Shown piece by piece: positions 1-56,498 of a DNA stretch of 56,498 nucleotides. Below the pieces are notes generated by a model, which saw only the letters and a program-made list of their open reading frames with translations, was not told the origin of the DNA and did no database searches. Within the stretch, counting starts at the first letter, position 1, and every line of letters begins with the position of its first letter. The stretch is from Bacteroidota bacterium (GTDB taxonomy: Bacteria; Bacteroidota; Bacteroidia; Bacteroidales; UBA10428), in the NCBI GenBank assembly GCA_003252385.1, contig QKEH01000062.1, positions 1 to 56,498 on the forward strand. Direction: 5' to 3'. A program made the translations under genes and the position numbers.

Positions 1-56
1 ATTTGAACTTTCGCTTACGATCTTCTATCTTCACCCCATAAAAAAAGAACACTAGA

Positions 57-863
57 ATGATGACCCTGGATACCCTTCGCTCCGACCGCTTCTTTCTGCT
101 GGCAGGCCCTTGCGTGGTAGAAAGCCGCGAATTGTGTTTCGAAGTGGCCGAAACGCTCCATCGAATAACCACCGAATTACAAATACCCTTTGTTTTTAAG
201 GGCTCGTACCGGAAAGCCAACCGTTCGCGTCTGGATTCATTTGCCGGTATCGGTGATGAAAAAGCCTTGCAAATTTTAGCTGATGTGAAGGAAAAATTTG
301 GTATTCCCGTGGTTACCGACATTCATGCTGCTGACGAAGCCGCTATGGCTGCCGAGTACGTGGACATACTGCAGATCCCTGCTTTTCTGTGCCGCCAGAC
401 CGACCTGCTGGTGGCTGCGGCACAAACCGGGAAAATAGTGAATATTAAAAAAGGTCAGTTTCTGGCTCCTTCGTCTATGCAATTTGCTGCCCAAAAAGTG
501 GTGGATGCCGGAAATTCCAATGTCATGCTAACCGACCGGGGAACCATGTTTGGGTATGGCGACATTGTGGTGGATTACCGGGGTATTCCGGAAATGCAGA
601 AAACGGGTTTCCCGGTCATTCTGGACATAACCCACTCCCTGCAACAACCCAACACCAGCGGGGGTGTTACCGGAGGCCGGCCGGATATGATAGAGACTAT
701 TGCCCGGGCCGGAATTGCAGTAGGCGTAGACGGAATTTTCATGGAAACTCATCCCCAACCCTCCCGGGCGCTCTCCGATGGAGCCAATATGCTGCCCTTG
801 GATCAGGTTAACGAATTGTTAAACCGGTTGATCCGTATACGGAGCGCTGTGCAAACGCTTTAA
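57..863 (+). CDS. kdsA: 3-deoxy-8-phosphooctulonate (KDO-8-P) synthase
   Basis: This cytoplasmic enzyme condenses phosphoenolpyruvate with arabinose 5-phosphate to KDO-8-phosphate, the precursor of the inner-core sugar of lipopolysaccharide. The 268-residue product has the expected length and the family signatures in order: GPCVVES (17-23), KGSYRKANRSR near residue 48, VTDIH, KKGQF, DITHS, GGVTGG and a C-terminal METHP...LSDG. Cys19 stands where the metal-dependent class of the enzyme has its metal-binding cysteine; the E. coli metal-free class has asparagine there. The family's other ligands (the His of DITHS, the Glu of METH, the Asp of SDG) are present, so I infer the metal-dependent class. 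Two consecutive ATGs (57 and 60) are equally possible starts. The gene is alone in its orientation and ends in a strong hairpin terminator. The upstream 56 bases are too few to judge a promoter. Confidence 0.97.
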   Translation: MMTLDTLRSDRFFLLAGPCVVESRELCFEVAETLHRITTELQIPFVFKGSYRKANRSRLDSFAGIGDEKALQILADVKEKFGIPVVTDIHAADEAAMAAEYVDILQIPAFLCRQTDLLVAAAQTGKIVNIKKGQFLAPSSMQFAAQKVVDAGNSNVMLTDRGTMFGYGDIVVDYRGIPEMQKTGFPVILDITHSLQQPNTSGGVTGGRPDMIETIARAGIAVGVDGIFMETHPQPSRALSDGANMLPLDQVNELLNRLIRIRSAVQTL

Positions 864-986
864 ACCGGGAATTGTTGCATCAACACGTCACCATTTCGTT
901 CTTTTTTATTAACAATTTCTTGCAGGTAAAAATAGAATGCCTAAATTAGTGCCCAGTTAACCCTAACGATTTGACCCATATTTCCC

Positions 987-1025
987 GAAAGCTTGCACTG
1001 CTACTGCAAGCTTTCTTCATTTTTA
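987..1025 (+). terminator. Intrinsic terminator after kdsA
   Basis: A perfect 11-bp stem (GAAAGCTTGCA at 987-997 with TGCAAGCTTTC at 1005-1015) has a 7-nt loop and is followed by a T-rich stretch (TTCATTTTT). It lies about 120 nt after the kdsA stop. Confidence 0.75.
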
Positions 1026-1091
1026 ACCGTTTACTACCAGGGACTTCGGGATATGGAATCAAAATAACTCCCAACTGCAACTATGCTGTCC

Positions 1092-1110
1092 AAAAGTCCG
1101 GTGGGCTTTT
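1092..1110 (-). terminator. Possible terminator for the DUF4421 gene
   Basis: The arms AAAAGTCC (1092-1099) and GGGCTTTT (1103-1110) pair over 8 bp with one G-T pair. Read on the minus strand, the hairpin ends in a run of T. It lies about 90 nt beyond the stop of the minus-strand DUF4421 gene. The rest of the 864-1199 gap between the two convergent genes holds nothing else I recognise. Confidence 0.4.
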
Positions 1111-1199
1111 AACATTTCGCGTCTAATATAAAATCAGATCTGCATAACCACTCCAAAAAAGCGTGTCGCACTCTCCTCGGCCAGGCTAAAACAATCTGC

Positions 1200-2198
1200 T
1201 TAAAAATGCACCCCGTAAAACAAACGTACCTTCCCGTACTTATAAAGTAAATCGGAATTGGATTCGCTGCGCACCCGCGAATTGTCGACCACCAACATAA
1301 TTCCCGCGTAACTGGTAGCCTTGTTGTAACCCAATGACATGCGCAGGTGCGATTTGCCCGACACATGCACCTCGCCCAGTAATTCCGAGCCATTCAGATC
1401 CTGAGCCGTTGCCGACTGCAGCGATAACCCAACAATTAACGTGGCATTAAAATACAGGTATCTGCGTAACACCCAGGTTTGCGAATATCCTCCATTAACT
1501 CCCAGGTTCAAGGTATTTACTGACACCAGACTGTCAAAATCGGGATAGTAATAGGCCAGACTTGCAGGCACCAAGGGAATATCGGCATGCATCGAAAATG
1601 TGGAGGCCTGCCCTCCTACCAACCAGGAGCCAGCTGTTCGGAATTGCCAATCGGTACCCCGGTAGACCGCTTTAAGGGAAAATTTAGTATGGTTGAGGGC
1701 ATAGAAAAAATTAACCCCACTGGCAAAGGTCTCTATATCGGGGCGAATGGGTACCGAATCGCTGGTGTTCCATGCATTTTGATAGGTATCCACATTTTCC
1801 CAATAGTACCCCTTGTACGATTGCAGGCTGCCGGTCAGTAAAAACCGGGAAGTAAACATATCGGTTTGCAAATCCAAACCTTCTGTTTTTCCATAAAGTT
1901 GATCATCGTTATTGATAACGCCCAGGCGGAAGGCAAGTCCCAATCCAATCCACCGGTAGTTACACCCAAAGCCCACATTAAAATTACTGTTCGGTTTGTA
2001 CCTAAGGGGTGCATCGCGATGGGCATCGCGCAATTCAATTTCATTCAGCTTAACCATGCCCTGGGCAAACACGGAAAAACGATCGCGTAAGGAGGTAAAG
2101 TAGGCACTGCTATCCACAGGTGCATCCGTCGCATTCTGTGCCAGAATAAGGTTCGTCCAAAAAACAAGTAGTGCTAAACAGCTGCCAATTCTCAACAT
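1200..2198 (-). CDS. DUF4421 family outer-membrane beta-barrel protein
   Basis: The product is a 332-residue exported protein whose function is unknown. I place it in the DUF4421 family of Bacteroidota from memory of its pattern: a short N-terminal signal peptide (MLRIGSCLALL... ending near AQN), then alternating aromatic/polar strands typical of an outer-membrane beta-barrel (for example NFNVGFGCNYRWIGLGLAF and the final KVRLFYGVHF ending in an aromatic residue). The longer upstream reading (starting near 2255) would bury the signal peptide, so the ATG at 2198 is preferred. The start lies 38 nt beyond the stop of the upstream HAD gene, so the two may be co-transcribed. A role in the cell envelope is an inference only. 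Confidence 0.75.
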   Translation of the reverse strand: MLRIGSCLALLVFWTNLILAQNATDAPVDSSAYFTSLRDRFSVFAQGMVKLNEIELRDAHRDAPLRYKPNSNFNVGFGCNYRWIGLGLAFRLGVINNDDQLYGKTEGLDLQTDMFTSRFLLTGSLQSYKGYYWENVDTYQNAWNTSDSVPIRPDIETFASGVNFFYALNHTKFSLKAVYRGTDWQFRTAGSWLVGGQASTFSMHADIPLVPASLAYYYPDFDSLVSVNTLNLGVNGGYSQTWVLRRYLYFNATLIVGLSLQSATAQDLNGSELLGEVHVSGKSHLRMSLGYNKATSYAGIMLVVDNSRVRSESNSDLLYKYGKVRLFYGVHF

Positions 2199-2236
2199 AA
2201 TTCCGTTCCAATACAATCCATAGGGCCAAGAGGAAA

Positions 2237-2890
2237 CTACCTTTGCATCACCCATTCCTCAATCTGGTGTACCCGAGCGACCACATCACTGGCACCGGAG
2301 CTCAGAAGTACTTCGCGGGTACCATAGCCATAGAGCACCCCTAGGGCTTCTATTCCGTTTTGGGCGGCACCTTCTATATCAAAACGGGTATCGCCCACCA
2401 TCAGGCACAACGAATGCTCCTGATCCGGTATCTGGTCGAGTACCCGACGTATGAGTTCCTTTTTGCCACTGCCATTGCCTTTATACGCCGCACCAGCAAT
2501 ATAATTAATGTACGATTCTATGTGCAAATGCTCCAGGATACGCAAGGCATAGTTCTCGTATTTGGAGGTGGCCAGATACATTTGAATACCACCATCCCGG
2601 AGGTTCCGAAGCATTTGCTCCACACCCGCATACAATTTGGAACGGTACAGGCCGGTAGCCCCGTATTTTTCACGAAACAAGGCTACGGCGTTATCGGCTT
2701 CGGTATCGCTCAGCCCCAGTATCTGCATAAATCCATCGTGTAACGGTGGCCCGATAAAACCCAAAAACTGGGTACGTTCATCAAAAGGAATTCCCATGCG
2801 ACCGGTTGCATACTGCAACGATTCCAGGATTCCCGCTTCCGGATCAATCAGAGTTCCATCCAGATCGAATATGAGGTGCTTGTAACGCAT
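2237..2890 (-). CDS. HAD-superfamily hydrolase, phosphoglycolate phosphatase-like
   Basis: This 217-residue soluble protein carries all motifs of a haloacid dehalogenase phosphatase of the Gph/PGMB-like group. Motif I is DLDGT with nucleophile Asp9 and general acid Asp11. A helical cap follows (about residues 15-85). Motif II is in LATSKYEN, motif III is a lysine in the region GSGKKELIRR, and motif IV is GDTRFD. The likely reaction is hydrolysis of a small phosphate ester such as 2-phosphoglycolate; the substrate cannot be read from the sequence. The ORF is open further upstream, but the start at 2890 puts motif I at the usual distance from the N-terminus. It reads away from the DUF3857 genes, and the 250-nt AT-rich gap between them must hold both promoters. 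Confidence 0.88.
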   Translation of the reverse strand: MRYKHLIFDLDGTLIDPEAGILESLQYATGRMGIPFDERTQFLGFIGPPLHDGFMQILGLSDTEADNAVALFREKYGATGLYRSKLYAGVEQMLRNLRDGGIQMYLATSKYENYALRILEHLHIESYINYIAGAAYKGNGSGKKELIRRVLDQIPDQEHSLCLMVGDTRFDIEGAAQNGIEALGVLYGYGTREVLLSSGASDVVARVHQIEEWVMQR

Positions 2891-3141
2891 GAATAAGTCA
2901 TTTTTTGTAGTCACAAATGTACGGAAACCAATACTAATCTGAGACATGCTATTTAATCAGAAATAAACCTCTGTTTTTCAACGCTTGCGATGAGCAAGGA
3001 TAAAATAACAGCTATTTAATAATAATTAATCTAAATAACTTAATACCATTGTTTATGTTTTTGGCTATATCTACTTTCAGCCTCTGTTAACTTTAGGCAA
3101 ACCTGTTATTATTAATCATCTTTTATTCTTTAACACCCATA

Positions 3142-5043
3142 ATGAAAACGCTCTCACTATTCTGTACCCTCTTGCTTTCGGTAAGTATTTTTGCCGTTAA
3201 ACCACCTGTTAAATTTGGAAAGATCGACATTGCCGATCTGGAAATGACCCAATACGAGTACGACACCAGTGCCTATGCAATAGTTCTTTGTGAATACGGA
3301 CGCTTCATCGACAATGCTTCGATATTTACCCACACCATTCGCATTAAAATTTTAAAGAAAGAAGGCTTAAGCTGGGCCAATCACGGATTTTGGAATATCC
3401 CTGAATCCAATATAAAAGGGCTTACCTACAATCTTGTCGATGGTAAAATTGTTACCCATAAACTCGAAAAAGAGTCGGTATATAAAATGCACGTTATCGA
3501 CAACTACTATAATGTACGTGTGGCCATGCCTAATGTAAAAGTTGGTTCAGTTTTCGATATCCAATTTACTTATACCAATGCCATTCCAACACGCTGGTAC
3601 TTTCAACGAACCATTCCGGTAGTACATTCTGAGTTACATATGGACGACTGGACCCATGTTTCAGTTGGGCGACATTCTTATGGCTACGAACCTTTTGTTG
3701 TGAATGAAAGAAACCGTTGGGTAACAAAAAATGTACCAGCCATGAAGGAAGAAGCTTTTACCAATTCCATCGAAAATTACATCACCAAATTCGAGATGGA
3801 AATAAGTACAATCAATTTTCCCGGTCATGAAGAACATTCAGAAAAGTATTACCGGGTATGGAATCAATATATTCGGAATTACTCCGATTCCTGGCAATCG
3901 GTTGCCCGTTACGTTTACCATCACGAGAATTTTGGTAAAAACCTGGAAGGAAATGTATTCTTGACTGATGTTGTAAGAGAAATCCGTTCCAACACTTCCG
4001 ACAAGTTGCAGCAGTTGCAACTGGCTTATAATGCAGCTCAACATATTAAGTGGAACAAGAATTCTTCTATGTATTGTTCAATGACAAATCTATTGGGTCC
4101 CTATAACGACCAAACCGGGAATTCATCAGATATTAATATGGTATTGATTGCCCTACTTCGAAAACTCAATATCGATGCCAACCCGGTTATTATGAGTTCC
4201 CGCGACAATGGCATACTCCCTATAACGCCAACCCTTCGTAAGATGAATTATGCAATTTGCCAGGCGGTTATCGATGGAAAAGAATATTTGGTGGATGCAA
4301 CCGATGAACTTTTACCATACTCACTACTACCTGAACACTGCCTTAACCTCAGAGGCTACGGGATTTATGCCGAAGATAAAATTACGGAAGTTCCCATACA
4401 GCCCCAGGGTAAAGACACCCAGAAAACCAAGGTAACGGTAACTATTACCCCCGAACTAACAATGGAGGGTACCATATCGCAAACCTACTCGCAGTATGCC
4501 GCTTATAATTTCAGGAAATCGTACAGCAATACAGCCGGTAAAAATGAATTCATCGAAAACATAGAAAATACCAACCCCGGCATTCGCATTAAATCCATGA
4601 ATATCGAAGCACTTAATGAGGTAAATAACGATGTAGAGGTAACCAGTGAATTCACCAATAGCAGTGCCATTACCAGCCTGGGAAACCAGATTTTAATCCG
4701 TCCCCTGCTTCAGTTTTCCATAAATGAGAACCCCTTTAAAATGGAGAACCGCCTCTACCCCATCGATTATGCCTATCAGCGATCGAACACCATATATGTT
4801 CAATACCAAATCCCCGATGGATATCAGGTAGAAGAGTTGCCGGAACCCCTGCGCATTGCATTGCCCGAAAAGGCTGCATCGGTCGTGTACTCAGTTGTTC
4901 ACCAAAACAAGACTCTTACGGTAATGTATAAATTTGATATTAACAAAGTTACCTTCCTGCCAGAAGAATATGCAGGGTTAAAACAAATTTATACCATGAT
5001 TATTGAAAAACATGCCGAACCCATTCTCCTAAAAAAGCTGTAA
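3142..5043 (+). CDS. Exported DUF3857/transglutaminase-like protein with degenerate catalytic site
   Basis: The 633-residue product has a signal peptide (MKTLSLFCTLLLSVSIFA), an N-terminal DUF3857 beta domain (about 40-250), a transglutaminase-like core (about 285-400) and a C-terminal beta domain (about 430-630). These proteins are common in Bacteroidota; their substrate is unknown. When the core is aligned by eye with its downstream neighbour, the catalytic cysteine is replaced by Ser328 (in GNSSDINM) and the catalytic histidine by Tyr370 (in MNYAICQ). Only the acidic residue (Asp385) is kept. It is therefore probably not an active cysteine enzyme. The next gene starts one base after this stop, so the two form an operon and may work as a pair of one inactive and one potentially active member. 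Confidence 0.85.
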   Translation: MKTLSLFCTLLLSVSIFAVKPPVKFGKIDIADLEMTQYEYDTSAYAIVLCEYGRFIDNASIFTHTIRIKILKKEGLSWANHGFWNIPESNIKGLTYNLVDGKIVTHKLEKESVYKMHVIDNYYNVRVAMPNVKVGSVFDIQFTYTNAIPTRWYFQRTIPVVHSELHMDDWTHVSVGRHSYGYEPFVVNERNRWVTKNVPAMKEEAFTNSIENYITKFEMEISTINFPGHEEHSEKYYRVWNQYIRNYSDSWQSVARYVYHHENFGKNLEGNVFLTDVVREIRSNTSDKLQQLQLAYNAAQHIKWNKNSSMYCSMTNLLGPYNDQTGNSSDINMVLIALLRKLNIDANPVIMSSRDNGILPITPTLRKMNYAICQAVIDGKEYLVDATDELLPYSLLPEHCLNLRGYGIYAEDKITEVPIQPQGKDTQKTKVTVTITPELTMEGTISQTYSQYAAYNFRKSYSNTAGKNEFIENIENTNPGIRIKSMNIEALNEVNNDVEVTSEFTNSSAITSLGNQILIRPLLQFSINENPFKMENRLYPIDYAYQRSNTIYVQYQIPDGYQVEELPEPLRIALPEKAASVVYSVVHQNKTLTVMYKFDINKVTFLPEEYAGLKQIYTMIIEKHAEPILLKKL

Positions 5044-5044
5044 A

Positions 5045-6973
5045 ATGAAACCGGTATTTATCCTTCCCATTTTTCTGATTCTTTCCTGCCCCTCTCTTTT
5101 TGCCGGAAAAACCAGGTTCCCGGTGGCCGATATTCCAACCGAATTAAAAAAAGATGCCAAAGCGGTTATCCGCTATTCGAATGAAAGCTTCGAAGTACAT
5201 TCCGATAATAAAGCCACCTACACTATAGCCTATGCCATTACTATACTTAAAACAGATGCCCTACAAATGGCCGACCTGCAACTATTTTATGATAATACCA
5301 GCCGTATTAGTAATATTAGTGCCGTTGTCTATAATGAAGCCGGCGAGAAAGTCAACCGGGTGTTATCTGCCGATATTCTCGATATTGCTGCCTACATGGA
5401 TTTCTCGCTCTATCATGATAACCGCCTTAAATTAGTGGATACAGAATATCAGACCGTACCTTTCACTGTAGAATTTGAGTACACTATTAACTACAATAGC
5501 CTGATGTATTATCCGATATGGATGCCTCATCAAAATTTCGACATTAGTGTCGAACAGGCATCTTTTACCATCGCTTCAACGATAGATCATCCCATTCGAT
5601 ACAAAGAGCAAAACCTGAAAAACAAATTTAGTATATCAACTATCGATAATAAAAAAGTGTACCGTTGGGAAGTAGAAGGCTTAACCCCTATAAAAAAAGA
5701 ACCCATATGCCTGCCCTTTTCTGAATATGCTCCTTTAGTGTATTTAGCCCCAAATTCTTTTAAGTACAGTAAGCACAACGGTAGTATGGAAAGCTGGAAC
5801 CAGTTTGGAAACTGGATTGCAGGTCTGAACGCAGAAAGAGATTCCCTACCCTCCGGAACTATTCAAATGCTGCACGAATTAGTTAAGGATGCTGAATCCC
5901 CTGAAGAAAAAACTGCACGTATTTATTCTTACCTGCAAAACAACACCCGCTATGTGAGTATTCAAGTGGGGATTGGTGGTTTCCAGCCTTTCCCGGCTGA
6001 AACAGTCGACCGCCTGAAATACGGTGATTGCAAAGCCCTGACTAACTACATGAAAGCCATGCTAAAAGCGGTGGGAATCTATTCCGAGTATGCCTTAATC
6101 AGAGCCGGAAGTAATGCCCCCCGCATGATGCAGGATTTCCCCTCAAGCCAGTTTAACCATGCTTTCCTTTGTGTCCCTATGGAAACCGACACGCTATGGC
6201 TGGAATGCACCAGCCAGCATATACCCTGTGGTTTTGTTGGCGATTTTGACGATGATCGCGATGTTCTTCTAATTACAGAAGATGGCGGTAAAATAGCCCA
6301 CACGCCCTGTTACACGGCCGAGAACAATTTGCAATCCTATACTGCAACAGTGCAGTTAAGTCCCAATGGCAATGCCCATGCATCCATGCAAAATACCTTC
6401 AGAGGCATCCGCTACGATGAGCAATTTGGCTTTCTCGTTGGCGATGAAACCGATAAGAAGAAATGCCTCTATAAACGCATATCCATTCCGAATTTCAATG
6501 TAGAAAGCTATACGCATAGCGAAATTCGTGAACGAATTCCCAGCTTGAACGAAACCCTGGAACTTACCCTCGATGGCTACTGCGCCAAAATGGGTACCCG
6601 GCTGATTGTTCCGCTTAACCTGATCAACCAACAGCGCCCGCTACCCCGCGATCGCGATGAACGCCTATCGGAGGTTTTTATTCGCCGCAGCCTACTCGAC
6701 CGTGATTCGATTGTGTACCATATCCCTGAAGGTTATCGTGTTGAAGGATTACCCGAGAAGAAAGAGCTGGTAAGCGACTTTGGCAGCTACCAATTCACCG
6801 TAGAAGCTACCGATAGCACCATTACCTACCTGCGCACCCAAAGGGTAAATAAAGGCACCTTTGCCAAAGAACGCTACCAGGAATACTATGAGTATATTGA
6901 AACGATAGCGACTATGGATAATGCCAAGGCGGTGCTTATCCGGGAGGATGAGATCACTATGGTTAGCGAGTAA
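5045..6973 (+). CDS. Exported DUF3857/transglutaminase-like protein with intact triad
   Basis: This 642-residue paralogue of the preceding gene has a signal peptide (MKPVFILPIFLILSCPSLFAG), a DUF3857 domain, a transglutaminase-like core and a C-terminal beta domain. The core keeps a Cys-His-acid arrangement: Cys329 in YGDCKAL, His372 in FNHAF and Glu387 in LWLECTSQ (glutamate in place of the more usual aspartate). It may therefore be an active papain-like hydrolase or transferase in the periplasm. The FSSC-type lipobox is absent; the C in LSCPSLF lies inside the hydrophobic stretch, so a lipoprotein is possible but not convincing. The ATG follows the previous stop by one base, which indicates translational coupling. 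A strong inverted repeat follows the stop. Confidence 0.86.
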   Translation: MKPVFILPIFLILSCPSLFAGKTRFPVADIPTELKKDAKAVIRYSNESFEVHSDNKATYTIAYAITILKTDALQMADLQLFYDNTSRISNISAVVYNEAGEKVNRVLSADILDIAAYMDFSLYHDNRLKLVDTEYQTVPFTVEFEYTINYNSLMYYPIWMPHQNFDISVEQASFTIASTIDHPIRYKEQNLKNKFSISTIDNKKVYRWEVEGLTPIKKEPICLPFSEYAPLVYLAPNSFKYSKHNGSMESWNQFGNWIAGLNAERDSLPSGTIQMLHELVKDAESPEEKTARIYSYLQNNTRYVSIQVGIGGFQPFPAETVDRLKYGDCKALTNYMKAMLKAVGIYSEYALIRAGSNAPRMMQDFPSSQFNHAFLCVPMETDTLWLECTSQHIPCGFVGDFDDDRDVLLITEDGGKIAHTPCYTAENNLQSYTATVQLSPNGNAHASMQNTFRGIRYDEQFGFLVGDETDKKKCLYKRISIPNFNVESYTHSEIRERIPSLNETLELTLDGYCAKMGTRLIVPLNLINQQRPLPRDRDERLSEVFIRRSLLDRDSIVYHIPEGYRVEGLPEKKELVSDFGSYQFTVEATDSTITYLRTQRVNKGTFAKERYQEYYEYIETIATMDNAKAVLIREDEITMVSE

Positions 6974-6989
6974 TACTGGTTGGATTTAT

Positions 6990-7029
6990 TTTTAGAAAAG
7001 GGTATTCCTTAGGATTCCCTTTTCTAAAA
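6990..7029. terminator. Strong inverted repeat, probable terminator
   Basis: The arms TTTTAGAAAAGGG (6990-7002) and CCCTTTTCTAAAA (7017-7029) match perfectly over 13 bp around a 14-nt loop. The A/T-rich outer ends mean it could stop transcription in either direction. It begins 17 nt after the stop of the DUF3857 operon. Confidence 0.7.
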
Positions 7030-7345
7030 TGAGTATGATGCAGATGAAGAACTCTTCAAGAAAGCTATCCGGAGTTACAGCCCATACAGCGTATGGCCTT
7101 CAATTAAAGTTGATGCCAGCATCTATCAGGTGGAATGGTTAATCTGAACAAGCTGTCGCATCCACAATGATTTTTAGAAGTCAAGCAAGCATACGACCGC
7201 ATACGATCTACCCCGTAAAGGGAAAATAAAATCGAATTCGCAAGGCAATGGTTAATGAGATCAATTATTTTAACCCTTTCGTTTCCCTGATTTTAAATAA
7301 AAAACCTATATTTACCCTACCTAACATTCTAAAAATCTAAATATT
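7030..7345 (+). other. Non-coding gap, possibly with gene remnant
   Basis: This stretch lies between the DUF3857 operon and the ribosomal protein gene. One reading frame is open over 7031-7146 with protein-like composition (EYDADEELFKKAIRSYSPYS...), and another short open stretch at 7171-7218 reads FLEVKQAYDRIRSTP. Neither has a start codon in a sensible place. They could be the eroded remains of a gene, but I cannot name it. The last 80 bases are AT-rich and hold the promoter of the next gene. Confidence 0.3.
7282..7314 (+). promoter_or_regulatory. Putative Bacteroidota promoter of the bTHX gene
   Basis: A TTTC at 7282-7285 and TATATTTA at 7307-7314 are separated by 21 bp. They resemble the Bacteroidota consensus TTTG / 19-21 bp / TAnnTTTG, with one mismatch in each box. 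The -7 box is 31 nt upstream of the ATG. Confidence 0.35.
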
Positions 7346-7591
7346 ATGGGTAAAGGAGACAAAAAAAGCCGAAGAGGAAAAATTGTAAATCAGTCCTATG
7401 GCGTACGTCGCCGGCGCAAGAAATTAAGCTCAGGAACCCTGCCGCCTGCCAAAGAAAAAACAGTACGAACAAAAAGCGAGCCTACGGCAACCACCACCGC
7501 CCCAAAGGCCAAGATGGCCGCTAAGGGAGCTTCCGATAAGGCACCGGCAAAGCCACAAAAAGAAAAAGCCGAAAAAACTACCGCCGATTAG
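7346..7591 (+). CDS. 30S ribosomal protein bTHX with long basic tail
   Basis: The first 28 residues (MGKGDKKSRRGKI...YGVRRRRKK) are the hallmark of bTHX, a tiny basic peptide that sits in the head of the 30S subunit in Thermus and is encoded widely in Bacteroidota. The family core is only about 25-45 residues. Here the protein is 81 residues because of a disordered Ala/Lys/Pro/Thr/Glu-rich tail (about 30-81). The tail's role is unknown; low-complexity tails of this kind are known on bTHX and other ribosomal proteins of the phylum. It is a single gene with its own promoter-like box upstream and a U-tract terminator downstream. Confidence 0.88.
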   Translation: MGKGDKKSRRGKIVNQSYGVRRRRKKLSSGTLPPAKEKTVRTKSEPTATTTAPKAKMAAKGASDKAPAKPQKEKAEKTTAD

Positions 7592-7625
7592 ACTTACTAT
7601 CAGTTTAAAATACCTAATTTTGCGC

Positions 7626-7660
7626 GCTGCCTTTCAATACTGTTGGGCAGCTTTTTTTTT
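7626..7660 (+). terminator. Intrinsic terminator after bTHX
   Basis: GCTGCC (7626-7631) and GGCAGC (7646-7651) form a 6-bp GC-rich stem with a 14-nt loop, followed directly by a run of nine T. It lies upstream of the typA start, so typA must have a promoter or read-through from within 7661-7693. Confidence 0.8.
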
Positions 7661-7693
7661 CAGGAATATACACTTACCAAAGGGATTAAGCGG

Positions 7694-9502
7694 ATGACAG
7701 CGATTAGAAATGTGGCTATAATAGCCCACGTAGACCACGGAAAAACCACCCTGGTAGACAAAATACTACACCAATGCAACCTGTTTCGCGACAATCAGGA
7801 AACCGGCGAACTCATTCTCGACAGCAACGACCTGGAACGCGAACGGGGAATAACCATTCTGTCGAAGAACGTTTCGGTGAATTATAAAGGCGTAAAAATC
7901 AACATTATTGACACCCCGGGTCACTCCGATTTTGGGGGTGAAGTGGAACGGGTATTAAACATGGCAGACGGTGCATTGTTGCTCGTCGATGCCTTCGAAG
8001 GCCCCATGCCGCAAACCCGCTTTGTACTCAGCAAGGCCATTCAGCTGGGGCTGAAACCCATTGTGGTGATCAACAAGGTGGACAAGGAAAACTGCCGCCC
8101 CGACGAGGTGCAGGAAGCAGTATTCGAACTCATGTTCCACTTGGATGCCACCGAAGATCAGCTCGAATTTCAAACCATTTACGGCTCCTCGAAGCAAGGC
8201 TGGATGTCGCACGACTGGAAGATACCTGCCAGCGATATCACCCCGTTGCTGGACACGCTCATTGAAGAGATTCCGGCTCCCAAAATGCTGGAAGGTACCC
8301 CACAAATGAAAATCACTTCGCTCGAGTATTCCTCGTACATTGGCCGCCTGGCCATTGGCCGCATCAACCGTGGAAAACTCACGGCAGGCCAACAGGTGTC
8401 GCTGGTTAAACGCGACGACCGGGTAGTAAAAGGAAAAATTAAAGAACTGTTTGTTTTCGAAGGTCTTTCCAAGAAAAAAGTGGATGAAGTGAACTGCGGC
8501 GATTTGTGTGCCGTGGCCGGCCTGGAAGGATTCGACATTAGCGATACCATTGCCGATTTCGAAAACCCCGAAGGACTGCCTCCCATCCCCATCGACGAGC
8601 CCACCATGAGCATGCTGTTCACTATTAACGATTCTCCATTCTTTGGCAAGGAAGGCAAATACGTTACCTCGCGCCACCTGCACGACCGGCTCTTCTTGGA
8701 AACAGAAAAAAACCTGGCTTTAAAAGTACATCCGACCTCCTCCCCCGATTCATACGAAGTATTCGGACGTGGCATCCTGCACCTGGCCATATTAGTTGAA
8801 ACCATGCGCCGCGAAGGTTTTGAACTGCAACTGGGCAAACCTCGCGTAATTATCAAAGAAATTGACGGACAAAAATGCGAGCCCATCGAGGTGCTCACTA
8901 TCGATACCCCCGAAGGATGCTCCGGCAAGGTTATTGAGTTTGTTACCCAGCGTAAAGGCGAACTGCTGGTTATGCAACCCAAAAACGACCTGATACACCT
9001 GGAGTTTGAAATTCCGGCACGCGGTATGATTGGGTTCCGTACTACTATTATGAACCTTACTGCCGGTGAAGCCATTATGGCCAGCCGTTTCAAAGGCTTT
9101 GAACCCTGGAAAGGGGACATCAAAGAACGAATCAACGGCACGCTGGTGGCCATGGAAACCGGTACAGCCATTGCCTATGCCATCAATAAATTGCAGGATC
9201 GGGGTACTTTCTTTGTTCGCCCCGGAAACGAAATTTACATGGGCCAGGTAGTTGGCGAAAATTCCCGTGCCGGCGATTTGATTGTTAACCTTACCAAGAG
9301 CAAGAAACTCACCAACATGCGAGCATCGGGCAGCGACGACAAGGTTAAAATTGCCCCCCCGGTGGAGTTCTCTCTCGAAGAGGCCATGGAATACATACAG
9401 GACGATGAGTACGTGGAGGTTACTCCGAAAAGCATTCGTCTGCGAAAAATTTTGTTGCAGGAGCACGAACGCAAACGTGCGGCCAGTGCCGGTATGAAAT
9501 AA
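7694..9502 (+). CDS. typA: Ribosome-associated translational GTPase TypA/BipA
   Basis: This 602-residue protein belongs to the translation-factor GTPases and helps 50S assembly and growth under stress such as low temperature. It shows the G1 loop AHVDHGKTT (11-19), switch I with ERGITI, G3 DTPGH and G4 NKVDK, then domain II, the EF-G-like domains III and V (with GRGILHL and ARGMIGFRT) and the BipA-specific C-terminal domain ([23 protein letters not shown]). The frame stays open upstream to 7643, but that would place the start inside the terminator hairpin of the preceding gene, and the GTPase domain begins immediately after the ATG at 7694. A very strong terminator follows. Confidence 0.97.
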
Positions 9503-9533
9503 TGTAGCAACATACGGTTTATATCGAAAAGGC

Positions 9534-9575
9534 AACAGCGGGGTTCTGGGGTTCAGAACCCCGCTGTTTCTTTTT
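9534..9575 (+). terminator. Very strong intrinsic terminator after typA
   Basis: A perfect 15-bp stem (AACAGCGGGGTTCTG at 9534-9548 with its complement at 9554-9568) has a 5-nt loop and is followed by TCTTTTT. It separates typA from the polysaccharide operon. Confidence 0.9.
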
Positions 9576-9652
9576 AGTACACGGTTCTGTTTTGCCCTTG
9601 TTTGCGATGGTTAATCCTCAGCTGGCGGTTGTCTATCAAAAACATTCCGGCA

Positions 9653-9687
9653 TTTCCCATCATTTTAATACCATTGCTATAAATTTG
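9653..9687 (+). promoter_or_regulatory. Putative promoter of the exopolysaccharide operon
   Basis: TAAATTTG at 9680-9687 is an exact match to the Bacteroidota -7 box TAnnTTTG. A TTTC at 9653-9656 could be the -33 box, though the spacing of 23 bp is slightly long. The -7 box ends 72 nt before the ATG of the first operon gene. Confidence 0.4.
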
Positions 9688-9759
9688 CCGGTGAATAAAC
9701 CCCAGCAGGTAAACAAACTGCCCAATCGGCCTGTTTGAACCCTGAAAACGCAACTACAA

Positions 9760-10536
9760 ATGAACCTGAAAACCAACGTTATTTGCTGTTTACTGACTGT
9801 TGCCATAGGTTTCAGTTCCTGTATATCCTACAAAAAAACGCAATACCTGAAAGGGGCTCCGGAACAAACCCTGGAGTATCTCATTCCGTCCCGTGATATA
9901 AAAGGTATCCTGCCCGGCGACGAACTCAACCTGCGCATTTCCAGTTTCGACGATGTGGCCTACAACTTCTTCAGCAACCAGTCCGAGGCCGCCCGAATGA
10001 CTTTCAACAACGAACTTTCCATTGCCCTGTATTCCTACACCGTAAACGACTCAGGCTATATCGACATTCCCATGCTGGGGCTGGTGAAGGTTGGAGGCTA
10101 TACCATTCCTGAAGTTACCTTGCAACTTAAGGACGAACTGGCCAGCTATTTTAACCAGCCGGTAGTAGTAATCAAACAGGTGAATAAAAAGATTACCATA
10201 CTGGGCGAAGTAAATGTACCCGGAAGCCACATTTACACCAAGGAACGCCTTACCATTTTCGATGCCATAGGTATGGCCGGCGACATAGCGGTAACCGGGA
10301 AAAAAGACGAGGTCTATGTGATCCGCGAAAATGGAGGTTCCATCCTCAAGGAGAAGTTGGATCTGACCAACGACCAGATTTTTGCCTCCGACTTTTACTA
10401 CCTTAACCCCAACGATATGGTCTATGTTTCACCACGCAAATCGGCAAGCTGGCGAGTCGAGTCCATACCGCTGACCCTGGTGTTCTCCGGAATTACTGCA
10501 TTTATCCTAATTTTCAACACTATCCGAGATATTTAA
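9760..10536 (+). CDS. Polysaccharide export lipoprotein (Wza/OPX family)
   Basis: This protein forms the outer-membrane export channel of a Wzy-dependent capsule or exopolysaccharide system and partners with the Wzc-like kinase encoded next. The 258 residues comprise a lipoprotein signal peptide with lipobox FSSC (Cys near 21), a polysaccharide export sequence domain (about 50-135, GILPGDELNLRI), an SLBB domain (about 140-220, ITILGEVNVPGS) and one C-terminal hydrophobic segment (about 232-252), typical of the short Bacteroidota OPX type. It is the first gene of a 12-gene operon. Its TAA stop overlaps the ATG of the next gene by one base, so translation is coupled. Confidence 0.93.
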   Translation: MNLKTNVICCLLTVAIGFSSCISYKKTQYLKGAPEQTLEYLIPSRDIKGILPGDELNLRISSFDDVAYNFFSNQSEAARMTFNNELSIALYSYTVNDSGYIDIPMLGLVKVGGYTIPEVTLQLKDELASYFNQPVVVIKQVNKKITILGEVNVPGSHIYTKERLTIFDAIGMAGDIAVTGKKDEVYVIRENGGSILKEKLDLTNDQIFASDFYYLNPNDMVYVSPRKSASWRVESIPLTLVFSGITAFILIFNTIRDI

Positions 10537-12965
10537 TGAACCCAAACGCCATAAACGACCACGAAGGTAAAATTGATTACCAGAAATTTATTATGATGTT
10601 CGTACGGAGATGGTATTACTACGCCATTACCGGTTTCATTGCGCTGGCAATAGCAGTATACATCAATAAATCGGCCACTCCCATCTACGAGGTAACTTCC
10701 ACCATTCTGGTTCAGGAACAGGATCAGCGGCGTTTCAACCCCGAAGATTTTATGAGCACCCTGAACATGTTCTCGGCCAACCAAATGTTCCGGAACGAGA
10801 TGCTGGTACTCAAATCGACCGCACTTATTGAAAAAACCTATACCGACCTGAACCTGACCACGCGTTACTTTTCGGAAGGATTGGCCACCAAGGAACTTTA
10901 CAAGGATGCTCCTTTTATTGTTGCGTTCAATGCCAGCAGCCCACAGCCCATCGGCATACGTTTCTTTCTCACCTACCTTGGGGGAACCCGGTTCAGGCTC
11001 GAATCGGACGAAGAACTGGTGACCCTTTACTCCTTCAGCGAAGAAAAGGAGTTAACCGTTATTACCCATTTTGAGATAGACATGACCATAGACAACCGGG
11101 TACCGGTTGAAAATGAACTATTTAACTTTACCATTGTGTTCGATAATCCGGAGGAAACCCTGGAAGTGAACGATAAATTCAGCTTCTCCTTTCAAAGCCG
11201 GAAACAGTTTACCAATAACATGAAACAGCTGATGAACGTTCAGTCGGTAGATCCGGAATCGTCAGCTGCCGTGCTCACTCTGATGGTATCCAATGCCCGG
11301 CTGGGAGTGGATATCCTGAATACCATGGGCGAAAACTACCTGATGCGCGACATTCTAAAAAAGCGTTTCATCGCCAAGCAAACCATTAATTACATCGACC
11401 TTCAGTTAAATATCATCTCCGACTCGCTGGTAAAAGCCGAAAAAGACCTGGAAAGTTTCCGCGTACGGCACGATGTGATGGACATCCAACAGCAATCGAG
11501 CGTGGTACTCACCCAACAGGATCAGCTCAAACGCGAACTCACCCAGCTGGAATCGCAAATTGGCTACTACACCTTTATCCAGGATTACTTCGAAGAAAAC
11601 AAGGAGATTGCCGACCTGATTGCCCCCTCCTCTGTGGGAATTGAAGACCCGCTGCTCAATAACCTGATGCAGGAACTGATAACCCTGCATTCGGAGAAAA
11701 GTACCATGCTTGAAAACAAGCAGGAGAAAAACCCCTACCTGCTGAAAATCAATATCCGCATCAACAACCTGAAAAGCACCATTGCCGAGAATATTAAATA
11801 CATTCTGAAAACCCTGGAGGTAAACCGCAAGGAAATTGTAGGCCGTATGGCGGAAGTGAACCGCGAAATATCGCGAATGCCCATTACGGAACGTCAGCTG
11901 GCCAATTTCGAACGCAACTTCCGCCTTAACGACGAAGTGTACACGTACTTGATGCAACGCCGTTCCGAATCGCAAATTGCCGAAGCCTCCAACCTGCCGC
12001 GGAATGAAATTCTGGAGCCGGCACAACTTTCCAGCCCCGATCCCATTGCCCCCAAGAGCACACAGAATTATGCCTTTGCCTTGTTTTTGGCCGTAGCCCT
12101 AACCTCCGGATTTATATTTATTATGGATCCCACACGCAATAAAATCAATTCGAAACAGGACCTTTCTTCAGCCACCCGCTACCCCATTCTGGGACGAATT
12201 CTTCATAACCGCTCGGATCGTCCGCTGGTATTCCATAACTTCCCCAACTCGGGCACCGCCGAATCGTTCCGGAGTATATACACCAATCTGCAGTTTTTTA
12301 AATACGGAAAATCGCGCCAAACCATTATGGTTACCTCGGCTTTTGCTGGCGATGGGAAGAGTTTTGTATCCATCAACCTGGCACTTGCCTATGCCAAATT
12401 TGGTTATAAAACCGTTCTCGTGGAATTTGACCTGCGTAAGCCGGCCATTACGCAACAACTCGAAGCCAAACAGGAACCCGGAGCCAGTACTTACATCAGC
12501 GGAGCCGCCGCCTTCGAAGATATCATTCAGAAAACCCCCTACGATAACCTGCATTATGTAGCCGCCGGTGCCACACCCCCCAACCCCACGGAGCTCACTG
12601 CGTCCGAGAAAACTGCTGAAATGTTCACCCGGCTTAAAGAAGAGTACGAGATTACCATTATTGACACCCCACCGGTAGGCATAGTAATAGACTCGCTACA
12701 CCTGGTAAAGCATACCGATATCAATTTGTTTGTAGTACGCGAAAATCACACCCACAAGTCTGAGTTTAACGAAACGATTCGTGAACTGGAAAGCCGGGGC
12801 ATCGAGAACATAACCCTCGTACTGAACGACCACAAACCCAGCAAGAGCATGCAATACGGTTACGGATACTACGAATCGAATGAGTCGAAAAAGAAGCGTA
12901 AAAAGAACCTGGAAATTGCACCGGAAGTGCGCCGCAAGAATTTCACCCAACCTCGAAACGCTTAA
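10536..12965 (+). CDS. Wzc-like polysaccharide co-polymerase with tyrosine autokinase domain
   Basis: This inner-membrane protein controls chain length and export through cycles of tyrosine autophosphorylation. The 809 residues hold an N-terminal Wzz domain with a first membrane segment (about 27-45), a long periplasmic part with coiled coil (about 280-450) and a second membrane segment near 505-525. A cytoplasmic BY-kinase follows, with Walker A AGDGKS (Lys608), Walker A' (VLVEFDLRKP) and Walker B IIDTPPVG. A C-terminal cluster of tyrosines (Tyr774, 776, 778, 779) is followed by a lysine-rich tail. In the Walker A' motif the first of the two usual aspartates is a glutamate. The fused kinase is of the proteobacterial/Bacteroidota single-protein type. 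No cognate phosphatase (Wzb-like) is encoded in the operon. Confidence 0.94.
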   Translation: MNPNAINDHEGKIDYQKFIMMFVRRWYYYAITGFIALAIAVYINKSATPIYEVTSTILVQEQDQRRFNPEDFMSTLNMFSANQMFRNEMLVLKSTALIEKTYTDLNLTTRYFSEGLATKELYKDAPFIVAFNASSPQPIGIRFFLTYLGGTRFRLESDEELVTLYSFSEEKELTVITHFEIDMTIDNRVPVENELFNFTIVFDNPEETLEVNDKFSFSFQSRKQFTNNMKQLMNVQSVDPESSAAVLTLMVSNARLGVDILNTMGENYLMRDILKKRFIAKQTINYIDLQLNIISDSLVKAEKDLESFRVRHDVMDIQQQSSVVLTQQDQLKRELTQLESQIGYYTFIQDYFEENKEIADLIAPSSVGIEDPLLNNLMQELITLHSEKSTMLENKQEKNPYLLKINIRINNLKSTIAENIKYILKTLEVNRKEIVGRMAEVNREISRMPITERQLANFERNFRLNDEVYTYLMQRRSESQIAEASNLPRNEILEPAQLSSPDPIAPKSTQNYAFALFLAVALTSGFIFIMDPTRNKINSKQDLSSATRYPILGRILHNRSDRPLVFHNFPNSGTAESFRSIYTNLQFFKYGKSRQTIMVTSAFAGDGKSFVSINLALAYAKFGYKTVLVEFDLRKPAITQQLEAKQEPGASTYISGAAAFEDIIQKTPYDNLHYVAAGATPPNPTELTASEKTAEMFTRLKEEYEITIIDTPPVGIVIDSLHLVKHTDINLFVVRENHTHKSEFNETIRELESRGIENITLVLNDHKPSKSMQYGYGYYESNESKKKRKKNLEIAPEVRRKNFTQPRNA

Positions 12966-12971
12966 CCCGTT

Positions 12972-14531
12972 ATGTGGTTTGCCAAGAAAACCAATCCTCA
13001 GGGAGAAATTTTTTCGTGGCCGCTGATCCTCCAATGGGCTGCCTTTTACGGTGCTCTGTTTCTGTTGGGTGCCGGAGCTCGCATAGCCACCCCTTTTCTG
13101 TACCTGACCGCATTACTATGGTTTTTGTCCATAAAAAACTACGAAAATGCCCTGTATACCATTCTATTCTGGATTTTTTTCAACGGGTTCTATCAGGGAC
13201 AGGGTTATTTTTCGGAAAATTTTTCTGCTCAAATTACGAAAATCACCTTTCTGCTGCTGATCGCATTTTTTATATACCACGGGCGTTATAATAAAAATAT
13301 TTTTTCCTACAACCTGCGTTCGGGTTTTGTTGGCATAACGGTGGTATATCTGTTTTTGCTCCTGATTTCGCTATTTGTAAATCGGTACCCGGTATTACGC
13401 ATACTTAATTTTTTCAGTTTCCTGTTCCTGTTTTTCGCGTTTACCGAATTCAGGCTTTCCAATACCTTCTACCGGAATATTATTAATATTCTGCCGGCCA
13501 TTGGGGTCATACAAATTCCCATTGCCATCATGCAGTTTAAAGGCATTATTGCCCCCCCCTCGCGGGTATCATACAACATGGTCTGGGTGGCCAGTCTCGA
13601 CGATGCCGCTTCGGGCACCTTCGGTCCGGCAATGTCGCCCGACCTTTCGTGGTACCTGAGCTTCATGACGCTATTTGTTTTTTCGTATGGAATTATTAAA
13701 CGCTCGTGGTGGATTGCCGGAAGCGCCTTCCTGTTCATGATACAGTATATGGTGGTAGATTCCAAAACAGCCCTGGTAGCCACTGTGTTGCTGTTTATTA
13801 TTTTCTTTAGCAGGGCCATGATGCACTCCAACCGGTTGAAGATTAGCATTAATTACATCCTATCGGCCATATTGATATTTGCCACTTTCGGCACGGTATT
13901 TTTCTTTGCCTGGAAGTCGTACTATAAAACGCTGGAGGAACAAACCAATATCCGTTCGTTCGAAACAGTGGGCAACATGTACAGTGGTTCCTACGACCTG
14001 ATTACGCGCAACTTTCTGATGTGGGGCAAAATAAGCGGATACTACTACGTAAGCCAGATGCAGTTTGAAGAAAACCCTGTGAAATTCTTTATTGGCTTTG
14101 GACCGGGTGAGTACAATTATAAAACCCCCGACTCCAGAGGCTACAGGATACGCGCCAAACTACCCCGGATAATTCAGGGTAACAACGGGCTCAATGCCCG
14201 CTCCGGAATGATTACCCATTTTGCCGAAACCGGCATCATTGGCACCTTACTCATTCTGTCCTATTTTGTGATGCTGTTCCGTTTTTATAAGAAGCTGAAC
14301 CCGCTAACCGACATGGGCCGCAATATGAAGATCATTCTTGGCCCCTACCTGAGTGCAACCTTCATCTATTTCATCATTTACATGAATGGTTTTACCAGCA
14401 TTTCCATCTATGCGTTCTGGATCTTGAATGCAGCCATTATTGGCCTGGAACAAAATGCCTACCTGCAAAAACAACAAGTAACCCTTGAAAACACACCCCC
14501 TTATGGCAAAACGTATTCTTTGGACTGTTAA
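12972..14531 (+). CDS. Wzy-like polymerase / O-antigen ligase family membrane protein
   Basis: The 519-residue product is an integral membrane protein with about 11-12 hydrophobic segments and a large extracytoplasmic loop (about 325-410). After that loop comes the sequence HFAETGIIGTLL, which resembles the conserved part of the O-antigen ligase/polymerase (Wzy_C) family. In a Wzy-dependent pathway this protein joins repeat units into the polymer on the periplasmic side of the inner membrane. Its place between the kinase and the glycosyltransferases, 6 nt after the kinase stop, supports the role of polymerase rather than ligase, but sequence alone does not separate the two. The next ORF starts inside its last 29 nt. 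Confidence 0.82.
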   Translation: MWFAKKTNPQGEIFSWPLILQWAAFYGALFLLGAGARIATPFLYLTALLWFLSIKNYENALYTILFWIFFNGFYQGQGYFSENFSAQITKITFLLLIAFFIYHGRYNKNIFSYNLRSGFVGITVVYLFLLLISLFVNRYPVLRILNFFSFLFLFFAFTEFRLSNTFYRNIINILPAIGVIQIPIAIMQFKGIIAPPSRVSYNMVWVASLDDAASGTFGPAMSPDLSWYLSFMTLFVFSYGIIKRSWWIAGSAFLFMIQYMVVDSKTALVATVLLFIIFFSRAMMHSNRLKISINYILSAILIFATFGTVFFFAWKSYYKTLEEQTNIRSFETVGNMYSGSYDLITRNFLMWGKISGYYYVSQMQFEENPVKFFIGFGPGEYNYKTPDSRGYRIRAKLPRIIQGNNGLNARSGMITHFAETGIIGTLLILSYFVMLFRFYKKLNPLTDMGRNMKIILGPYLSATFIYFIIYMNGFTSISIYAFWILNAAIIGLEQNAYLQKQQVTLENTPPYGKTYSLDC

Positions 14532-15756
14532 CGGCCTGCTTCCCGAAGTGGCCAAAAAACTGGGCGTCACCCCGCCGGAGAAAGGTGCCTGGATATTTTC
14601 GCTCTTCACCCAGTTGAAGGAACTGTATGGTTCCGAGGTGGAATTTCACCTGGTAACCTGTGCCAAGGCAGCCAAGCAAAGCATGCATGTGGAGATGGAT
14701 GCCACCACCCACTTTCATATTCTCCCCATGCGGAAGAATGCCTTTTCGCGCTGTTACGATACCGAACTGGATTTGCTCGAAAAACTCATTCGTCAAATTG
14801 ATCCGTGCCTGGTGCATGTGCACGGCACCGAAGATTTCTATGGACTGGTAACCGAACGTATTGAGGTGCCGGTAATTATTTCCCTGCAGGGGGTTCGCAA
14901 CGAAATTATCAAATACCTGTTTTCGGATATTTCCAAAACGGACTACTATAAAATCGCCCTGCGTTACCGGGATTACGGCATGATTAAGAACCTTAAGGTT
15001 TGGAAGCGTAAGACCGATGACGAGAACAAAATCATCCGCATGAACCGGTACTTCATTGGCCGAACGCTGTTTGACAAAGGAGCCTGCCTGGGCATAAACC
15101 CACAGGCCGAATACCTCACCGGTGAAGATCACCGGCTGTTGCGGCCGGAATTCTATGCCGCCGACTGGCAACTGGAAGAGAGCGAACCTTACAGCATACA
15201 CACCACCATTTCCGAATCGTCGTTTAAAGGAGTTTTCCTGATTATTAACGCCCTGGAAGTGCTTGCCCGCAAGTATCCCCAGATAAAACTCAATATTGCA
15301 GGCACCTTTAATGGCCCCATAGCCAAAAGCCTGGCTGCCACCATTAAAAAGAAAGGACTGACCCCACACATCCACTTTCTGGGTGGTTGCAATGCCGGGC
15401 AGCTGGTGGCTTCGATGCACAAAAGCCGGGTATTTCTTATGGGTTCCTATATCGACAACTCGCCCAACTCCCTCCAGGAAGCCCAGGCCGTAGGAATTCC
15501 CCCGGTAGCGGCCTTTACAGGAGGCATCCCTTCGCTGGTCGACGATTTTGAAAATGGACTGCTCTACCCCCGTGGCGACCTGTACTACATGGTACACCTG
15601 ATTTCGGAACTCTTCGATAATCCGGAACTGGCCCGGCGAATCAGCGCGAATGCCAAAAAGCTAAAAACCACACGAAACAACCCGGAGCGTTTGAAAGAAC
15701 TCTACAAAACGGTGTATGCCCGTTTTATCGAAAACCCAACCACAAGCCGTTTATAA
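14503..15756 (+). CDS. GT4-type glycosyltransferase (A)
   Basis: This 417-residue cytoplasmic enzyme has the two-domain GT-B fold of glycosyltransferase family 4. The acceptor domain starts with KRILWTVNG. The donor-binding domain has a typical nucleotide-sugar motif, NSLQEAQAVGIPPVA followed by GGIPSLV and an ENGLLYP loop (about 320-355). It should add one sugar to the lipid-linked repeat unit; the donor and acceptor are unknown. I chose the ATG at 14503, which overlaps the polymerase gene by 29 nt; the ORF extends only a few codons further upstream, without a better start. Confidence 0.85.
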   Translation: MAKRILWTVNGLLPEVAKKLGVTPPEKGAWIFSLFTQLKELYGSEVEFHLVTCAKAAKQSMHVEMDATTHFHILPMRKNAFSRCYDTELDLLEKLIRQIDPCLVHVHGTEDFYGLVTERIEVPVIISLQGVRNEIIKYLFSDISKTDYYKIALRYRDYGMIKNLKVWKRKTDDENKIIRMNRYFIGRTLFDKGACLGINPQAEYLTGEDHRLLRPEFYAADWQLEESEPYSIHTTISESSFKGVFLIINALEVLARKYPQIKLNIAGTFNGPIAKSLAATIKKKGLTPHIHFLGGCNAGQLVASMHKSRVFLMGSYIDNSPNSLQEAQAVGIPPVAAFTGGIPSLVDDFENGLLYPRGDLYYMVHLISELFDNPELARRISANAKKLKTTRNNPERLKELYKTVYARFIENPTTSRL

Positions 15757-15763
15757 CCCGTTC

Positions 15764-17059
15764 ATGAAACTGTTCTCCAAAGCAACCCTACAGCACTATA
15801 TACAACCCTCCCAGGTAAAAAACCTTGGCAACTCAGCGTTGTACTTTGGCAACTCCATTGTGCAAATGGTAATTGGCATTGTAACGGCACCCATTTTTGC
15901 CCGCTACCTGCTGCCCAACGATTTTGCCATTATTGGGTATTTCACTGCTTTTGTGGGTTTCTTTAATCCGATAACCCACTTGTCGTTGTATAATTATTTT
16001 AGTATAAAATTTTTTAAGCAGAACGAAACCAGCAACAAGGAACTGCTGTTCACCCTGTTCAGCTTTCTGTTTGTTTGGAACCTGATTTTTTTGCCCATTT
16101 CCTACCTGGTGGTGAATATTGTTTTTAAACACACCGGCAACTCCTTCAGCGCTTATCCCTATCTGGCAATGGTTTTCGGCACAGCCTTTTTCAGTCTGGC
16201 ACAAGGCTTTGTTCAAATGGTTTTTCGCCTCAGAAAACAGGCTTTTCAGTACTTTCTGCTCGAAACTTTGCTTACGGTAGTCAATATTTTTGTATCCCTG
16301 CTGCTGGTGGTTCAGTTTAAAATGGGTGCTGATGGGCGTTTGGGTGGCAAGCTGATTGCCCAGGGCCTGGTGTTTGCTATCAGCCTGTTTATCCTCTGGA
16401 AACTGATGATTCCACGACTGAATAAAGCCAGTCTCATTGATGGACTCCGGCTGGTTACCCCGCTGGTGCTGGGTACTTTTGTTATCTTCTCCATACGTAA
16501 CCTCGATAAAATTCTCCTGGAACGCCTGGGCGACTCCAACGAATTTGGCTACTACAATATTGGCTTTAACAATGCCAACTACTTGATACTTATGGGCAAT
16601 GCCCTTTATGCAGCCTTTGAGCCCGATGTGATTAAGTACGTTGTTAAAGAAAAGTACCGGAAACTGGCCGTTTCCATTTTTCTGGTAACGGCTATTTTGG
16701 TGTCCATTACAGCGGTGTACATTCTCTTCTCCGAACCCATAACCCATTACCTAACCAGCGGACGCTATACCCGGGCGTACAAGTATGCCAATATCATTGC
16801 CGTTGGGGGATTGTTTCTCAGCCTGAACAAGTTGCTCATTACCATCTTGTTGGCTTTTAAGAAAACCAAAATTATTCTGATTCTCAATGTAATAACCTCT
16901 ATATTTGCCTATTTCTGTTACAAATACGCCATTGCCCGTTTCACCTTCAACGGAGCAGCATACGCAAGGATCATCATTGCATTTTTCATGATTGCCGTTT
17001 CGGTGGTCACCATTTATCTGGTGATGAAACAACAAAAGAAATTAGCTACTAATGCCTAA
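15764..17059 (+). CDS. Wzx-like polysaccharide flippase
   Basis: This integral membrane protein of the MVF/oligosaccharidyl-lipid flippase group has about 12-14 hydrophobic segments over 431 residues (for example the pair around AIIGYFTAFVGFFNP and the last helices near AFFMIAVSVVTIYLV). It should turn the undecaprenyl-linked repeat unit across the inner membrane for the polymerase. The start at 15764 gives the usual short N-terminus (MKLFSKATLQ) just 7 nt after the previous stop. An alternative ATG at 15716 would add 16 residues and overlap the previous gene by 41 nt. Confidence 0.87.
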   Translation: MKLFSKATLQHYIQPSQVKNLGNSALYFGNSIVQMVIGIVTAPIFARYLLPNDFAIIGYFTAFVGFFNPITHLSLYNYFSIKFFKQNETSNKELLFTLFSFLFVWNLIFLPISYLVVNIVFKHTGNSFSAYPYLAMVFGTAFFSLAQGFVQMVFRLRKQAFQYFLLETLLTVVNIFVSLLLVVQFKMGADGRLGGKLIAQGLVFAISLFILWKLMIPRLNKASLIDGLRLVTPLVLGTFVIFSIRNLDKILLERLGDSNEFGYYNIGFNNANYLILMGNALYAAFEPDVIKYVVKEKYRKLAVSIFLVTAILVSITAVYILFSEPITHYLTSGRYTRAYKYANIIAVGGLFLSLNKLLITILLAFKKTKIILILNVITSIFAYFCYKYAIARFTFNGAAYARIIIAFFMIAVSVVTIYLVMKQQKKLATNA

Positions 17060-17070
17060 AGACATCCAGC

Positions 17071-17736
17071 ATGAGAACAAAACATCTTAAGGATCCAACA
17101 GGACTGTTATTCAAGATCATCGTCAAATACCAGCAGAAACTTTCCGGTTTGTACTGGTCCCGGCGCATGAGCTTCTATCTGGCCATACGGGGCATTCAAC
17201 AAGGTAAAAAGAACCGCTTCTTTGGAAAGGCTTTTATGCGCCGCCACATCCATTCCACCATAAAATTTGGCCACGGCAATACCTTCAGAAGTACCATACC
17301 AGCGAATATTGCTGGAGTTTCGCACCGCTGTATCTTTGGAACCGTACGCGAAGGAGCGGTGTTGGAAATAGGCAACAACTGCGGCTTCAGCGGTGTTAGC
17401 ATTGGAGCAGCCGGCCATGTAAAAATTGGTAACAATGTGCTCATAGGAGCCGACACCTTCATTACCGATTTCGATGGGCACAGCTCCAAACCCGACCTGC
17501 GCCACATACCTTTGCAGGAATGGGCTCCGGTAGAGATTAAGGACAATGTATTCATTGGTTACAACACCTCCATACTCAAGGGGGTTACCATTGGCGAAAA
17601 TTCGGTGATTGGTGCCAACAGCCTGGTTGTAAAAGATATTCCGGACAACGTAATTGCCATTGGCTGTCCCGCTCGTGTGGTGGCTCAGCTAAAGCCTTCA
17701 GACCCCAATTGGAATGGAAATCAAGATCATTCTTAA
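17071..17736 (+). CDS. Left-handed beta-helix (hexapeptide repeat) acyltransferase
   Basis: The 221-residue protein has hexapeptide repeats of the LbH/XAT type from about residue 60 onward (AVLEIGNNCGFSG, VKIGNNVLIGADTFITD, VEIKDNVFIGYNTSIL, VTIGENSVIGANSLV) and ends with the usual CPARVV turn. Such enzymes transfer acetyl or other acyl groups from acyl-CoA to sugars, so it probably decorates the polysaccharide with an O-acetyl group. A histidine of the DFDGH loop (near residue 134) is in the position used as catalytic base in this family. It overlaps the next gene by 23 nt. Confidence 0.88.
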   Translation: MRTKHLKDPTGLLFKIIVKYQQKLSGLYWSRRMSFYLAIRGIQQGKKNRFFGKAFMRRHIHSTIKFGHGNTFRSTIPANIAGVSHRCIFGTVREGAVLEIGNNCGFSGVSIGAAGHVKIGNNVLIGADTFITDFDGHSSKPDLRHIPLQEWAPVEIKDNVFIGYNTSILKGVTIGENSVIGANSLVVKDIPDNVIAIGCPARVVAQLKPSDPNWNGNQDHS

Positions 17737-18898
17737 CGAACCCTATCCGCAGGGCATGGCGGTTACCAACCGCATACATTACTATGCCAAAGGTTTGCAG
17801 TCCTTTGGACATGGGGTGGAGCTGCTCATTCCCAAACCACGCAACAAAGGGACGCTCAATGTGGGAATTGCCCCCAGCGGACAGTATGAGGGCGTGCCCT
17901 ATACCTACACCTGCCGGCGTACCCACAAACCGAAAGGTTTTTTGGCCTACCGGTACTACGATCTGCGCGGCTACCTGGGGCTGGCCCGCAAGCTAGTGTT
18001 TACACGAACCAAAACCGATGCCGTACTGCTGGTGAGCAACGACCTGCTGCATATACTGCTTGTGAAATGCTTGTGCTCGCTGCGGGGCACCCGGTTGTTC
18101 CAGGAGAAAAGCGAGTTCCCCTTTTTCAACCAAAAGAAAACCCGCTACAAGCAACTTTATGTCAATTATGTATTCCAGTTGTTTGATGGCATCATTGTCA
18201 TTTCGAACGAATTACGAAACTACTTTTCTTCCCGCATCCATCCCCGTGGCGGGTTATTGCTTATACCCAGCCTGGTGGACACCCGTGAATTTAACCAGAC
18301 TAAAACCACCTCTCCCGAAACTGCTCCCTACGTGGCTTATGCCGGTAATTTTGACGATGGCAAGGACGGGGTGTTTACCCTGCTCCAGGCACTGGCGCTG
18401 GTACGAAAAAAGCACCCGGGTCTGCGTCTGGTGATGGCCGGCCGCCCCACCAACCCCAGGGATCTGGAACTGGTAGAACGCCTAATTCGCGAACTACACC
18501 TGGAAGATGCAGTGACCATCACCGGGTATATTGAACGCCGGGAGTTGGTAGAGCTCCTGATCAATGCCTCCGTTCTGTTACTGGCTAAGCCGGCTTCGGA
18601 ACAATCCTCCTACAATTTCCCCAGTAAAGTGGCCGAATACCTGGCCACCGGCAACCCGGTGCTGCTTACCTCGGTAAGTGCCACCTCCAGCTACCTGAGC
18701 GATGGCTGCGAAGCGTATATCACACCGCCGGGAAACGTGGAGGCCTATGCCCAAAAGCTGGATTATATTCTTCAGAATAAAAAAGAAGCTTCGGCGGTTG
18801 GTGAAAGAGGCAGAGCCTTGGCTCAACGCGAATTCGACTACCTGAATCAGGTAAAAAAAATAGAACGCTTTATTGCAGAAAGGCTTCATCATGAATAA
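17714..18898 (+). CDS. GT4-type glycosyltransferase (B)
   Basis: The 394-residue product has a GT-B fold. Its N-terminal half begins IKIILNEPYPQGMAVTNR. Its donor domain contains VAYAGNFDDGKDGV (about 205) and the family 4 signature SKVAEYLATGNPVLL (about 300) preceded by ASVLLLAKP. It adds one sugar of the repeat unit; specificity is unknown. The start lies inside the acyltransferase gene, and the stop overlaps the following gene by 8 nt, so translation is coupled on both sides. Confidence 0.86.
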   Translation: MEIKIILNEPYPQGMAVTNRIHYYAKGLQSFGHGVELLIPKPRNKGTLNVGIAPSGQYEGVPYTYTCRRTHKPKGFLAYRYYDLRGYLGLARKLVFTRTKTDAVLLVSNDLLHILLVKCLCSLRGTRLFQEKSEFPFFNQKKTRYKQLYVNYVFQLFDGIIVISNELRNYFSSRIHPRGGLLLIPSLVDTREFNQTKTTSPETAPYVAYAGNFDDGKDGVFTLLQALALVRKKHPGLRLVMAGRPTNPRDLELVERLIRELHLEDAVTITGYIERRELVELLINASVLLLAKPASEQSSYNFPSKVAEYLATGNPVLLTSVSATSSYLSDGCEAYITPPGNVEAYAQKLDYILQNKKEASAVGERGRALAQREFDYLNQVKKIERFIAERLHHE

Positions 18899-20033
18899 CA
18901 CGCTTACCCTCCTGTTCACCGGCGATTTCTGCCCCAGGGGCCGCGTAGCCGAACTTTGCCGTCAGGGCCAGTCCGATCGGGTGCTGGCGCCCATCCGGGA
19001 AGTGCTTCGCAACAAGGATCTTTCCATCACCAACCTGGAGTGCCCCATTTGCGACATTCCGGCAAAAGCCAGTAAAACCGGCCCGGTTTTGTCGGTTCCC
19101 CACGAATGTGTCCAACTGCTAACCGATGGAGACTTTGATATTGTATCCCTGGCCAATAACCACATACTCGACAAAGGAGAAGAAGGAATACTCCACACTA
19201 TGGCTTTGTTGGAAAAAGCGGGAAAAACCATGATTGGCGGAGGGCGGAACCTGCAAGAAGCCACCAAAACCCAATTTATCGAACAAAACGGCATTCGTCT
19301 GGCTCTCATTGCGGCGGCCGATGAAGAATTCTGCATTGCCGGCGACCATGAGGCAGGAGCCGCCCCACTGCGCACCATTGACATCTGCCTTCAGATTCAG
19401 GAGGCTCAAAAACTGGGAGCCGACCGAATTATTCTGTACCTGCACAGCGGACACGAAAAGTATCCGCTACCCAGCCCGGAACACCAAAAAAAGTACCGCT
19501 TCTTTGCCGATGCCGGTGCCTCGGCCATTGTGGCTCATCACAGCCACATTGCCTCAGGTTACGAGGTATACCACGGAGTACCCATTTTCTATAGCCTGGG
19601 AAATTTCCTTTTCGATTATTCGGTAAATCGTCGCGACTGGGCTGAAAGCTTTTTGCTCCGCATAAAAATAGCAAAAACCGGTCCGGTCGATTTTGAGCTG
19701 ATCCCCATTGTGCAATGTGACGAACTCCCCGAAGTACGCCTGATGAACGAAGCCGAAAAGGCTCCCTTCCTTAAGGCGCTGGAACAGCGCTGTGCCATCA
19801 TAGCCCATCCGGAACAAGTACTGGAGCACTGGAACTCGTTTACCCGCAACCGCCTGGCTAGTTATTTTTCCAAAACTTACGGATACGGACGGATACGCAG
19901 GAAACTCATGAAAATGGGTATCCTCAAGCCTGATTTTAACCGGAACCTGCGCTACCTGCAATTGCTCAACTGCCTGCGTAGCGAAGTGCACCGCGAGGCT
20001 TTCCTAGATGCTATAAAGAACAACCTTAAATAA
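18891..20033 (+). CDS. CapA-family metallophosphoesterase-like protein
   Basis: The 380-residue protein belongs to the CapA/PgsA (PGA_cap) family, first known from poly-gamma-glutamate capsule synthesis. The calcineurin-like motifs are present: FTGDFCPRG (near 7-15), a NLECPI block, SLANNHILDKG, and LHSGHEKY with VAHHSHIASGYE further on. The precise reaction in this family is not established. It has no clear signal peptide, unlike the Bacillus protein. It stands directly before an ATP-grasp ligase, which suggests that the pair modifies the polymer with an amino acid or peptide. I place the start at the ATG at 18891, overlapping the previous gene by 8 nt; the longer in-frame reading begins with a TTG. 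Confidence 0.87.
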   Translation: MNNTLTLLFTGDFCPRGRVAELCRQGQSDRVLAPIREVLRNKDLSITNLECPICDIPAKASKTGPVLSVPHECVQLLTDGDFDIVSLANNHILDKGEEGILHTMALLEKAGKTMIGGGRNLQEATKTQFIEQNGIRLALIAAADEEFCIAGDHEAGAAPLRTIDICLQIQEAQKLGADRIILYLHSGHEKYPLPSPEHQKKYRFFADAGASAIVAHHSHIASGYEVYHGVPIFYSLGNFLFDYSVNRRDWAESFLLRIKIAKTGPVDFELIPIVQCDELPEVRLMNEAEKAPFLKALEQRCAIIAHPEQVLEHWNSFTRNRLASYFSKTYGYGRIRRKLMKMGILKPDFNRNLRYLQLLNCLRSEVHREAFLDAIKNNLK

Positions 20034-20040
20034 TCCATCC

Positions 20041-21087
20041 ATGAAAGTTGGCATCCACTACGACTTGTACGACCGCGTTTCGGAGCGCATGGAACGCTAC
20101 GAAAAAATACTCCGGCATAACGGTATCGAACCCCTTCGTTTGAGTAGTAACCAACCCGATTTTTGGGAGCGCGTAAAGGAGGTGGACTTGTTCCTTTACC
20201 GTTACCGCACCAAGCACGACTACCTCCAACTGGCCTCCACCCTGATGCCCATTATTGAGAACCATATGGGAATCAAATGCTTCCCCAATTTGGCCACCAG
20301 CTGGCATTACGATGATAAAATCAAGCAGTACTACCTGGCCGTGCAACACGAGCTGCCTATGATCGAATCGTGGGTATTCTGGGATAAAAAGGCAGCACTG
20401 CAATGGGCGGAAAACGCCCAATACCCGGTGGTGTTTAAACTGAAGGGAGGCGCCGCCTCGGCCAACGTGGCGCTGATACGAACTAAAAAACAGGCCGGCC
20501 AGTACATCCGCATGATGTTTGGCCGGGGAGTGCACTCCGGCACCTTTGCCGGGCCGGGTTCGCTGCGTTCGGGGTTCAAACTGGTTCAGAACCGTTTAAA
20601 ACACCAGGGGGTCATGCTGAAACGACGCCTCAAAGGAGAGGATCCCGACCCCTACTACCAGATTCATAAAAACTACGTCTACTTCCAGAAATTTCTTCCC
20701 CGGAACGACTTCGACACCCGGGTAACGGTAATTGGCCACCGGGCATTTGCCTTCATCCGCTATAACCGTAAGAACGATTTTCGCTCTTCGGGCTCGGGGG
20801 TTTTCGATACCAACCCTAAGGTAGTTGACCTGGAAGCCGTAAAAACGGCCTTTGAAGTTTCCCAAAAAATGAACTTCCAAAGCATGGCTTACGATTTTCT
20901 GAAAGATCCGGAGGGCCAACTGTTCTTCTGCGAAATGAGTTACACTTACGTTGATGAAGCCATATACCAGTTACCCGGCTATTGGGATCGCGACCTGAAC
21001 TGGCACGAAGGACATTTCTGGCCCCACTTGTTTCACCTGCAGGACGCCCTCAACCGCCCCGACCTCACACAACCCGACCACCTTTAA
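20041..21087 (+). CDS. ATP-grasp ligase of unknown specificity
   Basis: The 348-residue protein shows an ATP-grasp fold related to the RimK/glutathione synthetase group. The N-terminal part starts MKVGIHYDLYDRV. The ATP-binding lysine region is YPVVFKLKGGAASANVALI (about 135-153), with a later strand-loop TRVTVIGHRAFAFIRYNRKNDFR. The acidic metal-binding end is LFFCEMSYTYVDE (about 300-312). ATP-grasp enzymes join a carboxylate to an amine or thiol through an acyl phosphate, so it may attach an amino acid to a sugar acid of the polymer. The pairing with CapA 7 nt upstream is the main clue. I do not recognise a named subfamily. Confidence 0.8.
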   Translation: MKVGIHYDLYDRVSERMERYEKILRHNGIEPLRLSSNQPDFWERVKEVDLFLYRYRTKHDYLQLASTLMPIIENHMGIKCFPNLATSWHYDDKIKQYYLAVQHELPMIESWVFWDKKAALQWAENAQYPVVFKLKGGAASANVALIRTKKQAGQYIRMMFGRGVHSGTFAGPGSLRSGFKLVQNRLKHQGVMLKRRLKGEDPDPYYQIHKNYVYFQKFLPRNDFDTRVTVIGHRAFAFIRYNRKNDFRSSGSGVFDTNPKVVDLEAVKTAFEVSQKMNFQSMAYDFLKDPEGQLFFCEMSYTYVDEAIYQLPGYWDRDLNWHEGHFWPHLFHLQDALNRPDLTQPDHL

Positions 21088-21098
21088 ACCCCTGACCT

Positions 21099-22199
21099 AT
21101 GCGCGTACTGCACGTTATCGATAAACTGGGTATTGGAGGTAAGGAACGCCGCCTGACCGAACTGCTTAAAGCTCTCAGTCACCGCAGCGATATCCGGTGC
21201 GAACTGGTACTCCTGAAAGACGTCATTCGTTACGAAGAAGTAAAGCATCTGGGCATTCCCATTCACATTCTCAACCGGCGTATTAAGAAGGATCCGCTGG
21301 TTTTTTTCCGTATCCTGAAGCTGGCGCGAAAGTTTCAACCCGATATCATTCACAGTTGGGGATCCATGCCCTCCATTTATACCTTTCTGATCGCCAAGCT
21401 GCTGCGCGCCAGGTTTATTAATGCCATGATTACCAATGCCCGCCATAAAACCTATGGACCGGAGTGGTGGCGGGCTAAAATTACCTTTCCGTTTTCCGAT
21501 GCCATTGCCAGCAACTCCTATGCCGGTTTGCGCGAATACGGCGTAAGTGGAAAGAAAGGCGTGGTACTGTACAATGGTTTTGCCTTCGATCGACTCCTGA
21601 ATCTGGAAGCCCCGGAGGCCATACGGCAGGAATTTGCACTCCACACCCCCTATGTAGTGGCTATGGTCGGAGCCTTTCATCCCCGGAAAGATTATGCAAC
21701 GTATATTGAAGCTGCCTTGCGTATTGTGCAACAACGCAACGATGTCAGCTTTTTAGCCGTGGGCGACGGCCCCACTCTGGAAGCCACCCGGAAAATGGTG
21801 CCGGCCAGCCTGCAGAACCGCATCCGCTTCACCGGTAACCAGTCAAAGGTAGAATCGATAGTAAACTGCATTACCCTGGGGGTGCTCACCACCAACCAGA
21901 ACTTACACGAAGAAGGCATTTCCAACACCATTCTGGAATATATGGCGCTGGGCAAGCCAGTAATTGCCACCCGTGGAGGCGGCACCCCGGAAATTGTTCT
22001 CGACGAAATTACCGGATACCTGATTGAACCCAACGATGTTAATAGCTTAGAACTCCATATAAATCAGCTAATCAACGATTCCGACCTCCTTCGTCACATG
22101 GGCAAGGAAGCCCGGCTGCAAATTCAAAAAAAATTTAGCATAGACAAGATGGTAAACGACACGGTGCAACTTTATCAAAAACTGACTCCAGGCCAATGA
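21099..22199 (+). CDS. GT4-type glycosyltransferase (C)
   Basis: This 366-residue GT-B enzyme is a textbook family 4 member. It has the N-terminal glycine motif LGIGGKERRLTELL (11-24), the centre MVGAFHPRKDYATYIEAA (about 190-207), and the donor-binding block EEGISNTILEYMALGKPVI followed by GGGTPEIV (about 270-300). Sugar donor and acceptor are unknown. Its final four bases overlap the next gene as ATGA, so translation is coupled. Confidence 0.9.
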   Translation: MRVLHVIDKLGIGGKERRLTELLKALSHRSDIRCELVLLKDVIRYEEVKHLGIPIHILNRRIKKDPLVFFRILKLARKFQPDIIHSWGSMPSIYTFLIAKLLRARFINAMITNARHKTYGPEWWRAKITFPFSDAIASNSYAGLREYGVSGKKGVVLYNGFAFDRLLNLEAPEAIRQEFALHTPYVVAMVGAFHPRKDYATYIEAALRIVQQRNDVSFLAVGDGPTLEATRKMVPASLQNRIRFTGNQSKVESIVNCITLGVLTTNQNLHEEGISNTILEYMALGKPVIATRGGGTPEIVLDEITGYLIEPNDVNSLELHINQLINDSDLLRHMGKEARLQIQKKFSIDKMVNDTVQLYQKLTPGQ

Positions 22200-23290
22200 A
22201 AAACGATCATAAAGTTAGGGTATGTATCTTCATTGGCGAACTCACTATTGGTGGCGCCGAAAAGCAGGCTGTACTGCTGGCCAGAGCCCTGAAAGACCAC
22301 TACCATGTTGAATTTATAGTGCTCAAGGGTCATCTGGTTGAGAATCAGTATGCCCGTTCGCTTCAATCCGATGCCATTCCGTTTCATACCTTGCGGGGTT
22401 CCCTGCCCTGCAGGATCTGGCAACTCTATCGGCTATTCCGCAGAAACCGTTTTCAGATCGTATTCACCTACCTAGCTGCCGATATCCTCTGGGGTTCACT
22501 CGCCGGACGCCTCGCCGGTATTCCCTTTATTGTGGGAGGCATACGCAACGAGCATATCCCCTTCAAAAAACGAATCGCCCTGATTCCGATTATGAAGTAT
22601 CTTCAGAATGCGGTAATTGTCAACAGCCGACAAGGGGTGGAATACCACAAAAAGTATTTCCGGAAACCTAACCATCTGAAAATCATCGAAAACTGCATCG
22701 AAGTATCGGAAGAACTTCCCGCGCGAACAGAACACCACCCCCTGAACATTCTGCAGGTGGGGCGTTTTATCTGGAAAAAAGATTACGAAACGGCCATACG
22801 CTGTATCAGTTACCTGTACCACCAACTGGGGCAAACCAACATTTGCTACCACATTGCAGGTTACGGCAGTGCCGAAACCAGCATCCGCCAATGGCTCTGC
22901 GACTACCAGATTGAACCCGTCACCCAACTGCATATCAAACCCGATTATCTGGCCGAACTGTACCGTACGGCCGACATCTACCTGAGTTCCTCTGTGGAAG
23001 AAGGCTTCCCCAACACCATCATGGAAGCGATGAGCCATGGTCTGCCCATAGTGGCCACCATAGCGGGCGATACCGCACAACTGGTCACCCCCGACAATGG
23101 TTTCCTGTCTCCCCGCAAAGACTTCGGGCAGCTGGCTGCGGCCTTGCACACCCTTTGCAACCAGTATCACCTGCGTATCCGCATGGGCAATTGCTCGTAC
23201 GAAAAAATTAAAAAGCACTATACCATGGAAGCTTTCCGTGCCAAATATGAAGCATTCCTGCAAGAGCTGCTACAATCCAAAACGAATTGA
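22196..23290 (+). CDS. GT4-type glycosyltransferase (D)
   Basis: This 364-residue GT-B enzyme is clearly related to its upstream neighbour. It has the N-terminal motif ELTIGGAEKQAVLLARAL, then LQVGRFIWKKDYETAI (about 183) and the donor-binding block EEGFPNTIMEAMSHGLPIV followed by DNGFLSP (about 265-305). The two neighbours probably arose by duplication and may add successive sugars in the repeat unit. It starts inside the ATGA overlap with the previous gene. Confidence 0.9.
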   Translation: MKNDHKVRVCIFIGELTIGGAEKQAVLLARALKDHYHVEFIVLKGHLVENQYARSLQSDAIPFHTLRGSLPCRIWQLYRLFRRNRFQIVFTYLAADILWGSLAGRLAGIPFIVGGIRNEHIPFKKRIALIPIMKYLQNAVIVNSRQGVEYHKKYFRKPNHLKIIENCIEVSEELPARTEHHPLNILQVGRFIWKKDYETAIRCISYLYHQLGQTNICYHIAGYGSAETSIRQWLCDYQIEPVTQLHIKPDYLAELYRTADIYLSSSVEEGFPNTIMEAMSHGLPIVATIAGDTAQLVTPDNGFLSPRKDFGQLAAALHTLCNQYHLRIRMGNCSYEKIKKHYTMEAFRAKYEAFLQELLQSKTN

Positions 23291-23301
23291 GCCTTCCTGC
23301 C

Positions 23302-24423
23302 ATGAAAAAACCCACCCTGGCCTATTTCGGCGTAAAATATTTTCCATCCAACGGAGGAGTCAGCCGCACGACCGAATACCTGATCCGCAAGCTGAAAGAC
23401 AAGTACGACATTACCATCTATTGCTATAAAGACCCCCGCGCCAAAAATCTGGTGGAAGGGGTTACCACCATCGAACTGCCCGAAATCAAACTGGGCGGTT
23501 TGGGGGTATTCATCCATTTTGTGATGTGCTTTATCCACATGATGTTCTTCCGCACCTACGATGTAATTCATGTTCGTAAGATCGACTCGGCCTTCTTCCT
23601 GCCTTTGTTTGCCCTGAAATACAAACGCATACTGGCCACCTCGCATGAGTCGCCCTACGTGCGCGATAAATGGAACCGCCTGGCCAAAGCCTACTTCCTG
23701 TTTAACGAACGACGCTTTGTAAAAGCCAAAGCAAAACTCACCTGCATATCAAAACCCCTTACCGAGTATTACAAGGAAAAGTACTATGCCGATGTTTTGT
23801 ATGTACCCAATGGTGTGGAGGGTTTCGACGATTACCACTTCGAGGAAGCCGAACGGCTGCTGCAAACACACCAGGTGGGCGAAAATTTTGTCTTCTTTGG
23901 TGCCCGCCGCATTATGGCTACCAAGGGTTGCCACACCCTGCTCAAAGCGCTGAAAGCCATGCAATACCAAGGTGAAGTACTCATTGCCGGCGAATTGCAC
24001 CACGCTCCCGACTACATTGCAGAGCTGCGCGAGCTGGCTCGTGGCCTTAATGTAAAATTTCTGGGTTACGTGGGCAACACCCGGGTATTGCTGGCGCTGG
24101 TAAAAAAGGCCGACTTTTTCATTTTTCCCTCCGAAACCGAAGGCATGTCCATTATGCTCCTTGAGGCCACATCGACCGGAACACCGGCTATTTGCAGCAA
24201 TATACCGGAAAATATCGCCATTTTTACCAACGAAGAAGTGCTCTACTTTGAAAATAAAAACTGGCAGGATTTAGCGGACAAATTCACCTGGGCCCTGGAG
24301 CACCCTCAGGAAATGCAACAACGCAGCACCCGTGCGAACAACAAATCGCGCGGGGTGTATTCCGGCGATCAGATGGTGAAGAATTACGAAGCCCTGTACG
24401 ACGAGTTGCTGGCTCAAAGCTAA
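23302..24423 (+). CDS. GT4-type glycosyltransferase (E), last gene of the operon
   Basis: This 373-residue GT-B protein begins KKPTLAYFGVKYFPSNGGVSR, where the NGGVSR turn corresponds to the family 4 glycine motif. Its donor-binding block reads ETEGMSIMLLEATSTGTPAI (about 275-295). The in-frame TTG at 23287 overlaps the previous stop; the ATG at 23302, 11 nt after that stop, is the better start and matches the spacing between other genes of the operon. It ends 47 nt before the convergent ctaB gene, and I see no convincing terminator between them. Confidence 0.87.
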   Translation: MKKPTLAYFGVKYFPSNGGVSRTTEYLIRKLKDKYDITIYCYKDPRAKNLVEGVTTIELPEIKLGGLGVFIHFVMCFIHMMFFRTYDVIHVRKIDSAFFLPLFALKYKRILATSHESPYVRDKWNRLAKAYFLFNERRFVKAKAKLTCISKPLTEYYKEKYYADVLYVPNGVEGFDDYHFEEAERLLQTHQVGENFVFFGARRIMATKGCHTLLKALKAMQYQGEVLIAGELHHAPDYIAELRELARGLNVKFLGYVGNTRVLLALVKKADFFIFPSETEGMSIMLLEATSTGTPAICSNIPENIAIFTNEEVLYFENKNWQDLADKFTWALEHPQEMQQRSTRANNKSRGVYSGDQMVKNYEALYDELLAQS

Positions 24424-24470
24424 CCGTATGAACCTTTTTGTGACCCGACATGAGCATGGCTCCTCAATGG

Positions 24471-25346
24471 CTACGGGTTCAGGAAGCCCTTCCACGCATT
24501 ATCGAAGATCAGTACCAGAATAACCGCAAGCACGTAGTAATTGATCCGTTTAAAGTTACGAAATGAAGCCTCCGGGGGTGGTGTTCGCAGCACGGGTTGC
24601 ACAAATACCCCGGTCAGCCAGCCCGATGCCATAGTGATAATCAGCAGGGATAACCAAGATTGTATTAAGCCAACCAGAAATAGCATAAACGCAACCCCTA
24701 CGGTTGCCAGAACCCAGCTCAGAACGATGCCCCAAATGAGTTTGGGGGAATAGCTGTCGGCCAGCGATGGAAAACCTGCCAGACGGTAGTCGTTCCTGTA
24801 ATGCATGGCCAGCAGGTAAAAGTGCGGCACCTGCCAAACCACAAAGAAAAGTGCCACCACCAAGCAATCCACCCCCGCTAAGGGGCTTCCGGAAGCCACC
24901 CAGCCGGCAATAGGAGGTATTGCACCCACCACCGATCCGGGAATAACGGCATGGGGGGTGAGGCGTTTTAAGCGGGTATACACGCCGTTGTACCACAACA
25001 ACGCCAACCACCCCAGACATGCTGCCAGGGCATTTACTCCCAACCCAAGCACCAGGGTTCCTAAAAGCACCTCTGTCCCTGCCAGCAGCCAGGCTGCCTG
25101 TTTAGCCAAATGTCCGCCGGGCAACGGTCGGTTTCGCGTGCGTTCCATTTGCGCATCGCTGCGAATCTCCTGCAGGTGATTGAGCACCGAAGCTCCGCAG
25201 GCCATTAAAAAGATACCGACCGTTACTTTCAGCCATCCCCCGTCCAGGTGTCCCTTCCCAAGCACATAGCCGGTAATGGTGGTCAGGCTTACCACCAGGG
25301 TAATTCGCACCTTGCTCAGTTCCAGTACACTTTGTATTTTATTCAT
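24471..25346 (-). CDS. ctaB: Protoheme IX farnesyltransferase (heme O synthase)
   Basis: This inner-membrane UbiA-family enzyme transfers a farnesyl group to heme B to make heme O, needed for heme-copper oxidases. The 291 residues have about nine hydrophobic segments. The first prenyl-diphosphate motif lies at Asn56...Asp64, where the usual NxxxDxxxD has glutamate (Glu60) in place of the first aspartate, followed by the diagnostic ERTRNRPLPGG. The second conserved block is YTRLKRLTPHAVIPGSVVGAIPP, and YSPKLIWG also fits. The start codon overlaps the stop of a small membrane-protein gene (ATGAATAA), so the two are translationally coupled. It is the last gene in the ccsBA-small protein-ctaB group. 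Confidence 0.93.
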   Translation of the reverse strand: MNKIQSVLELSKVRITLVVSLTTITGYVLGKGHLDGGWLKVTVGIFLMACGASVLNHLQEIRSDAQMERTRNRPLPGGHLAKQAAWLLAGTEVLLGTLVLGLGVNALAACLGWLALLWYNGVYTRLKRLTPHAVIPGSVVGAIPPIAGWVASGSPLAGVDCLVVALFFVVWQVPHFYLLAMHYRNDYRLAGFPSLADSYSPKLIWGIVLSWVLATVGVAFMLFLVGLIQSWLSLLIITMASGWLTGVFVQPVLRTPPPEASFRNFKRINYYVLAVILVLIFDNAWKGFLNP

Positions 25347-25512
25347 CGGTTTCAGAATCAGAGACCCGTTTTTGTGGTTTCAACCTCCAAAAAAGAAGGC
25401 CTGCCAAAATCAGTACAAAAGGCCAAAACAGCCAGTAGATCGGGTCAATCGGTTTTCGCGGCAGATACGCTGCTAGCTGCACTATTTTTTCTTTTTCAAA
25501 GTGCCTGACCAT
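25339..25512 (-). CDS. Small single-pass membrane protein of unknown function
   Basis: A 57-residue ORF fills the gap between ccsBA and ctaB. It begins MVRHFEKEKIVQLAAYLPRK and has one strong hydrophobic helix (about residues 25-43, IYWLFWPFVLILAGLLFW) followed by a charged tail (RLKPQKRVSDSETDE). The orientation by the positive-inside rule is unclear because both flanks carry basic residues. Its TAA lies 3 nt inside ctaB (ATGAATAA), a typical translational coupling. Small one-helix subunits accompany many oxidase and cytochrome assembly systems (for example CcoS, CcoQ, CcmD), but I do not recognise this one as any of them. The 157 nt upstream, to the ccsBA stop, hold nothing I can name. Confidence 0.55.
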   Translation of the reverse strand: MVRHFEKEKIVQLAAYLPRKPIDPIYWLFWPFVLILAGLLFWRLKPQKRVSDSETDE

Positions 25513-25669
25513 GAAGCAGAACGCTTCAGAAGTGGTTCAGGAAGCCTTCGTTGAAGATATACCCCCGTTGGGTAGTTGAGCCCCCAGGTATTCCTACACA
25601 CCAAAAGGAATTTGGTTTCTCAAAACCTTCAGCAAAGGTATCAGAGCCTGGAGTAAAATCCAGTCTGCC

Positions 25670-28600
25670 CTATTCACCGGAAGTATTTTGGAGCAGCTTG
25701 CGCAAACGAAGCTGATTGAAGACTGCCAAAGCCGAAAGCAGCGCCACTGACCCAACCGAATAGTACACCACCGGTGGTACCGGCAGCGGGTCGCCAGCAG
25801 CATACGAGTGCAAGCCCGACAAATAGTAATTCACCCCAAAATAGGTCATGATCACCGAACCAAAACTCACCAGCGCACTTATTGTGAAGAGCAAACGCCC
25901 CTGCAATCCGAGCACCATACGCAGGTGCAACACCACAGCATATACCAGAACCGTTACCAGTGCCCAGGTTTCCTTAGGATCCCAACCCCAGTAACGACCC
26001 CAGGATTCGTTGGCCCAAATTCCGCCCAGAAACGTACCAATACCCAACAGGTACAAACCAGCAATCAGGGTCATTTCAATCACATGCTGTATCTGAAGTA
26101 TTTTTGCATCGATGCGCACGCGGTTCGAGACCGTTTGAAAGATTAACAGCAACAGGTTGATGGCCGCCAACAGAGCACCCAGTCCTAAAAAACCGTAACT
26201 GGCAGTAATAACCGCCACATGCACCACCAACCAATACGATTGCAATACGGGTACCAGGTTGGTAATTTGCGGATCCATCCAGCTGAGGTGAGCCGTTTGC
26301 AGGATTAGTGCCCCCAAAACGGCCGTGGAACTTAACGCCACATCCGATTTCCGATAGAACAGGATACCGGCAAGCACCGTAGCCCAGGCAATAAAAGTTA
26401 AGGCTTCGTAGCCATTGCTCCAGGGTGCATGCCCGGCCACATACCAACGTAATGCCAGAGCCAGGGTATGAGCCGCAAATAGTAACCCTATGAGAAGGTA
26501 GCCTGTACGATATAAGGGTTTAAACGACCAAGATGGTATAAAAACCTGCGTAAGCTGTGCAAACAGGAGCAATAATCCAGCCAGCAGATAGATGTGGGTA
26601 ATGCGGTTTAACAAATCGGCGTTATTATAAAAAGTCTCTGTTTTTAACCTTGTTGTCGGTGGTAAAACATTAGCACCGTAGGTAGTTTGAAATTTATCCA
26701 GTCCTTTAAGCAGGTTGTTGGGCAGGCTCCAGTCGCCGGTTTGCATCGAATTACGAACTTCCTGCACGTAGTAGCCCAAAAAATGTTGGGCAAACACCGA
26801 ATCCTCGCCGGCAAAGGCACCCGGTGCCGAAAGCGGGGAATACCAGGTATGGGAGGAGTCGGCCGGCGAAGGAAAGAAACGAAAAACCGCTCCGGAATAC
26901 ACCAGGTAACAAATATTTAAACGTTCGTCGGCCCTTATCACTTCGTTATCGAACTTGCTGCGGTAAGCCGGCCTGCGGCGGTTGGCTTCTTCTACGAAGG
27001 TGCGAAGCGAATACCCGCCATACGGATCACCGTTAAAGAAATCGATAAAAGCTGCCCGCTTCCCCGAAACCCCCATAAGTTGCTGCAGTTGCCCGTGATT
27101 TAAGCGAATCATAGGTTCCAGTTGCCACCGTTCGGGATAACATAACATGCCCAACACTACTTGTTCGGGGTTTTGCCCCTGGTAGCTATCGCTTCGGCAC
27201 ACCTTGCGCAAGACCTCAGAGGCCAGGGTATTCACCGGTTCAATGCGCCCGCCGTTATCCTGCACGCGCAAGGCACCAAAAACTTTTGCATGAGCCCGGG
27301 GAATCACCGGCAGCGAATCGCCGGTTTGTGCTTTCAGCCCGGGTGCCACCAACAACACAAAGCTCAAAACTACTGTTTGTGAGATGCCCTTATTGATACC
27401 ACTGTCTTTTAACAGCTGAACAAAACGACTGTTACGGTTCAACAGACTCCAGAGCATGCCCAAGCCCATAAGCAGATAACCCAGATAAGTAATAAAAGTG
27501 CCCCATCCATCGCGGTTAACAGTCAGTATAGTGCCCTGTTCATCACCATCGTAGGACGACTGGTAAAAACGGTAGCCTCCATATTTCAGCGTGTGGTTCA
27601 TGTAGATGCGTTCTTCCCGGTTCACCTGCTGCAGGGAGTCTATAAGCTGTACCCGGCTTTCGAACCACGAAGGACTGTTCGAACCCGGATAGCGCTTTAG
27701 AATAAAGTCGTTTAGATGCAGCGCAAACGGGAGCCGGCGAGGGATGGAGCCGTAGCGCAATTTTAGTTCGGTGCCCTTGAAGTTAACAAGCGTGGCTTCG
27801 CCCTGCTGGCCGCGGCGTCCAAAAAGGGTTACCGGATAACTCACCCCCTGACTGGTAAGGCTTAGTTGCAGGGCATACCGGCCTTCGGCGTCCTGTTGCG
27901 AAACCGGAAGTGCGCCCACAATAGCCTCCGGAAGATACTGTTTAACCACCAGCGCCTGCCCCTGCAAGGAATATACCGCAGCCGGTAACAACTCGTGCAC
28001 CTCTCCTGCTGCCAGATGAGTTTCCTGCTCACTGCCCATAACCAGTCGCGAAATCTCAAAAGGTGCTTTACTCTGCAAATGGCCGCCGATTTCAAACAGA
28101 TAGACGAAACGCCCCTCGTTGGTATCTGCCGGATTTTCGATATACTTCAAGGTAAAGCAATCGCTTTGGAACCTATCCCCCGGCTGCAAGAGTACGTCCT
28201 GGCGCCCGTTCTTGCCGGTGGTTATCAGGTGTACCCAGGGACTTCCCTGGTGGTCGGGGAGCAACTCCCGTTGCGCATTGGGCAGGTAGCTGTCGAGTTT
28301 TATGCGATACGCCTGACCGTTGGCATGAAAGCGGCGCGAAAAACGATTGGCCGAGGCCGGTGCCAGCATCAATGGATATCGGGCAACAACTCCACTTGCA
28401 GGTTCAACGGCTTCCACTTCAAGGTAACTTTCTGTCGACAGCCACTGCGCCGTGGTTTGCCCTTCACGAATGGCCATGCTGCCTTCGGAACCAAAGTACC
28501 GGGTAATACCGGCACCTAAAATGATAAGTACAAAAGCCAGGTGAAAGAGAAGCAGGCTCAGCTTAGTCCTTGAATACATGTTATACCGAAACGTCAGCCC

Positions 28601-28786
28601 AATGAGATTGAGACAGCCCAGCAGTAATATACCTTCGAACCAATGCGACTGGTATACCAGTTTTCGTGCCGATTCGGTTCCAAAATCGTTTTCGATGAAA
28701 GTAGCCCAGCCAATGACCAGTCCGAACAGCGCCAGTAAAAGCAGCGAAAGTTTTGGGGAGCTTAAAAGTGATGCGAATTTCTTCAT
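25670..28786 (-). CDS. ccsBA: Fused cytochrome c synthase CcsB-CcsA (ResB-ResC)
   Basis: This large inner-membrane protein exports heme and attaches it to apocytochromes c (system II maturation). The 1038 residues combine a ResB/CcsB part (about 1-450: four membrane helices around a long periplasmic domain, opening with LLLLALFGLVIGWATFIEN) with a CcsA part (about 700-1030). The CcsA part has six or more helices and carries the heme-handling WWD motif WGRYWGWDPKETWAL (about 925-940). The fusion is known in epsilonproteobacteria and Bacteroidota. Between the two parts lies a long soluble region (about 460-690) that holds CcsB-CcsA fusion-specific sequence. It sits upstream of the small membrane protein and ctaB, which together suggest a respiratory assembly group. 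Confidence 0.94.
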   Translation of the reverse strand: MKKFASLLSSPKLSLLLLALFGLVIGWATFIENDFGTESARKLVYQSHWFEGILLLGCLNLIGLTFRYNMYSRTKLSLLLFHLAFVLIILGAGITRYFGSEGSMAIREGQTTAQWLSTESYLEVEAVEPASGVVARYPLMLAPASANRFSRRFHANGQAYRIKLDSYLPNAQRELLPDHQGSPWVHLITTGKNGRQDVLLQPGDRFQSDCFTLKYIENPADTNEGRFVYLFEIGGHLQSKAPFEISRLVMGSEQETHLAAGEVHELLPAAVYSLQGQALVVKQYLPEAIVGALPVSQQDAEGRYALQLSLTSQGVSYPVTLFGRRGQQGEATLVNFKGTELKLRYGSIPRRLPFALHLNDFILKRYPGSNSPSWFESRVQLIDSLQQVNREERIYMNHTLKYGGYRFYQSSYDGDEQGTILTVNRDGWGTFITYLGYLLMGLGMLWSLLNRNSRFVQLLKDSGINKGISQTVVLSFVLLVAPGLKAQTGDSLPVIPRAHAKVFGALRVQDNGGRIEPVNTLASEVLRKVCRSDSYQGQNPEQVVLGMLCYPERWQLEPMIRLNHGQLQQLMGVSGKRAAFIDFFNGDPYGGYSLRTFVEEANRRRPAYRSKFDNEVIRADERLNICYLVYSGAVFRFFPSPADSSHTWYSPLSAPGAFAGEDSVFAQHFLGYYVQEVRNSMQTGDWSLPNNLLKGLDKFQTTYGANVLPPTTRLKTETFYNNADLLNRITHIYLLAGLLLLFAQLTQVFIPSWSFKPLYRTGYLLIGLLFAAHTLALALRWYVAGHAPWSNGYEALTFIAWATVLAGILFYRKSDVALSSTAVLGALILQTAHLSWMDPQITNLVPVLQSYWLVVHVAVITASYGFLGLGALLAAINLLLLIFQTVSNRVRIDAKILQIQHVIEMTLIAGLYLLGIGTFLGGIWANESWGRYWGWDPKETWALVTVLVYAVVLHLRMVLGLQGRLLFTISALVSFGSVIMTYFGVNYYLSGLHSYAAGDPLPVPPVVYYSVGSVALLSALAVFNQLRLRKLLQNTSGE

Positions 28787-29024
28787 GTAGATGGTTTTTT
28801 CCGTACCCTGAGCAGCTCATGCAAGAAAACCCGTTAAAGCCGGAATTTGCCTTATTCACCTGGTCATTCCCCGAAAGAAGATATTTCGCTTACGGCGAGT
28901 TACAATCTCTCCGGTGAAGGAGAATGAGCGGGTTTGGGTTGAATGTTTTTTTCCTGCAGCTACTTGGTAAGCAAAGATATCAAAATAATGGTCGCTTGTA
29001 CTTTGCATGGTATTGGCCTCTGCC

Positions 29025-29681
29025 TTACTTAGGGTAGCTTTCCAACACCTGATCCAGTTTCTTTACTTTGGGGGTAATAACGTAGGTACAGTAGGGTTTT
29101 GTGCGATTGGAATTGTAATAGTTGTCGTGGTAAGCTTCGGCCGGATAGAAGGTATCGTAGGGTGTTATCTCGGTTACAACCGGACGCTCCCACACCCCGG
29201 CTGCATTCAGGCTGTCTTTCATGGCCAGGGCGGTTCGTTTCTGAGCCTCGGTATGGTAAAAAATGACCGACCGGTACTGGGTGCCTACATCGTTTCCCTG
29301 TTGATTGAGCGTAGTGGGGTCGTGAGTTTTCCAGAAGATATCCAATAAGCGGGCATAGCTGATCACGCCAGGGTCAAATACAATCTGGCACACCTCTGCA
29401 TGGCCGGTTTTCCCGGTACACACCTCTTGGTACGACGGGTTTTTTACCTGTCCCCCGGAGTACCCCGATTTTACCTCCAACACACCTTCAACGCGTTGAA
29501 AAATGGCCTCGACACACCAAAAGCATCCGGCACCCAGTGTAGCCAACTCCTGTTGGGCAGTTTGTGAATGGATATTCATAGTTTGTGCATTTACGGTTTC
29601 CTGAAAAAGAAAAATAACCACCAGGATGCCAATTACACCCCGCGCTGGTCGTATGGTCGTATATGTATTTTTTTCTTTCAT
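29025..29681 (-). CDS. msrA: Exported peptide methionine sulfoxide reductase A
   Basis: The enzyme repairs methionine-S-sulfoxide in proteins. The 218-residue product has an N-terminal hydrophobic signal or anchor (about 15-33, [18 protein letters not shown]), so it should act in the periplasm, unlike the usual cytoplasmic MsrA. The catalytic motif GCFWC has nucleophile Cys53. GYSGG, a YRS motif (TQYRSVIF) and a C-terminal YCTYVITPK provide the rest of the fold, including the resolving-cysteine region. The start at 29681 is chosen because it opens with a signal peptide; the longer frame up to 29774 adds no recognisable sequence. It precedes ccsBA by about 240 nt on the same strand. Confidence 0.93.
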
Positions 29682-29912
29682 GGTGATTAAAATTTGAAGG
29701 AGTTGCGGAATGCGATAAAACCAAATACCCTCGCTGATCCTTAAGCCAATAGCAAATAGAATGCAATCGTTCACAACAAAACACTCCGGTTCTCCTCTGT
29801 CGGAATTAGACAGTGGCTCCCCAATGTAAGTGGTCTTTCATCCACTTCATAGAAAAAACAATTACGGAAGCTAAAAGTTTCCTCACCAGGGTTTCTCTGA
29901 CACGATCCCCCC

Positions 29913-29951
29913 CAAAAAAAACGCGCATGACCTTTTAGAACATGCGCGTTT
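29913..29951 (-). terminator. Intrinsic terminator of the M16 protease gene
   Basis: AAACGCGCATG (29919-29929) and CATGCGCGTTT (29941-29951) form a perfect 11-bp stem with an 11-nt loop. On the minus strand the stem is followed by a T run (complement of the A run at 29914-29920). It lies 18 nt past the protease stop. Confidence 0.88.
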
Positions 29952-29969
29952 GGTATGATCGAAGGTGGT

Positions 29970-32792
29970 TTACTCCTTCTTTGAACTTTCGGGGTAAAGT
30001 ACCACTTGCAGGTAGTTGCTGCTGTCGAAGTATTTTCGGGCTACCCGCTGCAGCTCCTCACTGCTTATCTTATCAATATATTCCGAGTTGGTAATGTGGC
30101 TCAGATCAGTTCCCAGTTCCACCGCTTCCTGCATTTCGTTTAACCAGTAACTGTTTTTTTCCAGTTCGGTTTCAAGTACGCGTTTGCGGGTTTTAATCGC
30201 CTTCTGAATGTATTTATCTTCCACTCCGTGGTTCTGAATGCGCACCAATTCGCCAATTGCTGTACTTACCAGACTGTCCACATTCTCCGGGGCACAGGGA
30301 ATTACCATTTGCAGGCTGGCTCTTTCGTAGGGCGACTTCGACAAGGTAACCGTAGCCTGCGAGGTGTACACTCCGCTCATCTCCTCGCGCAACACATCCA
30401 CAAAACGGAAACGCAGAATATCGGCTATCACTCCTACCATAAAGGCATCGTAGGCATTCCATGGGGCTTCCTTTTCAAAATAGATGAGTGCCAGGCTTTT
30501 GGGGTCGTTGCCTCTGTAAATATTCCGGGTCACTTTTCCGGCAGGCGGACGTATTCCCAGATCGACTGCCTGTTCTCCCACCGTACCCTTTGGCAAGCTG
30601 GCAATATACAGCTCCAACAAGGGTTTTATGGAATCCACATCAAACGATCCCACCAGTGCGAAAGTAAAATCGCCGGCATCGTTGAAGCGATCCTGGTAGA
30701 TGCGCATGGCGGTTTCGAAGTTCACCTTTTCCCAATCTTCGGGCAGCGGCAGGTAGTTGCCTCGAGGATGGTTCTGGGCTTTGATCCGGTGATACTGATC
30801 GATGAAGTAGTTCTGCGGCTCCTTCGCCTGATTCTCAAACAAGCTTTTTTGTTTGGCAATATACGACTCGAAAGCCTCCTGATCGATGCGGGGCTGGGTC
30901 ATATACAGGTACATCAACTGAAACAGGTCTTCCAGGTCGCTGGTTTTACAGCTGCCTCGTAACTGTTCGCTGGTTTGGCCAATGGTGGGTTTCACCGAAA
31001 CACTCTTTCCGGCCAGCACTTTCGCCAGGTCGCTGTTCGAGAAGTTGGCTACTCCACTTTCCTCCACAATACCATCGGCATGAAGTGCCGAAAAATAAAC
31101 ACTGTCGGGATAGAGCGATTGCCCTCCCTGACTGAAAGCACTCAGGAGCACCTGATCGTTCTTAAACCGGGTTGGTTTGAGAAGAACACGGGCTCCGTTG
31201 GATAATTTCAACTCGTATACGTCGATGCCATCCAGGTGCTCTTCGGACAGAATACGGCCCGGTGCCGGAAGCTGCTGCAAGAGTTCGGTGGCAATTACCT
31301 TCTCGTGGTAGCCTGCCACCGTATGGGAGGAAATGGAGTCGGAAAGTGCCAAAACCTCCTCTTGGGTCGGGAAAGCGTCCCGGCCGCTTTCCGGCCCTCC
31401 AATAATCACCACCCGGTTACCGTCGGTAATTAACTCGTCGGCCAAAGCATTGATCTCAGCGAGGGTAATCGTATTGAGGTATTTTTTTACAAACTCGTAT
31501 TCAAACTCAATACCGGGAATGGGTTCGTCCGATAGAAAATTGCGCTTATATTCATCGGCCCATACCGCCGATTCGGTTTTGTCCCGCTCGTTGTACTGGT
31601 TTTCGTACTGCTTCATCAGGTCGCGCTTGTAGCGATCCAGTTCGGCCTGGGTGAAGCCATTCTGATTGACCCGCTCCATCTCGAGTAGTAAGGTACGCAA
31701 TCCGCGTTCTACGCCCGTTTCCGAAACCAGGGCAAAGCCCAGAAATACGTCCATATTGCGGGCACCTATTCCGGTGTACACAAAATTGGATGCCACAAAT
31801 GGAGGATTCTTGCTCTCGGTGAGTTCGTCTACCCTGCGGCTCAGCATGCCGGTTACCAAATGCCTGCGCAGCATTTGCAAATAATCGGCATACATGGTTT
31901 CCGCTTGTGCCCGATGCTTGTTCAACACGTAAATAAAAGTATAGGGAGCTTCCTTATCGGTTACCAGACAGGTGAAGGTACTGTCGTTCCGGGGAACATC
32001 AAAGTTCTCGCGTTCCCGAACCACTTCCGGTTCTTTAAACGCCTGGAATTGTTCTTTGATTTGTTGCTCGGCATAATCGGGGTCAATATCACCCACTACC
32101 ACCAGAGCCATCAGGTCGGGCCGGTACCAGTCGCGATAGAACCTGCGCAAAGTTTCGTGCTGGCAACCTTCAATAACTTCTTTCAAACCTATGGGCAGCC
32201 GCTCGGCGTGTTTTGCCCCTTTAAAAAGTACCGGAAAATATTGGTCGGACATACGCTGCGAGTAACCTTGTCCCAACCTCCATTCTTCCACAATAACTCC
32301 GCGTTCCTTATCTATCTCATCGTTGGCAAAGGTTACCCCGTTGGCCCAATCCTTCATCACCACAAAGCCCTGCCCGAGCAACTGCAAAGAGTCGGAAGGA
32401 ATGGTAAGCATGTAAACCGTTTCCTCAAACGAAGTATAGGCATTGAGTTCGGCACCAAAGCGAATCCCGATGGATTCCAGGTAGTCCTTCAGGTCGTTCT
32501 TCGCAAAATGCTCGGTTCCATTAAAGCACATGTGCTCCACGAAATGGGCCAATCCGCGCTGATCCTCATCCTCCAATACCGACCCGGCATTGACTACCAG
32601 ACGCATTTCCACACGCTTTTCGGGTTTGTGATTGGCCCGGATGTAGTAGGTAAAGCCATTGTCCAGTTTTCCGATCCGCACTTTCTCATCAACGGGCAGC
32701 GGAGTGTCGGATAAATTTTGTTGTGCATACAGTGCCAGGCTAAGCGTGCCAACCAAGGCTAACAGCACGGTTCTAAAAAGTGTAGGTTTCAT
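29970..32792 (-). CDS. Exported M16 family (insulinase/pitrilysin-like) zinc protease
   Basis: The 940-residue exported protein has a signal peptide (MKPTLFRTVLLALVGTLSLALYAQ) and two tandem M16 units. The first carries the inverted zinc motif HFVEH (His83, Glu86, His87) within RGLAHFVEHMCFNGTEHF, with the downstream ELNAYTSFEETVY block that supplies the third ligand. The second unit is the non-catalytic half found in pitrilysin-type enzymes. These proteases degrade peptides in the periplasm. The ATG at 32792 is chosen because it opens the signal peptide; the frame runs a further 11 codons upstream, overlapping the next gene. Confidence 0.93.
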   Translation of the reverse strand: MKPTLFRTVLLALVGTLSLALYAQQNLSDTPLPVDEKVRIGKLDNGFTYYIRANHKPEKRVEMRLVVNAGSVLEDEDQRGLAHFVEHMCFNGTEHFAKNDLKDYLESIGIRFGAELNAYTSFEETVYMLTIPSDSLQLLGQGFVVMKDWANGVTFANDEIDKERGVIVEEWRLGQGYSQRMSDQYFPVLFKGAKHAERLPIGLKEVIEGCQHETLRRFYRDWYRPDLMALVVVGDIDPDYAEQQIKEQFQAFKEPEVVRERENFDVPRNDSTFTCLVTDKEAPYTFIYVLNKHRAQAETMYADYLQMLRRHLVTGMLSRRVDELTESKNPPFVASNFVYTGIGARNMDVFLGFALVSETGVERGLRTLLLEMERVNQNGFTQAELDRYKRDLMKQYENQYNERDKTESAVWADEYKRNFLSDEPIPGIEFEYEFVKKYLNTITLAEINALADELITDGNRVVIIGGPESGRDAFPTQEEVLALSDSISSHTVAGYHEKVIATELLQQLPAPGRILSEEHLDGIDVYELKLSNGARVLLKPTRFKNDQVLLSAFSQGGQSLYPDSVYFSALHADGIVEESGVANFSNSDLAKVLAGKSVSVKPTIGQTSEQLRGSCKTSDLEDLFQLMYLYMTQPRIDQEAFESYIAKQKSLFENQAKEPQNYFIDQYHRIKAQNHPRGNYLPLPEDWEKVNFETAMRIYQDRFNDAGDFTFALVGSFDVDSIKPLLELYIASLPKGTVGEQAVDLGIRPPAGKVTRNIYRGNDPKSLALIYFEKEAPWNAYDAFMVGVIADILRFRFVDVLREEMSGVYTSQATVTLSKSPYERASLQMVIPCAPENVDSLVSTAIGELVRIQNHGVEDKYIQKAIKTRKRVLETELEKNSYWLNEMQEAVELGTDLSHITNSEYIDKISSEELQRVARKYFDSSNYLQVVLYPESSKKE

Positions 32793-32817
32793 CTGAAAAT
32801 GAAAAGTTAAGTTATAG

Positions 32818-33216
32818 TTATCCATTCAATAACCAGGTGCGGGCGGCTTCGACCTGATGAAATACCGCTACCTGAGTGGTGGATCCTTGAAATTTATTTT
32901 GCAACATACCGGAGTATGCACTGGCAAAGATAGTATCTTCTGTTACCAGGGCAAGCCGTTGCAGCTTTTCCTGACGGATCACCTTTTGAATCTGGTCGTT
33001 GAGCCAGCGGGCATCCTCAATTTTTACCAATCCCTCACGGCGAATGTCAGACAACATCAGGTGTACCGGGCGCTGGTTCCAGAAGTTGAGCAAAGCTGTA
33101 AACAGTTTTCGATACTCATCGGGTTCCATTTCTTTTCTCCATTCCACTAACACCAGCCGATCATCGGACTGATAGGTACACTCTACATAGGACGAGCTGT
33201 ATATAGTTTCTTCCAT
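32818..33216 (-). CDS. STAS/SpoIIAA-like protein
   Basis: This 132-residue soluble protein has the alternating strand-helix pattern of the SpoIIAA-like/STAS proteins common in Bacteroidota. An opening strand (DRLVLVEWRKEM) is followed by helix EYRKLFTALLNFW, strand HLMLSDIRREG, then a helix with WLNDQIQKVIRQEKLQRLALV and a last strand-helix pair. It lacks the regulatory serine motif of true anti-anti-sigma factors, so it may be a structural or sensing relative. The ATG at 33216 fits the domain start. It sits 25 nt upstream of the protease and may be co-transcribed with it. Confidence 0.6.
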   Translation of the reverse strand: MEETIYSSSYVECTYQSDDRLVLVEWRKEMEPDEYRKLFTALLNFWNQRPVHLMLSDIRREGLVKIEDARWLNDQIQKVIRQEKLQRLALVTEDTIFASAYSGMLQNKFQGSTTQVAVFHQVEAARTWLLNG

Positions 33217-33327
33217 GAAAAATATTTTTAAACTGTTCCGGCTAAAATACAATAACCGTTATACTTTCGTCACCTATCCATCTGCAAAATAGTGCTTGAT
33301 TTCTGTAAATATCCTTTGCGCTCACGC

Positions 33328-33783
33328 TCAAATAGGGGATTTTCTGAATTCAGACCGCCGGGAGCAGGTTGCAAGCCGAAGAATCTGGGCATGATCGAAG
33401 GCCAGTTCCGGAAGTTCCTCCAACGGAAACCAGCGCACCTCCGCAGCATCATCGGCAGCACAGGCATCCTGCCAGGTCTCCATCCAACCGGTAAATATCA
33501 CCGAAACGGTCCATCCACGGGGGTCGCGCCCCGGTTGGGTTGCGGTAAAAAACTGCTCTAAGGGGATTCCCTGCAAGCCGGTTTCTTCGGCCAGTTCGCG
33601 AGCCACGGCCAGTTCGGCACTTTCCCCTTCGTCGACAAAACCGCCGGGAAATGCCCAACAATTCCTAAATGGATCATGAGCCCGCCGTATTAACAATACT
33701 TCGGTGCATTGTGCCTGACGCCTGAATACAACAGCATCAACTGTTAACGCCGGACGCGGATAGTCGTAGGTATAGGAAACCAT
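33328..33783 (-). CDS. Nudix hydrolase
   Basis: The 151-residue enzyme has a perfect Nudix box, Gly48-x5-Glu54-x7-Arg62-Glu63-x2-Glu66-Glu67-x-Gly69, in GGFVDEGESAELAVAREL and the residues after it. Nudix enzymes cleave nucleoside diphosphates linked to another group, such as ADP-ribose, NADH or oxidised dNTPs. The N-terminal strand AVVFRRQ...EVLLIRRAHDPFRNCWAFPGG resembles ADP-ribose pyrophosphatase and NrtR-type domains. There is no C-terminal winged helix, so it is not an NrtR regulator. It reads away from the SDR gene across a 384-nt structured gap. Confidence 0.9.
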   Translation of the reverse strand: MVSYTYDYPRPALTVDAVVFRRQAQCTEVLLIRRAHDPFRNCWAFPGGFVDEGESAELAVARELAEETGLQGIPLEQFFTATQPGRDPRGWTVSVIFTGWMETWQDACAADDAAEVRWFPLEELPELAFDHAQILRLATCSRRSEFRKSPI

Positions 33784-33879
33784 TCCAAATAAAATTTTGG
33801 GTTTGTGCCTGCAATATTGGCAAAAAAAGCCATCTTTGGGCGTTGTTTATCCAAAAATACATAGCACGTTGTAAAGCTT

Positions 33880-34141
33880 CCTGCCCGCCACTCAATTGAG
33901 GCGGAGCCAGGCTTTGCTTGCCGGCAGGATGCTGTGGATCGTGAGTATTCCCATGATCCCCTGGCCGGCACAAGTTGCTAGTTACAATCCCAAACTTAAC
34001 CCATATACAAGGCTCGGTTGATTTGCCGTTGGCTCCGCCGCAACCTTTTCTCTGGTACATTCCCGTTAATTCATTTTGAAGGATGAACCATCCACTCGAT
34101 CGGGTTCCGGACCCGGTAAGAATCACCCTGTGGATGCTTCA
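33880..34141 (+). promoter_or_regulatory. Palindrome-rich region, possible structured leader
   Basis: The 384-nt gap between the divergent Nudix and SDR genes holds an unusual density of inverted repeats. These are the palindrome CTCAATTGAG (33891-33900) extended by CCGC/GCGG, and GGCGGAGCCA (33900-33909) paired with TGGCTCCGCC (34030-34039). GCCGGC (33920-33925) matches GCCGGC (33964-33969) around an inner GGATCGTG/CATGATCC stem. Further on come CATCCAC (34089-34095) with GTGGATG (34130-34136) and, inside it, CGGGT (34101-34105) with ACCCG (34111-34115), and outside it TGAAG (34077-34081) with CTTCA (34137-34141). The last set ends 26 nt before the SDR start. I do not recognise a known riboswitch. 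Confidence 0.4.
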
Positions 34142-34167
34142 TGAAATAATTTAATCAAATAGAGCAC

Positions 34168-34803
34168 ATGAAACCATTACATAAAATTGCACTTTTGGGA
34201 GCCACCGGCAAAGCCGGAAGCTGCCTGCTGAAACACCTGCTCACCCGCCAGATTCCCTGTCGGGTACTCGTACGGAATCCGGAAAGTTCGCTTCCGGCAC
34301 ATCCCTTGTTGGAGATAATCTACGGCAATGCACTCGATGAGGAGGCAGTGAACCGGCTACTCGAAGGTTGTTCCGCCGTGGTAAGTGCCCTTGGGACCCG
34401 AAAAGGCGAACCGCCGGTACAGTTGGCTGCAACCCGCCATATTATACGGGGCATGGTAACTCACGGTATTACAAGGTTTGTAGGGGTAACCGGCACCACG
34501 CTTAACGTTCCGGGCGACCGCAAGCCGTTTCGTTCACGGTGCATAGATATGCTGTTGCGTGGTATATTTGGCCCGGTACTCCGCGATAAACAGGAAGCCT
34601 TTGAGTTGCTCCGGGCAAGCCGGCTGAATTGGACCCTGGTTCGGATTCCTTTTCTGAAAACGGGAGAAGAAAGTGCCCCCGTAAAATGCAGCTCTGACCA
34701 TAGCCCGGGACCCTCCATTCATGCCAACGATTTGGCAAACTTTATTCTTCAACAGTTGAACGATCCGCACTTTTATGGCTCCGCTCCCTTTATTGCAAAT
34801 TAG
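34168..34803 (+). CDS. NAD(P)-binding atypical SDR (NmrA/BLVRB-like)
   Basis: The 211-residue protein has a Rossmann fold with GATGKAG (11-17) as nucleotide-binding loop, then CRVLVRNPES and VVSALGT, a pattern of NmrA-like and biliverdin reductase B-like atypical short-chain dehydrogenases. The usual YxxxK active site is absent, as in that group. It probably works as an NAD(P)H-dependent reductase or redox sensor; the substrate is unknown. It stands alone between a structured upstream region and a downstream terminator. Confidence 0.8.
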   Translation: MKPLHKIALLGATGKAGSCLLKHLLTRQIPCRVLVRNPESSLPAHPLLEIIYGNALDEEAVNRLLEGCSAVVSALGTRKGEPPVQLAATRHIIRGMVTHGITRFVGVTGTTLNVPGDRKPFRSRCIDMLLRGIFGPVLRDKQEAFELLRASRLNWTLVRIPFLKTGEESAPVKCSSDHSPGPSIHANDLANFILQQLNDPHFYGSAPFIAN

Positions 34804-34965
34804 TGCTTTACGGAATCTGTATTTTCATACTTTCCGGGTGAATCCTAGTGGCAAAGCCTTAACTATTCGCTGGAAATATACAACGTAATAGCAGCTATGA
34901 ACAAGTATGCAGTACGGGAAAACTAACGTAAAACCGGGTTCTCTTCTGTGTGCGAATATGTACTT

Positions 34966-34997
34966 TTGCGACGAGATCTCTATCTCGTCGCAATTTT
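34966..34997 (+). terminator. Intrinsic terminator after the SDR gene
   Basis: TTGCGACGAGAT (34966-34977) and ATCTCGTCGCAA (34982-34993) form a perfect 12-bp stem with a 4-nt loop, followed by TTTT. It lies between convergent genes, 163 nt after the SDR stop. Confidence 0.85.
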
Positions 34998-35025
34998 CAT
35001 GACTCAGGCTTCAAATTTCGACGGA

Positions 35026-36270
35026 TTAGTTCAGCTCCCCGTTGTCTATTTCCACATTAAACTGTAAGGGAGGCAGGTATTTCGATATTTCTTTGGTAAA
35101 GTACTGACTCTCTATCTGGGTATAACAAATCATGTACTGGTATTGCATTTCCTCCGGATCGAAACAAAACTGTTTGGATTCTGCATCGCGAAAGTACGGA
35201 ACCAGATAAGTAGACCCCATTTTGACGGTCTTGCCAATCTTTGCCAAGCGGTTAACGCGGATGTATTCGGCCAGTTTATGATCGGCATCAATAATGGCTT
35301 CCCCCTGCTTGACATTGTCGAATCGGGCCGCAGGTTTAAAATAGCCTACCACCAGAATGGAATTCTGCCACTTGTACACTCCTTCTCTGTTCAAGGTATC
35401 AAAACGGGCAATTACCGATTGCCCACCCAGAGTTTCCAGTGAAGCGTTGTTGCCAATACGGGCGTAATAATCGGATATTGAGGTATTCACCACATTGAGC
35501 TGCATGGCAAAATAGGCCGAATCGAGCACCGACTTGGAATTACAGGCATAGTTCATGCACTGGCGAACCAGCTCTCCAGCCTGATGGATTAGCTCCACAC
35601 TGTCCGATTCTACCAACGGGGTGAATTGCTTCTTAAAATAGGCATCTGTATGGGTGAGACGCCGCAGATCGTAATCGGTGCTAAAATCGAACCAGTAGGC
35701 CTGTGCCATCTGATCGTATTTACGCAGGTAACGGGTCACCTCGTCCAGTTGTTTCTCGGCAGCATATTTTTGGGCCAGCCGGGTCATGCGCAAGGCGCGT
35801 TGCAAGGAATATTCATCGTTTTGCTGCAAGAAGCGATAAAACTCCCTGCGGAAGTTTTTTTCCTTTTCGAATAATTTCTGATACCGTTGTTGCTGCAATT
35901 TTAACTCTTTGGCAATCTCGGTACGGTAAGGTTGATAATAGTTTATGGCCGTTTCATCCTTTCGCTTTTGAGCCGCCAGCAGACGCGTTTCAACCAGGTT
36001 CGCCGCCTCGTCGAGGTCTTCATCGAAACGGTAGCGTTCGTAGTAACTTAAAAACAGGGTGAAATCGAGTTCCTGTTTCTGGAAAAAATACTGGGGCGAA
36101 CGAGTTTGAGCCAACCGGGGAATTTCTTTTTCCAGCTGGGTAATACGATGGTTCAGGCTGTCCAGCATCTGTCGGGTAGCAGGATCCATATAGGACTCCT
36201 GCCCGGATACCGCCCTGAAAATCAGCACCACAGCCACCATAGCTACCGCTATCCTGCCCCACTTTTGCAT
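35026..36270 (-). CDS. Exported coiled-coil protein of unknown function
   Basis: I do not recognise this 414-residue protein. It has a signal peptide (about 1-23, MQKWGRIAVAMVAVVLIFRAV). A long helical, charge-rich region (about 35-230) with coiled-coil character follows, for example ELKLQQQRYQKLFEKEKNF. A more globular C-terminal part (about 270-414, NSILVVGYFKPAARFDN) ends PLQFNVEIDNGELN. It should be periplasmic or surface-attached. It lies 123 nt downstream of the KDPG aldolase gene on the same strand, so the two could share a transcript, but no functional link is evident. Confidence 0.7.
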   Translation of the reverse strand: MQKWGRIAVAMVAVVLIFRAVSGQESYMDPATRQMLDSLNHRITQLEKEIPRLAQTRSPQYFFQKQELDFTLFLSYYERYRFDEDLDEAANLVETRLLAAQKRKDETAINYYQPYRTEIAKELKLQQQRYQKLFEKEKNFRREFYRFLQQNDEYSLQRALRMTRLAQKYAAEKQLDEVTRYLRKYDQMAQAYWFDFSTDYDLRRLTHTDAYFKKQFTPLVESDSVELIHQAGELVRQCMNYACNSKSVLDSAYFAMQLNVVNTSISDYYARIGNNASLETLGGQSVIARFDTLNREGVYKWQNSILVVGYFKPAARFDNVKQGEAIIDADHKLAEYIRVNRLAKIGKTVKMGSTYLVPYFRDAESKQFCFDPEEMQYQYMICYTQIESQYFTKEISKYLPPLQFNVEIDNGELN

Positions 36271-36393
36271 CCAATTCAGATTTACCTATATCTACGCAGC
36301 AAGGTAAAATTAATGGATCGGCTCTTGGAAATTTATCTCATTTCATTGGGTGAGAAATATCATTATGAGCCCCACCCGGGTGCCCTTCCGGAG

Positions 36394-37026
36394 TTATTGG
36401 CGATCCAGAGCAAGCCGGCATTGGTTCAGGAGTTCCAAAAGCTTTTGTTCAATCGTTTGGTATTGGTTAGCGGCCAGCCAGGCCGGTTTCACCACTCCGG
36501 CACCAAAGGCGATACCATCGGCTCCGTTTTGCATATAGTCCGAAACGTTTTGCTCGTTGACCCCACCTACGGCCAGGATTTTAACGGTCTCAAACGGACC
36601 TTTTAACGCCTTGATATAGCCGGGGCCAAAGGCGCCTGCCGGAAATAATTTTACCGTTGAGGCTCCCAAATCAAGTGCCCGATGCAATTCGGTAGGGGTC
36701 AAAATCCCCGGAAAAACCGGTATATGGTTCTGTACACAGCTGGTAATCACTTCGTCCTTAACTGAAGGGGTCACAATGAAGCGGGCTCCCGCCTCTAAAG
36801 CCTGGTCGAGATCTTCTCTGGAAAGCACCGTGCCGGCTCCAACCAGAAGCTGTCCCTGCCCGGCAGCAGCCATTTGTTGTATCAGTCTTGAAGCGCCGGG
36901 GGTGTTCATAGTGATTTCAATATATTTTGTACCGGTCCGCCGAAACACTTCGGCCAGAGGAGTTACATCTTTCTCGGTAATACCGCGCAGGATACCTACT
37001 ACCGGCAATTCATCTTTCGTGAACAT
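36394..37026 (-). CDS. eda: KDPG/KHG-type 2-keto-3-deoxy-acid aldolase
   Basis: The 210-residue class I aldolase cleaves 2-keto-3-deoxy-6-phosphogluconate (or the galactonate or hydroxy-oxoglutarate analogues) to pyruvate and an aldehyde. The catalytic pair is visible: Glu37 in YIEITM and the Schiff-base Lys126 in TVKLFPA, at the spacing of E. coli Eda. GAGTV and AVGGV mark phosphate-binding loops. No dehydratase or kinase partner is adjacent. Because the organism carries agarases, a role on 2-keto-3-deoxy-6-phosphogalactonate from anhydrogalactose or galactose is possible; this is an inference, and the gene is about 10 kb from them. Confidence 0.92.
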   Translation of the reverse strand: MFTKDELPVVGILRGITEKDVTPLAEVFRRTGTKYIEITMNTPGASRLIQQMAAAGQGQLLVGAGTVLSREDLDQALEAGARFIVTPSVKDEVITSCVQNHIPVFPGILTPTELHRALDLGASTVKLFPAGAFGPGYIKALKGPFETVKILAVGGVNEQNVSDYMQNGADGIAFGAGVVKPAWLAANQYQTIEQKLLELLNQCRLALDRQ

Positions 37027-37201
37027 ACTATGTTTATTTGGGTTATAGTTCTAAATTTGCGACACAAAAATAGGAATTCTGCTCCATGCCGGATACACAA
37101 GTATCCAAAACCTGAAAAATTCCGGATGAGTCCGACCAACACAGACCTTGACAGGATAATACGGATGGAACAGCAAACCACTAATTAGCAAGTACTGACG
37201 A

Positions 37202-37618
37202 ATGAAAATTCGCATCAAACGATTGAACCAGGCCTGCCACATGGAGGCCGTCAACGACGAGGGCAATACCATACAGATTGACGGTGCCCCGCAGGTGGGT
37301 GGCGAGAACAAAGGTTTTCGTCCCATGCAACTCCTGGCAGCCGGTGCCGGCAGTTGCAGCGCCATCGACATTATCAGCATCCTGGAAAAGCAACGTCAAC
37401 CCCTCCGCGATATTCAGGTTGAAATAGATGCCCAACGGGAAGAAGGTAAAATCCCCAGTCTATTCAGCAAAATTCATCTACACTATATTCTCAGCGGCAC
37501 TTTGGTGCCCGCTAAGGTCGAAAAGGCCATTGCCCTTTCCGTAAACCAATACTGCTCGGTATTAAAAACACTTGAAAAAACTGCAACCATCAGCTACAGC
37601 TACGAGATACAACCATAG
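37202..37618 (+). CDS. OsmC/Ohr family peroxide-reducing protein
   Basis: The 138-residue protein has the OsmC fold with its two redox cysteines, Cys52 in GAGSCSAID and Cys118 in NQYCSV. OsmC-type proteins reduce organic hydroperoxides with dithiol reductants. The N-terminal VGGENKGFRPMQLLAAG is the usual helix before the first cysteine. It is transcribed divergently from the aldolase. The 133-nt gap to metZ carries a possible structured leader. Confidence 0.9.
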   Translation: MKIRIKRLNQACHMEAVNDEGNTIQIDGAPQVGGENKGFRPMQLLAAGAGSCSAIDIISILEKQRQPLRDIQVEIDAQREEGKIPSLFSKIHLHYILSGTLVPAKVEKAIALSVNQYCSVLKTLEKTATISYSYEIQP

Positions 37619-37665
37619 CTGTTCAGCATGGTTGCGTTAGAATATCCCTAAAAACAAAAAAAAAA

Positions 37666-37728
37666 CTCCTGAATCCTGCCGTAAAACCCGGTTAAACATC
37701 CAAGAATAAAGGCAAAAAAGCTTCAGGA
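37666..37728 (+). promoter_or_regulatory. Possible structured leader upstream of metZ
   Basis: TCCTGAA (37667-37673) pairs with TTCAGGA (37722-37728), and inside it TGCC (37677-37680) pairs with GGCA (37711-37714). The structure ends 23 nt before the metZ ATG. Methionine genes are often under SAM-riboswitch control, but I cannot match this sequence to a known SAM-riboswitch consensus. Confidence 0.25.
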
Positions 37729-37751
37729 ACCATTCAAAAACAGGTATAACG

Positions 37752-38936
37752 ATGAAAAACAGCAAACATTTCGAAACCAATGCCATACGAACCCAGGTGG
37801 CACGCTCTGAACAACGCGAACACAGTGCACCCATTTACGCCACTTCGAGTTTTGTTTTCGATAGTGCCGAACATGCCCGTGCCGCCTTTGCCGAGGAAGT
37901 GGAAGCCAACATCTATTCGCGTTTTTCAAACCCCAACACCGATGAGTTCATTGAAAAACTCTGCCTGCTCGAGGGGGCAGAGGATGGTGTGGCAACGGCC
38001 ACCGGAATGTCAGCCATATTCCTGGCACTCAGCTCGCATCTGCGGGCAGGGGACCATATCGTTTCATCGGGCAACCTTTTTGGCACCACCCTGCAGGTTA
38101 TGAACAACCTGCTGTCGCGATGGGGTATCAGCCATACACTGGTGGCCATTGACGATAATGAGGAATGGGAAGAAGCCATTATGCCTAACACCCGGTTGCT
38201 GTTTACCGAAACACCTTCGAACCCGGGACTCGATCTATGCGATCTGCAATTTGTTGGCAAACTGGCTAAAGAAAACAACTGTCTATTTGTGGTAGATAAT
38301 ACCTTTGCCACCCCCTACCTGCAAAATCCGCTACAATATGGAGCCCACCTGGTATGCCACTCAGCGACCAAATTTATCGATGGTCAGGGACGTACCCTGG
38401 GCGGGGCTGTAGTTGGTTCCAAGTCGGTTATGAAAGAAGTACGCACCATGGCTCGCCAAACAGGGCCCTCGCTGTCGCCTTTTAACGCCTGGATCCTTTC
38501 AAAAAGTCTTGAAACCCTGGCCGTTCGGATGGACAGACATTGTGAAAATGCTCTGAAACTGGCCATCCACTTGCAGAATCATCCCAAGGTGAAAGAGGTA
38601 AAATATCCTTTTCTGAGTGACCATCCCCAATTGGAACTGGCTCAAAAACAAATGCGTATGGGCGGAGGCCTGGTAACTCTGGAGTTATCGGGAGGATTGG
38701 AGCGCTGCAAGAAATTCATCGACCACCTGCAACTGCTCTCCTGCACCTCGAACCTGGGCGATACCCGTACTACGGTAACGCACCCGGCTACCACTACCCT
38801 GGCCAAACAAACCCGCGAGGAACAGGAAGAAGTTGGGGTAACGGAAGGCTCCATTCGTATTTCGGTGGGACTGGAACATATCGACGATATTATTGCCGAT
38901 TTGGAACAAGCCCTGGAGAAGAGTGAGCGGGTCTAA
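37752..38936 (+). CDS. metZ: O-succinylhomoserine sulfhydrylase (Cys/Met PLP enzyme)
   Basis: This 394-residue cytoplasmic PLP enzyme belongs to the Cys/Met metabolism family and probably makes homocysteine directly from an acylated homoserine and sulfide. The PLP lysine is Lys207 in HSATKFIDGQGR. The DGQGR after the lysine and the GGAVVGS that follows are characteristic of MetZ rather than MetB/MetC. Other family blocks are YSRFSNPN (about 56) and ETPSNPGL (about 156). MetY and O-acetylhomoserine specificity cannot be fully excluded. It is monocistronic, with a possible structured leader upstream and an inverted repeat downstream. Confidence 0.87.
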   Translation: MKNSKHFETNAIRTQVARSEQREHSAPIYATSSFVFDSAEHARAAFAEEVEANIYSRFSNPNTDEFIEKLCLLEGAEDGVATATGMSAIFLALSSHLRAGDHIVSSGNLFGTTLQVMNNLLSRWGISHTLVAIDDNEEWEEAIMPNTRLLFTETPSNPGLDLCDLQFVGKLAKENNCLFVVDNTFATPYLQNPLQYGAHLVCHSATKFIDGQGRTLGGAVVGSKSVMKEVRTMARQTGPSLSPFNAWILSKSLETLAVRMDRHCENALKLAIHLQNHPKVKEVKYPFLSDHPQLELAQKQMRMGGGLVTLELSGGLERCKKFIDHLQLLSCTSNLGDTRTTVTHPATTTLAKQTREEQEEVGVTEGSIRISVGLEHIDDIIADLEQALEKSERV

Positions 38937-38980
38937 AGGCAAATGGTATTACTGATAAGTGGCACCCTCTCCATGGTTTG

Positions 38981-39013
38981 GGAATGTACCTTGGCAGCAG
39001 TCGGGTACATTCC
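38981..39013 (+). terminator. Inverted repeat after metZ
   Basis: GGAATGTACC (38981-38990) and GGTACATTCC (39004-39013) match perfectly over 10 bp around a 13-nt loop. There is no T run after it, so it is at best a weak or factor-assisted terminator, or a protein-binding site. Confidence 0.4.
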
Positions 39014-39231
39014 GTAAAGCCAAGCTCTGTATCACCCGTCAAACCCTGGTAAATACTATTTTGGTTATGCACCGGCTGGAATCCTGCCAAAAACCATCGA
39101 AACCCACTTGGCATTATTGAATTTCGAATCCGTTACTTATTCCTCGAAATTATCAGAACCTAATTCTGTGGGTGTGTATTTGAATATTAGGAGTTCATGA
39201 CTACCCGTTATATGCCACACAACGAGTTGCT

Positions 39232-40053
39232 TTACGCCTCGCCCTGGATTGGAAATACTCTGTTTTTAAGTCGTTCCATATCGTTTTTTAAAGTAGCAAC
39301 CGTTCTAAGCAGTTCATCTTGCGGCAAGGAGGGTTCGGGTAGTTCTTCACTGATAAAATGCACGAACTTCCATATTTCTTTTACCTCGGCAATGGGTACA
39401 CTGTAAGGATCGTATAACGGATTTAACGAATAGAGCCGTAATACCCCTTCCTCCTGAATGAGGTTTTCTACCACTTTAAAAACAATACCATCGTCGAGGG
39501 TAAATACAATGTATGCCTGCCCGGAAATAATCAGGTTCCAGTCCTGGAGGTATTCGGCGGTAACCCACGACTTGTCCGGTATTGGCAGCATGGAGTCGCC
39601 ACTTAACTGAAAGGTGCGGTATTTTTTCTGCTTGGACAAAAAGGGTAGCTGAAAGCGGGGCAGCTGGCTCATGTATTCCGGATCGGCAAAACCGGTAGCA
39701 TAGCCTGCCTTGGCTTTCTCGGTGACCAGTTCAATATTTTCGTCGTTATTGGAATTGATGGTGGTGGCCAGCACCCGCAGGCGGCCTCCCTTGATGAATA
39801 CATCTTCGCCCTGCTCCAATTGGCGCAACTGCAACTCCGAGAGCTTCGACAGTTCAATATTCAGCAGGGTGTCTATGGCAATGTTGTAAAATTTCGAGAA
39901 GGTAATCAGAGCAGTTACCGTAGGCTGGCTCACTTCATTTTCCACCCCGCTCAGGGTAGGCCGTTTCATGCCCAGCTGTTCAGCCAGTTCATCCTGGGTG
40001 ATCCCTTTGCGCTTGCGAAGAAATTTAATGTTGCTGCTGAAATAGGTTTTCAT
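39232..40053 (-). CDS. LexA-like transcriptional regulator (XRE HTH + S24 peptidase domain)
   Basis: The 273-residue regulator has an N-terminal Cro/CI-type helix-turn-helix (about 5-65, ITQDELAEQLGMKRPTLSGVE), a linker with the typical KAGYATGF sequence, and a C-terminal S24/LexA-like domain (about 120-245). The catalytic serine is in LSGDSM and the lysine in IVFKVV. The final 20-25 residues form a helix rich in leucine and charge (ELLRTVATLKNDMERLKNR), a common ending of this Bacteroidota group. It could respond to DNA damage or another stress. It faces away from the prohibitin gene across 291 AT-rich bases. The LexA of the organism is not seen here. Confidence 0.85.
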   Translation of the reverse strand: MKTYFSSNIKFLRKRKGITQDELAEQLGMKRPTLSGVENEVSQPTVTALITFSKFYNIAIDTLLNIELSKLSELQLRQLEQGEDVFIKGGRLRVLATTINSNNDENIELVTEKAKAGYATGFADPEYMSQLPRFQLPFLSKQKKYRTFQLSGDSMLPIPDKSWVTAEYLQDWNLIISGQAYIVFTLDDGIVFKVVENLIQEEGVLRLYSLNPLYDPYSVPIAEVKEIWKFVHFISEELPEPSLPQDELLRTVATLKNDMERLKNRVFPIQGEA

Positions 40054-40344
40054 ACAATTCCGGTTAGGCTATCAAATGAATGACAAGTATACAAATTGAT
40101 TATGATATTGGCAATTAATTTATTATTAAATAATCTATTTTACAATAGACTGTCTGCACTTAAGCCACTCCATCGTTGCTTCCCGCTGCACTTACAGCGA
40201 TTTACCGCCACAGTATAGCATCATGTATCCAGCTTTGCTTTGTGAATTATGCCAGCTAAACATTCCAACTCTTTTCACTTTTATCGGATCCGTCAAACGG
40301 TTTACGTCAATTAGTTTACCTTTACCAAAACTAAAACAAGCACT

Positions 40345-41181
40345 ATGAATCAGTACCAATCCGAATTCAACATGCGTAAAGTAAAAACTTACCTTCTCAT
40401 AGGAGGTTCAGTTATCATCCTCTTGCTTTTTATCCGTAGCACCTTTGTCATTCTGCAACCTACCGAGCGAGGTGTGGTATTCCGGAAATATTCCAGCGGG
40501 CTCGATGTAACTCAGGTACACACCGAAGGGCTGAACATTATTGCTCCCTGGAACGATATGATTGTATTCGACATTATGGAACAACAAATTGAAGAAACCA
40601 TGGACGTGCTTTCGCAGGATGGTTTGGCCATTAGCATGGACGTTTCGTTGCGCTACAGGCCGAAACCTGCTGAAATTGGCCATTTGTACCAAGCCTTTCG
40701 CAAAGATTATGTAAACAATCTGATACGTCCGGAATTGCGGTCGGCGGTTCGAAGAATCATTGGACAGTACACTCCCGAAGAGCTCTATGCCACCAAACGT
40801 CAGGAAATTGAAACCCGTATCGAAATGAATACCCGCACGATACTTGACACCAATCATGTGGAGCTAAAGGCGCTGTTGTTCCGTTCGATCAAGCTTCCGG
40901 TATCCATTCAAAAATCCATTGAAGACAAGCTCACTGCCGAACAGGAAGCCCAAAAGTACAAGTACCTCATTGAAAAGGAAAAACAGGAAGCCGAACGTCG
41001 CCGGATCGATGCCGAAGGCAAAGCGGCTGCCAACCGCATACTCAATGCCAGCCTGACGCCCAATATTCTGAAGGAAAAAGGAATTGTGGCCACCGAAGAA
41101 CTGGCCAAATCGTCAAATGCCAAAGTAGTACTTATTGGCAGCAGCAAGGATGGCCTGCCCATTATTCTGGGAGATAATTAA
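40345..41181 (+). CDS. Prohibitin-type SPFH domain membrane protein
   Basis: The 278-residue product is a single-pass membrane protein of the SPFH/prohibitin group. It has an N-terminal helix (about 14-34, TYLLIGGSVIILLLFI), the SPFH domain (about 35-205, with ERGVVFRKYSSG and LRPELRSAVRRIIG-like sequence), then a helical coiled-coil tail rich in Glu/Lys/Arg (about 208-235, EKQEAERRRIDAEGKA). These proteins build large ring scaffolds in the membrane and influence proteases such as FtsH. An internal ATG at 40372 is an alternative start that would shorten the cytoplasmic lead by nine residues. Confidence 0.9.
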   Translation: MNQYQSEFNMRKVKTYLLIGGSVIILLLFIRSTFVILQPTERGVVFRKYSSGLDVTQVHTEGLNIIAPWNDMIVFDIMEQQIEETMDVLSQDGLAISMDVSLRYRPKPAEIGHLYQAFRKDYVNNLIRPELRSAVRRIIGQYTPEELYATKRQEIETRIEMNTRTILDTNHVELKALLFRSIKLPVSIQKSIEDKLTAEQEAQKYKYLIEKEKQEAERRRIDAEGKAAANRILNASLTPNILKEKGIVATEELAKSSNAKVVLIGSSKDGLPIILGDN

Positions 41182-41222
41182 CGGCAGGCTTGTTTATCCA
41201 GCAGCAAGTTTCGCAATAACTG

Positions 41223-41274
41223 CAGAATTCATCGGATAAGCACCCTGCTTGAATGTTCGATCCGATGAATTCTG
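41223..41274. terminator. Long hairpin after the prohibitin gene
   Basis: CAGAATTCATCGGAT (41223-41237) and its complement (41260-41274) form a perfect 15-bp stem. The 22-nt loop contains a second small stem, AAGCA (41238-41242) with TGCTT (41246-41250). No T run follows. The remaining 41182-41498 gap before the histidine kinase shows nothing else I recognise. Confidence 0.5.
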
Positions 41275-41498
41275 TAACAAAATTAGCCCTAGCGGGTTCC
41301 CCATAAAATATACATCAAAGTATTCCTCATACCCATCCACATCGCCACCCTACCAGCATAAGGCATAAAAAAGAGATTTACACGAATAACGTGCGCTATT
41401 TCAGAATAAGATTTTTTATTTTCATGCGAAACTGCGCGAATTCCACTATGGCAAATGTAAAATAAACTTTGTTTCTTTACCGATGAACGACCAATTTC

Positions 41499-43334
41499 AT
41501 GCCTAAAACCGCTGTCATACTCATTTTTCTCATCTTCCTCAGTGGCAGGACTCTCCCCAATGAGTCCTACCAAAAGGTCGACAGCCTGGAGAACGAATTA
41601 AAAAAACCTCTGAACGACAGCCTGAAACTGGTAACCTACTATCGATTAAGCACAGAATTATTTAACAGCGACCTGAACCGGGCTTTCGAATATGCGGTTC
41701 AAATACGAAAGCTGGCCGAAGAAACCGGCAACCGATACTACCGGATCCAGGGTTTGTTGTTACAATGCGATTTTTACACCCATATCGGCGATTATAATAC
41801 AGCATTCGAACTGGCCTACGAAGCCCTTGATATTGCCCAGGGCTACAGTAAACTAACCGCCGACTCACATAACCGTATTGCCATTATCCATGCCAAGCTG
41901 GGGAACAACCTTCAATCGCTCAACCACAACCGTATTTCATTTCAAATTAGCAGCAAACGGGGCGATTCGGCCGCCATTATGCTCGACTTGCATAATATGG
42001 GAACCGATTACAACGAACTGGGAAAATACGATTCGGCCTTGTATATCTTGCGTTTGACCAATGCTTACGAAATTCGGAATCAGGGTCACCCCGACCCCTA
42101 CTCTCTAACGAATCTGGGAAATACCTTCCTGGCACTTCACCTATTGGATTCGGCATTGTATTACCATCAACATGCCTATCAGCTCGATCAGGAATGTGGC
42201 AATACCTTCGAAACCTGCCTGGACGAACTGGCCCTGGCCGAGACCTATCTGAAATACGGCGATTATGAAAATGCCAAACGCTTTGCATTCAAGGCTAAAG
42301 AAGGAATGGATCGCTACAGTGCACATATCGATATGTCGGAAACCTACGAAATACTGTGCCGTATTTTTGAAAAAGAAGGAAACTACCAGGAAGCATTTAG
42401 CTACTCACAACTTTACAACACCCTGCGCGACAGCCTGTATCAACAGGGAAAAGCGTCTTTGATACTGGGTCTTGAAACCAAGCACCGGGTGAAGGAACAG
42501 GCAGCCAAACTAAAGCTGCTTACCCGTCAAAAGAAACTCTTCCTGATCCTGACCCTCATCAGCGCGTTATTTCTGGTAAGCATGGTAGTTATGGTAGTAA
42601 TCATTTATCGCCGCCAAACCCAATACCGGGCACTTCTTACCGAACTGCAAAATGCCAACAGCTCCAAAGAACGCCTGCTATCCATTATCAGTCACGACCT
42701 GCGCGGATCCGTTGGCGGCCTGCGTACCGCCTCCAAAGCCATTGCCGAAAATCTAACCGATCCCGAGAGCAGTATCGAACTCATGAGCAGCTTTTTCCCC
42801 GTGGCCGATTCGATTTACGACCTGCTGGAAAACCTGCTGATATGGGCAAAATGCAATAAGGAAGACATACGTCCGGTATTTGAGGAACTCAACATCCGGG
42901 AACTGGTTTCCAAGTCGGTGGAACACACCGTCCATATTGCTCAGGCAAAATCTATTGAACTGATCAATAACACCCTCGATGTTTTTGTGTATACCGATCG
43001 TAATATGCTTCTTTCAGTCATTCGCAACCTGCTGAGCAATGCCATTAAATTCTCCCATGCCCGAAGCCGTGTTACCATCAACCAGGAAATTACCAACGAC
43101 GAAATTATTATTGCCATATCGGACGAAGGCATTGGCATGAACGAAAAAGCCCTGGCCCGCCTGTTCGATTCCCCGGAATCGGTTCAGGCATCGGGAACGC
43201 TGGGCGAAAGGGGATCCGGACTGGGGCTGCACATTTGCAAAACCTTTCTGGACTCGCTGGGTTGTACCATTTGGGCCGAAAGCAGACCCGAGTGGGGAAC
43301 TACCTTCTTTTTTACCATTCCGCTTACCAAATAA
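41499..43334 (+). CDS. TPR-containing sensor histidine kinase
   Basis: This 611-residue orphan sensor kinase has a signal peptide or anchor (about 1-18), a periplasmic array of TPR-like helical repeats (about 25-335) and one membrane helix (about 348-372, LFLILTLISALFLVSMVVMVVIIY). A cytoplasmic kinase follows, with phospho-acceptor His399 in IISHDLRGS, N box Asn514 in NLLSNAIKF, G1 DEGIGM and G2 GERGSGLGL. TPR input domains in this phylum are thought to bind proteins or peptides; the signal is unknown. No response regulator is encoded next to it. Confidence 0.92.
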   Translation: MPKTAVILIFLIFLSGRTLPNESYQKVDSLENELKKPLNDSLKLVTYYRLSTELFNSDLNRAFEYAVQIRKLAEETGNRYYRIQGLLLQCDFYTHIGDYNTAFELAYEALDIAQGYSKLTADSHNRIAIIHAKLGNNLQSLNHNRISFQISSKRGDSAAIMLDLHNMGTDYNELGKYDSALYILRLTNAYEIRNQGHPDPYSLTNLGNTFLALHLLDSALYYHQHAYQLDQECGNTFETCLDELALAETYLKYGDYENAKRFAFKAKEGMDRYSAHIDMSETYEILCRIFEKEGNYQEAFSYSQLYNTLRDSLYQQGKASLILGLETKHRVKEQAAKLKLLTRQKKLFLILTLISALFLVSMVVMVVIIYRRQTQYRALLTELQNANSSKERLLSIISHDLRGSVGGLRTASKAIAENLTDPESSIELMSSFFPVADSIYDLLENLLIWAKCNKEDIRPVFEELNIRELVSKSVEHTVHIAQAKSIELINNTLDVFVYTDRNMLLSVIRNLLSNAIKFSHARSRVTINQEITNDEIIIAISDEGIGMNEKALARLFDSPESVQASGTLGERGSGLGLHICKTFLDSLGCTIWAESRPEWGTTFFFTIPLTK

Positions 43335-43351
43335 ACCGAAAGTAATACACT

Positions 43352-44890
43352 GTGGGTTATAAAGAAATCAGTATACGCATACCCGTTCAGGCAGCGCCGG
43401 ATGCTATTGAAAAGGAAATACAAGAACAGGTTCGAACGCAGGAGTTCACCTACACCATTGTACAAAAAAGCCTTGATGCCCGTAACAAGAACAGAATCAG
43501 CTGGGAGTACCGTATTGGGATCCATTCGGAAGCACTTACAACCGGCGCAGCACCAACTCCCCCCTCCCTGCCCGTTGAGCACCGGCTCCGCAAAAAGCAG
43601 GTGGTGATTGTGGGTAGCGGCCCCGCCGGTATTTTCCCTGCTCTTTATCTTTCGGAATGTGGCTATCAGGTTACCCTCATCGAACGCGGCAGCCGTGTGG
43701 AACAACGCAAACAATCGGTCGAAGCCTTTGAAGCAGGCGGAAATTTTGACCCCCGAAACAATTATGCATTTGGTGAAGGGGGTGCCGGAACCTTTTCCGA
43801 TGGAAAACTCACCTCCCGCACCAAAAGCATCAAGGCCGAAAGAAACTACATCTTCCAGAAATTTGCGGAACACGGCGCTCCTTCTGAAATTATGTACATG
43901 ACCCACCCTCATTTGGGAACCGACAACCTGTTCCGGATTACTCAGAACATGCGTCAAAAACTCCAGGATCAGGGCTGTACAATACTTTTCGACTGTCTGT
44001 TAGAGGATCTGCTCCTGGAGAATGGCCGGATCAAAGCCCTTAAAACCAGTGCAGGAAATGTAGAAGGCGATTATTTCGTTCTGGCTACCGGACACTCAGC
44101 CTACGAAACCTATCGAATGCTTATGAACCAAGGGGTGGCATTCCAACCAAAAAACTTTGCTATAGGCTTCCGGGCCGAACACCGGCAGGAAGTGATCAAC
44201 ACTGCCCAATGGGGGGTTGCCCGCCTGCCCGGCGTTAAGGCTGCCGAATACCGCTTAACTGCCGAAGTCCCCGATAGCACCCCGGTGTATTCCTTTTGTA
44301 TGTGCCCGGGAGGAAAAGTAGTACCCGCAACAGCCTATGCCCACACCAACGTAGTAAACGGCATGAGCTATTATAAGCGGAACAGCCCCTGGGCCAATGC
44401 AGCCGTAGTAGCCGGCGTACAAATCGAAAAGCTGCTCCAACGCCCGGTAAACGCACTGGAAACCCTCAACTGGCTCGAACAACTGGAAGTCTCCTTTTAC
44501 GAAACGGTTCGGGGTTACAAGGCGCCGGCATGTACCATTCGGGATTTCCTCAACGGAAAATCCGGCAGTGCCCTTCCCGCCTCCAGCTATCCTTTTGAAC
44601 TGGTGGCGTCCAACTTCAGCGAGTTGCTCCCCAAACAGCTGCTGCTGCCACTGCAACAAGGTCTTCAGCAATTTTGCCGCAAGCTGCGCGGGTACGAAAG
44701 CGGCATTCTCCTGGGGCTCGAATCCAAAACCTCGGCACCGGTGCAGGTAGTGCGCCACCGCGAACAACTCCATGCCACTTTTGATAACCTGTTCCTGGCT
44801 GGCGAAGGCAGCGGATGGGCCGGAGGCATTACCAGTTCTGCCGCCGATGGCCTGAAGATAGCGCAACGCATACGAGCTCTTGCTGAATAG
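43352..44890 (+). CDS. FAD-dependent oxidoreductase of the COG2509 type
   Basis: The 512-residue flavoprotein has an N-terminal extension (about 1-80) with an alpha/beta domain, a dinucleotide-binding motif VGSGPAG (Gly88-Gly93), the family-specific block YAFGEGGAGTFSDGKLTSR (about 138) and a C-terminal GEGSGWAGGITSSAADG (about 485). It matches the widespread FAD-dependent dehydrogenase family COG2509, whose reaction is not known. The start is a GTG at 43352, 17 nt after the histidine kinase stop; no ATG lies near the conserved beginning. The two genes may be co-transcribed. Confidence 0.87.
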   Translation: MGYKEISIRIPVQAAPDAIEKEIQEQVRTQEFTYTIVQKSLDARNKNRISWEYRIGIHSEALTTGAAPTPPSLPVEHRLRKKQVVIVGSGPAGIFPALYLSECGYQVTLIERGSRVEQRKQSVEAFEAGGNFDPRNNYAFGEGGAGTFSDGKLTSRTKSIKAERNYIFQKFAEHGAPSEIMYMTHPHLGTDNLFRITQNMRQKLQDQGCTILFDCLLEDLLLENGRIKALKTSAGNVEGDYFVLATGHSAYETYRMLMNQGVAFQPKNFAIGFRAEHRQEVINTAQWGVARLPGVKAAEYRLTAEVPDSTPVYSFCMCPGGKVVPATAYAHTNVVNGMSYYKRNSPWANAAVVAGVQIEKLLQRPVNALETLNWLEQLEVSFYETVRGYKAPACTIRDFLNGKSGSALPASSYPFELVASNFSELLPKQLLLPLQQGLQQFCRKLRGYESGILLGLESKTSAPVQVVRHREQLHATFDNLFLAGEGSGWAGGITSSAADGLKIAQRIRALAE

Positions 44891-45135
44891 TTCCCGGCCT
44901 GTTCATTGCTTTTTAAATGAGCCGTTTCCCAATTGAAGTACTTGTTGTATATTTAATGATTGCATGCAAAATCGACCTCAACCCTTATGTCTATGCGGGA
45001 AAAGGATACACTAACCGAGTAAAAGGTTTCCTTTTTTTTATGAGAGTATGGGGTAATTGAAGACCCGGTAAAGTGATTCGAGTTTTCTTGCAGGCATCAT
45101 TTTTGAGTAATCACTCTTCAATTAATAGACCTATT

Positions 45136-45579
45136 ATGAAAAAACTTGTTTTTCTCCTTCCCCTGTGGCTATCGCTATACCCAATCCAGGCACAGGACAA
45201 TGGTTGTGTAAGCGGCTCGTGCGCCAATGGCACGGGTAAGTACATTTACGAAAACGGCTACATTTACGAGGGCAACTTTAAAGACGGCCTGCGTTCGGGC
45301 CTGGGTAAATTAAGCGCCCCCAATGGCGATGTTTACGATGGGATGTGGGAGAACGACCAGTTCCATGGCCAGGGCACCTATGTTTGGTCCGATGGTTCAA
45401 AATACACCGGTGAATGGAAAAATGGTGTTCAGGATGGTTATGGAATCTTTTTTTATCCCAATGGTGACAAATACAACGGATACTTTCAGAACAACCAGTT
45501 CCACGGTAAAGGAAAATATACCTGGGTCGATGGCAGTACCCAGGAAGGCACGTATGCCAATGGAGTTTTTGTACAATAG
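45136..45579 (+). CDS. Exported MORN-repeat protein
   Basis: The 147-residue protein has a signal peptide (MKKLVFLLPLWLSLYPIQAQ) followed by about five MORN repeats: YEGNFKDGLRSGLG, YDGMWENDQFHGQG, YTGEWKNGVQDGYG, YNGYFQNNQFHGKG and a partial final EGTYANG. MORN repeats form an extended beta-sheet that binds lipids or proteins. It has two cysteines near the mature N-terminus (CVSGSC), probably a disulfide. The ATG at 45136 is chosen because it opens the signal peptide; an in-frame start at 45073 would bury it. It lies in the window's small convergent pair with the peroxiredoxin gene. Confidence 0.85.
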   Translation: MKKLVFLLPLWLSLYPIQAQDNGCVSGSCANGTGKYIYENGYIYEGNFKDGLRSGLGKLSAPNGDVYDGMWENDQFHGQGTYVWSDGSKYTGEWKNGVQDGYGIFFYPNGDKYNGYFQNNQFHGKGKYTWVDGSTQEGTYANGVFVQ

Positions 45580-45584
45580 AACAA

Positions 45585-45621
45585 TCGGTCATCGGATGAT
45601 TTGAAACCATCCGATGACCGA
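45585..45621. terminator. Bidirectional terminator-like hairpin
   Basis: TCGGTCATCGGATG (45585-45598) and CATCCGATGACCGA (45608-45621) form a perfect 14-bp stem with a 9-nt loop, exactly between the two convergent genes. The flanking T/A richness is modest, so termination in both directions is likely but not certain. Confidence 0.8.
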
Positions 45622-45628
45622 CTATCCC

Positions 45629-46345
45629 TTACTTTTTCAGGATTTTATCCAAGACTTTGTCCTTATTCAGCTTTTTGGTGCAGAAGAACCAATCCTTGCA
45701 CTCATCAATAGCAGCATCCTTACCCTCCATACGATCCTTAGCTACCCCGCATGAACCCGCCGGGCTGATAATCACATCGTCGCCCGGGCGCCAGTCGGCC
45801 GGTGTAGCTACATTGAATGCATCGGCAGTTTGAAGTGCCAGAAGCACGCGGTACAATTCGTCGAAGTTACGTCCCAGACTCAGTGGATAATAAATAATGG
45901 TGCGAATAATCCCTTTCGGATCAATAAAAAAAACCGCACGTACCGCTTTGGTAGTCGCCTCGTTGGGCTGGATCATGCCATAGGTTTTGGCCACGTTCAT
46001 CGTAATGTCCTCAATTAAAGGGAAGTTGACTTCCACATTTTTCATTCCGCGGTATTCAATTTTTTCCTTTATTGTGCGTAGCCAGGCAATGTGGCTGTAC
46101 AATCCATCAACCGAAAGGCCAACCAGCTTACAGTTCGCTTGGGCAAATTGTTCTTCCATCGAAGCAAATGTGATGAATTCCGAAGTACATACCGGCGTAA
46201 AATCGGCCGGATGGCTAAAGAGAATAACCCAGCTTCCCTTGTAGTCTGTAGGAAACTGAATGGTTCCCTGTGTGGTAACCGCTGTAAATTCGGGTGCTGC
46301 ATCGCCAATACGCGGCATGCTGATGTGTTCCTGTTTGTCGTCCAT
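45629..46345 (-). CDS. 1-Cys peroxiredoxin (Prx6 type)
   Basis: The 238-residue enzyme reduces hydrogen peroxide and organic peroxides. The peroxidatic site is PADFTPVC with Thr50 and Cys53, and the length and C-terminal dimerisation arm fit the Prx6 group. The arm contains extra cysteines (in AGSCGVA and in DECKDWFFC), which are not in the resolving position of a 2-Cys enzyme; a CXXXXXC-like pair at the C-terminus might form an additional disulfide. It probably protects the cell from oxidative stress. The upstream gap is long and shared with the agarase locus. Confidence 0.94.
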   Translation of the reverse strand: MDDKQEHISMPRIGDAAPEFTAVTTQGTIQFPTDYKGSWVILFSHPADFTPVCTSEFITFASMEEQFAQANCKLVGLSVDGLYSHIAWLRTIKEKIEYRGMKNVEVNFPLIEDITMNVAKTYGMIQPNEATTKAVRAVFFIDPKGIIRTIIYYPLSLGRNFDELYRVLLALQTADAFNVATPADWRPGDDVIISPAGSCGVAKDRMEGKDAAIDECKDWFFCTKKLNKDKVLDKILKK

Positions 46346-46693
46346 AATTTTTGTGTATTAAGGCACAATAGGCAATTGCGCCAAGTTTGACCAATGCTAT
46401 TAAAGTTAGTCTAATTCATTCAAACAAACCACATTGAACCCTACTCTATCCTCGTGCATGCAATCCCTGGCTGATGAGAGCGCGCTCACGGACGTCTCGA
46501 GATAAAAAACCGGGTTACCCATGATCTATTTCATGGTTCATCTTTCCAATTGAAAATTTTATTATCATGAACAACAAATTCGTAACTTACTATGAATGAT
46601 ATCGATATTATTTCTAATATTGCATTACGGATAATCTGAACCACGTATCAGGTTGCATGCCTGGCGGAATTTGCTAAGCAGATCCATAAAAAT

Positions 46694-46749
46694 CCCAACC
46701 TCTGCATAGTATAGTGAATCAAATTGCTACGAACGTACAAGGGTACGTT
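46694..46749 (+). repeat. Leader element, copy A (diverged)
   Basis: The copy starts CCCAACCTCTG, identical over 11 bases to copy C, then carries TATAGT and CAAA in the same order as copies B and C with a 4-nt insertion. At 46732-46738 and 46743-46749 the arms AACGTAC/GTACGTT make a perfect 7-bp stem with a 4-nt loop. It lacks the small ORF and second hairpin of the other copies. Confidence 0.55.
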
Positions 46750-46830
46750 GTGTTTGGCTTTTTGCCCCTGAATTACACAAAACTCTGGTACCATAATTAT
46801 GCAAGCAACATCAACACATAAGCACAAGTT

Positions 46831-46959
46831 CTCAACCTCTAATTGTAGTGCAGACCAAACTATTAAAGCTCGCAGTAGTGAGTTTTTTAGTAGTATGTAA
46901 CCTGTAAACCCATTTAACTATGATTAGAAACTACAACTTCTAAGCACCACAATCTGGTG
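46831..46959 (+). promoter_or_regulatory. Leader element, copy B, upstream of agarase 1
   Basis: The conserved 38-nt motif (46831-46868) is identical to copy C at 30 of 38 positions, counted by eye. Hairpin I has arms CTCGC/GTGAG (46869-46873, 46878-46882) with a 4-nt loop, and pairing can extend outward through AAAG/TTTT; a run of six T follows. A mini-ORF ATG...TAA (46920-46943, MIRNYNF) begins within ACTATGATTA, shared with copy C. Hairpin II has arms CACCA/TGGTG (46945-46949, 46955-46959), a 5-nt loop and then AAATC. It ends 184 nt before the agarase start. Confidence 0.6.
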
Positions 46960-47143
46960 AAATCAATCTCCTATTCCTTTATTCCGAAAGAGGACTGAAA
47001 TCTTCACGCAGGAAAAGAGCACCATGAATTACCGCTCTGATTACCAGCAGAACTACCTTGTTTTGTTGAAAGGGATTATTGTATCTGATCCGGAACAAAA
47101 CATTGCAATGCTACTTCAATAAACACTCTAATTATTTAAAACA

Positions 47144-48289
47144 ATGAAAAAACAATTCCTTTTAAGTATGGCACTGGCCGGTTTGGCTCTTGCCACCCAT
47201 GCAGCCGACTGGGATGGTATCGCCGTACCGGCAAATGCGGGTACTGGTAAAACCTGGCAATTACAATCCAATGTATCGGATGGTTTTAACTACGTGAGCA
47301 GTGGAAGCAGCCGTCCAACGGCATTCACCAGCAAGTGGAACGCTTCCTATATTAATGCATGGACGGGACCGGGCACAACCATTTATAATGCCCCCCAGGC
47401 ATGGTCCAATGGCTCACAACTCGCCATTCAGGCACAATCGGCTCCAAACAGTAAAGTGTACTGTGGTATCATCAGCTCAAAGAACACCATTCAATATCCG
47501 GTATATTTTGAAATACGGGCAAAAATTATGGATGAGGTTTTATCGAATGCATTCTGGACCTGCACCAGCGATGCAACCCAGGAAATTGATGTTATGGAAG
47601 GATATGGCAGCAGCCGTTCCGACCAAACCTGGTTCGCCAATCGGATGCATCTCTCCCACCATGTATTTCAACTAAGTCCATGGAAGGATTATCAGCCCAC
47701 CGATAATGCTTCATGGTACTATAGCAGCACTCCCTGGCGCACTGCCTACCACCGCTATGGTTGCTATTGGAAAGATCCCTGGACCCTGGAATACTATATT
47801 GATGGCGTGAAGAAACGCACGGTTTCAGGAAAAAGTATGATTGACCCCAATAACTACACCGGTGGCACCGGCTTGAACAAGGCCACTAAAATAATTATAG
47901 ATTGCGAGAGCCAAAGTTCCTGGAGACCGGAACCTACGGTAGCCGAATTGGCTGATGGCAATAAGAACATTTTCTGGGTAGATTGGATCCGGGTATACAA
48001 ACCCGTAGCTAAATCGGCCAGGGATGAACTGAATCCGGCGCTTGCACAACAAGCTATCGTTTACCCCAACCCGGTGGAAGATGGCCAGCTATACATTGCC
48101 GGACTATCCACCGAAACAGATTACACCATGGAGCTGGTTAATTTAAACGGCCAGGTGATTTACTCCACCGTACTCCAGGGTTCCGATTTCTATCCGATTG
48201 ATTTGACGCATACTGCCGGCATGGGTATTTACCTCCTGAAACTGACCAGTGATCAGGGAATTGAAACGCATAAGGTTGTGATTCAATAG
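47144..48289 (+). CDS. Secreted GH16 beta-agarase (1) with T9SS sorting domain
   Basis: This extracellular enzyme should hydrolyse beta-1,4 links of agar or agarose. The 381 residues comprise a signal peptide (1-20, ending THAAD), a GH16 jelly-roll domain (about 21-285) and a C-terminal type IX secretion sorting domain (about 303-381, VYPNPVEDGQLYIAGLS... to the final ETHKVVIQ). The GH16 signature is EIDVME: nucleophile Glu147, Asp149 and acid/base Glu152. Blocks known from GH16 agarases are present: WDGIAVPANAG at the mature start, LSHHVF, YQPTD, DPNNYTGGTGLNKA and FWVDWIRVYKPV. Specificity for agar is an inference from these blocks; porphyran or mixed action is possible. A strong terminator follows. 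Confidence 0.87.
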   Translation: MKKQFLLSMALAGLALATHAADWDGIAVPANAGTGKTWQLQSNVSDGFNYVSSGSSRPTAFTSKWNASYINAWTGPGTTIYNAPQAWSNGSQLAIQAQSAPNSKVYCGIISSKNTIQYPVYFEIRAKIMDEVLSNAFWTCTSDATQEIDVMEGYGSSRSDQTWFANRMHLSHHVFQLSPWKDYQPTDNASWYYSSTPWRTAYHRYGCYWKDPWTLEYYIDGVKKRTVSGKSMIDPNNYTGGTGLNKATKIIIDCESQSSWRPEPTVAELADGNKNIFWVDWIRVYKPVAKSARDELNPALAQQAIVYPNPVEDGQLYIAGLSTETDYTMELVNLNGQVIYSTVLQGSDFYPIDLTHTAGMGIYLLKLTSDQGIETHKVVIQ

Positions 48290-48293
48290 ACGT

Positions 48294-48358
48294 AAATCCG
48301 TATTCCCACCATTATTCTCATGCGGATTTTTCTTCCCATGGATAATGGTGGGTTTTTT
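48294..48358 (+). terminator. Terminator of agarase 1 with alternative stem
   Basis: CCCACCATTAT (48305-48315) and ATAATGGTGGG (48342-48352) form a perfect 11-bp stem followed by six T. A second possible stem, AAATCCG (48294-48300) with CGGATTT (48323-48329), overlaps it, is followed by TTTC, and is mutually exclusive with part of the loop. Confidence 0.85.
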
Positions 48359-49376
48359 ATTCGATCACGAAAACATGCGGTTCTTGTTCCGCACAATATT
48401 GCGATACTTTGTTATCTTGAAAGTCGGGTATCGATACCATGCAAAGCTTTGTTTATTGAAGCTTTCAACTACATTTCCTCTAAAACCAGATGAATACCAC
48501 CAATTTAATCCAGCTGCAGTTTTTTTGGGGTAGTAAATACAGCCTGATCCATTTGCCATGTCAATTCTACATACAGTTGGTACGTTAGGCAAATAGAACT
48601 AAATACTTGCTAATAGTTAAAAATCTATTGCACGAAACGATACCTATATTTAGATGCTATTTGAATTCTTCCAAGTAGCCAAATTCCATCACTCCCAACC
48701 TCTGATTATAGTACAATACAAACTATTAAGGGCGCTCGGTTGCGAGCTTGTTAACCCACAACTTTACTAATACATTTTGACTATGATTATAAACCCCTGA
48801 CCTTTTTAACCATCCTTTGGTTGAAATTTCAGTTTCAACATTACCAACCTCAATACATGTCTTCTACGGAGTAAACAGGGTTATTAAACATGTGTAATAC
48901 TACTATTTACTTCTGCCCGGTAAGCTAACTGTACCATGTTGTATGGTTTAATGGAATAATTGTGTCCTATTATTCAGCTTCTGAATAACCATCTAAAAAT
49001 TGAACGGAATGAACGACTTGCATTACCAGATTATTGCATGCCTGGCAATGGCTTTTAATGTAACCGTTTGAATATGGCAGTTACAGCTCACCGGAAGCGC
49101 ATTGTCTGCCTGCACCATCCAATGTATGGCGCGATAGAACTAACTGAGAAATTGAATGTAAACTCACAGTTCATCCGGAAAAAGTTTTGGCTGGTTTAAC
49201 TCTCATTCAACCTTATCTAAACATTCAACGCTAATCCTTAGGCTTCCTTCCACCTTGGGGTAATAGTGGCCAGTTCAAACCAAAAACAAACAACAACGAC
49301 TCAACTGCTATCATTATTGCTTGTGAACACGAACTAGAACAATCCTAATTAGTAACACTAATCTAAAAGTTAAGAA
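48359..49376 (+). other. 1-kb non-coding region between the agarases
   Basis: The region is AT-rich and holds copy C of the leader element at its centre. No ORF of credible composition is present; the open frame at 48345-48533 begins inside the terminator and has no recognisable content. After copy C there are about 550 nt before the ATG, in which I see the inverted hexamer ACATGT at about 48855 and 48888 but no other structure I can support. Confidence 0.6.
48694..48822 (+). promoter_or_regulatory. Leader element, copy C, upstream of agarase 2
   Basis: The motif starts CCCAACCTCTG (48694) and contains the shared AAACTATTAA. Hairpin I has arms GCTCG/CGAGC (48734-48738, 48743-48747) with a 4-nt loop, so its stem bases differ from copy B while pairing is kept. 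The mini-ORF ATG...TGA (48783-48800, MIINP) starts in the shared ACTATGATTA. Hairpin II has arms AACCA/TGGTT (48808-48812, 48818-48822) with a 5-nt loop, then GAAAT. The first base pair of hairpin II is C-G in copy B and A-T here, a compensatory change. Confidence 0.6.
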
Positions 49377-50522
49377 ATGAAAAAACTTGTAATTTTGGCG
49401 GCGCTTGCATGCGCTGCCGCACCATCGTTCGGTGCCAATGACTGGGACGGAATTGCAATTCCTGCTACAGCTCCCTCTGGCAAAACCTGGGTTCTTCAAG
49501 GTACCTCCGACAATTTTAATTACTCCGGACAACCGTCGGCATTCACCAACCGTTGGAAGCCTTCCTTTGTCAACTCCTGGACCGGCCCCAGTATCACGGT
49601 TTGGCATCCGGACCATGTATGGGGTAACGGCAGCTACATGGCGGTTCAGGCACACCGCATGCCTGGCACTAATAAGATTTATGCCGGTTGTATGACCTCA
49701 AAGGCCAGTTATACCTATCCCATTTACTTGGAAGCCAAAGTAAAATTGGCTAACAACGTAATGGCTTCGGACGTTTGGATGATCAGTGCCGATCAAACTC
49801 AGGAAATTGACGATCTGGAAGCCTATGGCAGCGATCGCTCCGGACAGGAATGGTATGCACAACGGATTCACCTGAGCCACCATGTATTTGTACGCTCACC
49901 GTTTGCAGATTACCAACCCACCGATGCCGGAAGCTGGTATTACAACGGAACCACCTGGCGCAACGCATTTCACCGCTATGGGGTATATTGGAAGGATGCA
50001 TGGACCTTACAATATTACATTGACGGAAAACTGGTACGCACTGTAAGTGGTAAAAGCATGATTGACCCTAAAAATTATACAGGCGGTACCGGATTGAACA
50101 AAGCCATGTATGTGATTCTGAATATGGAACAACAACAATGGAGAACCGATGGAGGCATTGTGCCTACCGATGCCGATCTGCTGGACCAAAACAACCGCAA
50201 CATTATGTGGGTCGACTGGGTTCGGGTGTACAAAGCGGTTGCGAAATCGGCCGATGATCAACTTGAATCGAACACACAATTAACTGCCTCCATTTATCCC
50301 AACCCCGTAGCAGACGGTCAGCTGAACATTGCCGGACTGTCCTCCGAAGTAGACTACCAAATGGAAGTGATCAACCTAAACGGACAACTGGTGTATTCCA
50401 CCCTGTTGCAGGAAACCGAATTCTATCAGATGAATCTTACCGGGGTAGCAAGCAGCGGCGTCTATGTTCTGAAACTATCCAGTACGCAAGGCATTGAAAC
50501 TCATAAATTAATCATCCAATAA
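49377..50522 (+). CDS. Secreted GH16 beta-agarase (2) with T9SS sorting domain
   Basis: This is the second secreted agarase-like enzyme, also 381 residues and colinear with the first: signal peptide (1-19, ending SFGAND), GH16 domain (about 20-285) and T9SS sorting domain (about 305-381, IYPNPVADGQLNIAGLS... to ETHKLIIQ). The catalytic signature is EIDDLE with nucleophile Glu143, Asp145 and acid/base Glu148. WDGIAIPATAPSGKTW, LSHHVFVRSPFADYQPTDAGSWYYNG and DPKNYTGGTGLNKAMYVILNMEQ match GH16 agarases closely, more so than the first enzyme does. The pair is a tandem duplication; different loops around the active site (for example the LNMEQQQWR versus IDCESQSSWR segment) suggest different chain positions or substrates. 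Confidence 0.9.
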   Translation: MKKLVILAALACAAAPSFGANDWDGIAIPATAPSGKTWVLQGTSDNFNYSGQPSAFTNRWKPSFVNSWTGPSITVWHPDHVWGNGSYMAVQAHRMPGTNKIYAGCMTSKASYTYPIYLEAKVKLANNVMASDVWMISADQTQEIDDLEAYGSDRSGQEWYAQRIHLSHHVFVRSPFADYQPTDAGSWYYNGTTWRNAFHRYGVYWKDAWTLQYYIDGKLVRTVSGKSMIDPKNYTGGTGLNKAMYVILNMEQQQWRTDGGIVPTDADLLDQNNRNIMWVDWVRVYKAVAKSADDQLESNTQLTASIYPNPVADGQLNIAGLSSEVDYQMEVINLNGQLVYSTLLQETEFYQMNLTGVASSGVYVLKLSSTQGIETHKLIIQ

Positions 50523-50651
50523 AACAGGTGATACCATAGGAGTTTCTATCAATCGCATCGGATGAGCTACGCCGTGAGACCGGAAGCAGGGCCATGCGAT
50601 TTGAATGGAAAACTTTGAATAACCTTTTACAGGTGTGGTATAGCGCATTTC

Positions 50652-50701
50652 CGCCATTGCACAACTTGGAGTCAGACATCCGGAGTGCAATGGCGTTTTT
50701 G
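50652..50701 (+). terminator. Intrinsic terminator after agarase 2
   Basis: CGCCATTGCAC (50652-50662) and GTGCAATGGCG (50685-50695) form a perfect 11-bp stem followed by six T. The loop holds a further GGA/TCC pair (50668-50670, 50679-50681). Confidence 0.87.
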
Positions 50702-51066
50702 TTGCCATACGCCACCATAGCTTCACCGGGCAACCCGAAAGACATTCTATGAGACTTTCAAGGCAATCGTCCAAACCGTACTTGCTTACTGCAATTCCTG
50801 GATACAGCGCCCGAAAAAGCTGGCATTCATGCCTGCTAAAATAACCTTTACCAGTATCAAGTAATGGCTATTACACCGATAACATGTCAAAATAGGGTAT
50901 GTATTGGTCAAAAAAGGAATATAAAGATATTTGCATCTGTATTTACTTTGTATAGGTCACTTCTATATCCGTTCGAAGAACTTATGATCCAAAAACTCAA
51001 TAAAACGAACCGGAAGCAAAAAGAAATAAAGTAACCCTGATAGCTCTCAAGTCACAAACCAGAATT
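50702..51066 (+). other. Non-coding gap upstream of the P450 operon
   Basis: Beyond the putative promoter at 50904-50933 I see no ORF, no copy of the leader element and no other repeat in these 365 bases. Confidence 0.5.
50904..50933 (+). promoter_or_regulatory. Putative promoter of the P450 operon
   Basis: TTG (50904-50906) and GATATTTG (50926-50933) are separated by exactly 19 bp, matching the Bacteroidota consensus TTG / 19 bp / TAnnTTTG with one mismatch in the -7 box. The -7 box ends 133 nt before the P450 ATG, so a leader would be transcribed. Confidence 0.45.
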
Positions 51067-52248
51067 ATGAAACTAAAACCATTTAATCCGATGAAAAAAA
51101 GCACTATTCCCGATCCATTCGAAAAAGCCCGTGTTGAATCGGGACACCGCGAAATGAACGATCAAAACGATCCGGTAAGCATGATCCTTCGACATAAGGA
51201 TGTACGAAAATCAGCCCACAACTGGAAGACCTTTCAATCCGGGGCAACACCCGGGCGAATTGTGGTACCCTCCGAAGTAAATATCAGGAGCCTGCGGCAA
51301 ATTCCATTCGAAGTGGATCCACCCGAACATCAGAGTTACCGCGATTTAGTCGAACCCTGGTTTAAACGCCCTCTGGAGCAAAGCTATCAGGATAAGCTGG
51401 CCGCTATCATTCAATCCGAACTGGACAAGGCAATCCGAAAGGGTACCATTGAAGTGGTACACGAATTCTCACTTCCCTTACAATCGCGTGCACTAACGGT
51501 GCTGTTAAATATGCCGGAAGACGATGCCGCTTTATGGATTTCGTGGGGAACCCACGTTTTTCGTAGTGAAGGCGATCCGCTTGACGGTGGAAAAGCCAGC
51601 GGACTAACCGATTACCTGGACAAAAAGGTGGAAGAAGTCAAAAAAAATCCCGGAACAGATTTATTTTCGGTTTTGCTGGCTTCCGAAATAAACGGCAGGA
51701 AACTGTCCGATGACGAAGTAAAAGGAGTGATGATGCTGACCTTTGCCGGTGGCCGGGATACAGTGATCAATTTTGTAACTAACACCTTCGCGTATCTGGC
51801 CGACCATCCCGAATCGATAGAAAGGTTGCGCAACGAACCTGAAATTCTTGAAACAGCCATTGAAGAGCTGGTTCGGTACTTTTCGCCCCTTACACACATG
51901 GGACGCGTAGTTACCCAGGACACCGCAGTTTGCGAACATGCGGTAAAAAACGACACCCGGATTTCGCTGTGCTGGGCTTCTGCCAACCGGGATGCCAGCG
52001 TATTTGAAAACCCCAATGAAGTAATACTCGATCGCAAGGTTAATCCCCATGTCAGTTTCGGTTTTGGAGCACACAATTGTTTGGGAGCCACACATGCCCG
52101 CACCCTGATGAAAATTCTGCTGACCAAGCTGGTAGAAAGCGTAAAATCCATGGAAATTCTGGATTGTAAGGAAAATATGGAAAACCTGGATGGTTTGGAA
52201 CGTAAAGTTGGTTTTCATCAAATCCGCATCAAACTCAATCCCCGCTAA
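51067..52248 (+). CDS. Cytochrome P450, probable 6-O-methyl-D-galactose demethylase
   Basis: This 393-residue soluble bacterial P450 carries every class signature: I-helix AGGRDT (Gly228-Gly229, Asp231, Thr232), ExxR Glu267-Arg270, and the heme loop FGFGAHNCLG with cysteine ligand Cys338. It is followed by its own ferredoxin and reductase, with the order P450-ferredoxin-reductase and gaps of 39 and 35 nt. In agar- and porphyran-degrading marine bacteria such as Zobellia and Formosa an equivalent three-component system (CYP236 family) oxidatively demethylates 6-O-methyl-D-galactose, releasing formaldehyde and galactose. The neighbouring agarases support the same role here. The identity of the substrate is an inference. 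An internal ATG nine codons in is also possible. Confidence 0.87.
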   Translation: MKLKPFNPMKKSTIPDPFEKARVESGHREMNDQNDPVSMILRHKDVRKSAHNWKTFQSGATPGRIVVPSEVNIRSLRQIPFEVDPPEHQSYRDLVEPWFKRPLEQSYQDKLAAIIQSELDKAIRKGTIEVVHEFSLPLQSRALTVLLNMPEDDAALWISWGTHVFRSEGDPLDGGKASGLTDYLDKKVEEVKKNPGTDLFSVLLASEINGRKLSDDEVKGVMMLTFAGGRDTVINFVTNTFAYLADHPESIERLRNEPEILETAIEELVRYFSPLTHMGRVVTQDTAVCEHAVKNDTRISLCWASANRDASVFENPNEVILDRKVNPHVSFGFGAHNCLGATHARTLMKILLTKLVESVKSMEILDCKENMENLDGLERKVGFHQIRIKLNPR

Positions 52249-52287
52249 CCGGGCAACCCATTCTTTATCGTACTTTAAGAATCAATT

Positions 52288-52608
52288 ATGGCTAAAATCA
52301 CATTTATTACACGCGACAATCAAACAATAACCGTCGAGGGAGAATCCGGCTCCGTAATGGCGCTGGCCAGACAGAATGGAGTAAAAGGCATCGAAGGGGA
52401 ATGCGGAGGTGTATGCTCCTGCGCAACCTGCCACGTACACGTTCAAAATGGCGAATTTTCGCGAACCGGACAGCAAGGTACCATTGAAAAAGACCTATTG
52501 GAACTTAACGACCATGCCGATGAAACCAGCCGTCTCTGTTGTCAGATCCGGATCAGTGATGAAATCGATGGTTTGGTACTCAGAGTGGCGGAGAAAAACT
52601 CCTTTTAG
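52288..52608 (+). CDS. 2Fe-2S ferredoxin of the adrenodoxin/putidaredoxin type
   Basis: This 106-residue electron carrier has the vertebrate/bacterial-type cluster motif C-x5-C-x2-C ... C: Cys39, Cys45, Cys48 and a fourth ligand in RLCCQI (most likely Cys85). Extra cysteines at 43 and 84 are next to ligands but probably do not bind the cluster. It should pass electrons from the FAD reductase encoded next to the P450 encoded before. Its size, sequence order and position leave little doubt. Confidence 0.93.
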   Translation: MAKITFITRDNQTITVEGESGSVMALARQNGVKGIEGECGGVCSCATCHVHVQNGEFSRTGQQGTIEKDLLELNDHADETSRLCCQIRISDEIDGLVLRVAEKNSF

Positions 52609-52643
52609 GCACTCGCTATTTTATCAAATTAACACCGTAGATC

Positions 52644-53888
52644 ATGGAAACTGAAAATCGGACATGCATTATTATTGGTGCCAGCCAGGCAGGGGTAAGT
52701 TGTGCCTTTGCACTTCGCGAAGAAGGATGGGCAGGCCGGATTCTGCTTTACGATACAGATCCCAAGCTGCCCTACTACCGTCCACCTTTATCAAAAACCG
52801 CCCTTACCGGCGAAGAGCTCATGTACAATCATATACTCAAGCCTTTGGAACTATACCGGAAAGAGAACATTCAACTCGGTTTAGGCATTAAAGTAGTGGC
52901 TCTTGACGCCCTTAATAAAGAAGTAATTCTAAGTGATCATACCCAGGTAAATTACGACCGTTTGGTTTTGGCCACAGGAGCCCGTCCTTTTATTCCGAAT
53001 ATTGAAGGAATTCAAACTGCTGCACAGGTTTTTGTGTTACGAACCCAACAGGATGCCGAAGCGATACGGCACGCCCTTGAGAAAAGCATGGACAAAGAGG
53101 TGGTTATTATCGGGGGTGGATATATCGGTTTGGAAACCGCAGCATCCATCAAAAAACTGGGTGGAAAGGTAACGGTTCTCGAACGGGAAAAACGGGTCCT
53201 CGAGCGGGTTACTGCTCCTGAGATGTCGGAGTTTTTTATGGCGCTTCATGCAGAGCAGGGCGTACACATTGAAGTCAATAAAAATGTGGTGGCCATACAC
53301 GGAAACCCCAAGCAAATGGTGGTCTGCGATGATGGTTCTGCATACCGTGCCGATTTGGTTATCGTGGGCGTGGGCGTGCTGGTTAACACTGAATTGGCCG
53401 AGCAGGCCAAACTAAATATGGATCGGGGAATTTTAGTGGATGCATCGATGCGCACCAACCAGGAGCACATTTATGCCATTGGCGATTGCACCCGACACCA
53501 CAATCCGTTCTACGATCGATTTGTGCGGATCGAGTCCGTTCAAAATGCCACCGATCAGGGGAAAATTGCGGCAGCCGCAATCTGCGGAAAAAATCCGACT
53601 TACGATGTGCTGCCCTGGTTTTGGTCGGATCAATACGATGTAAAACTTCAAATGGTAGGCCTCTCCGAAGGTTACAATCAGGTGGTGGTGCGTAAAGAAA
53701 CCGGTGATACTCCAAGCTTCTCCATCTGGTATTTCGACCAGGATCAATTGTTGGCAGTCGATGCGGTGAACCATGCAAAAGCCTATATGCTCGGTGCAAA
53801 GTTTATCCGACAAAAAACACGCGTGGATAAAACAAAATTGGCGGATAACGGGCTTGAATTCAAACCAGCCAATCTGGTAATGGCTTAA
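52644..53888 (+). CDS. FAD-dependent NAD(P)H:ferredoxin reductase
   Basis: This 414-residue flavoprotein resembles putidaredoxin and rhodocoxin reductases. The FAD motif is IIIGASQAGVSCAFALREEG (9-28). The mid-chain NAD(P)H motif is VVIIGGGYIGLETAASI followed by VTVLEREKRVLERV, where the glutamate at the end of the second strand points to NADH rather than NADPH. A second FAD site is YAIGDCTRH (about 275), and the C-terminal domain closes the fold. It receives hydride from NAD(P)H and reduces the 2Fe-2S ferredoxin. It is the last gene of the three-gene P450 operon and ends 21 nt before the convergent AraC gene. Confidence 0.93.
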   Translation: METENRTCIIIGASQAGVSCAFALREEGWAGRILLYDTDPKLPYYRPPLSKTALTGEELMYNHILKPLELYRKENIQLGLGIKVVALDALNKEVILSDHTQVNYDRLVLATGARPFIPNIEGIQTAAQVFVLRTQQDAEAIRHALEKSMDKEVVIIGGGYIGLETAASIKKLGGKVTVLEREKRVLERVTAPEMSEFFMALHAEQGVHIEVNKNVVAIHGNPKQMVVCDDGSAYRADLVIVGVGVLVNTELAEQAKLNMDRGILVDASMRTNQEHIYAIGDCTRHHNPFYDRFVRIESVQNATDQGKIAAAAICGKNPTYDVLPWFWSDQYDVKLQMVGLSEGYNQVVVRKETGDTPSFSIWYFDQDQLLAVDAVNHAKAYMLGAKFIRQKTRVDKTKLADNGLEFKPANLVMA

Positions 53889-53909
53889 CCGGAACCCGGT
53901 TTAAAGGGG

Positions 53910-54773
53910 CTAACGGAGATCCTCTTCCCGGATACGGTACGAACGCACAAAATCCTTTTTGTACTGATAGGGAGTGATGGATTTGAATTTCTTAAACTGA
54001 CGGTGAAAGTAGGGAAGGCTGTCGAAACCACATTGGTAACAAGCATCCGAAACGGTAAGGTCTTTCTCCTGGAGCAGTTTACAAACCCGATGAATACGGT
54101 ATTCATTCAAGAAAGTAAAAAATGGTTTGCCCATGGCCTTGCTAAAGAAACGGGAGAATGCCGACTCGGCAAGTCCAACCCTGGCAGCCATCAATTCTAA
54201 ATGAATTTTATTCTGGTAATTGCCCTCAATGTAATTGAAAATTGCATTTAGTCTTTCGCTGGTGGTCGGAGTGATTTTCTGGTTGCGAATGGTGCTGCAA
54301 ATATAACGTTTATCACGGCTTACGGATAATTGCTGAAGCAACTGTAAAAAATGAATGTATTGTTGCATACCTTCAGCCTTAATGGTGGTAAGCATTTGTT
54401 GAAAGAGAGTTTCCGAGGACTCAAACTGCAAACCCCGAAGACTGTCGTTGAATAAGGGTTTTAAAGCGGAAAGCTCGGGGTGGTTCTCTACCAACGAACT
54501 TTTCCACTGAATAACCAGCGACTCACAATAGGCAGTGGAGCCTACATCGTTCCGCCAGCAATGCGTAGTATTGGGAGCAAGAAAAACCAGGTCGCCTTCT
54601 TCAAAAGGCTCAATGCTGTCACCCACATAGCGCGTTCCGGTGCCTTTTACAATATACACCAACTCGTACTCCGGGTGAAAATGAAGTGGAACATTAAAAT
54701 TTTCGTTCCGGTAAACATAGGCCAGAAGTAACACTTCACGCTCAAGAACAATATTTTCCCGTATGGCTTTCAT
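53910..54773 (-). CDS. AraC-family transcriptional regulator with cupin sensor domain
   Basis: The 287-residue regulator has an N-terminal cupin (about 20-110, PLHFHPEYELVYIVKGTGTRYVGD, with metal-type histidines), a linker helix region and a C-terminal AraC domain (about 190-275). The AraC domain has two helix-turn-helix motifs: HLELMAARVGLAESAFSRFFSK and TVSDACYQCGFDSLPYFHRQFKK. Sugar-sensing AraC proteins commonly regulate polysaccharide use. It lies convergent to the P450 operon and divergent from the isomerase-like gene, so it may control either, but its ligand and targets are not visible. Confidence 0.9.
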   Translation of the reverse strand: MKAIRENIVLEREVLLLAYVYRNENFNVPLHFHPEYELVYIVKGTGTRYVGDSIEPFEEGDLVFLAPNTTHCWRNDVGSTAYCESLVIQWKSSLVENHPELSALKPLFNDSLRGLQFESSETLFQQMLTTIKAEGMQQYIHFLQLLQQLSVSRDKRYICSTIRNQKITPTTSERLNAIFNYIEGNYQNKIHLELMAARVGLAESAFSRFFSKAMGKPFFTFLNEYRIHRVCKLLQEKDLTVSDACYQCGFDSLPYFHRQFKKFKSITPYQYKKDFVRSYRIREEDLR

Positions 54774-55043
54774 TGCAAATTGACTCTTACAAAATAAACA
54801 TTTACTTAAGAAAAAAGTTACAGCTGGTGAATCAATGCAAAATCACTTTAAAAACAATCCTGCACCATCCCATTCCCCTGAGGAACGAACTGTCCCCCCC
54901 TGAAGGATCGGCTCAGAGAACAAGTTCAAACGATGGCATTTCGTTTCTTGCGCAAGAACTATTCAGCCACGTGCAGCATGTACAAACTAAACCTATATGA
55001 ACTATCTTACAATTTTCCAGTCATTTACTAAATCAGGATCACT

Positions 55044-55856
55044 ATGGAAATAAAATTTCTTTGCCCGTATTGGGGCATGGAAGGAACGCCTGCCCAGGAA
55101 TTTATCGAAAAAGTGGTTAAAGCCGGATACGAGGGTGTCGAAGTAAACTCACCTGACGATGTCCACTTTGAAAAAGAGCTGCTCCATGCCATTCAGGAAA
55201 ACCATCTTGCCTTTGTGGCTCAGCAGTGGTTGGCACCCAAAAGCGAAACTGTTACTGACTATATGAGCCGGATGGAAACCCTGCTGCTAAGACGCGCCGC
55301 CATGCTCCCCGATTTTATTAATTCGCACACCGGCAAAGATTTCTTTTCCTTCGATGACAATTGCCGGATTGTTGAGAAATGCCTCGAAATTGAACAGCGA
55401 ACAGGTGTTACCATCCGTCACGAAACCCACCGCGGACGTTTCAATTACAGTGCCGCCACCACCGCTGGTTTTCTAAAGCAATTCCCCAACCTGCAACTGT
55501 CTGCCGACTTTTCGCATTGGGTAACGGTTTCCGAATCGTTTCTCGAAGACCAGCAAGAATCGGTCGAACAGGCGATCCAAAGAAGCGGATACATTCATGC
55601 CCGGGTGGGAAACACACAAACCCCTCAGGTAAATCATCCCTTTGCCCCCGAACACGAAGCCTGTCTGAATGCCTTTGTCCACTGGTGGAAACAAATTATC
55701 CGTTCAGCAGAAGCCCAGGGAGAACAGGTGTTTTATATCTGCCCCGAATTTGGCCCATGGCCCTACCTGGCTACAGTTCCCTTCACCCATGTTCCCATCG
55801 CCAATCAATGGGATACCAATATCAGCATGATGAACTATCTAAGAACCACTTTATAA
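55044..55856 (+). CDS. Sugar phosphate isomerase/epimerase-like TIM barrel protein
   Basis: The 270-residue protein has an (alpha/beta)8 barrel of the AP-endonuclease-2/xylose isomerase-like group, opening with KFLCPYWGMEGTPAQEFIEKVVKAGYEGVEV. Potential metal ligands at strand ends are the glutamates in EGVEV and RHETHRG, the Asp/His in SADFSHW, and the His in IHARVG (an inference from position). It likely isomerises or epimerises a sugar or sugar acid. The 187-nt-plus upstream region carries the divergent AraC promoter. Its position next to the agar locus suggests a role in catabolism of methylated or anhydro sugars, though this is not shown. No sorting signal is present, so it is cytoplasmic. 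Confidence 0.8.
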   Translation: MEIKFLCPYWGMEGTPAQEFIEKVVKAGYEGVEVNSPDDVHFEKELLHAIQENHLAFVAQQWLAPKSETVTDYMSRMETLLLRRAAMLPDFINSHTGKDFFSFDDNCRIVEKCLEIEQRTGVTIRHETHRGRFNYSAATTAGFLKQFPNLQLSADFSHWVTVSESFLEDQQESVEQAIQRSGYIHARVGNTQTPQVNHPFAPEHEACLNAFVHWWKQIIRSAEAQGEQVFYICPEFGPWPYLATVPFTHVPIANQWDTNISMMNYLRTTL

Positions 55857-56101
55857 AATAACTACCCACCCCCCTCCAACGGAAAAGCAAGATACCATCC
55901 CGATACAAACGGTTAATTTCCATTCAGAACTAAATTATAACACCATCTGTCCGGGTTGCATCGGATTGCCCAGGTAAATCGAAGCCCTGCCGTCCGGTCA
56001 GGAAAAACACACCAAATAAACCCCGGAAACGCCTAAATCTACATTGTACAGGGTTTCCTTTTTAACTACTTTTGGGTTCTGATTGTTTACTCAGTAGAAA
56101 C

Positions 56102-56498
56102 ATGCTCACCATGGTATCCATAGCACCGGTAATGGCCTTATTGACAGGGCTGTTGATCTCCATCGTATTGATGTGGTTTTTATGGCCCGGGAAGGGAGGT
56201 TTGGCTCTGTTGGCAAAGCTGAGCCACAATAACGAACGAGCCGTATTAGAAGATGCCTTGAAATTTATTTTCGACTGCGAATACCACAAATTGAATTGCG
56301 ATATCAACAGTCTTTCGGGGCATTTAAATATGACCATAGATAAAGCCGGCCGCCTGGTTAACCGTTTAACCGAACTGGAACTGGTTACTGTTGGCAACCA
56401 AACGGTTGCGCTGACCGATACCGGACGATCGTACGCCCTGCGCATTGTGCGCATACACCGCATCTGGGAACGCTATCTGGCCGACCAAACCAGCCTGG
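56102..56498 (+). CDS. Membrane-anchored DtxR/MntR-type metalloregulator (partial)
   Basis: This gene runs off the right edge. The first 132 residues show a hydrophobic N-terminal helix (about 7-28, IAPVMALLTGLLISIVLMWFLW), then a DtxR-type winged-helix domain (about 45-115, with DINSLSGHLNMTIDKAGRLVNRL and LTDTGRSYALRIVRIHRIWERYL). The last block is the family's typical start of the dimerisation and metal-binding region. Known DtxR proteins are soluble; a membrane anchor is seen in a Bacteroidota subgroup often found beside ferrous iron transport genes. The exact C-terminal domain is outside the window. The first ATG in the open frame with the membrane helix is at 56102; another at 56111 is possible. 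Confidence 0.75.
   Translation, partial: MLTMVSIAPVMALLTGLLISIVLMWFLWPGKGGLALLAKLSHNNERAVLEDALKFIFDCEYHKLNCDINSLSGHLNMTIDKAGRLVNRLTELELVTVGNQTVALTDTGRSYALRIVRIHRIWERYLADQTSL

Follow-up and report, generated by a model that had tools for sequence, protein, structure and literature searches.

A conserved repeated element upstream of two tandem agarase-like genes in a Bacteroidota bacterium and its possible role as a leader RNA

The agarase-like locus and its three element copies

The stretch of DNA considered here (the window) comprises 56,498 nucleotides of contig QKEH01000062.1 from a Bacteroidota bacterium and carries two GH16-type, agarase-like genes of 381 amino acids each on the plus strand. 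Gene 1 (47144..48289), whose product has a T9SS sorting tail, and gene 2 (49377..50522) are tandem paralogues that are 55% identical in protein. For gene 1, the assignment as an agarase comes from relatives in agarolytic bacteria and from the EIDxxE motif; a Pfam search at 0.001 gave no GH16 match. Downstream of the agarases on the plus strand lie genes for a cytochrome P450, a 2Fe-2S ferredoxin and a ferredoxin reductase (51067..53888), and these are followed on the minus strand by an AraC-family gene with cupin and HTH domains (53910..54773), a candidate regulator of the locus. Earlier work in marine Bacteroidota describes such a P450/ferredoxin/reductase set as demethylating 6-O-methyl-D-galactose (PMC10033563). 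A similar arrangement occurs in Algoriphagus aestuarii (locus L067), where GH16, AraC-family (34% identity over 281 amino acids), P450, ferredoxin and reductase genes are adjacent. Among the best 80 of 249 loci with agarase relatives, relatives of the P450, ferredoxin and reductase were found in three, two of the P450 matches being partial, and an AraC relative was near full length in one locus and partial in another.

Three copies of an element precede these genes, all on the plus strand. Two of them, copy A (46693..46806) and copy B (46830..46931), precede gene 1, and a single one, copy C (48693..48794), precedes gene 2. Copy A, the weakest, is supported by local alignment to C, and B and C are supported by their alignment to one another and by fold z-scores. 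The first-pass annotation had recognized all three copies by a shared motif; its positions of 46694, 46831 and 48694 were two bases early, since CAACCTCT starts at 46696, 46833 and 48696. Taken alone, this 8-mer is not significant, as 21 of 100 shuffled windows contained at least three occurrences.

The case for homology comes from longer stretches of sequence. Copies B and C share a 37-nt block with 30 identical positions (81%) and a 19-nt block with 17 (89%), and the spacing between the two blocks is exactly equal. Their local alignment scored 198 where the null mean is 57, and none of 300 shuffles reached it. Over the whole length of A, the alignment of A with C scored 121 (null mean 57; 0/300 shuffles), and the score of A against B was not significant (98/300 shuffles). 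When 27,091 background tiles drawn from 752 kb of loci and the window were searched, none reached 121 with A or C as the query (best scores, 118 and 120); with B as the query, four reached 121 and none reached 198. A covariance model built from B and C only returned A at E=0.64 in a 3-kb search, outranked by a chance match within gene 1 at E=0.19. Judged by sequence, then, B and C are clear homologues, and A is probably a copy of the same element and a weaker homologue of C. The middles of B and C are identical at only 10 of 46 positions when aligned without gaps; an initial reading of these middles as unrelated was dropped, as a one-base gap makes the surroundings of hairpin P2 (described below) partly alignable.

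The conservation of the element can be set against the divergence of everything around it. Genes 1 and 2 are identical at 32 of 86 fourfold-degenerate sites (37%), which we take as near saturation. Ungapped identity between B and C is 25–30% in the upstream flank and 38% in the 29 bases past the module, and neither the upstream flanks (score reached by 265/300 shuffles) nor the downstream flanks (42/300 shuffles) align significantly. Because the copies are homologous inside flanks that do not align, though the genes are 55% identical in protein and 37% identical at fourfold sites, the element is probably under selection, and blocks that keep 81% and 89% identity between diverged flanks suggest that purifying selection maintains a discrete module. 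These same figures bear on another explanation, namely that the element is a functionless remnant of a tandem duplication that included a gene and its upstream region. The genes are indeed tandem paralogues, and C resembles A and B. At a fourfold identity of 37%, however, any neutral similarity should be gone, while the blocks have kept theirs and the flanks have not, and a mere remnant appears decidedly improbable. Recent sequence exchange between the copies may also account for the identity of the blocks, but conservation is uneven inside the module, which argues against it.

Base pairing within the element

One structure of the element is a hairpin, P2, which has a 4-nt loop in every copy. 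It spans 46732..46749 in A (7 bp), 46869..46882 in B (5 bp, followed by TTTTTT) and 48734..48747 in C (5 bp, followed by TTGTT), all on the plus strand. The 4-nt-loop hairpin reported in the first-pass annotation is thus present in all three copies, 38, 36 and 38 bases past the start of CAACCTCT in A, B and C, respectively. Hairpins with a 5-bp stem and a 4-nt loop are common enough by themselves: within a 7-base range of offsets, 4.8% of positions in the window have one, as do 3.9% of those in local intergenic DNA. A hairpin with a T-rich tail located 33–60 bases downstream is rarer (1.4% of window positions), and in 2,699 intergenic bases from four regions there were just three such sites, one per copy, under a criterion set post hoc once the copies had been inspected. 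In dinucleotide-shuffled middles, P2 with a T-rich tail arose by chance at frequencies of 0.044 for A, 0.001 for B and 0.041 for C. Under the same post hoc criterion, every copy carries a terminator-type hairpin and U-tract, strong only in B, and P2 was missing from a separate terminator scan that used different rules.

A hairpin that ends in a T-rich tail could conceivably mark the 3′ end of a small trans-acting RNA gene, with the three copies lying upstream of the agarases by chance. Earlier work on Bacteroides thetaiotaomicron describes intergenic sRNAs that have intrinsic terminators (PMC7366714), and the tail of P2 would suit such an end. Block 2, the best conserved part of the element, would nevertheless lie beyond P2 and outside such an RNA, and the copies sit ahead of the two tandem agarase genes, with no further one found in the rest of the assembled genome. 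We give this explanation only a slim chance.

A second kind of pairing, absent from the first-pass annotation and a stronger signal than P2, brings together the 5′ and 3′ conserved blocks of B and C. In this stem, P1, the 5′ arm of B (TAATTGTAGT, 46840..46849) pairs with ACTATGATTA at 46917..46926, and the 5′ arm of C (TGATTATAGT, 48703..48712) pairs with the same sequence at 48780..48789, all on the plus strand. The joint helix is 10 bp long and occupies identical columns in the two copies, a result that 10 of 20,000 permutations of the columns matched; on the minus strand, B and C share a helix of 5 bp at best. Of 5000 window positions examined at the same geometry, 8 had a helix at least the length of that in B (12 bp) and 69 had one at least the length of that in C (10 bp). 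When the 3′ arm was shuffled 1000 times, the duplex energy of the arms was never reached for B and was reached once for C; when both arms were shuffled, it was reached once for B and three times for C in 1000. The only non-Watson-Crick pairs in the 10-bp P1 of these copies are G-U wobbles. Copy A has a P1-like helix of 8 bp in a shifted register, formed by TGCATAGT (46703..46710, plus strand) and ATTATGCA (46796-46803). An equally good helix occurs at 47 of 1500 positions in local intergenic DNA and at 73 of 3000 in the window, and on the minus strand the arms of A pair just as well (a level reached by 1/500 shuffles).

Folding of the copies gave a similar picture. The fold z-score of B was -5.86 on the plus strand (46833-46931) and 0.24 on the minus strand (46831-46935), and that of C was -2.74 (48696-48794) and -0.74 (48694-48798), respectively. 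The fold of A is unremarkable (z -1.20), and the whole 711-nt leader of C folds no better than its shuffles (z -0.29).

The 5′ arm of P1 has an alternative partner, since it can also pair with ACUAUUAA immediately downstream of the arm, forming P1′. On a three-row alignment, RNAalifold favours the local P1′ together with P2, and its consensus of 14 pairs contains one double change, among the five pairs of P1′, with a covariation term that is unfavourable overall (+0.79 kcal/mol). On the three-row sequence alignment, P1 pairs in 26 of 30 cells and has no double change; with the partner slid by 3 columns, 60% of the cells are still paired. Two compensatory pairs once proposed in the closing stem of A were withdrawn, as they need a register imposed by the structure, at odds with how the 3′ arm aligns by sequence. 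The earlier argument that the stems vary while pairing persists is not supported as covariation: the closing stem has no double change, and the hairpin of A uses a 10-nt insertion missing in C. The P2 stems are in fact not homologous column by column, given that the 5′ arm in A lies within that insertion. Strand-specific base pairing in B and C is thus plausible, while a covariation test on three sequences has almost no power.

Tiny ORFs and a further hairpin had also been described in the first-pass annotation. The ORFs are present in B (MIRNYNF) and C (MIINP), and the 3′ arm of P1 in B includes the ATG of its ORF, but the idea that they act as leader peptides fails because A has ATA in place of the ATG. 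A conserved short ORF, such as a leader-peptide attenuator would have, was not found among the copies: the ORFs of B and C are unlike in both length and sequence, and A is without an ATG. The second hairpin, of 5 bp with a 5-nt loop, is likewise present, but it lies outside the homologous module and is at chance level, as 28% of 61-base stretches hold one.

Distribution of the element

The observation that the element occurs nowhere else in the window proved true, and it extends to the whole assembled genome (97.55% complete, 182 contigs). In this genome, the block-1 pattern with up to three mismatches gave two matches, block 2 with up to two mismatches gave two, covariance model R1 gave two, and model R2, for which all three copies were used, gave three. 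Upstream of the three further GH16 paralogues of the genome there was no copy, with the scope for one of them (contig C107) being the 288 bases before the contig ends. An integron attC site, a MITE and an invertible promoter were set aside on inspection because the interior is poorly shared, the genome holds no other copies, and the arms as DNA have only four consecutive Watson-Crick pairs in both copies.

Beyond the host, a sample of 392 genomes of the order had the block-1 pattern in one, namely the host itself, and model R1 matched one of 23 genomes of the family. Over nine genomes of the genus, model R2 returned the host and one match at E=8. Under stricter filters, R1 matched two of 395 genomes sampled from the phylum; the second match (genome G714) had E=0.0136 for the single genome, with 395 searched, lies inside a protein-coding frame and has three broken stem pairs, and it was rejected as chance. 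The viral collection held no exact match to block 1.

The agarase relatives themselves were also surveyed. A query with a single agarase over the named genomes returned no relative, and an alignment-based query returned 249. No credible element was seen in GH16 loci of the best 80 of these 249, for which mostly about 4 kb of upstream sequence was covered (only 306 bases in locus L054), or in eight further GH16 loci of the class. Weak matches in GH16 loci, with E-values from 1.8 to 6.8, were treated as chance. The agarase was found in one of 148 relatives of the host searched, the host itself, and in a class-wide sample of 395 genomes six had it, the host included. This rarity leaves no close orthologous leader for comparison. 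The covariance-model search that had been proposed as a check thus returned no credible homologue outside the host in the sampled genomes. A lack of further homologues and a lack of significant covariation had been named beforehand as findings that would speak against a shared leader, and both are what was obtained outside the host in the samples searched, with three sequences holding almost no power for the latter.

Rfam returned no match at gathering score in the window, in agreement with the earlier remark that no named RNA has this sequence, and a search of 46346-49400 gave a single weak match, which falls outside the element on the opposite strand. Among the paper titles listed, none names an agarase leader RNA, which is weak evidence.

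A candidate leader RNA and its rivals

The position of the copies relative to their genes provides evidence on how they might be used. The element lies 212 bases (B) and 582 bases (C) from the start codon. In B. thetaiotaomicron, half of the 5′ UTRs are no longer than 32 nt (the median), and those longer than 100 nt make up 13.5% (PMC7366714). A terminator-like site at 48335 follows gene 1, and so C presumably needs its own promoter past this point. A promoter scan found no full match and, upstream of A, no partial match. Partial matches occur upstream of C at 48449-48477 and 48525-48555 (5/6 in the -7 box, with TTG), roughly 140–250 bases away. A third, TTG-N20-TACATTTT, lies within C between the arms and blocks and is absent in B. 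Three such matches in a 1.1-kb region compare with about 0.5 expected from the window density of about 0.5 per kb. The promoter matches near C are nonetheless partial and prone to chance.

The strongest rival to a leader RNA is a DNA operator or upstream activating site, in which the blocks would bind a regulator, such as the AraC-family protein of the cluster, and the hairpins would be incidental. The AraC-family gene at 53910-54773 belongs to the cluster, and its relative in A. aestuarii sits beside the same set of genes. The sequence of the blocks has been kept beyond what mere pairing would call for, with the same spacing between them in B and C, and by eye, blocks 1 and 2 hold related CTMTNATTA-like words. 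The promoter-like match between the blocks of C would fit as well, and, at 212 and 582 bases, the elements lie farther from the genes than is usual for leaders of this phylum. On the other hand, 582 bases is also far for a bacterial activator site, and the promoter-like match of C is missing in B and of a kind that occurs at 0.5 per kb. A half-site matrix was derived from the CTMTNATTA-like words (four training sites, all from B and C); among its 30 best matches in the window, the training sites apart, none falls in front of the P450 gene or in the gap that separates araC from its divergent neighbour, where the same site might be expected if the regulator acted at other promoters of the locus. 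Finally, departures from Watson-Crick pairing in the 10-bp P1 that are exclusively G-U would fit an RNA made from one strand. We consider an operator somewhat unlikely, if a serious possibility.

The reading that we favour, tentatively and at a little less than an even chance, is that of a lineage-specific, attenuator-like, cis-acting leader RNA transcribed with the agarase genes. The first-pass annotation had likewise proposed a shared leader RNA or attenuator. What stands of that proposal is a discrete conserved element before both tandem GH16 genes, with pairing in B and C that strongly favours the coding strand; covariation and the leader peptide do not. In weighing the leader, we counted on its side the identity of the blocks, P1, the strand-biased folds, the tails of P2 and the two partial promoters upstream of C. 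Counted on the other side were the 212- and 582-base distances, long for the phylum, the partial nature of the promoters, the host-only distribution and the ordinary fold of A.

A leader RNA of this kind could work as follows. Calculation shows that the copies are homologous, where the limits of the module lie, that B and C can pair on the coding strand, and that P2 carries a T-rich tail. Transcription would pass in each copy from the conserved 5′ block through P2 and its tail to the distal conserved block. By appearance, P2 and its tail would be a weak intrinsic terminator or a pause site, and we infer that termination or pausing at this U-tract would reduce read-through into the agarase gene. 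In B and C, the distal block may pair back to the 5′ block as P1, and since P1′ would use the same arm, the two folds would be mutually exclusive. The choice between P1′ and P1 in response to some signal, or a factor bound to a conserved block, might then tune read-through. P1 itself cannot keep transcription from ending at P2, since its 3′ arm is transcribed only afterwards, and it could act only on RNA that has already been read through, for instance on stability or later folding. A bolder form of this idea would see in the element a new and very narrowly distributed class of regulatory RNA, evolved in one lineage together with its agarase genes, in which one arm chooses a local or a distal partner around a terminator-like hairpin, with two copies in a row ahead of one gene and a single copy ahead of its paralogue. 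We think this rather unlikely.

Control of polysaccharide-degrading genes in Bacteroidota is usually ascribed to protein regulators. If the leader reading is true, an RNA element before agarases would add an RNA layer to this protein-based control and would illustrate the origin of a leader inside one lineage. If the element is an operator instead, it would still mark the control site of the agarase cluster.

Several known systems provide points of comparison. AraC-family operators in sugar-utilisation loci resemble the present case in the AraC-family gene of the locus and the repeated half-site-like words, but differ in that the best 30 matches include no sites at the other promoters of this locus. 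The cis-regulatory families of Rfam share with the element a position upstream of genes and strand-specific folding, although it matches none of them at gathering score. Closest in design are attenuators with intrinsic terminators, which the element would resemble in its upstream hairpin with a T-rich tail and in the alternative partners of its conserved 5′ arm. It differs from them in having no conserved leader peptide, only a weak terminator in C, a transcription that is only predicted, and no known ligand or protein.

Weak matches downstream of the repeated element

An additional CAACCTC word occurs at 48845-48851, 50 bases past copy C of the repeated element upstream of the agarase-like genes. 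The stretch containing it scored E=2.3 with the covariance model built from copies B and C alone, and the word may have arisen by chance. A second match, to the FourU thermometer, lies at 48964-49027 on the minus strand, opposite to that of the agarase, and scored below threshold (25.1 bits against a gathering cutoff of 60; E=0.067); this match is probably due to chance.

Possibly interrupted GH16 relatives

A GH16 paralogue at another of the loci compared carries a long GTA triplet repeat (L011:2450-2500), translated as valines, after which the reading frame meets a stop, while the DNA beyond is serine-rich in a different frame. This arrangement may stem from slippage, from phase variation or from a mistake in the assembly. 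In other genomes of the class, three GH16 relatives (L105, L108 and L109) gave matches with internal stop codons and are perhaps decayed copies.

The agarase gene cluster

The region at 47144-55856 comprises the pair of GH16-type agarase-like genes (47144..48289 and 49377..50522, both on the plus strand), a P450, a ferredoxin, a ferredoxin reductase, an AraC-family regulator and a sugar-isomerase-like gene. Together, these resemble a locus for the use of agar or porphyran in which 6-O-methylgalactose would be demethylated. Relatives of the P450 set also adjoin GH16 at L067 (Algoriphagus aestuarii), L074 and L094, from among 80 loci of named genomes.
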